NCBI GenBank assembly: GCA_017460955.1
Contig: JAFTZY010000029.1
Coordinates: forward strand, 1-32,492
Direction: 5' to 3'
Source: Oscillospiraceae bacterium
Lineage (GTDB): Bacteria > Bacillota > Clostridia > Oscillospirales > Ruminococcaceae
DNA length: 32,492 bases
Shown: piece by piece, positions 1-32,492 of the stretch
Numbering within the stretch: the stretch's first letter is position 1
Layout: each line of letters opens with the position of its first letter
The notes under the pieces: model-generated
Seen by the model: only the letters and a program-made list of their open reading frames with translations
Databases searched by the model: none
What the model was told of the DNA's origin: nothing
Position numbers and translations under genes: made by a program

Positions 1-127
1 AAGAGGATTTCGCTCGCTGCGGCGAGCGACCAGAGGTTTCACCTCTGGACTCTGACCAGCTTTTTGAAAAAAAGCTGGACCAAAAACTTTTAAGCCGCCT
101 TCGGCGTGGCTGCCAATCGCTTTTTGT
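1..127. repeat. Hairpin-rich dispersed repeat, left-edge copy (truncated by window)
   Basis: Three perfect inverted repeats follow one another: CGCTCGC/GCGAGCG (11-17/22-28), CCAGAGGT/ACCTCTGG (30-37/41-48) and CCAGCTTTTT/AAAAAGCTGG (56-65/69-78). A module with ACCAAAAACTTTTA (79-92), GCCTTCGGCGT (97-107), GCTGCCAA (109-116) and CGCTTTTT (118-125) comes next. The same module recurs inverted at 32444-32492. Both copies lie just downstream of a gene and have the same polarity relative to it, so the repeat may help end transcription or protect 3' ends. That role is inferred. Confidence 0.75.
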
Positions 128-134
128 ATGGATT

Positions 135-1409
135 TTACACATTCAGCAGCTGCTCGGCAGCGGCAAGCTTGACGCACAGCACGAACAGATCCATCGCCTT
201 CTGGAGCTCCTCCTCACTCGGATAGCTCGGGGCGATGCGGATGTTGCGGTCCTCCGGATCCTTGCCGTAGGGGAAGGCCGCACCGGCGCCGGTGAGCACC
301 ACGCCTGCCTCCTTGCACAGGGCCACGATGCGCTTTGCACAGCCGGCGGGCGCATTGAAGGAGACGAAATAGCCGCCCTTCGGCTCCGTCCACTCGCCGA
401 TGCCCAGGGGCCGGATCTCGCGTGCCAGGGTGTCGAGCACCACGGCGAACTTCGGCTCGAGCAGTTCACGCTGCTTCTCCATATGTGCGGCCACATTCTC
501 GAATTTGCCGTCAAAGAACTTCACATGGCGCATCTGGTTGACCTTGTCAAAGCTGATCGTAAAGCAGGTCAGCGCCTGGGTCATGTCCGCAAGATTGGCC
601 TTCGATGCCGCAAGGAGCGAAACGCCCGCACCGGCATAGGTCACCTTGGCAGTCGAGGCGAAGATGTACACCATGTCCTCGTTGCCCTGCTTCCTTGCCT
701 CGGACAGGATCGGCAGGATCACCTTCGGATCATCGCACAGATGATGGATGCAGTAGGCATTGTCCCAGAAGATGCGGAAGTCCGGCGCTGCGGGCTTGAG
801 CGCCGCAAAGCGCTTTACGACCTCGTCACTGTACACGATGCCGGAGGGATTGGAGTACTGCGGTACGCACCAGATGCCCTTGACAGCCGGGTCGTTCTGC
901 ACATACTCCTCCACGAGGTCCATGTCCGGACCGTTCTCGTCCGTCGGGATGTTGATCATCTCCACGCCGAAATACTCCGTGATCCGGAAGTGCCGGTCAT
1001 AGCCCGGTACCGGACACAGGAACTTTACCTTCTCCAGCTGTCCCCACGGGGTATGCCCCATCAGGCCGTGCGAGAAGGCCTTGGCGATACACATGTACAT
1101 GGCCTGGAGGCTTGCGTTGCCGAAGAGAAAGACCTCATCGGGCTCCACAGCCACCATCTGCGCAAACAGCCGCTTGGCCTCCGGGATGCCGTCGAGCAGG
1201 CCGTAGTTGCGGTAATCGCCTGCCTCCCCCTTCAGATCCTCGTTCTTCAGGCAGTCCAGCAGCCCCGCACTCAGATCGAGCTGCGCCGGGGAGGGCTTGC
1301 CGCGGGACATGTCCAGCTTCAGGCCCTGTGCCTGGTAGTCCGCATAGGCGGCCTTACATTCGTCATAAAAGGCAGTCAGCTCTGCCTTGCTGTAGCTTCT
1401 CAGTTCCAT
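135..1409 (-). CDS. PLP-dependent aspartate aminotransferase (class I, Ic-like subgroup)
   Basis: A 424-residue fold-type I aminotransferase, cytoplasmic, expected to interconvert aspartate/2-oxoglutarate and oxaloacetate/glutamate with pyridoxal phosphate. The N-terminal SRGKPSPAQLDLS (35-47) is typical of the group often annotated as aspartate aminotransferase Ic. A WDNAY segment (215-219) supplies the cofactor-contacting Asp and Tyr. K255 in STAKVTYAGAG is the likely Schiff-base lysine, and the NIRIAPSYP segment near the C-terminus holds the substrate-carboxylate Arg. The start is set by AAGGAG just upstream of the ATG. The gene is monocistronic, with its own promoter at 1466-1494 and the hairpin repeat 3' of it. 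Exact amino-acid specificity (aspartate versus alanine or aromatic) cannot be settled from sequence. Confidence 0.9.
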   Translation of the reverse strand: MELRSYSKAELTAFYDECKAAYADYQAQGLKLDMSRGKPSPAQLDLSAGLLDCLKNEDLKGEAGDYRNYGLLDGIPEAKRLFAQMVAVEPDEVFLFGNASLQAMYMCIAKAFSHGLMGHTPWGQLEKVKFLCPVPGYDRHFRITEYFGVEMINIPTDENGPDMDLVEEYVQNDPAVKGIWCVPQYSNPSGIVYSDEVVKRFAALKPAAPDFRIFWDNAYCIHHLCDDPKVILPILSEARKQGNEDMVYIFASTAKVTYAGAGVSLLAASKANLADMTQALTCFTISFDKVNQMRHVKFFDGKFENVAAHMEKQRELLEPKFAVVLDTLAREIRPLGIGEWTEPKGGYFVSFNAPAGCAKRIVALCKEAGVVLTGAGAAFPYGKDPEDRNIRIAPSYPSEEELQKAMDLFVLCVKLAAAEQLLNV

Positions 1410-1465
1410 GATGCATTTCTCCTTGTCTGTTTTAAAGAGCAGTAAGCTCCGTTTTTTCCTTACCC

Positions 1466-1494
1466 ATTATACTCCACACCGCTTCATTTTGCAA
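1466..1494 (-). promoter_or_regulatory. Sigma-A type promoter of the aminotransferase gene
   Basis: On the minus strand TTGCAA (1489-1494) and TATAAT (1466-1471) are separated by 17 bp. The predicted start lies near 1459, giving a leader of about 50 nt before the ATG at 1409. Confidence 0.75.
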
Positions 1495-1693
1495 GAAATT
1501 TTTGTGCCTTTACTGATAATTTTGGCGTTTTTTACGGAATTGCACCCCCCATTCCCCCAAAGCCTGTGAATTTTGACGTGGAATTTGTCTGCATACAGTG
1601 TTCAGGTGTCCTTGTACCACAAACAAAAATGTAAATTTTTTGTGAACAACGGAGGAAGTCACGGGAGACGGTGAAGTTTTTCCGCTGTCCCTC

Positions 1694-1722
1694 TTGACAA
1701 ATGGTAAAAAAACGTTTACAAT
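1694..1722 (+). promoter_or_regulatory. Strong sigma-A type promoter of the structured RNA / rny
   Basis: TTGACA (1694-1699) and TACAAT (1717-1722) with exactly 17 bp between them. The expected start at 1728-1730 is about six bases before the first paired base of the RNA structure at 1735. This suggests the promoter serves that RNA, possibly with read-through into rny. Confidence 0.8.
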
Positions 1723-1728
1723 AATAAG

Positions 1729-1911
1729 TGTTGTATGATAGTAGAGTGAATTCCAGCTTCGCACCGGCCTCCGGTCGGGGGAGGAGCTTTCCGAATTTGC
1801 ATCCGCGCCGTTCCCAGAAGGGAAGGGGAGCTGTGCGGGTCACGCAGCAGTAAATGCGGCATGGGGCGCTTTTGTACAGTGCTCCGTACTTTATATCATT
1901 CATTCCTTTTT
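1729..1911 (+). ncRNA. Structured RNA, candidate 6S RNA
   Basis: About 180 nt starting at a strong promoter. A closing stem joins ATGATA-G-TAGAGT (1735-1747) to ACTTTATATCAT (1888-1899), 12 pairs with one bulge. GGAGC (1783-1787) pairs with GCTCC (1881-1885), ATTTGC (1795-1800) with GTAAAT (1850-1855), and ATCCGCGC (1801-1808) with GTGCGGGT (1833-1840). TTCCC/GGGAA (1811-1815/1820-1824) caps the structure at its centre. Unpaired stretches at 1788-1794 and 1856-1880 form a central bubble. A side hairpin ACCGG/CCGGT lies at 1763-1775, and a T-run ends the element (1906-1911). Length, rod shape, bubble and own promoter fit 6S RNA, the RNA polymerase-binding regulator. The family was not tested, and a cis-acting leader of rny remains possible. 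Confidence 0.5.
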
Positions 1912-1953
1912 GGATTCCGTGCGGGGAGACCTGCGCGGTTCATATATGTCAGC

Positions 1954-1976
1954 GGAGCCGGGGGCTCCCGAAAATT
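1954..1976 (+). terminator. Possible weak terminator before rny
   Basis: GGAGCC (1954-1959), loop GGG, GGCTCC (1963-1968), then CGAAAATTTT. The U-tract is short and displaced, so it may attenuate rather than stop transcription into rny. Confidence 0.3.
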
Positions 1977-2063
1977 TTGAAAAATGAATAAAGAAGCGCA
2001 TTTACCGCCTGCGCAGAGTTTCCATGCAATAGAAAACTTTACAGAAAGGTAGGTAATGCACCA

Positions 2064-3722
2064 ATGACGAGCACACCACTGATCATCGTGATCGTCATAC
2101 TTGCTGTGGCGCTCATTGCATCCATCGTCGTCGCGTACATCCTGGTCAGGAGTACACGGGACAAGGCGTTTGAGGAGGGCGTGGAGCACCGCCGTCAGGA
2201 GGCGGAAGCCGTCCTCGGATCGGCTGAGAAGGAGGCACAGGAGAAGATCCTCGATGCCGAACGCCGTGTGGAGGAAGCCAAGGTGAAGGTCCAGGAGGCC
2301 GAACGCACCTTGCAGGATGCCGAGAAGGCAGCGGACAACAAGAAGAAGGAAGCGCTGGTGGAGGCAAAGGACGAGATCTACAAGCTCCGGCAGGATGCGG
2401 AGAAGGAGATCCGTGACCGCCGCGGAGAGATCTCCAAGCAGGAGCGCCGGATCCACCAGAAGGAAGAAACGCTTGACAAGAAGATCGACAGCCTTGAGCG
2501 CAAGGAGGAGGCTGTGCAGCAGAAGCTGCAGGAGGCCGATGCCCTGCGTGAGAAGGCGGAGGCCCTCAAGCAGGAGCAGCTCGATGCCCTCGAGCGCATC
2601 TCCGGCCTGACCCGTGAGCAGGCCAAGGAATACATTCTCCAGACCCTCGAGGATGATCTGGTACACGACAAGGCGGTGAAGGTATCCGCCTACGAGCAGC
2701 AGATCAAGGAGGACTGTGAGGAGAAGGCAAGAAGCTATATCTCTCTGGCGATCGCCAAGTGCGCCGCCGATCAGGTCTCCGAGGCAGCCGTGTCCGTGGT
2801 GGCACTGCCCAATGACGAAATGAAGGGCCGGATCATCGGCCGTGAGGGCCGCAACATCCGCACCCTCGAAACGCTCACCGGTGTGGACCTCATCATCGAC
2901 GATACCCCCGAGGCCATCACGCTCTCGTGCTTTGACCAGGTACGCCGTGAGATCGCCCGGATCGCACTCGAGCGCCTGATCGCGGACGGCCGGATCCATC
3001 CGAGCCGCATCGAGGAAATGGTCGAGAAGGCCAAGCGCGAGGTGGAGCACAAGATCAAGCAGGAGGGCGAACGCGCCGTCCTGGAGACGAATGTACACGG
3101 CCTGAACCACGAGCTGGTCAAGCTCCTGGGACGGCTGCGGTTCCGTACCAGCTACCGGCAGAACGTGCTGACCCATTCGATCGAGGTCGCACAGCTGTGC
3201 GGCGTCCTGGCAGCGGAGCTGGGCGTGGATGTGAACCTTGCCAAGCGTGCAGGCCTTCTGCATGACATCGGTAAGGCACTGACCTCCGAGGTGGAGGGCT
3301 CCCATGTCCAGATCGGCGTGGATGTCTGCCGCAAGTGCCATGAGAATCCGGAGGTGCTCCATGCCATTGAGGCACATCACAACGATGTGGAGCCGAGAAC
3401 GGCCATTGCCTGCATCGTACAGGCAGCCGACGCGATCTCTGCGGCAAGACCGGCAGCCAGAAGCGAGAATTACGACAGCTACATCAAGCGTCTCGAAAAG
3501 CTCGAGGAGATCTGCACCTCCTACAAGGGCGTGGAGAAGTGCTATGCCGTACAGGCAGGCCGTGAGATCCGCGTGATGGTACAGCCCGAGGTCATCAGCG
3601 ATGAAAAGATGGTGCTCGTGGCCCGCCAGATCGCACAGCAGATCGAGGACGAGATGGAATATCCCGGACAGATCAAGGTCAATCTCATCCGGGAGAGCCG
3701 GACGGTGGATTACGCCAAGTGA
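2064..3722 (+). CDS. rny: Ribonuclease Y
   Basis: A 552-residue membrane-anchored endoribonuclease that starts mRNA decay in Firmicutes and is a core member of the degradosome-like network. Residues 4-27 form one transmembrane helix. Residues about 30-200 are a highly charged coiled coil rich in Glu, Lys and Ala. A KH RNA-binding domain follows at about 250-285 with [15 protein letters not shown], then an HD phosphohydrolase domain with the metal-binding pair H400-D401 in [12 protein letters not shown]. The C-terminus (ESRTVDYAK) is typical of the family, and the length is slightly over the usual 515-520, mostly in the coiled coil. The start follows an AAAGGTAGGT ribosome binding region. Transcription probably begins at 1728 or at an unseen closer promoter, and ends at the hairpin at 3742-3772. 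Confidence 0.97.
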
Positions 3723-3741
3723 TCCGAATGCGAAAAACCAG

Positions 3742-3772
3742 GGGACGGCCGGACGCCGTCCCTTTCCTTTTT
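3742..3772 (+). terminator. Rho-independent terminator after rny
   Basis: GGGACGGC (3742-3749), loop CGGAC, GCCGTCCC (3755-3762), then a T-rich tract. It sits only 37 bp before the next start codon, so some read-through may feed the downstream gene, for which no separate promoter was seen. Confidence 0.75.
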
Positions 3773-3798
3773 GTGAAAACGATCAAGGGAGGATGCAT

Positions 3799-5235
3799 AT
3801 GCCAAAGACCATATTCCATACCACGGAAAGATCCAATTTCATCCTGAATATGAAAACGGAGGAATTCTATCGGTTCAACCTGAAGGTGCTCCTGAGCTTT
3901 GTGATCCTCATGCCGCTTTTTTCAAGCGTGCTGGAATTTGCAAAGGTGTACAGCGTCCCCGGTATGGCGCTGGCCATCTCGGGTGTGTTTGCGATGGTGT
4001 TCACCTTCATCGGCTTCATGAAGCAGGTGACACCGAGATCGCTGTTCATCCCCGGCGGGATCCTCGCGGCCATGGTCGCCTGGAGCGTGGTGAGCCTGTA
4101 CAATTCCTACGACTACAAGATCTCGCTGTTCGGTGCGGACGGCCGGAGCGAGGGCGTGTTCGCACTGGTGTTCTACGGGTGCTTCTTCATGCTCGGCGCA
4201 CAGCTTGGCACGGATGACAACCGCAGGAAGCTACTGCACGGCATGCTCTGGCTGGGCCTTGCCGAATGTGCCTGGAGCCTGCTGCAAATGCTGCCGCTGG
4301 GCTTCCCGTCGTACTACAGTGACCTTGAGCCCGCGCTGATCTTCCGGGTGTTCCTGCCCTCGGGCCTGACGGGCAGTCCGATCTTCCTGGCGCTCATGCT
4401 GGTGATGCTGCTCTACCCGGCCATGCTGGGGGCGTTCTTCTCGGAGGACAAGAAGGCAAGGATCTTCTACACGACTTGCAGTGCGTGCTTTGCGCTGACC
4501 GCCATCAAGACGCAGTGTCTGGTGGGCGTGAGCGGCGCCGTGCTGGTGGTGATGGGGGCGTGCCTGTATGCCCTGATGCACAAGGCGCCCGGCCATGCCT
4601 TTGCACGGGTGGCCAGTGCGCTGGCAGCCATCGTGGTCGGCGTGATCTGGATCTGCATTTCCCCGGCGATCAACAGCACCTACCTGAACGGTGACAGCGA
4701 GAATACCGTCAGCAGCGGCTTTGCCCTGTACGACGGCGGCATCATGTGGAAGGACAGCGCCTACCGCCTGGAGGGCAGCGGCTACTATATCAATGAGGGC
4801 TCGACCAATCCGGAGGGCAGCTTCGACATTGCCTCCATCCCGGATACCTACCGCTTTGAGTGGCGCATTGCCGGCAAGATCATCGGCCGCTTCCCGCTGG
4901 TCGGGTCCGGTCCGGACAATCTGGTCTATCCGCAGCTCTACCGCAGCCGCGTCCCGGCCGGGAACGTCAATACCTTCGACCGGTGCTACAACACCTATCT
5001 GCATCTGGCGGCGACCATGGGCGTACCGATGCTCGTGCTGTATCTGGCGCTGCTGTTCTTTGTGGTGCGCCGGGGCAGACGGCACGGGGACAGCTGGCTG
5101 CATGCCGGCGTGTTCGGTGCCGTGATCGCGTCCCTGCTCATGCAGCTTGTAGCCGTGGGGAGCATCACCTGCACACCGCTGTTCTGGATGCTGGCCGGTG
5201 TCTGCATCAGTCTGGAAACACCCAAGGAGCAGTAA
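3799..5235 (+). CDS. O-antigen ligase/polymerase-like polytopic membrane protein
   Basis: A 478-residue protein with roughly ten hydrophobic segments. Near the C-terminus a GSGPDNL motif is followed by NTYLHLAATMGVPMLVLYL, the arrangement seen in O-antigen ligase/Wzy-type enzymes (Wzy_C superfamily), where a conserved His in the large extracellular loop is functionally important. A soluble insert of about 90 residues precedes it, as expected for that loop. GGGAGG at 3787-3792 is 6 bp before the ATG at 3799; an in-frame ATG at 3793 abuts it and is unlikely. In a Gram-positive host the likely role is polymerising or ligating a surface polysaccharide or teichoic acid-like polymer. Substrate is unknown, and no polysaccharide gene is directly adjacent. 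Confidence 0.7.
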   Translation: MPKTIFHTTERSNFILNMKTEEFYRFNLKVLLSFVILMPLFSSVLEFAKVYSVPGMALAISGVFAMVFTFIGFMKQVTPRSLFIPGGILAAMVAWSVVSLYNSYDYKISLFGADGRSEGVFALVFYGCFFMLGAQLGTDDNRRKLLHGMLWLGLAECAWSLLQMLPLGFPSYYSDLEPALIFRVFLPSGLTGSPIFLALMLVMLLYPAMLGAFFSEDKKARIFYTTCSACFALTAIKTQCLVGVSGAVLVVMGACLYALMHKAPGHAFARVASALAAIVVGVIWICISPAINSTYLNGDSENTVSSGFALYDGGIMWKDSAYRLEGSGYYINEGSTNPEGSFDIASIPDTYRFEWRIAGKIIGRFPLVGSGPDNLVYPQLYRSRVPAGNVNTFDRCYNTYLHLAATMGVPMLVLYLALLFFVVRRGRRHGDSWLHAGVFGAVIASLLMQLVAVGSITCTPLFWMLAGVCISLETPKEQ

Positions 5236-5314
5236 GAACGAAACACGGATGAAGCCTTCGATGAGGCCCCCGGTTTTTGCGGATGCATGTTCCCCGGGCA
5301 CCTGAAAAAACCAC

Positions 5315-5343
5315 TTGACAAACGCCCGAAAATGTGCTATGAT
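5315..5343 (+). promoter_or_regulatory. Promoter of the T-box/thrS operon
   Basis: TTGACA (5315-5320), a 17-bp spacer and TATGAT (5338-5343), close to the sigma-A consensus. Predicted start is near 5350, at the 5' end of the T-box leader. Confidence 0.85.
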
Positions 5344-5349
5344 GTATAC

Positions 5350-5594
5350 ACAAAGCGATGACGAGGATGACACTGCACGCACATTCCCCTTGCAGAGAGC
5401 TGCCGCCGGCGGGCTGAGAACGGCAGCAGGGGCGCATGCACTGCCGACCGCCTCCGAGCCCGTCCAATCCACGGCGCGTGACCTGCGTTAAAGGGTCCCA
5501 ACGAGGGCACACTTGCAGTGCCAAATTCCGGGTGGAACCACGGTGTCACATCGTCCCGGAGTCAGGAGAGCTTTCCCTGACTCCGGGATTTTTT
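5350..5594 (+). promoter_or_regulatory. Threonine T-box leader (tRNA-sensing riboswitch)
   Basis: The T-box signature GGGTGGAACCACG lies at 5530-5542. Stem I is visible: GAGG pairs with CCTC below the specifier loop, and TGCACGC/GCATGCA, CCCCT/AGGGG and GCTGCCG/CGGCAGC pair above it. The triplet at the expected specifier position, 5447-5449, is ACC, a threonine codon, matching thrS downstream. The terminator is TCCCGGAGTCAGG (5554-5566) with CCTGACTCCGGGA (5576-5588) and six T's. Uncharged tRNA-Thr should favour the antiterminator and raise expression of the small membrane protein and thrS. Confidence 0.95.
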
Positions 5595-5637
5595 ATTGGG
5601 CACTTCATCCGGGATTTTAGAGAAGGAGGGGATATGC

Positions 5638-6123
5638 GTGAAACGAGCCTTACTGTTCCGGGCCGCGGACAGCTTCGGGACCGATGATCCGCCGGAGCTT
5701 GCGGCGGAAAATCTGCGTGCGGCTGTCACCATGTACGGCGCAGCGCTGACCGGCAGCGAACGGGAGGAGGGCTTCGCCCTGACCTGTAAGAGCCGGATCC
5801 CCAACCCTTTTCGTCCCGAGCTCACCGTGACACTGCACGATGAGGAGGACGGCGGCACCGAGGTCGTGACACAGATGCGGCTGCATCCGGTGATCCTGGG
5901 CTTTCTGGTGCTCTGGTCGGTCATCGTGGCCTGCCTTGCGGTATGGCGGGGCTGGCTGCTTTTGTTCATGCTCGTGATCTTCTGGGGGATCGCCCTGGCC
6001 GGCTTTTCCCTGGGCTGCAGGGATGCCCGCCAGGAGCTCCGGGCGCTCCTCTACCGGCGCACGGCCGTGCTGGTGGAGACGCAGGAGGCGCCCGAGGACG
6101 CATCGGAACCATCATCAAGATAA
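5638..6123 (+). CDS. Small membrane protein of unknown function in the thrS T-box operon
   Basis: A 161-residue protein from a GTG start at 5638, chosen because GGAGGGG lies about 8 bp upstream. The ATG at 5634 is in another frame that stops soon. The N-terminal half (about 1-85) is soluble with an acidic stretch (HDEEDGGTE). Two adjacent hydrophobic segments follow (about 86-105 and 108-125), then a basic and finally acidic tail. This two-helix hairpin with a flanking soluble domain resembles small bacterial PH-like or YcxB-like membrane proteins, but no family could be named. Its stop codon abuts the thrS ribosome binding site, with 12 bp between stop and thrS ATG, so the two are co-transcribed and probably translationally coupled. 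Confidence 0.75.
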   Translation: MKRALLFRAADSFGTDDPPELAAENLRAAVTMYGAALTGSEREEGFALTCKSRIPNPFRPELTVTLHDEEDGGTEVVTQMRLHPVILGFLVLWSVIVACLAVWRGWLLLFMLVIFWGIALAGFSLGCRDARQELRALLYRRTAVLVETQEAPEDASEPSSR

Positions 6124-6135
6124 GGAGAGAGAATT

Positions 6136-8079
6136 ATGCTGAAACTGACACTTAAGGACGGCTCCGTCCGTGAAGCCGAAGAAAACGTATCCGCCGCCGA
6201 GGTCATCCGCGGCATCGGCATGGGCCTGTACAAGGCCGCCTGCTGCGTGAGGATCAACGGGGAGGTCTGTGATCTGCGCACGCCCCTGACGCAGGACTGC
6301 ACGTTTGAGGTGCTGACCTTCGATGACGAGGACGGCAGAAGGACCTTCTGGCATACGGCCTCCCATGTGCTCGCACAGGCCGTCAAGCGCCTGTATCCGC
6401 AGGTGTGCCTGGCCATCGGTCCGGCCATCGACGGGGGCTTCTATTACGATTTTGATGTCGAGCAGCCCTTCACGGCCGAGGAGCTCACGAAGATCGAGGC
6501 CGAGATGAAGAAGATCGTCAAGGAAAAGCTGCCCATCGAGCAGTTCAACCTCTCCCCGGAGGAGGCTTTGCAGACGCTCCGGGAGATGGAGGAGCCCTAC
6601 AAGGTCGAGCTGTGTGAGGAGCACGCCGGCAAGGGCGAGCCCATCAGCTTCTACCGTCAGGGCGAATTCACCGATCTGTGCGCCGGCCCCCACCTGATGT
6701 CGACCGAGCCCGTCAAGGCCTTCAAGCTTTTGTCCTGCACGGGCGCGTACTGGCGCGGCAATGAGAAGAACAAGATGCTCTCGCGTATCTACGGCACCGC
6801 CTTCCCGAAGGCTTCCCAGCTCCAGGAGGAGCTCGAGCGCCGTGAGGAGGCCAAGAAGCGTGACCATAACAAGCTCGGACGTGAGCTCGAGTATTTTACG
6901 ACCGTCGATTATATCGGACAGGGCCTGCCGATCATGCTGCCCAAGGGTGCCAAGGTCATCCAGACGCTCCAGCGCTGGATCGAGGACGAGGAGTACAAGC
7001 GCGGCTATCTGCTGACCAAGACGCCTTTCATGTCCAAGCGGGAGCTCTACAAGATCTCCGGCCACTGGGATCACTACCGCGACAGCATGTTCATCCTGGG
7101 CGACCCGGATGACGACACCAAGGAATGCCTTGCCATGCGTCCGATGACCTGCCCGTTCCAGTACCAGGTCTTCCTCAACCGCAAGCGCAGCTACCGTGAC
7201 CTGCCCATGCGTCTGGGCGAGACGTCCACGCTCTTCCGCAAGGAGGATTCCGGCGAGATGCACGGTCTGATCCGTCTGCGTCAGTTCACGATCTCCGAGG
7301 GACATCTGATCCTGCGTCCGGACCAGCTCGAGGAGGAATTCAAGGGCTGTCTGGATCTTGCCAAGTACTGCCTGGAGACGATCGGCCTGGCGGAGGATGT
7401 GACCTACCGCTTCTCCCAGTGGGATCCGGACCGCGGGGACAAGTACGAGGGTACGGCGGAGCAGTGGGATGCGGCACAGGGCGCCATGAAGCGCATCCTC
7501 GATGACATCGGCCTGACCTACACCATCGGCATCGACGAGGCCGCCTTCTACGGCCCGAAGCTCGACATCCAGATCAAGAACGTGTTCGGCAAGGAGGACA
7601 CGCTCATCACCATCCAGATCGACATGCAGATCGCCAAGAAGTTCGGCATGGAATACACCGACAAGGACGGCAAGCAGAAAACGCCGTACATCATCCACCG
7701 CACGAGCGTGGGCTGCTACGAGAGAACGCTCGCACTGCTCATTGAGAAGTACGCAGGTGTCCTGCCGCTGTGGATGGCACCCGAGCAGGTGCGTCTGCTG
7801 CCCATCCGTCCCGAGCACAACGAATATGCCCATGCACTGGCAGCACAGATGCAGGAGAAGGGCATGCGTGTGACGGTGGACGATGAGGATGACAACATCG
7901 GCCCGAAGATCAAGCAGGCAAGATTTGACCGCGTGCCGTATATGTTCATCATCGGTGACAACGAGGTCGCAGAGCAGACGGTGACCGTGCGCTCCCGCAA
8001 GGAGGGCGAGCTGCCCGCCATGCCCGCACAGGAGGCCATCGCCAAGCTCGAAGAGGAGATCCGCACGAAGGCAAAGTAA
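6136..8079 (+). CDS. thrS: Threonyl-tRNA synthetase
   Basis: A 647-residue class II aminoacyl-tRNA synthetase that charges tRNA-Thr and edits mischarged Ser-tRNA. An N-terminal TGS domain (about 1-62) is followed by the editing domain, with H73 and H77 in HTASHVLAQ and the CAGPHL motif. The catalytic core has MTCPFQY (with the zinc-binding Cys), a motif 2 region in LFRKEDSGEMHGL, and motif 3 in HRTSVGCYERTLALL. The anticodon-binding domain (about 545-645) contains DDEDDNIGPKIKQAR. All domains are present and length is normal. GGAGAGAG lies upstream of the ATG. Regulation by the upstream threonine T-box is clear from its ACC specifier, and transcription ends at the hairpin at 8125-8158. Confidence 0.98.
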   Translation: MLKLTLKDGSVREAEENVSAAEVIRGIGMGLYKAACCVRINGEVCDLRTPLTQDCTFEVLTFDDEDGRRTFWHTASHVLAQAVKRLYPQVCLAIGPAIDGGFYYDFDVEQPFTAEELTKIEAEMKKIVKEKLPIEQFNLSPEEALQTLREMEEPYKVELCEEHAGKGEPISFYRQGEFTDLCAGPHLMSTEPVKAFKLLSCTGAYWRGNEKNKMLSRIYGTAFPKASQLQEELERREEAKKRDHNKLGRELEYFTTVDYIGQGLPIMLPKGAKVIQTLQRWIEDEEYKRGYLLTKTPFMSKRELYKISGHWDHYRDSMFILGDPDDDTKECLAMRPMTCPFQYQVFLNRKRSYRDLPMRLGETSTLFRKEDSGEMHGLIRLRQFTISEGHLILRPDQLEEEFKGCLDLAKYCLETIGLAEDVTYRFSQWDPDRGDKYEGTAEQWDAAQGAMKRILDDIGLTYTIGIDEAAFYGPKLDIQIKNVFGKEDTLITIQIDMQIAKKFGMEYTDKDGKQKTPYIIHRTSVGCYERTLALLIEKYAGVLPLWMAPEQVRLLPIRPEHNEYAHALAAQMQEKGMRVTVDDEDDNIGPKIKQARFDRVPYMFIIGDNEVAEQTVTVRSRKEGELPAMPAQEAIAKLEEEIRTKAK

Positions 8080-8124
8080 CAGAGAAAGCCCCTTCCGATT
8101 AAGACGGATACCCATATAGAAGTT

Positions 8125-8165
8125 ATGCCCCGAAGCATTTCAAAGTGCTTCGGGGCATTGTATTA
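8125..8165 (+). terminator. Rho-independent terminator after thrS
   Basis: ATGCCCCGAAGCA (8125-8137) pairs perfectly with TGCTTCGGGGCAT (8146-8158), followed by a T-rich tract. Confidence 0.85.
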
Positions 8166-8243
8166 TTCTTCGGTTACTACAAAAAATGGCCGCTTGATTT
8201 TACCGTGTATCCATTAAATGCGGTTTTCAAAGAAAAGCTGCGC

Positions 8244-9485
8244 TCAGCGTCCCAGGTAGCTCTCAAGATCCTTCGTACCCTTCGCGCCGACATAGGCCGC
8301 ATATTGCAGGATGCGGGAGGCGTCCACGGCGTTGACGGCATTGTCCCAGGTGACATCGGCGGCATAGCGCTGCGCCCGTGTCAGGCCGGAATCACGCTTG
8401 GCACCGATGCGTGCGGCGGCCACGAGCGTCACGGAGGCATCGTTGGCATTGATCCTGCCGTCCGCATTCACATCCCCGAGCACATAGTCTGTGCCGATGG
8501 GCAGGAAGCGGTAGCCGTACTGCTCCGCAAAGGCCTCGACCGCACTGCCCTCCACACCGTAGATGACGGTGACATCGGGGGAATTGAGCGCAGTGGAAAA
8601 GTCGGTATTGATCCCGGTCGCCGCCCCGGGGATCGTGATGCGGCGCAGTCCGGAATTCTCAAAGCACATGCTGCTGATCGAAATGACATTTTCGGGCATG
8701 GTGACCTCCTCAAGGGAGGTGCAGCCGTAGAACACACCCGTTCCCAGGCCCTTGAGCTCGTCGGATAATTCCACCTCCTGCAGCGAGGTGCAGTTCTTGA
8801 AGGCATACAGGGCGATCTTGGTGACACCCGGCATGGAGACCGACTGCACCGCACAGTCCTCAAAGGCATAGCTGCTGATCTGCGTGATGCTCCCGGGCAG
8901 TACGACATCCTGGCGCTGTGTGTCCAGAAGCTGATAGAGAATGCCGGACTTCGAGCAGAACATCCCGTCCTTGCAGACGAATGTCTCGTTGTCCTCTGCC
9001 ACATCCACCGTGGTGAGCAGCGGACAGTTCAGGACGATCCGTCCCTGCACCGAGTTCAGGCTCGCCGGCAGATGCAGCGTCTTGAGCTTCTTGCATTTCT
9101 GCCACGGGTGGTACTCAAGCGTGGTCGTGCCCTCCAGGACCGTCACCTCCGTGAGATCGTCGCATCGAAGGACGGCGTTCTGCCGGATGACCTCCACAGT
9201 GCTCGGCAGGGTGAGCGTGGTGATGTTCACATCGACAAAGGACCGCCCCTTGATCTCCGTCACGGGCAGGCCGTCCACCTGAACGGGTACCGTGACATCC
9301 CCCGAGAGATCTGCATTTGCGCCGGACACGGCGGCATGGTCCTGGTAGATCGTGTAGATCACGCCGCCACGCTCCGCCGTGCCAAGGACCGTTCCCTCCT
9401 CATCCGCTGCCTGCACCGGGAGCGCCGTGCAGAGTGTACCCGCAAAAAGCCCGCAGATAAGGGCGGTAAAAATGGTGTGTCGCAT
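8244..9485 (-). CDS. Secreted BspA-type leucine-rich-repeat protein with C-terminal dockerin
   Basis: A 413-residue protein. The signal peptide is about 1-26 (hydrophobic core, then LPVQA before ADEEG). BspA-like LRR_5 repeats run from about 60 to 320, with units such as YAFKNCTSLQEVELSDELK. A type I dockerin spans about 336-400: the first calcium loop is DVNADGRINAND, the second DVTWDNAVNAVD, each with a following helix. Dockerins bind cohesins, so this protein is probably docked to a scaffoldin at the cell surface; LRR domains suggest binding rather than catalysis. The start is set by AAAGGAG 8 bp before the ATG at 9485; longer in-frame starts lack a ribosome binding site. It has its own promoter and is divergent from the EF-G-like gene. 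The ligand is unknown. Confidence 0.9.
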   Translation of the reverse strand: MRHTIFTALICGLFAGTLCTALPVQAADEEGTVLGTAERGGVIYTIYQDHAAVSGANADLSGDVTVPVQVDGLPVTEIKGRSFVDVNITTLTLPSTVEVIRQNAVLRCDDLTEVTVLEGTTTLEYHPWQKCKKLKTLHLPASLNSVQGRIVLNCPLLTTVDVAEDNETFVCKDGMFCSKSGILYQLLDTQRQDVVLPGSITQISSYAFEDCAVQSVSMPGVTKIALYAFKNCTSLQEVELSDELKGLGTGVFYGCTSLEEVTMPENVISISSMCFENSGLRRITIPGAATGINTDFSTALNSPDVTVIYGVEGSAVEAFAEQYGYRFLPIGTDYVLGDVNADGRINANDASVTLVAAARIGAKRDSGLTRAQRYAADVTWDNAVNAVDASRILQYAAYVGAKGTKDLESYLGR

Positions 9486-9519
9486 AAGACTGCTCCTTTC
9501 ATTTGTACATTTCTCTGTT

Positions 9520-9548
9520 ATTATAACAGATTGTGCCGCAGATTGCAA
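9520..9548 (-). promoter_or_regulatory. Promoter of the LRR-dockerin gene
   Basis: On the minus strand TTGCAA (9543-9548), a 17-bp spacer and TATAAT (9520-9525). The leader to the ATG at 9485 is about 28 nt. Confidence 0.8.
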
Positions 9549-9660
9549 CTGCCGGGCGTGAAAATTGGCAATCCGATGCAGAACTTCTCACGTTTTTGGT
9601 CAATCTGCACAATTTGATAGACGGGCTTCTATAAAATATATAGAAAATGTTTTTGCCCGA

Positions 9661-9689
9661 TTGCAAAACAGTCCTACAAATGGTATAAT
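9661..9689 (+). promoter_or_regulatory. Promoter of the EF-G-like / LRR / mannanase operon
   Basis: TTGCAA (9661-9666), 17 bp, TATAAT (9684-9689). It has the same -35 variant as the divergent LRR-dockerin promoter 110 bp away. The leader is about 70 nt. Confidence 0.8.
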
Positions 9690-9767
9690 AAAGACATTGT
9701 ATTGCAAGGCAGAGCCCCGGGATACGGGAGCCTCTGCAAATCACACAGCAAAGGAGCGTTACGCATC

Positions 9768-11849
9768 ATGAATCAGTTCCAGGCAGACAAGATCAAGAAT
9801 ATCGCACTCACGGGCCACCACGGCTCCGGTAAGACCGCACTCGCAGAAGCCCTCCTGTTTGCAGCAGGCGCCAGTGACCGCCACGGGAAGATCGCGGACG
9901 GCACGACCGTTTGCGACTATGATCCCGAGGAGATCCGCCGCAAGGCATCGCTGTCCACGGCGCTGGCAGGCTTTGCCTATGACGGCAGCTGGATCAACCT
10001 GCTCGATACCCCGGGTATCCTCGATTTTGCAGGGGAGCAGCTCTCGGGCATCACGGCTGCGGATACCGTACTCATCACCGTATCGGCCAAGTCCGGCGTG
10101 CGTGTCGGCACCAGGAAGGCCTATGCCGCTGCACGCAGCATGAACAAGGCCACCATGTTTGCCATTACGAAGATCGATGACAAGGATGCGAATTTCTATA
10201 ATGTACTGACCGACCTCAAGACCGTTTTCGGCCCCACGGTATGCCCGGTGGTCGTTCCGGTCATCAAGGACAGCGAGATCGTGTCGTATGTCAACCTCAT
10301 CGAGATGAAGGCCTACACCTACGACGGCAACGGCAAGTCCGTGGAGGTGCCGCTGCCCAACGAGGAGACGACCGACAAGGAGTACCGTCTCGAGGGTCTG
10401 CTGGCCGCCATCACCGAGGCTGTGGCTGAGACGGACGAGGCACTCATGGAGAAGTTCTTCGAGGGTGAAGCCTTCACGCAGAAGGAGCTCATCGACGGCA
10501 TCCACCGCGGCATGAACAGCGGCCAGATCACCCCCGTGGTCTGCACCTCCGCTGCGACCATGGCCGGCATTGACATGCTGCTCAAGGAATTCGGTCTGCT
10601 CGTACCGGCTGCCAACGAGGTGCCCCCGGCACAGGCAGCCTCCGGCGAGGAGCCCGTGGAGATCGTCTGCGATGCCGCTGCCCCGCTTGCCGCCCTTGTG
10701 TGCAAGACCGTGGCCGACCCGTTCGTGGGTAAGATGAGCTATCTGAAGATCCTCTCCGGCAAGATCGCGCCGGATATGACTGTCACCAACGCCCGCACGG
10801 GCAGTGAGGAGAAGCTCGGCAAGCTCTATACGCTGCTGGGTAAAAAGCAGACCGAGATCAAGGCCGCCGAGGCCGGCGACATCATTGCAGCTGTGAAGAT
10901 CTCCGCCTGCACCGGCGATACCCTGTGCGATGCCGCCCGCGTGGCACAGGCAGAGATGCCCGTATTCCCGCATCCGTGCTATTCGATGGCCGTGCGTGCG
11001 AAGAACCAGGGCGATGAGAGCAAGATCTCTGCCGGTATGCAGCGTCTGGTCGAGGAGGACCCGACCCTGACCTATGAGCAGGATCCGTCCACGAAGGAAA
11101 TGATCCTCAGCGGTCTGGGTGAGCAGCACCTGGAGATCGCCGTGAACAAGCTCAAGACCAAGTTTGGTGCCGAGGTCAAGCTCTCCGAGCCGCAGGTGGC
11201 CTACCGCGAGACCATCCGCCGCAAGGTCGAGGCCGAGGGCAAGCATAAGAAGCAGTCCGGCGGTCACGGTCAGTACGGCCATGTCAAGATCGCCTTTGAG
11301 CCGTGCGTGAGCGACGAGCTGGTATTTGAGGAGAAGGTATTCGGCGGCAGCGTGCCGAAGAATTACTTCCCGGCAGTCGAGAAGGGTCTCCAGGACTGCG
11401 TGAAGAAGGGCGTTCTGGCCGGGTGCCCGGTCGTCGGTCTCAAGGCCATCCTGCTCGACGGCTCCTACCATCCGGTGGATTCGTCCGAAATGGCCTTCAA
11501 GATGGCTGCCTCCATCGCCTACAAGGAGGGCATGCGTCAGGCAGATCCCGTGATGCTCGAGCCGATCAACACCCTGGTGGTGACCGCTCCGGATGAGAAC
11601 ACCGGCGACATCATGGGCGAGCTCAACAAGCGCCGCGGCCGTGTGCTGGGCATGGAGCCCGCCGGCAAGGGTGAGACCGCCATCACCGCCGAGGTCCCCA
11701 TGCGGGAGATGCATGATTTTGCCATGTACCTGCGTCAGGTGACCCGCGGTATGGGCAGCTTTACGATGGAATTTCTGCGGTATGAGCCGCTGCCGTCCAA
11801 CCTCCTTCCGGAGGTCATCGCGGCCATTGCTGCCACAAACGAGGAGTAA
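9768..11849 (+). CDS. EF-G-like translational GTPase (FusA2-type paralogue)
   Basis: A 693-residue protein with the full five-domain EF-G architecture. The P-loop is GHHGSGKT (16-23), G3 is DTPGI (80-84) and G4 is TKID (134-137). Domain IV contains KQSGGHGQYGHVKI and YHPVDSSEMAFKMAASIAY; domain V carries REMHDFAMYLRQVTRGMG. It departs from canonical EF-G in several ways: the G3 His of DTPGH, needed for fast GTP hydrolysis, is Ile; the switch I RGIT motif is absent; G4 is TKID rather than NKxD. This places it with the EF-G-like paralogues rather than housekeeping fusA. The role is unknown; specialised translocation, recycling or ribosome protection are all possible. AAAGGAG lies upstream of the ATG at 9768. 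The LRR and mannanase genes follow with short gaps. Confidence 0.88.
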   Translation: MNQFQADKIKNIALTGHHGSGKTALAEALLFAAGASDRHGKIADGTTVCDYDPEEIRRKASLSTALAGFAYDGSWINLLDTPGILDFAGEQLSGITAADTVLITVSAKSGVRVGTRKAYAAARSMNKATMFAITKIDDKDANFYNVLTDLKTVFGPTVCPVVVPVIKDSEIVSYVNLIEMKAYTYDGNGKSVEVPLPNEETTDKEYRLEGLLAAITEAVAETDEALMEKFFEGEAFTQKELIDGIHRGMNSGQITPVVCTSAATMAGIDMLLKEFGLLVPAANEVPPAQAASGEEPVEIVCDAAAPLAALVCKTVADPFVGKMSYLKILSGKIAPDMTVTNARTGSEEKLGKLYTLLGKKQTEIKAAEAGDIIAAVKISACTGDTLCDAARVAQAEMPVFPHPCYSMAVRAKNQGDESKISAGMQRLVEEDPTLTYEQDPSTKEMILSGLGEQHLEIAVNKLKTKFGAEVKLSEPQVAYRETIRRKVEAEGKHKKQSGGHGQYGHVKIAFEPCVSDELVFEEKVFGGSVPKNYFPAVEKGLQDCVKKGVLAGCPVVGLKAILLDGSYHPVDSSEMAFKMAASIAYKEGMRQADPVMLEPINTLVVTAPDENTGDIMGELNKRRGRVLGMEPAGKGETAITAEVPMREMHDFAMYLRQVTRGMGSFTMEFLRYEPLPSNLLPEVIAAIAATNEE

Positions 11850-11859
11850 GTTCAGCACA

Positions 11860-11881
11860 GGGGGCGCTTATTTGCGTCCCC
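11860..11881 (+). terminator. Weak hairpin between the EF-G-like and LRR genes
   Basis: GGGGGCGC (11860-11867) pairs with GCGTCCCC (11874-11881), but the following TTGCGTCATCTT is a poor U-tract. Partial termination at most; the downstream gene starts 25 bp later with AAGGAGG. Confidence 0.3.
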
Positions 11882-11906
11882 TTGCGTCATCTTAAGGAGG
11901 AAAGAT

Positions 11907-13871
11907 ATGCAACACCGGAACATCGCCGCATTGGTCACGGCAGTGCTTCTGACAGCCGCGCTGACACCGCAGCTTCCCGCAGGAGCGCAGCAGCGGACAT
12001 ACAAAGAAAAGGGCGATCTGATCTGGCGGTATGACCCGGAGACGGACCTTCTGCTCATCACGGGCAGCGGTGCGCTGTCCGAGGCAATGTATCCGGATTG
12101 TCCGGGCCATGTGATCGTCGGTCCGCAGGTAACGGAGATCGGTCAGGCGTTTTCCGGCCAGAGGAACCTTGCGCACCTGACTATCCTCAATCCGTCCTGT
12201 GAGATCTCATACGATCAGTCCACCATCAGCAATGAATATGAGTATGTCTTTATGTCCCTGCCGTATCCGCAGGAGGGATATTATGAGGAGCACGGATACT
12301 TCGGCGGCGTTCTGTGTGCGCCCGAGGGCGGGACGCTCGAGAGCTATGCGAATTGGTTCGGCTATCGGTTCGAGGCGTGTCCCGAGGCCGGGGACATCGA
12401 CGGGGACGGCGGTACGGGCCTGACCGATCTTGTGTTGCTGCAAAAGTATCTGGTCGGGAAAACGGCGTTCACCCCCTTGCAGGAGGTGCTTGCCGATGCA
12501 AACTTTGATGCTTACACCAATGTCATCGACCTTGCCCTGCTCCGGTCGCAGCTTCTGCAAAGCAGCGCCCCGGAGATCCTGCGCTCCGGTACTTGCGGAG
12601 AGGACGTCGAATGGACGCTTGATACCGAAGGCACCCTGACGATCAGGGGCACGGGGGCGATGAAGGACTTTATCGATAACGGCTCCTACCGCGCACCGTG
12701 GTATCAGGACCGCGCAGGCATCAAGCGCGTACACGTTTACAGGGGCGTCAGCAGCATCGGAAACTATGCCTTTGACGGCTGTTCGGCGCTCGAGCAGATC
12801 AGCCTTCCCGATACGGTCACGACGATCGGCAAGTTCGCCTTCCGCGGCTGCACGGCACTGCCGGGTCTCACCCTGCCGGACAGTGTTGCGAAGATCGGCG
12901 ACGGTGTCTTCTACGGCTGTACGGGGCTGACGGACATCACCCTGCCGGAGAGCGTCACCTATCTGGGAAGCTCTGCCTTCTCCGGCTGTACGGAGCTGAA
13001 AAGCGCAGCCTTGCCGGATAGCATGCAATGGCTGGAAAACAGCACCTTCGAGGACTGCTCCGGCCTGACCTCACTGCAGCTCCCCGCAGCGCTGACATCG
13101 ATCGGTAACGGCTGCTTCAAGGGATGCATCAGCCTGTCCGAAATGGAGATCCCGGCAGGCGTGAAGAGCATCGGCACGAATGCCTTCAAGGATTCGCTGT
13201 GGCTTGCCCTGCAGCAGATGAAGGACCCGTATGTGGTCGTCAACGGCATTCTGGTGGATGTCTCCGCGTGCAGCGGGGATCTGGTCATCCCGGATTCCGT
13301 GACGAGCTTTCCGGCTTCCATGTTCTACGGCAATACAAGGATCACAAGTGTGACCGTACCGGGCAGCGTGACCGACATCAGCTATAATGCCTTCAAGAAC
13401 TGCACGAAGCTGACGGGCGTGACACTTGAGGAGGGCGTGACGAGCCTTGGTGCCGGGAGCTTTGAGGGCTGCACGGCACTCAGGAACGTGGTCCTGCCGG
13501 ACAGCCTGCAAAAGATCGGATATCAGGCCTTTATGTATGCGGGCGTGCAGGAGATCACCGTGCCCGCCGGGGTGCAGTCGGTCGGTGACGATGCCTTCCG
13601 GGAATGCACGCAGCTTAGCCGCATCACCATCCTGAATCCGGATTGTGTGATTGAGGGAGAAAACACCACCATCTGCAATTCCTATTATGAGGAGCAGCAG
13701 ACCGAGTGCGACGGGGTCTGGACGGATGAATCCGGGAACATCACCGATTATTCCGTGCTGATCCGTGTGATCCCGCACACGCAGTTTACCGGGGAGATCT
13801 GCGGCAGGGCAGGCTCCAATGCACAGACCTATGCAAGCAATTGCGGCTACACCTTCACGCCGCTTGACTGA
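11907..13871 (+). CDS. Secreted BspA-type LRR protein with an internal dockerin
   Basis: A 654-residue protein. A signal peptide (about 1-27) is followed by a short LRR-type module (about 36-157) that ends in the family's usual cap (ESYANWFGYRFEA). A type I dockerin lies at about 160-217, with calcium loops DIDGDGGTGLTD and DANFDAYTNVID. A complete second LRR_5 array (about 225-654) starts SGTCGEDVEWTL, the usual N-terminal beginning of such arrays, and carries at least ten repeats. It ends in another cap (YASNCGYTFTPLD) with no second dockerin. The dockerin is therefore internal, which is unusual and suggests fusion of two LRR units. AAGGAGG precedes the ATG. The mannanase gene starts 19 bp after the stop. 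Probably cellulosome-attached and binding; ligand unknown. Confidence 0.88.
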   Translation: MQHRNIAALVTAVLLTAALTPQLPAGAQQRTYKEKGDLIWRYDPETDLLLITGSGALSEAMYPDCPGHVIVGPQVTEIGQAFSGQRNLAHLTILNPSCEISYDQSTISNEYEYVFMSLPYPQEGYYEEHGYFGGVLCAPEGGTLESYANWFGYRFEACPEAGDIDGDGGTGLTDLVLLQKYLVGKTAFTPLQEVLADANFDAYTNVIDLALLRSQLLQSSAPEILRSGTCGEDVEWTLDTEGTLTIRGTGAMKDFIDNGSYRAPWYQDRAGIKRVHVYRGVSSIGNYAFDGCSALEQISLPDTVTTIGKFAFRGCTALPGLTLPDSVAKIGDGVFYGCTGLTDITLPESVTYLGSSAFSGCTELKSAALPDSMQWLENSTFEDCSGLTSLQLPAALTSIGNGCFKGCISLSEMEIPAGVKSIGTNAFKDSLWLALQQMKDPYVVVNGILVDVSACSGDLVIPDSVTSFPASMFYGNTRITSVTVPGSVTDISYNAFKNCTKLTGVTLEEGVTSLGAGSFEGCTALRNVVLPDSLQKIGYQAFMYAGVQEITVPAGVQSVGDDAFRECTQLSRITILNPDCVIEGENTTICNSYYEEQQTECDGVWTDESGNITDYSVLIRVIPHTQFTGEICGRAGSNAQTYASNCGYTFTPLD

Positions 13872-13890
13872 AAAAGCAAGGAGGAAGCTT

Positions 13891-15690
13891 ATGAAGAAAT
13901 ACAGGATCGCCGCTGTCATCGCGGCACTCGGACTGACCGCTGCGGCCGTGCCGGCAAGTCCCCTGCGTGCAGCGGATGCCGTGCTGCGCTATGAGTTCGA
14001 GGACGGAAGCTACGGACAGGAGAAGGTCTATACTGAGGGCTGGACGGGCAACACTGAGGAGGACGGGACGGGCATCGACTACGACCTGACCAATGCCTCC
14101 GGGGGCTTTGTGTTCCTCGGAGAGAAGGGCCATAGGATCAGCGTGGATGTGGAGGTCCCGGAGGCGGGGCTGTATGAAATGGCCGTGTGCTACTGTGAGC
14201 CGAGCGACCCCAACAAGAAGGTGCAGTACCTCAATGTCAACGGCTCGAACGAAGGGGAGCTGACCTGTCCGTTCAACACGCAGTTCGAGGAGATCACGAG
14301 CATTGTGCGCCTGAAGGCGGGGAAGAATACCATCGAGCTCGAGAGCTACTGGGGCTATACCTACTATGACTACCTCACCCTGACCCCGGCGGATCCCGCC
14401 ATTTCGGCGCTCTCCCCGACAAAGACGCTGTGCAATCCGAATGCAAGTCCGCAGGCGCAGCGGCTGTACAGCTATCTGTGCGAGCAGTACGGGAACCACA
14501 TCCTCTCCGGACAGCAGGAGTACTGCGGGTCCCACAATTACAACCAGTGGAACGATCCGGACAACTACATCAAGGACAACGAGGCGGAGTTTGAATACAT
14601 CCTTGAGACCACCGGCAAGCAGCCGGCCATCCGGGGCATTGATTTCCTGACCTACCGGGACGGTGCCACCTGGGATGACAACGCCGCCGAGCGTGCCGCA
14701 CAGTGGGTGACCGAGTACGGCGGCATCGCCGCGATCACCTGGCACTGGAACGTCCCCTGCACCGAGGGCTCCGAGGAGACCGCCTTCTATGTGCAGTCGG
14801 CCAGTGCGCAGTATACCGATTTCAGCGTCACCAATGCCGTCACCGAGGGCACCTGGGAGCATGCACAGGTCATGCGGGACATCGACTATGTGGCACAAAA
14901 ATTCCAGATCCTGGAGGATGCCGGGGCGCCCGTGCTCTTCCGTCCGCTCCATGAAGCGGAGGGGGGCTGGTTCTGGTGGGGCGCCGAGGGCCCGGAGCCG
15001 TGCAAGGCACTCTACCGCCTGCTGTACGACCGCCTGACGAATGAGTACGGGCTCGACAACATCATCTGGGTGTGGACCGGCTATACCACACCGGCGTCCG
15101 CTGACTGGTACCCCGGTGACGATGTGGTGGACATCGTGGGCTATGACAAGTACAACTGCAAGGACGGTGAGCCCAATCTCAGCGCCATCTCCTCGACCTT
15201 CTACAGCCTGGTGGCAAGCACGGACGGTCAGAAGATGGTCGCCATGACCGAGAACGATTCCATCCCCACGCTGGAAAATCTCCAAAGCACCGGTGCGGCA
15301 TGGCTGTGGTTCTGCCCGTGGTACCAGAATTACCTGACGAGCGAGCAGAACAATCCCAAGGAGACGCTCACGGAGATCTACCAGAGCGAGTACTGCATCA
15401 CGCTCGACGAGCTGCCGGATCTTGCGACCTATACGCCCCCCGATGTGCAGGACGACCCCACACAGACACCCACCGCTCCTTCCAGTGTGACCTGGGGCGA
15501 TGCCGACTGTGACGGGGATACGGACATTCTCGATGTCATCGCCGTCAACAAGGATCAGCTCGGCTCCGCGGCGCTCACCCCCGAGGGCGTGACCAATGCG
15601 GACGTGGACCGAAGCGGGGATGTCACCTTCACCGATGCCGTGAACATCCTGCGCTCCCTTGTCGATCTGGTGGAGCTGCCCGTGGCATGA
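13891..15690 (+). CDS. Cellulosomal GH26 beta-mannanase (CBM35-like, GH26, dockerin)
   Basis: A 599-residue secreted enzyme expected to cleave beta-1,4-mannan backbones. The signal peptide (about 1-27) ends before AADAVLRYEFEDG. A CBM35-type beta-sandwich spans about 28-166. The GH26 catalytic domain spans about 170-515: the acid/base Glu is most likely E355 in RPLHEAEGGWFWWG, and the nucleophile E454 in AMTENDSIPT. After a Thr/Pro linker (TPPDVQDDPTQTPTAP) a dockerin occupies about 535-595, with loops DADCDGDTDILD and DVDRSGDVTFTD. AAGGAGG lies upstream of the ATG at 13891; longer in-frame starts lie inside the preceding gene. Last gene of the operon with the EF-G-like and LRR genes. Mannan specificity is inferred from the family, which also has rarer lichenase and xylanase members. 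Confidence 0.93.
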   Translation: MKKYRIAAVIAALGLTAAAVPASPLRAADAVLRYEFEDGSYGQEKVYTEGWTGNTEEDGTGIDYDLTNASGGFVFLGEKGHRISVDVEVPEAGLYEMAVCYCEPSDPNKKVQYLNVNGSNEGELTCPFNTQFEEITSIVRLKAGKNTIELESYWGYTYYDYLTLTPADPAISALSPTKTLCNPNASPQAQRLYSYLCEQYGNHILSGQQEYCGSHNYNQWNDPDNYIKDNEAEFEYILETTGKQPAIRGIDFLTYRDGATWDDNAAERAAQWVTEYGGIAAITWHWNVPCTEGSEETAFYVQSASAQYTDFSVTNAVTEGTWEHAQVMRDIDYVAQKFQILEDAGAPVLFRPLHEAEGGWFWWGAEGPEPCKALYRLLYDRLTNEYGLDNIIWVWTGYTTPASADWYPGDDVVDIVGYDKYNCKDGEPNLSAISSTFYSLVASTDGQKMVAMTENDSIPTLENLQSTGAAWLWFCPWYQNYLTSEQNNPKETLTEIYQSEYCITLDELPDLATYTPPDVQDDPTQTPTAPSSVTWGDADCDGDTDILDVIAVNKDQLGSAALTPEGVTNADVDRSGDVTFTDAVNILRSLVDLVELPVA

Positions 15691-15744
15691 GAGGGGCCGC
15701 GTGTCCCACGTCTTGTTAAATCTATGAAATAATACCAAATTCGA

Positions 15745-15773
15745 TTGACTTTTGACAAGAAATATGCTACAAT
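15745..15773 (+). promoter_or_regulatory. Promoter of the GH31 operon
   Basis: TTGACT (15745-15750), 17 bp, TACAAT (15768-15773). An overlapping TTGACA at 15752-15757 is too close to the -10 to be used. The leader is about 85 nt, with GGAGGAT before the ATG. Confidence 0.7.
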
Positions 15774-15864
15774 GAGGATACCGGAATGTTCCCGTGGGCT
15801 GCTGCTCCTCCGGTTGACAGCGGACGGACAGGCAGCAGGATAGAAACGCAGGAGGATAAGATCT

Positions 15865-18219
15865 ATGAAATTTTCTGACGGACTCTGGCTGGGACAGAAG
15901 GGCTATGAGATGCACTACGCATCCATGGCCTACGAGGTGACGCACACCGACCGATCGGTCACGGTGCTGGCGACCTCGAATCCCATTTACAACCGAGCCA
16001 TGACACTGGGCGGTGTGACGCTTGAGATCACCTACACGGCCGTGACGGATGATGTGATCCGCGTGCATATCGTGCATCATAAGGGGACGGTGCAGAACCA
16101 CCCGAGATTTGAACTGACCGAGCCTGACTCGTATACCGCGAAGATCGAGGAGGGGGAGGACTTCATCCGTCTGAGCGCCGGACGCACGAGCGTGTGCATC
16201 CGCAAGGCCTATGACTGGAATGTGGAGTACGCCTACGACGGCAAGCGCCTGACCGGCGGCGCATGGCGCTCGACCTCCTACATCGAGGAGAGCGCGTTCC
16301 ATGCACAGGCACGCCTTGCGCTCCAGGCGGACGACCGCTTCTTCAACGACCCGAAGGACCCGAGGACCGGGTATGTCCGTGAACAGCTCTCGCTCGACGT
16401 GGGCGAGTGCATCTACGGCTTCGGCGAGAAGTTCACGACCTTCGTCAAGAACGGCCAGAACGTCGAGACCTGGAACTCCGACGGCGGCACCTGCTCCGAG
16501 CAGAGCTACAAGTGCATCCCGTTCTATCTCTCGAGCAAGGGCTACGGTGTGCTGGTCAACAGCGCCGGCAAGGTGTCCTACGAGGTGGCCTCGGATACCG
16601 TATCCAAGGTCAGCATGACACTGCCCGGCGAGGAGATGGAGTACTATTTCTTCGGCGGTGAGAACCTCGAGGAGGTCCTCGTGCATTATACGGACCTCAC
16701 CGGCAAGCCCGCCCTGCCGCCGGCCCGGACCTTCGGCCTGTGGCTGTCCACCTCCTTTACGACCGAGTACAATGAGGAGACCGTGAACAGCTTCATCGAC
16801 GGCATGAAGGAGCGCAATATCCCGCTGGATATGTTCCATTTTGACTGCTTCTGGATGAAGGGCTATGAGTGGACGAATTTCGAGTGGGACAAGGCTTCCT
16901 TCCCGGATCCCGAGGGCCAGCTCGCCCGTCTGCATGAGCGCGGACTTGGCGTGTGCGTGTGGATCAATCCGTACATCGCACAGCGCTCGTGCCTGTTTGA
17001 TGAGGGCGTGAAAAACGGGTACTTCATCAAAAACAAGGACGGCAGTGTGTTCCAGACGGATCTGTGGCAGTCGGGCATGGCGATCGTGGATTTCACAAAT
17101 CCCGATGCGTGTGCATGGTATGCCGAAAAGCTGAAGGCTGTTCTTGCCACCGGCGTGGATGCCATCAAGACGGACTTCGGCGAGCGCATCCCGACGGATG
17201 TGGTCTACTATGACGGCTCCGATCCGATCGAGATGCACAACTATTACACCTATCTCTATAACAAGACCGTTTTTGAAACACTCGAGAGCGTGACCGGCAA
17301 GGACGGCGCCTGCCTCTTTGCAAGATCCGCGACCGTGGGCGGCCAGAAATTCCCCGTACACTGGGGCGGCGACTGCTCGGCGGAGTACACCTCCATTGCC
17401 GAGACGCTCCGCGGCGGCCTGTCCCTGTGCGCATCGGGCTTCGGCTTCTTCTCGCACGACATCGGCGGCTTCGAGCAGACAGCCACCGCGGATGTCTACA
17501 AGCGCTGGTGCGCCTTCGGCCTGATGTCGAGCCATTCGAGACTCCACGGCTCGACCTCCTACCGCGTACCGTGGGCCTATGAGGAGGATACGCCGGAGAA
17601 CCCGGAGAATGCCTGCGCCGTGCTGCGCCATTTCGTGAACCTGAAGGGCCGGCTGATGCCGTACCTGTTCTCGCAGGCAGTCAAGACGCACGAAACGGGT
17701 ATCCCGATGATGCGCGCCATGGTGCTCGGCTATGCAGACGACCCGGCATGCCTGACACTCGACAGGCAGTACATGCTCGGCGATGACCTGCTGTGCGCAC
17801 CGGTCATGAATGCGGAAGGCACGGCCGATGTCTACCTGCCGGAGGGCACCTGGACGGACATCCTCACCGGGGAGACCTACGAGGGCGGCAGATACATCCA
17901 CAGGACCTGCAGCTTCCTGGAGATGCCGGTGCTCGCACGTCCTGCCTCCATTATCGTGTACGGCAAGTATAAGGACAGCGCGGAGTATGACTATGTGCAG
18001 GATGCCGAGGCTGTGATCTACGGCCTGGCAGACGGCAGGGAAGCGAAAACCGTGATCTGCGACAGCAAGGGCACAAAGCAGACGGAGCTGCACGCAGTAC
18101 GCACGGGCGATACCGTGACCGTGACGGCCACTCCCACCGACAAGACCTTTACCGTGCGCCTGCACGGCAGTGAGAAGAGCGCCGTGCTCGGCGGCGGCGT
18201 GACACAGGTCACACTCTGA
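15865..18219 (+). CDS. GH31 alpha-xylosidase (YicI/XylS type)
   Basis: A 784-residue glycoside hydrolase without a signal peptide, so cytoplasmic. The N-terminus MKFSDGLWLGQKGYEM matches the YicI-type alpha-xylosidase opening. The TIM barrel contains the catalytic nucleophile D437 in IKTDFGERIP and the acid/base D503 in GGDCSAEY. The GFGFFSHDIGGFE stretch is also typical. The enzyme is expected to remove alpha-1,6-xylose from imported xyloglucan oligosaccharides, complementing the secreted mannanase upstream in a hemicellulose theme. Its own promoter is at 15745-15773, and no terminator was seen before the next gene 39 bp downstream, so the PH-like and FkbM genes are probably co-transcribed. 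Alpha-glucosidase activity is the main alternative within GH31. Confidence 0.92.
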   Translation: MKFSDGLWLGQKGYEMHYASMAYEVTHTDRSVTVLATSNPIYNRAMTLGGVTLEITYTAVTDDVIRVHIVHHKGTVQNHPRFELTEPDSYTAKIEEGEDFIRLSAGRTSVCIRKAYDWNVEYAYDGKRLTGGAWRSTSYIEESAFHAQARLALQADDRFFNDPKDPRTGYVREQLSLDVGECIYGFGEKFTTFVKNGQNVETWNSDGGTCSEQSYKCIPFYLSSKGYGVLVNSAGKVSYEVASDTVSKVSMTLPGEEMEYYFFGGENLEEVLVHYTDLTGKPALPPARTFGLWLSTSFTTEYNEETVNSFIDGMKERNIPLDMFHFDCFWMKGYEWTNFEWDKASFPDPEGQLARLHERGLGVCVWINPYIAQRSCLFDEGVKNGYFIKNKDGSVFQTDLWQSGMAIVDFTNPDACAWYAEKLKAVLATGVDAIKTDFGERIPTDVVYYDGSDPIEMHNYYTYLYNKTVFETLESVTGKDGACLFARSATVGGQKFPVHWGGDCSAEYTSIAETLRGGLSLCASGFGFFSHDIGGFEQTATADVYKRWCAFGLMSSHSRLHGSTSYRVPWAYEEDTPENPENACAVLRHFVNLKGRLMPYLFSQAVKTHETGIPMMRAMVLGYADDPACLTLDRQYMLGDDLLCAPVMNAEGTADVYLPEGTWTDILTGETYEGGRYIHRTCSFLEMPVLARPASIIVYGKYKDSAEYDYVQDAEAVIYGLADGREAKTVICDSKGTKQTELHAVRTGDTVTVTATPTDKTFTVRLHGSEKSAVLGGGVTQVTL

Positions 18220-18258
18220 TAAATACATGATAGCAAACGGCCGGGAAAGGAAGGCATT

Positions 18259-18678
18259 ATGGCAAACGAAGGCTTTGAATACGTCTGGACGGACAAGAAA
18301 CGCACGATCTTCGGGCTTCCCTGGTCGTTCACCAGATATTATCTGACACCCACCAAGTTCATCTGCCGCACGGGATTCCTCAATCTCGAGGAGGATGAGA
18401 TCGATCTGTACAAGATCACGGACAAGAAGCTGTGCCTGCCGTTCGGGCAGCGCCTGTTCGGCTGCGGGACCATCCATATCTGCAGCCGGGACACCGACTC
18501 GCCGGAGAAGGATGTCGTGAGCATCAAGCGTCCCCGCGAGGTGATGCAGCTGCTCGACAAGTACATCACCGAACAGCGTGACAGGTACAACATCCGCGGA
18601 CGGGATATGCTCGGGATGCCCCATATGCATCACGACGACGGCCTGTTCGATTACGACAGCGAGCATCCGGGTGAATGA
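18259..18678 (+). CDS. PH-like domain protein (bPH_2/DUF304-type) of unknown function
   Basis: A 139-residue soluble protein. WTDKKRTIFGLPWSFTRYYL, EDEIDLYKITD, GCGTIHICSRD and the closing alpha-helix PREVMQLLDKYITEQRDR fit the beta-barrel plus helix layout of bacterial PH domains (bPH_2/YdbS-like). The C-terminal tail is rich in His, Asp and Met (GMPHMHHDDGLFDYDSEH) and could bind metal, though that is speculative. GGAAGG lies upstream of the ATG. It lies between the GH31 and FkbM genes with gaps of 39 and 19 bp, so it shares their transcript. Role unknown. Confidence 0.75.
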   Translation: MANEGFEYVWTDKKRTIFGLPWSFTRYYLTPTKFICRTGFLNLEEDEIDLYKITDKKLCLPFGQRLFGCGTIHICSRDTDSPEKDVVSIKRPREVMQLLDKYITEQRDRYNIRGRDMLGMPHMHHDDGLFDYDSEHPGE

Positions 18679-18697
18679 GAAAGGACCGTAATACAGC

Positions 18698-19804
18698 ATG
18701 AATGTCACAGCATTTCCCCCCAGGGGGGCAGGGCTTGAGAGCCTCATCACGGAAAAGGTATCCTGCTGGGAACGCCTGCAGGCCGAGCGCAGACCCATCT
18801 TCATCTACGGGATGGGGGACGGCGCCATGAAGATCATGTCGGTGTTCCGGGAGTACGGCATTGCCGTGGCCGGCATCTTTGCCAGCGACGATTTCGTCCG
18901 GGGGCATTCCTTCGCCGGCTACCGCGTACATAAGCTCAGTGAGGTCGAGGAGATGGTGGACGATTTTGTGATCGTCCTGGCCTTCGCCGCCGGCTATCCG
19001 GAGCTCGTGGACTACATCCGTGCCCTGGCCAAGCGCCACACCCTGTATGTGCCCGATGTTCCCGTGATCGGGGGAGGACTGTTCACCTACGACTACTGCA
19101 TGGAGCACATTGACGAGCTCAATGCGGTCTACCGGAGCTTTGCGGACGATGAGTCCCGCCGGGTATTCCTGAACGTCATCCACTTCAAGATCAGCGGCAA
19201 CCTCCACTACCTCACCCACATCACCGAGGAGCCGGAGGTCATCTACCGGCGCATCCTGCGGCCGACCCGCAACGAATGCTTCGTGGACCTGGGCGCCTAC
19301 AACGGCGATACCATCCGGGAGCTGCTCGAATATACCAACCACAAATACTACACCATCCATGCTGTCGAGCCGGACAAGAAGAACTTCAAGAAGCTCGTGC
19401 GGTATGTGGAGGAGCAGGAAATGAAGCGCGTGAGCCTCTTTGAGTGCGCTGCCTGGTGCAAGGATACGGAGCTGCCCTTCAGCTCGAAATCCGGCCGGCA
19501 GTCCGTGCTCTCCACGGAGGGCGGGAGCATCCCGGCACGCAGCGTGGACAGCCTGCTCGGCGGCAAGAGCGTGACCTTCCTCAAAATGGATGTGGAGGGC
19601 TTTGAACGCGAGGCGCTCTGGGGCGCTGCCAAGACCATCCATGCGCATCGCCCGAAGCTGGCCGTGGCGGTCTACCACCGCAACGAGGACCTGTTCGAGC
19701 TGCCGCTGCTGGTCAAAAAGCTTTGTCCGAAATACAAGCTCTACCTGCGTCACCGCCTGTACATCCCGGCATGGGAGACCAATCTGTACGCGGTCGCAGA
19801 GTAA
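18698..19804 (+). CDS. FkbM-family methyltransferase with N-terminal Rossmann-like domain
   Basis: A 368-residue protein in two parts. Residues about 1-180 look like a nucleotide- or sugar-binding Rossmann-type domain (RRPIFIYGMGDGAMKIM), often fused to FkbM enzymes of glycan loci. Residues about 190-340 are the SAM-dependent methyltransferase: motif I FVDLGAYNGDT, the acidic AVEPDKKNFKKL, and the FkbM signature FLKMDVEGFEREALWGA. O-methylation of a sugar or glycan is the likely reaction; the acceptor is unknown. The ribosome binding site is weak (GAAAGGA about 12 bp upstream), and the start follows the previous stop by 19 bp. No strong terminator was seen after it. Confidence 0.85.
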   Translation: MNVTAFPPRGAGLESLITEKVSCWERLQAERRPIFIYGMGDGAMKIMSVFREYGIAVAGIFASDDFVRGHSFAGYRVHKLSEVEEMVDDFVIVLAFAAGYPELVDYIRALAKRHTLYVPDVPVIGGGLFTYDYCMEHIDELNAVYRSFADDESRRVFLNVIHFKISGNLHYLTHITEEPEVIYRRILRPTRNECFVDLGAYNGDTIRELLEYTNHKYYTIHAVEPDKKNFKKLVRYVEEQEMKRVSLFECAAWCKDTELPFSSKSGRQSVLSTEGGSIPARSVDSLLGGKSVTFLKMDVEGFEREALWGAAKTIHAHRPKLAVAVYHRNEDLFELPLLVKKLCPKYKLYLRHRLYIPAWETNLYAVAE

Positions 19805-19868
19805 GTATAGCCGCAGAATAAGCATAATGGGGATCTTGGGGAATTTGTGACAAACGGATTTCCCGTAG

Positions 19869-19941
19869 CTGTCCGGCATAGATACAGAAAAGAAACGGAC
19901 AGGGACGTGAAAGAACAATAGATTCCGGCAAAAAGTGCCGG
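19869..19941 (+). promoter_or_regulatory. Hairpins in the leader of the C39-repeat protein gene
   Basis: CTGTCCG (19869-19875) pairs with CGGACAG (19896-19902), and CCGGCA (19925-19930) with TGCCGG (19936-19941). The latter lies just before the AAGGAGG ribosome binding site. No consensus promoter was found in 19805-19962, so the gene may be transcribed from upstream or from a non-consensus promoter. Confidence 0.35.
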
Positions 19942-19962
19942 AGCAAAAAGGAGGCGAGACCA

Positions 19963-22119
19963 ATGGCACATCCATCAGGTCCTGCGGCAGCGGTCCTGAC
20001 GGCCCTGCTCCTGCTGAGCACGGGTGCGTTCGGGGCGATGGCGCAGGACGAAGACACATTGCCCGCACAGGTACCGGCTGTGGAGGAGACACAGGCGCAG
20101 GAGGCGGCGGACAGCGAGGGCGCATGGGAGGAGCAGGACGGCAAGCTGTATTTTCAGCGCACCGACGGCAGCTATGCCGAGGGCGTACAGGAGATCGGCG
20201 GCACCCCGTATCTGTTCGGTGTGACCGGCGCACTCAAGATCGACTGGCAGACCGTTGACGGCAAGCGGTATTACTACGATCCGGCCACCGGGGAACCGGT
20301 CTACGGCTGGGTGGAGTACTTCGGCAGCCGGTACTATGTTTCCGAGGAGGAGGGCAAGATCACGGGGCTGTATGACATCGGGGATGTCCGCTACGCCTTC
20401 CGTGAGGACGGCACCCAGATCCTCGGGTACTTCATGCAGGACGGCAACCCAAGCTTTGCCGACCGTGAAAGCGGTGTGATCCGCGCAGGACTTCAGTGGG
20501 ACGGCTCCCGTGTCATCCTGACCGATGAAAACGGCGTGCTCCTGACGGGCTGGCAGCAGTCCGGGGATGCCTACTATCTCGGGGATGACTATGGCATGAC
20601 GGCGGGCTGGATCACGCTGGACGGCAGCCGCTATTACTTCGGCACGGAAGGCCTGATGTACACCGGACTGCATACCATCGACGGCAAGAAATACTTTTTC
20701 GATGAGAACGGCGTCATGTGTACCGGCTGGCAGACCATCGGCAGCAACCGGTACTATTTCCATCCTGCAAGCGGGGAGATGTATACCGGCTTTCTGCACC
20801 TGGACGGGAATGTCTATTATCTGAGAGCCGACGGACAGCAGGCCTTTGGCTTTATCACCATCGGCGGCAAGATCTTCTGCTTTGACGAGAACGGCGTCAT
20901 GTATACCGGCTGGCAGGATATGCCGGACGGCAGACGCTGCTTCGGTGATGACGGCGTCATGCGCACCGGCATCTGTGAGGTGGACGGCAGACGGCTGTTC
21001 TTTGCCGCAAACGGCGTGCAGGGCAGCGGCTGGCAGACCGTCGCAGGACAGCGGTATTATTTCAACCCCGAGACCATGGGGATGTACACGGGCTTCCTGC
21101 ATCTGGGGGACGATGTGTACTATTTCGCGGACAGCGGCGTGATGGCACAGGGCTTTACCACGATCGCCGGGAAGATGTTCTACTTCGGAACGGACGGTGT
21201 GATGGCCCACGGCTGGGTGCAGCTGGCGGACGGACGGTACTACTTCGGCACCGACGGCGTGATGCGCACCGGCATCTGTGAGGTGGACGGCAAGTGCTAC
21301 TGCTTTGCAGCGACCGGCGTGATGGTCAAGGGCTTCGAGACCCTCTCGGGCAGTACCTACTATTTCGACGCAAACGGCGTGATGGTGACCGGACTTCAGA
21401 CCATCGGCGGCAACCGCTACTACTTCGGCGCGGACGGCGTGATGCTCAGAAGCGCCTGGCAGACCGTGAACAATGTGACCTGCTATTTCAAGGAGACCGG
21501 CGTCATGGCACTGCGCGAGACCCTGACGATCGATGGGACGGTCTATGTCTTTGACAGCACGGGCGGTGCAAACGTCCAGGAGACGGTGCAGACACCGGAC
21601 CTGCCGGATACGGCATCCGTGCAGAGCGGACAGATCGACCTTGACGTGGTGTCCTACAAGCAGATCGACGAGCCCTGGGCTTCGCAGTCCCTTGGCAGCG
21701 ATACCATCGGCAACAGCGGCTGCCTTGTGACCTCCATGGCCATGCTCCACAGCTATCGGACGCAGTCGCAGGTGACCCCGGTGACCATGCGGGACCTCCT
21801 GCATTTCACATGGGACGGCGCACTGGCCAACTGGTCGGAGCTCTCCGGTATGGGGTACACCGTGGAGACCTATGACTGCTCGATCACGCAGACCATCATG
21901 CAGCATCTGTATGACATCCTGCGCTCGGGACGGCCCGTCATGCTCGGCAGCAAGAATGTCTCCGGCGGGCAGCACTATGTGGTCGTCAAGGGCTTTGACG
22001 GCGACGGCAGCTATCTGACGCCCTCGCTGTTCCTGACCAACGACCCCGGCTACCGTACCCGGTACAATCTCCAGCAGCATCTGGATGTTTTTTACAGGAT
22101 CTATAAGCTTGTATTCTGA
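19963..22119 (+). CDS. Secreted cell-wall/glucan-binding-repeat protein with C39-like peptidase domain
   Basis: A 718-residue protein. A hydrophobic signal sequence (about 8-27, ending GAMAQ) is followed by an acidic linker. About 25 tandem repeats of roughly 20 residues (about 55-560) then have the pattern DGKKYFFDENGVMCTGWQTI, the aromatic-glycine choline/glucan-binding type. After a Thr/Pro-rich linker, residues about 573-718 form a peptidase C39-like domain: C587 in NSGCLVTSM, H671 in GQHYVVVKGFDG and D694 in TNDPG make a complete putative papain-like triad. It is probably attached non-covalently to the wall or a surface glycan and cleaves a peptide or protein. It lacks an ABC transporter, so it is not a bacteriocin exporter. 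AAAGGAGG precedes the ATG, and a strong terminator follows. Confidence 0.88.
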   Translation: MAHPSGPAAAVLTALLLLSTGAFGAMAQDEDTLPAQVPAVEETQAQEAADSEGAWEEQDGKLYFQRTDGSYAEGVQEIGGTPYLFGVTGALKIDWQTVDGKRYYYDPATGEPVYGWVEYFGSRYYVSEEEGKITGLYDIGDVRYAFREDGTQILGYFMQDGNPSFADRESGVIRAGLQWDGSRVILTDENGVLLTGWQQSGDAYYLGDDYGMTAGWITLDGSRYYFGTEGLMYTGLHTIDGKKYFFDENGVMCTGWQTIGSNRYYFHPASGEMYTGFLHLDGNVYYLRADGQQAFGFITIGGKIFCFDENGVMYTGWQDMPDGRRCFGDDGVMRTGICEVDGRRLFFAANGVQGSGWQTVAGQRYYFNPETMGMYTGFLHLGDDVYYFADSGVMAQGFTTIAGKMFYFGTDGVMAHGWVQLADGRYYFGTDGVMRTGICEVDGKCYCFAATGVMVKGFETLSGSTYYFDANGVMVTGLQTIGGNRYYFGADGVMLRSAWQTVNNVTCYFKETGVMALRETLTIDGTVYVFDSTGGANVQETVQTPDLPDTASVQSGQIDLDVVSYKQIDEPWASQSLGSDTIGNSGCLVTSMAMLHSYRTQSQVTPVTMRDLLHFTWDGALANWSELSGMGYTVETYDCSITQTIMQHLYDILRSGRPVMLGSKNVSGGQHYVVVKGFDGDGSYLTPSLFLTNDPGYRTRYNLQQHLDVFYRIYKLVF

Positions 22120-22126
22120 CTTTTTG

Positions 22127-22157
22127 GCACCTCCGGCGGACCGGGGGTGCTTTTTTT
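22127..22157 (+). terminator. Rho-independent terminator after the C39-repeat protein gene
   Basis: GCACCTCCGG (22127-22136), loop CGGA, CCGGGGGTGC (22141-22150), then seven T's (22151-22157). Confidence 0.88.
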
Positions 22158-22256
22158 GTGAGAGACTCCCCGGAAATCCTCTCATTCATGGTCAAAATCC
22201 CAGTTTGGGACCCCATTTTCCGGAAAAAGCTGTAACATTTACCGGAGGAAAGACGC

Positions 22257-22285
22257 TTGATTTTTAATGTCAACTATGATATAAT
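22257..22285 (+). promoter_or_regulatory. Promoter of the UDP-sugar pyrophosphorylase operon
   Basis: TTGATT (22257-22262), 17 bp, TATAAT (22280-22285). The leader to the ATG at 22362 is about 70 nt. Confidence 0.8.
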
Positions 22286-22361
22286 GAAGTTATGAATATA
22301 TCGTGACGTTCAAGCGGGGATACCCGATCCCCATTTTAAAGGAAGAGGAGTGAATCGACAT

Positions 22362-23588
22362 ATGAATTTTACACAGGCGAAGGAAAAGCTCGAAGCATGC
22401 GGGCAGACACATCTTCTCAAGTGGTTCGGCACCCTGACCGATACCGAGCAGGACGCCCTGCTCGAGCAGATCGATGCGCTCGATCCGGGCCTGCTCCAGG
22501 TTTTTGCCGCACGCAGTGAGGAAGCACAGCGCGGGAAGCTCGAGCCCCTCGGGGCGCTGACGCTCCAGGACATCGCCGAGAGCCATGACCGCTTTGAGGC
22601 AGCCGGTCTTGAGGCCATCCGCCAGGGCAAGGTCGGCGCCGTGCTGCTCGCGGGCGGCATGGGGACGCGCCTGGGCTTTGATAAGCCCAAGGGCATGTAC
22701 AATATGGGCCAGACCCACCCGCTGTACATCTTTGAATGCCTCATCCGCAACCTCCAGGAGGTCGTGGACAAGGCGGGTGCCTATGTACCGCTGTTCGTGA
22801 TGACCAGTGAGAAGAACGATGAGGACACCCGGGAATTCTTCGAGGAGATGAAGTATTTCGGCTATAATCCGGAATATGTACACTTCTTCGTACAGGAGAT
22901 GGCACCGGCAGTGGACGGGAATGGAAAGATCCTGCTCGAGGAAAAGGGGCGTATTGCCACCTCCCCGAACGGCAACGGCGGCTGGTTCTCCTCCATGCTC
23001 CGTGCAGGACTGCAGGGCGTGCTCCAGCGTGAGGGCATCGAGTGGCTCAATGTCTTTGCCGTGGACAATGTGCTCCAGCGCATTGCCGATCCCGCCTTCA
23101 TCGGTGCGACGATCCTCTCCGGCAGCGAGTCCGGTGCCAAGGTCGTCAGCAAGGCCGACCCGGAGGAGCGCATCGGTGTGCTCTGCCTCGAGGACGGAAC
23201 CCCCTCCATCGTGGAGTACTATGAAATGACCGAGGAGATGGTCACCCGCCGGGAGCCCGACGGACGGCTGTCCTATAATTACGGCGTGATCCTGAACTAC
23301 CTGTTCCGGACCGACCGCCTGCTCGAGCTTGCCGCCGGTGAGCTGCCGGTGCATGTGGTCAACAAGAAGGTGCCGTACATCAATGACGCCGGGGAGCTCG
23401 TGAAGCCCCAGGCACCGAATGCCTACAAGTTCGAGACGCTCGTGCTCGACATGGTGCATATGCAGAAGAGCTGCCTGTCCTATGAGGTGGACAGAGCCTA
23501 TGAATTTGCACCGGTGAAGAATGCCGACGGCGTGGATTCCGTGGTATCCGCACGGGAGCTCCTGCGCCGCAACGGCGTGGAGCTGTAG
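22362..23588 (+). CDS. UDP-N-acetylhexosamine / UDP-sugar pyrophosphorylase (UAP1/AGX-like)
   Basis: A 408-residue nucleotidyltransferase of the UDPGP family. The uridine-binding loop is VLLAGGMGTRLGFDKPKGMY (about 96-115). Downstream are FVQEMAPAVD, SPNGNGGWFSSM and the DNVLQRIADP stretch, in the order seen in eukaryotic-type UDP-GlcNAc pyrophosphorylases. It should make a UDP-sugar from UTP and a sugar-1-phosphate; GlcNAc/GalNAc-1-P is most likely, glucose-1-P possible. The ATG at 22362 is preferred, with GAGGAG 11 bp upstream; an in-frame GTG at 22350 overlaps that site. It is first in an operon with a COG5610-type protein and a GT2 enzyme, which points to surface glycan synthesis. A bacterial GlmU would have an N-terminal LAAGxGTR and a LbetaH domain, neither seen here. 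Confidence 0.85.
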   Translation: MNFTQAKEKLEACGQTHLLKWFGTLTDTEQDALLEQIDALDPGLLQVFAARSEEAQRGKLEPLGALTLQDIAESHDRFEAAGLEAIRQGKVGAVLLAGGMGTRLGFDKPKGMYNMGQTHPLYIFECLIRNLQEVVDKAGAYVPLFVMTSEKNDEDTREFFEEMKYFGYNPEYVHFFVQEMAPAVDGNGKILLEEKGRIATSPNGNGGWFSSMLRAGLQGVLQREGIEWLNVFAVDNVLQRIADPAFIGATILSGSESGAKVVSKADPEERIGVLCLEDGTPSIVEYYEMTEEMVTRREPDGRLSYNYGVILNYLFRTDRLLELAAGELPVHVVNKKVPYINDAGELVKPQAPNAYKFETLVLDMVHMQKSCLSYEVDRAYEFAPVKNADGVDSVVSARELLRRNGVEL

Positions 23589-23596
23589 CCCTGCGG

Positions 23597-24931
23597 ATGG
23601 AGAAGAAGTATGCAGGTGTGCTCCGGCAGTTCCCGGCCTATGCGCAAGCAGCGGAGGAACTGCTGCCCGCCCTGTCCGATGACCATGCCCGCCTGACGGC
23701 ACAGGTGACCGCCCCCGTGCTCTTTACCTATGTGTGGCATGTCCTGCTCCAGGCCGAGCGCATCGGCCTTAGACGGCTGTATTTCCTGGCAAGGGACGGG
23801 TATGTGATGCTCGGGATCGCCCGGGAGATCGCAAGGGTCTGTCCGGTGTCGCTCGAGCTGCGGTATCTGTACTGCTCCCGGGCCTCGCTGCGGATGCCGT
23901 CCTATCACCGCATCGGGGAGGAGGAGACCATGGAGCTGTTGCTGCATCGGGGGACGAACCTGACGATGCGGCACATCCTGGACCGCGCCTCGCTCGATGA
24001 TGCACAGCGCACGGCACTGTATGACTCGCTCGGCTTTGATGCTGCACGCGAGCAGGAGGCACTTGATGAGCCCGGCTTTGCCGAGGTCTGCATGCAGCTG
24101 CGGCGCTCGAAGCTCTTTCACAGACAGGTGACGGAGAATTCTGCCGCCGCCTATGAAGCGGCAGCAGCGTATTTTGCACAGGAGGGACTCATGGACGGCA
24201 CTCCCTTCGGGATTGTCGATACAGGATGGACCGGGTCGATGCAGCGCAGTCTGCGTCAGCTCTCCGAACAGATCCCTTCGATCAACGGCTTCTATTTCGG
24301 GATGTATGCCCGCCCGCAGGCAGCAGCGGACGGCGTGTACCATACCTGGTATTTTTCGCATCGCAGCCCGGCGGCTGTGATCACCAAATTCAATAACAAT
24401 CTGTTTGAATGCATGTGTGCAGCACCGCATGGCATGACGATCGGCTACCGAAAAACAGAAGACAACCGGTATGCGCCCGTCATGAAGGCGGTGGACAGCA
24501 CCCTTGCAGCACGCAGTGAGACACAGGTCCGGATCTGCCGGGAATTCGCGGCAGTCTGTGCGCCGAAGATCCGTTATGAGGGATTTGATCCGGAGCGGAT
24601 GCACCGGCTCACAAGGGGACTCCTCACGGGACTGATGTACCGCACGGACAGCCGGGAGGCGCGGGCGTTCGGGGATTTCCCGTTCTGTGACGATGTGACG
24701 GAGTCCTATTCGGACACACTGGTGCTCGAGGGCGCGGAGCGGATCCTGCGGGAGCATCTGTTTTTGCACCGGCTGCTCCGGCGGCTGCGTGGAAAAAAGC
24801 CCTCCACGGAGCTGTACTGGACCTACGGCACACTTGCAGTCAGCAAACTGCCCCTCAAGCCGCTGTGCCGTCCGGCTCTGCGCTGCTGGGATGTGGTACG
24901 ATGCTGGGGGTATCGTCTGAAGTCAATATAA
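23597..24931 (+). CDS. COG5610-type HAD-like protein linked to polysaccharide loci
   Basis: A 444-residue soluble protein. The LYFLARDGYVMLGIA segment (about 60-75) and the VDTGWTGSMQRSLRQL segment (about 206-222) match the pattern of predicted HAD-superfamily proteins of COG5610, which recur next to glycosyltransferases. The classical HAD nucleophile DxD is replaced by ARDG, so phosphatase activity is doubtful. The start lies 8 bp after the upstream stop with only a weak ribosome binding site, which suggests translational coupling. The 161-bp hairpin element begins 12 bp after its stop. A role in assembling or modifying a surface glycan is inferred from context only. Confidence 0.7.
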   Translation: MEKKYAGVLRQFPAYAQAAEELLPALSDDHARLTAQVTAPVLFTYVWHVLLQAERIGLRRLYFLARDGYVMLGIAREIARVCPVSLELRYLYCSRASLRMPSYHRIGEEETMELLLHRGTNLTMRHILDRASLDDAQRTALYDSLGFDAAREQEALDEPGFAEVCMQLRRSKLFHRQVTENSAAAYEAAAAYFAQEGLMDGTPFGIVDTGWTGSMQRSLRQLSEQIPSINGFYFGMYARPQAAADGVYHTWYFSHRSPAAVITKFNNNLFECMCAAPHGMTIGYRKTEDNRYAPVMKAVDSTLAARSETQVRICREFAAVCAPKIRYEGFDPERMHRLTRGLLTGLMYRTDSREARAFGDFPFCDDVTESYSDTLVLEGAERILREHLFLHRLLRRLRGKKPSTELYWTYGTLAVSKLPLKPLCRPALRCWDVVRCWGYRLKSI

Positions 24932-24943
24932 AAATCCATAATA

Positions 24944-25104
24944 GACTTACTCGGAAACCGGAAAAGTGCCGGATTGCGCAGTATATTTTGTCCTGTGCAA
25001 AGTGACTTGCCCGCAGTGATACTTTGTGTATTGCAAGGGCAAGTCGCAAAGCACAGGGCAAAAGAGACCAGCAAGACGGTGCTTTGGAGGGTTCCGAGGA
25101 AGTC
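24944..25104 (+). repeat. 161-bp long-hairpin intercistronic element, copy A
   Basis: The boundaries are near-perfect inverted ends, GACTTACTCGGAA and its complement TTCCGAGGAAGTC (16 bp with two mismatches). Further stems continue inward: 24963-24971 with 25077-25085, 24987-24998 with 25051-25062, 25003-25012 with 25037-25046, and a terminal stem-loop at 25013-25034. A conserved internal loop AAAG/CAAA (24999-25002/25047-25050) interrupts it. Copy B at 27344-27504 on the minus strand is the same length and aligns without gaps (about 125 of 161 identical by eye). It starts 12 bp after a stop codon and ends 10 bp before the next ribosome binding site. No coding frame is supported. It could be a MITE-like repeat, an RNA processing site or a cis-regulatory RNA. 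Confidence 0.88.
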
Positions 25105-25126
25105 CAAACATGTGGAGGGGAAGGCA

Positions 25127-25945
25127 ATGGGTACTCCTTTGGTGTCTGTGATCATGGGTGTATATAATGCGGATGAGCATCTGCTCGATGCCTCCATCCG
25201 GTCCCTGCTGACACAGACTTACGAGAATCTGGAGATCATCATCTGTGATGATGCATCGACCAACGGCACTTCGGAATGGCTTGCCAAGTTTGCGATGATG
25301 GACGAGCGCATCCGACTTTTGCACAATCCGACCAATCAGCACCTGGCCGGGACGCTCAATCATTGCATCCGCGAGGCAAGGGGGGAATATCTTGCCCGGC
25401 AGGATGCGGATGATATATCCGAGCCCGACCGGATCGAAAAACAGGTGGCGTATTTACAGGAGCACGAGGATATCGACTTTGTCGGCAGCAACTGCCGCAT
25501 GTTCAACCCGCAGAGCGGTGTGCTGGGGATCCGGCTGATGCCGGGACGTCCGGATAAATCGGATTTCCTGTTCAATTCGCCCTACATACACGGCTCACTC
25601 ATGTTCCGCAGCTCCTGTCTGAATCCGGACTGCTGCTATCTGGTGTCCAAATGGACGGACCGCACGGAGGATTATGAGCTGTTCATGCGCATGTACAGCA
25701 TGGGCTACCAGGGGGCCAATATGCAGGAGCCGCTGTATAATTACCACTACGGCGCACAGCAGCGGCAGATCGCCATGCATTACCGCATTGATGAAATGGT
25801 GCTGCGCTACCGGGGGTTCCAGGCACTCGGACTGCTCCCGAAGGGCCTGCCGTATGTCGTCAAGCCCGTGGTGCTCGGCATCATGCCGGGGAGACTGGTG
25901 AGTCTTTTGCGGGAGAAGCGCATGAAGATCGCTGTTGCAAGCTGA
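25127..25945 (+). CDS. Family 2 glycosyltransferase
   Basis: A 272-residue GT-A enzyme, cytoplasmic or peripheral at the inner membrane face, that transfers a sugar from a nucleotide-sugar donor. VSVIMGVYNADEHL (about 6-19) opens the nucleotide-binding fold, IIICDDASTNGT follows, and the metal-binding DxD is D93-A-D95 in LARQDADDISEPDRI. An acidic WTDRTEDYELFMR segment provides the likely catalytic-base region. The start is ATG 25127, with GGAGGGG upstream; longer frames run back through the 161-bp element and have no ribosome binding site. Third gene after the pyrophosphorylase and COG5610 genes and probably in their operon, separated by the hairpin element. Ends at a terminator. Confidence 0.92.
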   Translation: MGTPLVSVIMGVYNADEHLLDASIRSLLTQTYENLEIIICDDASTNGTSEWLAKFAMMDERIRLLHNPTNQHLAGTLNHCIREARGEYLARQDADDISEPDRIEKQVAYLQEHEDIDFVGSNCRMFNPQSGVLGIRLMPGRPDKSDFLFNSPYIHGSLMFRSSCLNPDCCYLVSKWTDRTEDYELFMRMYSMGYQGANMQEPLYNYHYGAQQRQIAMHYRIDEMVLRYRGFQALGLLPKGLPYVVKPVVLGIMPGRLVSLLREKRMKIAVAS

Positions 25946-25952
25946 TGAAAAA

Positions 25953-25974
25953 AGCCCGGGTTTCCGGGCTTTTT
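25953..25974 (+). terminator. Rho-independent terminator after GT2
   Basis: AGCCCGG (25953-25959), loop GTTT, CCGGGCT (25964-25970), then TTTT. It ends 21 bp before the GNAT start codon, so partial read-through is possible. Confidence 0.8.
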
Positions 25975-25995
25975 ATATGATAGGAGGAACACAGT

Positions 25996-26463
25996 ATGGA
26001 AATCAGGAAAGCGGAGCTTCGGGACATCCCGCAGCTCGACCGCCTGCTCGGGCAGGTGCTCATGGTACACCACAACGGCCGGCCGGATCTGTTCAAGGCG
26101 GACTGCCGGAAATACACCTCGGAGGAGCTGACCATGCTCCTTGGGAACGAGAATCGTCCGGTGTTCGGGGCATTTGAAGGCGAGGAACTCCTTGGGTATG
26201 CCTTCTGCATGCTCGAGGAATTCTCCGGACACAACATCCAGACCGACCGGAAAGCACTGTACATCGACGATATCTGCGTGGATGAGGCGCACCGGGGCGC
26301 GCATGTGGGCAGTGCGCTGTACGAGTATGTCAAGGACTATGCCCGGCAGATCGGCTGCTATCACATCACCCTCAATGTCTGGAGCTGTAATCCGGGCGCG
26401 ATGGCATTCTATGAATCCCTCGGCATGCAGCCGTACAAGGTAGGGATGGAGGAGATCCTGTGA
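25996..26463 (+). CDS. GNAT-family N-acetyltransferase
   Basis: A 155-residue acetyltransferase that uses acetyl-CoA to acetylate an amine on a small molecule or protein N-terminus. IRKAELRDIPQLDRLLGQVL opens the fold. YIDDICVDEAHRGAHVGSAL carries the acetyl-CoA pyrophosphate loop (R-G-A-H-V-G, a variant of QxxGxG/A). YHITLNVWSCNPGAMAFYESLGM is the C-terminal strand-helix signature. AGGAGG lies before the ATG. It sits alone between two terminators, with no separate promoter seen, so it may be fed by read-through from GT2. Substrate unknown. Confidence 0.9.
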   Translation: MEIRKAELRDIPQLDRLLGQVLMVHHNGRPDLFKADCRKYTSEELTMLLGNENRPVFGAFEGEELLGYAFCMLEEFSGHNIQTDRKALYIDDICVDEAHRGAHVGSALYEYVKDYARQIGCYHITLNVWSCNPGAMAFYESLGMQPYKVGMEEIL

Positions 26464-26503
26464 CCGATAGGCTCCCTCCTGAGAAAAAAGCCCATATATC
26501 ACA

Positions 26504-26537
26504 AAAAAGCTTTCCCCGATTTTGGGGAAAGCTTTTT
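26504..26537. terminator. Bidirectional terminator between GNAT and rplA
   Basis: AAAAAGCTTTCCCC (26504-26517) pairs perfectly with GGGGAAAGCTTTTT (26524-26537). A- and T-runs on both sides let it serve the plus-strand GNAT gene and end the minus-strand ribosomal operon. Confidence 0.88.
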
Positions 26538-26559
26538 GCATCTGTATCAGTCCGTGATC

Positions 26560-27255
26560 TCACACACCATACTTGGCAGTTGCTACCGGAACGCCCGGGC
26601 CCATCGTAGAGGTGACGGTGCAGGACTTGAGGTAGGTACCCTTGGCTGCGGAGGGCTTGGCCTTCACAATGGCCTCAAGCAGGGTGGAGAGGTTCTGGTC
26701 GAGCTTCTCAGCACCGAAGGAAGCCTTGCCGATCGGGCAGTGGATGATGTTGGTCTTGTCGAGACGGTACTCGATCTTACCAGCCTTAGCCTCGGTAACA
26801 GCCTTGGCAACATCCGGGGTAACCGTGCCGGCCTTCGGGTTCGGCATCAGACCGCGGGGACCGAGGACACGGCCCAGACGGCCGACCAGACCCATCATGT
26901 CGGGGGATGCAACGACTACGTCGAAGTCCATCCAGTTTTCCTTCATGATCTTGTCAACCAGATCCTGGCCGCCGACATAATCGGCACCTGCTGCCTGTGC
27001 AGCCTCATACTTGTCTTCCTTGCAGAATACGCAGACTCTGACATTCTTACCGGTACCGTTGGGCAGTACAACTGCGCCTCTTACCTGCTGGTCAGCATGT
27101 CTGGAGTCAACACCCAGACGGATGTGGACCTCAACGGTCTCGTCAAACTTTGCCTTGGCGTTCTTGCATACCAGGTCCAGAGCCTCAGCGGACTCGTAGA
27201 GCTTGGAGCTATCGATTGCCTTACGGCTGTCAACATACTTCTTGCCGTGTTTCAT
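26560..27255 (-). CDS. rplA: Ribosomal protein L1
   Basis: A 231-residue protein of the 50S L1 stalk, which helps release E-site tRNA and often represses its own operon. It has [15 protein letters not shown] at the start, [20 protein letters not shown] in domain II, and the family signature [18 protein letters not shown]. Two in-frame ATGs follow AGGAGG; the second (27255) has a 9-bp spacing and is preferred to the first (27261, 3 bp). The gap to rplK is 274 bp, far larger than usual, and contains the 161-bp hairpin element. The operon ends directly after this gene, so rplJ and rplL are not here. Confidence 0.98.
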
Positions 27256-27343
27256 TATCATTATCCTCCTAATTAGTGGTAATACCGGTGTGCTATCGTT
27301 TTTCGCACATCCGATTAGCGGAATCTTCCTCCCACTTTCAGCT

Positions 27344-27504
27344 GACTTCCCCGGATCCTTCCAAAGCACCATCCTGCCGGTCTATTTTGCGCCTGGCTTT
27401 GCGGCGTGTCCTTGCAATACACCGAGTATTGCTGCGCCCACGACGCTTTGCCATGCACAAACTATCCTGCGCATGATGGCACTTCTCCGGCTTCCAAGTA
27501 AGTC
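27344..27504 (-). repeat. 161-bp long-hairpin intercistronic element, copy B
   Basis: On the minus strand this starts GACTTACTTGGAAGCC and ends GGATCCGGGGAAGTC, the same ends and length as copy A at 24944-25104. Differences cluster in paired arms and several keep pairing: window positions 27456/27391 are G-C (C-G in A), 27453/27394 T-A (G-C in A), 27452/27395 G-C (T-A in A), 27441/27406 G-C (T-A in A), 27477/27371 A-T (G-C in A). The internal loop AAAG/CAAA is unchanged. It lies 25 bp after the rplK stop and 88 bp before the rplA start, transcribed in the sense of the operon. Confidence 0.88.
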
Positions 27505-27511
27505 TATCGAA

Positions 27512-27526
27512 GGCAGATGCTCTGCC
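27512..27526 (-). other. Small perfect hairpin after rplK
   Basis: GGCAGA/TCTGCC with a three-base loop, 3 bp after the rplK stop and 7 bp before copy B of the 161-bp element. No U-tract follows on the minus strand, so termination is unlikely. Confidence 0.5.
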
Positions 27527-27529
27527 GAA

Positions 27530-27955
27530 TCAGTCCTTGACAACAACGCCCATGGAACGAGCGGTGCCTGCGATCATGCTCATTGCAGATTCGATGGAAC
27601 CGGCATTGAGGTCCTTCATCTTGGTCTCAGCGATCGTCTTGATCTGCTCCTTGGTGATGGTAGCCACCTTGGTCTTGTTCGGAACACCGGAACCGCTCTC
27701 GATACCGCATGCCTTCTTGATGAGTACGGCTGCGGGCGGGGTCTTGGTGATGAAGGAGAAGGAACGGTCAGCATATACCGTGATAACGACCGGGATGATC
27801 ATGCCGATGTCGTTCTTGGTCCTCTCGTTGAACTCCTTGGTGAATGCCATGATATTCACACCGTGCTGACCCAGTGCAGGGCCGACCGGCGGTGCAGGTG
27901 TTGCCTTACCTGCGGCGATTTGCAGCTTAATATAGCCAACTACTTTCTGTGCCAT
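27530..27955 (-). CDS. rplK: Ribosomal protein L11
   Basis: A 141-residue protein of the GTPase-associated centre, which binds 23S rRNA and translation factors and takes part in the stringent response. The N-terminal domain carries the proline-rich [17 protein letters not shown] (21-37), and the C-terminal rRNA-binding domain ends [12 protein letters not shown]. Length is standard. The start at 27955 has GGAGGTG upstream; longer frames lack support. Third-position partner of nusG and rplA in the operon. Confidence 0.98.
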
Positions 27956-28023
27956 GTAAATGCACCTCCATGATTCGTGGTATAGGCGGGCAGCACACCT
28001 ACCGTGCCGCTCTCCCACTTCTT

Positions 28024-28051
28024 AGAAGGGCCGCCTTGGAACGCCCCTTCT
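28024..28051 (-). promoter_or_regulatory. Hairpin in the nusG-rplK gap
   Basis: AGAAGGGGCG and CGGCCCTTCT pair with one mismatch around an eight-base loop. No U-tract follows on the minus strand. It could be a processing site or a ribosomal protein binding site; nothing decides this. Confidence 0.4.
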
Positions 28052-28063
28052 GCTTTGCATACA

Positions 28064-28591
28064 TTAGTCATCAAGCTTCACTGCCTGATGCAGTGCGATG
28101 GTGGTCGGCGTTTCACGGCCGAACATGCTCACGAGCACCTCCACCTGACCGCCCTCCAGATCAATACTGCGGACAACGCCGGTGAAGCCATCAAGGTTGG
28201 TCCCTGTCACGCGGATCGTGTCGCCGACACTGTAATCGACCTCGATCGTTGCCTTGGACTCCACACCCATTGCAGCCACTTCCTTCTCGGACAGCGGCGT
28301 CGGTACGGAGCCGGGACCGACAAATCCCGTCACGCCCCGGGTGTTGCGGACAACAGCCCAGGAATCATCGGTGTAGACCATCTTGACAAGCACATAACCC
28401 GGGAAGACCTTACGCTCGACTTCCTTCTGCTTGCCGTCAACGATCTCCGTCACACGCTCGGTCGGCACCTGGATCTCCTGGATCAGATCGTGCAGCTTGC
28501 GGTTTTCCACGACCTTTTCAATATTCTGTACGACCTTGTTCTCGTAGCCCGAATATGTGTGAATCACATACCACTTTGCTGCCTGTGACAT
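28064..28591 (-). CDS. nusG: Transcription elongation/antitermination factor NusG
   Basis: A 175-residue protein that binds RNA polymerase, modulates pausing and links to translation. The NGN domain begins AKWYVIHTYSGYENKV and contains FPGYVLVKMVYTDD and VRNTRGVTGFVG. The KOW domain at about 122-150 has VGDTIRVTGTNLDGFTGVV. AGGAGG lies before the ATG at 28591. It is flanked by secE and rplK in the conserved order. Confidence 0.98.
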   Translation of the reverse strand: MSQAAKWYVIHTYSGYENKVVQNIEKVVENRKLHDLIQEIQVPTERVTEIVDGKQKEVERKVFPGYVLVKMVYTDDSWAVVRNTRGVTGFVGPGSVPTPLSEKEVAAMGVESKATIEVDYSVGDTIRVTGTNLDGFTGVVRSIDLEGGQVEVLVSMFGRETPTTIALHQAVKLDD

Positions 28592-28630
28592 ACTCCATTC
28601 CTCCTAACGGTTCGACGCTGTGTGCGTGTT

Positions 28631-28915
28631 TTACTGACTCAGTCCGATCAGAAATTCTGCCAGTCTCAGCAGACCGAAATCCAGCAGGCCCACAAAGGCG
28701 CTGGAGATCACGATGGTGCCAAGTACGATGCCGCTGTTTACAAAAACAGTGTTCCAGCTCGGCCAGGATACGTTCTTGAACTCGATCCTGAGATCCTTGA
28801 ACCACTTGACCACCGGATTGCCCTTCTTGGCCTCCGTCTTCTTTCCGGACTTCTTTTCAGTTTTTTTGGCTTTTTTGGTTTCGTCCTTCAAAGTGTCGTT
28901 CTTTTCTTTCGCCAT
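28631..28915 (-). CDS. secE: Preprotein translocase subunit SecE
   Basis: A 94-residue subunit of the SecYEG channel. A long Lys/Glu-rich N-terminal extension (about 1-35, KKAKKTEKKSGKKTEAKKG) precedes the conserved amphipathic KDLRIEFKNVSWPSWN. One transmembrane helix follows (about 60-85). The ATG at 28915 is preferred, with GGAGG 8 bp upstream; an in-frame TTG at 28921 is an alternative. Single-span form as usual in Firmicutes, with a longer charged tail than B. subtilis SecE. Confidence 0.95.
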   Translation of the reverse strand: MAKEKNDTLKDETKKAKKTEKKSGKKTEAKKGNPVVKWFKDLRIEFKNVSWPSWNTVFVNSGIVLGTIVISSAFVGLLDFGLLRLAEFLIGLSQ

Positions 28916-28930
28916 GCTCAAGACCTCCGA

Positions 28931-29080
28931 TCACTTTGTTTCCTTGTGCAGCGTATGCTTTCTGCAGAACTTGCAATGCTTGTTCATTTCGATCCGGTCA
29001 GGGTCGTTTTTCTTGTTCTTCTTCGTCACATAGTTGCGGCGCTTGCACTCCGTACAAGCTAAAGTCACCTTAACTCTCAT
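28931..29080 (-). CDS. rpmG: Ribosomal protein L33
   Basis: A 49-residue protein of the large subunit. It carries two CxxC pairs (CTEC and CKFC), the zinc-binding form of L33, within [15 protein letters not shown] and [17 protein letters not shown]. The start at 29080 follows AGGAGGT. First gene of the rpmG-secE-nusG-rplK-rplA operon. Presence of zinc ligands suggests a zinc-replete paralogue; whether a non-zinc copy exists elsewhere cannot be seen. Confidence 0.97.
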
Positions 29081-29105
29081 ATCGGCACCTCCTGATAGAA
29101 TACTT

Positions 29106-29121
29106 CGCCCGTTCACGGGCG
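29106..29121 (-). promoter_or_regulatory. Perfect hairpin in the rpmG leader
   Basis: CGCCCG, loop TGAA (minus strand), CGGGCG, 26 bp upstream of the rpmG start. No U-tract. Could stabilise the leader of the operon. Confidence 0.45.
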
Positions 29122-29166
29122 TTAGGTTGTTTGCCTCCCTCGACTTAGCGGACGGTATAAAAGCAC

Positions 29167-29198
29167 ATAAAAATACCCCCGCAAAGAGGTATTTTTAT
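29167..29198 (-). promoter_or_regulatory. Start-site inverted repeat of the ribosomal operon
   Basis: ATAAAAATACC (29167-29177) and GGTATTTTTAT (29188-29198) are a perfect 11-bp inverted repeat that overlaps the -10 region edge and the predicted start. In the transcript it would give an early A/U-rich hairpin ending in a T-run, so it could act as an attenuator-like element or an operator. Confidence 0.45.
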
Positions 29199-29225
29199 TG
29201 TATCATATTTTTTTCGGCTTGTCAA
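29197..29225 (-). promoter_or_regulatory. Promoter of the rpmG-secE-nusG-rplK-rplA operon
   Basis: On the minus strand TTGACA (29220-29225), 17 bp, TACAAT (29197-29202). Predicted start is near 29190, giving a leader of about 110 nt. Confidence 0.85.
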
Positions 29226-29299
29226 GAGATTTTTGCAAGAAATTTCACGCACCCCGCCTCCCGTTTTTGGCGGAATCGCCCATGCTGCGCCCTGCCGGA

Positions 29300-29851
29300 T
29301 CACACGCTCCCGGCAAGACTGGAATAGTAGGCGCTGAGCTTCTGGGCAAGCTGCGAGATCAAAAGGCTTGCCTTGGCCACCCGGTCCGCATTGGCATAGA
29401 TCCCCCGTTCCGCGGCCTGCGCGGCACTCTTGGCGTGGATCACCGCCGCCTGCAGATCCTCGGCACGTCCGGAGCCGGCAAGCTTCTGCGCCAGCGCCAG
29501 GTACGCGATGCTGTGCATGGCATCCAGCTCGTCCTCGAACAGCCCCGTCGGGTCCGTCACCTTTAATAATGCCTCGTATTTTTCCTGCATGAGGAGCTTT
29601 TTCGCATCCTGGAGCACCGAGATCCCCGTGCGCTCCGCCTCGATCCCGCCGGATTCCGACAGAAGCTGCTCCATCGGGATCTCCAGCACCCCCGCCAGGT
29701 ACTCGAGCGTTTTCATCGACGGCGTGGCTGTGCCGCTCTCGATCTGACTGAGCATGTTGCGGGTGATGAAATCCCCGACCACGTCGCTCTGCGTCATCTT
29801 TTTTTGCAGTCTGGCTGTCTTGAGCCGTCTGCCCAGTTCTGCATTATCCAT
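29300..29851 (-). CDS. XRE-family transcriptional regulator
   Basis: A 183-residue protein. The N-terminal helix-turn-helix (about 5-62) reads LGRRLKTARLQKKMTQSDV and ITRNMLSQIESGTATPSMKT, the classic lambda Cro/C1 type. The C-terminal region (about 70-183) is all alpha-helical and Ala/Leu-rich, likely a TPR-like or dimerisation domain without a recognisable ligand pocket. AAGGGG lies about 9 bp upstream of the ATG. It is divergent from nfeD-floT, and a 15-bp palindrome lies in each of the two leaders, so autoregulation and control of the flotillin operon are inferred. Confidence 0.88.
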   Translation of the reverse strand: MDNAELGRRLKTARLQKKMTQSDVVGDFITRNMLSQIESGTATPSMKTLEYLAGVLEIPMEQLLSESGGIEAERTGISVLQDAKKLLMQEKYEALLKVTDPTGLFEDELDAMHSIAYLALAQKLAGSGRAEDLQAAVIHAKSAAQAAERGIYANADRVAKASLLISQLAQKLSAYYSSLAGSV

Positions 29852-29867
29852 TCGATCAACCCCTTGT

Positions 29868-29882
29868 GTAAATGCAGTTTAC
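29868..29882. promoter_or_regulatory. Palindromic operator candidate in the XRE leader
   Basis: GTAAATGCAGTTTAC, half-sites GTAAA/TTTAC, located about 9-23 nt downstream of the predicted XRE start. It matches the palindrome at 30118-30132 in half-site sequence and length. Confidence 0.6.
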
Positions 29883-29897
29883 GATTCTGTCACTTAT

Positions 29898-29926
29898 ATC
29901 ATAGCACAAACTGAATGAAAATGCAA
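29898..29926 (-). promoter_or_regulatory. Promoter of the XRE regulator
   Basis: On the minus strand TTGCAT (29921-29926), 17 bp, TATGAT (29898-29903). The divergent 29927-30081 stretch between the two promoters is AT-rich and holds no gene or clear extra signal. Confidence 0.75.
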
Positions 29927-30081
29927 GCCCTTTTTTAAAAAAACTTCGTATTTGTAAAAAACATTTTCGTTTTGAACGTAAATTCTATCAACATCGGCAG
30001 ATTCTGACGCATTGTTGACATCCGGGACGGGCACGGACGGAGGAAAAGAGAAAAGTTTGTGAAAAAACATGAAAAAAGCCC

Positions 30082-30110
30082 TTGACAAAACGGGAAAATT
30101 GGAGTATAAT
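30082..30110 (+). promoter_or_regulatory. Promoter of nfeD-floT
   Basis: TTGACA (30082-30087), 17 bp, TATAAT (30105-30110), a full consensus match. The start is expected near 30117, directly at the palindrome at 30118-30132, so a bound protein there would block initiation or escape. Confidence 0.85.
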
Positions 30111-30117
30111 GATTTCA

Positions 30118-30132
30118 GTAAATCAAATTTAC
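30118..30132. promoter_or_regulatory. Palindromic operator candidate at the nfeD-floT start
   Basis: GTAAATCAAATTTAC, a perfect inverted repeat (GTAAAT/ATTTAC, 3-bp centre), at about +1 to +15 of the predicted transcript. Same half-site and spacing as 29868-29882. Confidence 0.65.
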
Positions 30133-30185
30133 ACAGTGGCGCCGGACTTCCGGTGCTGCGCGCCAGAAGAGAAGGAGGGGTATTC

Positions 30186-30854
30186 ATGCAGGAATGGTGG
30201 GAGAGTCTGAGTCAGGTGCTCCGGATCCTGTACTGTATTGCCGTCCCGTCCACGCTGATCCTGCTGCTCCAGATGCTGCTGACGATGCTTGGCGGCCATG
30301 GGGACGGAGGACTGGACGTTTCGGACACCTCCGGCATCGATCTGCCGGATGATCCGGGACTGCAGATGGACATGGGCGATCTGGACCTGTCGGGACATGC
30401 GGACGTACCGGACGGACATATGATGGACGGGGGTAATCCGGCGGATTTCGGGACGCTCAAGCTTCTGACGGTACAGACGATCGTGACATTCTTGGCGGTA
30501 TTCGGATGGGTCTCCATCATCTGCATCAGCTCGGGGCTGTCGGTGCTGCCGTCGGTCGGGATCGGCGCAGTCTGCGGTTTTCTGATGATGCTGCTGGTGG
30601 CCAAGATCGTTTCGATGTCGGTGAAGCTCCAGGAGAACGGCACACTCAACCTCAAGAATGCCATCGGCGAGAGTGCAACGGTGTACCTGACCGTACCGCC
30701 CAAGAACGGGGGCGCGGGCAAGGTCACGATGCAGCTGCAGGGGCGCTTCTGTGAGTTCGACGCCGTCAATGCGGGCGATCTGCCGCTGGAAACAGGCGCT
30801 CAGGTACTTGTTTCCGACGTGGTCGGGGATACGCTGGTGGTGGAGCAGAGCTGA
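30186..30854 (+). CDS. NfeD-like membrane protein, partner of the flotillin
   Basis: A 222-residue protein. A transmembrane helix (about 12-34) is followed by an acidic, Asp/Gly/Met-rich extracytoplasmic loop (about 36-92, with repeated GD/DMGDLDL), and two further helices (about 95-142). A C-terminal OB-fold-like domain (about 150-222) has GESATVYLTVPPKNG and ETGAQVLVSDVVGDTLVVE, typical of short NfeD/YuaF proteins. These pair with flotillins in membrane microdomains. GAAGGAGGGG lies before the ATG at 30186; longer frames run into the promoter. The flotillin gene follows in the same operon. No serine protease domain, so it is the short NfeD type. Confidence 0.85.
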   Translation: MQEWWESLSQVLRILYCIAVPSTLILLLQMLLTMLGGHGDGGLDVSDTSGIDLPDDPGLQMDMGDLDLSGHADVPDGHMMDGGNPADFGTLKLLTVQTIVTFLAVFGWVSIICISSGLSVLPSVGIGAVCGFLMMLLVAKIVSMSVKLQENGTLNLKNAIGESATVYLTVPPKNGGAGKVTMQLQGRFCEFDAVNAGDLPLETGAQVLVSDVVGDTLVVEQS

Positions 30855-30873
30855 CCGCCGGTCATCCATAAGG

Positions 30874-30915
30874 GACTTACCCGGAAAGCAGTGCTGTCAC
30901 GGCTCCGGGCATGCC
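30874..30915 (+). repeat. Possible 42-bp remnant of the 161-bp hairpin element
   Basis: GACTTACCCGGAAAGC (30874-30889) resembles the 5' end of copies A and B. GGCTCCGGGCATGCC (30901-30915) matches the 3' end of copy B at about 11 of 15 positions. The inner part is missing. It sits 19 bp after the nfeD stop, the same intercistronic placement. CCCGGA/TCCGGG still pair. The match is short, so this is tentative. Confidence 0.4.
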
Positions 30916-30942
30916 AAATACATCTATTAAGGAGAAGCAAGT

Positions 30943-32373
30943 ATGGAAAATTTTGCAATTTTGTTGATCATCTGCGTGATCGTTCTGATCCTGTTTGCAG
31001 TTGTGGTCGCCATTCTGTCGCGCTACCGCAAATGTCCGTCGGATAAGATCCTGGTCATCTACGGTAAGGTGGGCACCGATGAATTCGGGCAGCCGAGGAG
31101 TGCCAAGTGCATCCACGGCGGTGCGGCCTTCATCGTGCCGGTCATCCAGTCGTACCAGTACCTGGATCTGACGCCCATTTCGATGAACGTCGATCTGAGA
31201 AATGCACTGTCCAAGCAGAATATCCGTATCAATGTACCGTCCCGCTTCACCGTTGGTATTTCCACGGAGCCGGGCGTGATGCAGAATGCGGCTGAGCGTC
31301 TGCTGGGTCTGAAGATGGTCGAGATCCAGGAGCTTGCCAAGGATATCATCTTCGGTCAGCTGCGTCTGATCATCGCCACGATGGACATTGAGGAGATCAA
31401 TGCCGACCGTGACAAATTCCTGGTGGCTGTGTCCAAGAACGTCGAGATCGAGCTCAAGAAGATCGGTCTGCGTCTGATCAACGTGAACGTGACCGACATC
31501 ACCGACGAGTCCGGCTACCTCAATGCCCTGGGTAAGGAAGCCGCTGCGAAGGCTGTCAATGACGCCAAGAAGAGCGTGGCCGAGCAGAACCGTGACGGTG
31601 AGATCGGCCAGGCCAACGCCCAGCAGGAGCAGCGCGTGCAGGTCGCAAAGGCCAACGCTGCCGCCATCGAGGGCGAGAACATGTCCAGAGTGGCTGTTGC
31701 CGAGTCCGAGGCAGTTCGCCGTGAGCGCGAGGCTGAGTCCCTGCGCAAGGCAACTGCAGCCGAGGCTGTACAGGCTGCCAAGGCAAAGCAGGAAGCCTAC
31801 ACCGCACAGCAGGAGGCTGAGCTGACCCGTGCCGAGCTTGAAAAGGCAACGCAGAAGGCCGACGTGATCGTTAAGGCCGAGATCGCCAAGGAGCAGGCCG
31901 AGATCGACGCCGAGGCAGAGGCAGAGGTGATCCGCCGCAAGGCACGAGGCGAAGCAGACGCTATTTTCGCAAGAATGGAAGCAGAGGCAAAGGGCCAGCA
32001 GGAGATCCTGACCCGTCAGGCAGAGGGTATGCGTGCCATTGTGGAGGCTGCCGGCGGCGATGCGAATGCAGCCGTGAAGCTGCTCATTGCCGAGAAGCTC
32101 GAGGATCTGGTGGCAACGCAGGTCGAGGCCATCAAGAACATCAAGATCGACAAGGTCACCGTCTGGGACGGCGGCCAGAATGCCAACGGCCAGAATTCCA
32201 CTGCCGGCTTTATTTCCGGCATGATGAAGGCAGTGCCGCCGCTGAACGAGCTGTTCAAGCAGGCCGGTATGGAGCTGCCGGAGTTCCTGGGCAAGGACCT
32301 CGAGGAGGCTGCCGCACAGGCAGCTGCCGAGGCAGAGGTCCCGCATGTGGAGTCCGAGATCGTCGAGGAATGA
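30943..32373 (+). CDS. floT: Flotillin-like SPFH protein (FloT/YqiK type)
   Basis: A 476-residue membrane-microdomain scaffold protein. An N-terminal transmembrane segment (about 4-26, ILLIICVIVLILFAVVVAIL) is followed by the SPFH/PHB domain (about 30-200, with VIYGKVG, HGGAAFIVPVIQSYQYLDLT and RLINVNVTDITDESGYL). A long Ala/Glu-rich flotillin coiled coil (about 205-370) contains repeated EAE/AEAE motifs. The C-terminal region holds GMRAIVEAAGGDANAAVKLL and IKNIKIDKVTVWDGG. AAGGAGA lies before the ATG. It is the second gene after nfeD, as in the B. subtilis yuaF-floT pair. Symbol is by family resemblance. Confidence 0.9.
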   Translation: MENFAILLIICVIVLILFAVVVAILSRYRKCPSDKILVIYGKVGTDEFGQPRSAKCIHGGAAFIVPVIQSYQYLDLTPISMNVDLRNALSKQNIRINVPSRFTVGISTEPGVMQNAAERLLGLKMVEIQELAKDIIFGQLRLIIATMDIEEINADRDKFLVAVSKNVEIELKKIGLRLINVNVTDITDESGYLNALGKEAAAKAVNDAKKSVAEQNRDGEIGQANAQQEQRVQVAKANAAAIEGENMSRVAVAESEAVRREREAESLRKATAAEAVQAAKAKQEAYTAQQEAELTRAELEKATQKADVIVKAEIAKEQAEIDAEAEAEVIRRKARGEADAIFARMEAEAKGQQEILTRQAEGMRAIVEAAGGDANAAVKLLIAEKLEDLVATQVEAIKNIKIDKVTVWDGGQNANGQNSTAGFISGMMKAVPPLNELFKQAGMELPEFLGKDLEEAAAQAAAEAEVPHVESEIVEE

Positions 32374-32402
32374 TCCGTGCGGAACGCTGTTTCTGACAAA
32401 TC

Positions 32403-32437
32403 AATCCCCTGCATATGTGGGTATGCAGGGGATTTCA
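32403..32437 (+). terminator. Terminator hairpin after floT
   Basis: AATCCCCTGCATA (32403-32415) pairs perfectly with TATGCAGGGGATT (32422-32434), then TTCAGTC. Strong stem, weak U-tract. Confidence 0.65.
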
Positions 32438-32443
32438 GTCTGT

Positions 32444-32492
32444 CAAAAAAGCGCTTGGCAGCTACGCCGAAGGCGCAATAAAAGTTTTTGGT
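32444..32492. repeat. Hairpin-rich dispersed repeat, right-edge copy (truncated by window)
   Basis: On the minus strand it reads ACCAAAAACTTTTA, then GCCTTCGGCGT, GCTGCCAA and CGCTTTTTT, matching 79-126 apart from a few bases. It faces the opposite way, so each copy has the same polarity relative to its upstream gene. The further hairpins seen at 11-78 would be expected just beyond the window. Confidence 0.85.

Follow-up and report, generated by a model that had tools for sequence, protein, structure and literature searches.

Bacterial MITEs, short non-autonomous transposons, are usually viewed as passive pairs of transposon ends. REP and REPIN sequences, which go with RAYT, have a hairpin preceded by a tetranucleotide and a strand-specific structure, in which they resemble the element described below; the latter differs in having terminal inverted repeats (TIRs), target duplications and insertion sequences (IS) of the DDE type. 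IS5-family IS (NCBIfam NF033580 and NF033581) have ends that match three kinds of MITE bearing the structured core described here, but they carry transposase genes, and no core was found in the four loci searched (L164, L253, L255 and L257).

Bacterial MITEs often form long stem-loops, according to the parts of two reviews drawn on here (PMC10969869, PMC2229807), and the former describes transcripts of Correia and ERIC elements as processed by RNases. A parallel is offered by the Correia/NEMIS elements of Neisseria, which are about 107 or 155 bp long and have TIRs and a stem-loop transcript (PMC2229807, PMC10969869); the same parts of these sources mention no core common to several TIR types, whereas here one core occurs under many TIR types across a whole class. 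RUP of Streptococcus pneumoniae is likewise non-autonomous, and its presumed mover is IS630-Spn1, whose ends it shares (PMC2229807); the IS family is IS630 there and IS5 here, and no shared structured core is mentioned for RUP in the part of the source used. TIMEs are miniature mobile elements, some of them mosaic, as is the case here, yet they derive from the Tn3 family and, in the text consulted, have no conserved structured core. Openly licensed PMC papers gave no report of the present element or of a bacterial MITE core with varied ends, which is weak evidence of absence, and the portions of the two MITE reviews (PMC10969869, PMC2229807) held no comparable case. MITEs as such are known already, and a structured core that changes its transposon ends is, to our knowledge, apparently new.

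Two copies of a 161-bp hairpin element

The window, by which we mean the whole stretch of 32,492 nucleotides analysed, holds two full copies of the element, A and B. Their parts are given below, with bit scores from R1, a covariance model of the core built from 44 sequences that finds matches without requiring the tip motif.

24944..25104, plus strand: copy A, full 161-bp element, sense strand plus
24944..24959, plus strand: left TIR of copy A, GACTTACTCGGAAACC
24977..25076, plus strand: structured core of copy A, about 100 nt (R1, 97.5 bits; copy A is in the R1 alignment)
25018..25038, plus strand: conserved tip stem-loop of copy A, RATACTNNNTGTATTGCAAGG
25089..25104, plus strand: right TIR of copy A
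27344..27504, minus strand: copy B, full 161-bp element, sense strand minus, inserted between rplK and the rplA leader
27344..27359, minus strand: right (3') TIR of copy B
27372..27471, minus strand: structured core of copy B, about 100 nt (R1, 81.6 bits; copy B is outside the R1 alignment)
27410..27430, minus strand: conserved tip stem-loop of copy B
27489..27504, minus strand: left (5') TIR of copy B

The preliminary description, made from the letters of the window, proves exact on the anatomy of the two copies. Each is 161 bp long, the two align without gaps at 125 of 161 identical positions, and each folds end to end into a single hairpin, with RNA folds of -91.7 kcal/mol for A and -72.9 kcal/mol for B; the complementary strands fold worse (-69.2 and -54.8, respectively). 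Pairs that changed on both sides and yet remained paired had been put at five or more and number exactly five, next to six one-sided differences, while pairs open in one copy amount to 8 of 58 by the fold of A and 4 of 56 by the fold of B. Copy A begins, as described, 12 bp after the upstream stop (24931), in a gap between a gene without a Pfam match and a gene for a family 2 glycosyltransferase, and copy B begins 25 bp after the rplK stop (27530) and is followed by the gene for ribosomal protein L1; in each case, the next gene lies on the same strand. With coding room for at most 53 codons, the element is short and holds no transposase gene, as a MITE does. Two instances of the tip motif lie in the window and none in 100 shuffles, a test that is circular on its own because the motif was drawn from the copies themselves; four further full copies elsewhere in the own genome, with E values from 1e-37 to 2e-23, place the repeat beyond chance.

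The frames of the glycosyltransferase (24974-25945) and of rplA (26560-27372) both extend upstream into the elements, so that automatic starts may fall inside copy A (TTG at 24974) and copy B (ATG at 27372); the true starts are likely 25127 and 27258, respectively. Neither a terminator nor a promoter was found at copy A, and two weak promoter-like sites and one terminator-like site lie near copy B, outside the element. No Rfam family matched at its gathering score in the window, in 20 loci or in 20 further loci (matches listed to E 0.1), in agreement with the initial view that the shape belongs to no named family. E-value searches of Rfam 15 returned sub-gathering matches only, among them microRNA hairpins at the cores and a weak match to L31-Firmicutes inside copy A.

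Mobility and insertion sequences with matching ends

A MITE-like element had been one of several candidates put forward at first, and it is borne out by the TIRs, by dispersed copies, by an empty site for copy B and by an IS with the same ends. Specifically, the own genome (2.48 Mb in 84 contigs, 90.8% complete) contains six full copies and several partial ones, and a search of this genome together with 40 relatives gave matches in 7 of the 41, all of them among the 25 genomes of the own genus and none among the 16 of other genera. One match (G010) is the tip of a different family only, and the window type, full or partial, is present in 5 of the 40 relatives. A second relative, G016, has 20 matches scored of 45 candidates; many of its contigs end inside the element, and those of its copies that were read resemble one another, a pattern such as a recent burst would give. 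The empty site was read for copy B only: the rplK-rplA gap, read in 22 relatives of the same genus (L193-L213 and L215), is free of the element in every one, and the rplK search gave no match in G005 and G016. Target duplication in the window family is weak, with ANT in 7 of 26 copies, a value that 26 of 500 shuffles reach. Taken together, the genome comparison shows that the element is a mobile MITE.

The rplK-rplA gap of the 22 relatives, and positions 27259-27343 of the window, also hold a motif of the type GTGGGAGGA...CCGCTA...ACCAC ahead of rplA, with GTGGCAGGA in L213. We take it to resemble an L1 autoregulatory leader; Rfam gave no match for it in the window. A viral collection yielded two matches to the tip pattern, whose surroundings are unlike the element and which were taken for chance, and copy A had no match among plasmids and phages at E 1e-5.

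The end pattern AGACYTNCTCGGRAN led to a 926-bp IS (L164) in the relative G003, which has the same ends as the window element, ATT on both flanks and a pair of overlapping ORFs that match HTH_Tnp_4 and DDE_Tnp_4, placing it in the IS5 family. A second kind of IS, of about 850 bp, has GGGCTTGTTTGAAAAATA ends (L255, L257 and L259) with two to three mismatches to the GGCCTTG consensus, and a third, of about 820 bp, has GAACCTGTATTC ends (L253) with one mismatch per side to the end of a core-bearing MITE. The latter two kinds occur together in the genome of Anaerotruncus sp. G3; both are of the IS5 type with DUF4096, and both L253 and L255 fall into the NCBIfam group IS5_3. The transposase match of L253 is interrupted by a stop, so this IS may be disabled. 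Pairwise BLASTP between the catalytic ORFs of L164, L253 and L255 gave nothing significant (best E 0.05), and the three kinds of end go with clearly different IS5-family transposases.

The own genome, of which the assembly is incomplete, yielded neither a DDE_Tnp_4 nor a DDE_Tnp_1 transposase, and the burst genome, also incomplete, gave no DDE_Tnp_1 (G016) and no DDE_Tnp_4 (G533, the genome of L060, which is probably the same assembly). An autonomous partner was not found for MITEs with GGGGTTC or GGCAACA ends; TIR pairs about 1-2 kb apart were considered as IS of these kinds and set aside, as the genes inside them look ordinary by eye (L222-L224). The matching ends suggest that IS5-family transposases act on the element in trans.

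One structured core under different transposon ends

A scan of genome contigs for RATACTNNNTGTATTGCAAGG returned at least 118 stretches. By record label, the matches listed include one each from Flavobacteriales, Deltaproteobacteria and Tannerellaceae and three from 'uncultured bacterium'; the remaining listed ones are labelled Clostridia, chiefly Ruminococcus, Oscillospiraceae, Angelakisella and Anaerotruncus, and many gut and rumen bacteria are among the core carriers, as are the cultured Ruminococcus flavefaciens FD-1, Anaerotruncus sp. G3 and Agathobaculum desmolans. The ends of these loci differ widely. Seven TIR families with 5 to 29 members were sampled, the largest including one chance match, and at least 15 end types can be told apart by eye. 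Of 149 motif matches, 103 were assigned to a family and 46 were not (contig ends, other ends, chance); the 103 were reduced to 90 elements by removing ten (insertions, truncations, a duplicate, a chance hit and the chimera L047) and then three that were more than 97% identical, while a second chimera, L056, was kept.

What the families share extends beyond the tip. In a cross-family profile search, in which the tip was masked, 24 bases were trimmed from each side and the scores were compared with shuffled controls, the window model placed 9 of 10 GGCCTTG, 5 of 5 GGCGCTG, 3 of 6 GAGCCTG, 1 of 7 GAACCTG, 2 of 20 GGCAACA and none of 19 GGGGTTC elements above all shuffles. The GAACCTG model did so for 17 of 19 GGGGTTC elements and none of 26 of the window family, and the GAGCCTG model for 10 of 20 GGCAACA and 16 of 26 window-family elements. 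GGCAACA is the most weakly linked (10 of 20 by one model, 2 of 20 by another and 0 of 20 by four). As such, the comparison indicates that the families are linked outside the tip and the TIRs, albeit unevenly.

The reach of the core is wider than that of the window family. R1 finds 26 cores in the own genome, among which several further kinds of end occur (two cores at contig ends have equal scores and are perhaps one copy). At E 0.001 it matches 66 of the 197 genomes searched in the order, and it matches 33 of 196 in a sample of the class at 1e-4, with 30 of these outside the order, and 4 of 299 in a sample of the phylum, two of them outside the order; each of the three tallies counts the own genome. 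Outside the order, too, the sequence of the tip and of some loop positions is conserved.

Target duplications come in at least two lengths among the families. With five named elements and short-flanked ones dropped, a 4-bp target duplication flanks 14 of 20 GGCAACA and 13 of 21 GGGGTTC copies (0 of 500 shuffles), and a 3-bp duplication flanks 7 of 8 GAACCTG copies (5 of 500 shuffles) and, as a moderate signal, 5 of 7 GAGCCTG copies (26 of 500); GGCCTTG and GGCGCTG mostly have TA on both sides, so the duplication test is uninformative for them. In addition, L047 and L056 read as chimeras, in which arms of two families are joined at the core. The data show one structured core of about 100 nt under different transposon ends, and a core with so many different ends appears to ride on several transposases.

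Other arrangements were also seen. Next to the tip, three Angelakisella copies (L052, L063 and L132; L090 by length only) contain an additional palindromic insert of about 55 bp, either a nested element or an expansion. The GGCAAYACCGCACAA end occurs, with at most one mismatch, 114 times in the genome of L035 (G523) and 102 times in that of L091 (G525), and its pairs include some that measure 46 bp end to end, too short for a core. L122 has two tandem cores 157 bp apart (about 2280-2550, minus strand), and a genome outside the order (G243, C4 and C9; L262 and L263) has two pairs of inverted cores 20 bp apart. At L269 (about 990-1110), a core that is the sole hit of its genome in the order search lacks recognisable transposon ends and is bordered by a short end repeat alone (TTCCAACG...CGTTGGAA), possibly a fixed or ancestral form. 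The near-identical loci L260 and L261, considered as a single-copy ancestral RNA gene, have transposon-like ends and gave no evidence for it.

Strand-specific selection and its explanations

The proposal that the structure is under selection, first raised from five compensated pairs in two copies, is carried far more strongly by shuffle tests on three alignments. In the window family, 95.1% of cells are paired, 23 of 54 pairs are changed on both sides, and the covariation score is 0.372 against 0.184 after shuffling; in the core set, 17 of 24 pairs are double-changed (0.550 against 0.168); and in 58 cores found by R1 (56 loci, chosen by hand), the count is 23 of 24 (0.684 against 0.184), in an alignment that was fitted to the model structure, so that its pair counts lean towards that structure. 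None of 500 shuffles reaches the double-change counts or covariation scores of any set, and slid controls stay below 0.15; one of the five measures is weaker, as 14 of 500 shuffles reach the further pair types of the window family.

This selection distinguishes the two strands. The sense strand folds better than the antisense strand in 89 of 90 elements and in 55 of the 58 R1-found cores, and the window-family consensus gives -68 against -30 kcal/mol. If the pairing were kept by template switching, or in a double strand or cruciform, equal numbers of G-U and A-C changes would be expected. On terminal branches with an unambiguous parent, however, Watson-Crick pairs changed to G-U 101 times and to A-C 56 times (p=2e-4 in a binomial test that takes the events as independent), a bias of about 2:1 rather than an absolute one. 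G-U leads in all seven families (28:16, 30:17, 12:7, 16:14, 5:1, 4:1 and 6:0), though weakly in GGGGTTC (16:14), and a structure derived from the antisense consensus gives a similar picture (226:115 cells). Such a strand-specific excess argues for selection on a single, RNA-like strand. It is alike for elements lying against the genes on both sides (31:16), along them (35:17) or in mixed or unknown placement (35:23), so that the signal apparently does not come from neighbour read-through; as some terminal changes may predate insertion, this split is suggestive rather than decisive. Statistically, strand-specific structural selection is shown, and it apparently belongs to the element itself. 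The structured strand is probably RNA, which falls short of proof because G-T pairs are tolerated in single-stranded DNA as well.

The available data are compatible with a model, to which we give an even chance of being correct, in which the MITE is moved by an IS5-family transposase and its core is a strand-specific passenger under selection that rides several transposases, probably as RNA. In this model, an IS5-family DDE transposase would recognise the ends and move the MITE in trans, as the genome comparison and the matching IS ends suggest, while the core of about 100 nt would fold single-stranded on one defined strand and, by the statistics above, be selected as such. Equipped with varied ends, the core would ride on several transposases, and recombination between cores of different families would yield new combinations, as the two chimeras suggest. 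The sense strand would most likely be made as RNA, and its conserved internal loops, the tip (CGCAG-NAATAC-loop-GTATTN-CAAGG) and a U-rich/A-rich arm may serve as binding sites for a protein or ribonuclease of the host that is widespread among Clostridia. Such binding would favour the persistence or spread of the element, not the neighbouring operon.

Three other explanations fare less well. Rather unlikely, in our view, is that the structured strand is single-stranded DNA serving transposition or replication, as in attC or in IS200/IS605 and REPIN: a strand-specific structure that disregards gene orientation does fit a transposition intermediate, and a tetranucleotide before the tip hairpin, here GCAG, is a feature of REP/IS200-type ends, but the TIRs, the target duplications and the matching IS indicate DDE transposases, which act on double strands. 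In addition, the elements have no strand preference relative to genes (91:85, see below) and hence probably none relative to replication. We likewise consider it unlikely that the element is an ordinary palindromic MITE whose pairing is kept by fold-back template switching or palindrome-dependent transposition, with a core that reflects ancestry and has no function. Long stem-loops are indeed common in bacterial MITEs (in the review parts cited above, PMC10969869 and PMC2229807), the 44 double changes from one Watson-Crick pair to another on terminal branches could be template switches, and apex-less forms exist (L007, L008 and L163); template switching, however, gives perfect pairs and no preference for G-U on one strand, contrary to both counts above, and sequence conservation at the tip and at some loop positions extends past the order. 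Least probable of the three is a cis-acting mRNA element, like Correia/NEMIS, that would be processed by RNase III or RNase Y, affect stability or regulate the downstream gene, a reading which the sense orientation of both window copies in operon gaps had first suggested and the RNase processing of Correia and ERIC transcripts would parallel (PMC10969869, in the part used), since the flanking genes run 91 along and 85 against the sense strand by home-made gene calls and the strand signal is much the same in either orientation, with the reservation that some terminal changes may predate insertion.

The latter count comes from 101 copies, of which one lies inside a called gene and the other 100 are intergenic by our own calls: both flanks run along the element in 30, against it in 22, and in mixed directions in 12 and 12, with one flank called in 24, figures that precede a correction of the rplA call at copy B made for the 91:85 count. 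Given this balance, the co-directional placing of both window copies is most simply chance.

For the preferred model of a transposase-borne structured passenger, a broader version can be proposed tentatively, and we regard it as more doubtful than the model itself: that the core is a selfish, structured RNA present class-wide in Clostridia, a module of about 100 nt that is bound to no single transposon, gains new terminal repeats time and again, is spread by many different DNA transposases and needs its RNA form, made from its own strand irrespective of the neighbouring genes, for spread or tolerance. The findings also draw attention to repeats that terminate contigs in the assembly of one relative and are entered by gene frames in the window. 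It is the inside of the element, not its ends, that is conserved class-wide, under a strand-specific selection apparently independent of the neighbours, which makes testable the idea of a mobile element built around a non-coding structured RNA that switches transposases. If the broader version is true, the core is comparable to a SINE, in a bacterial form that hijacks DNA transposons instead of a retrotransposon.
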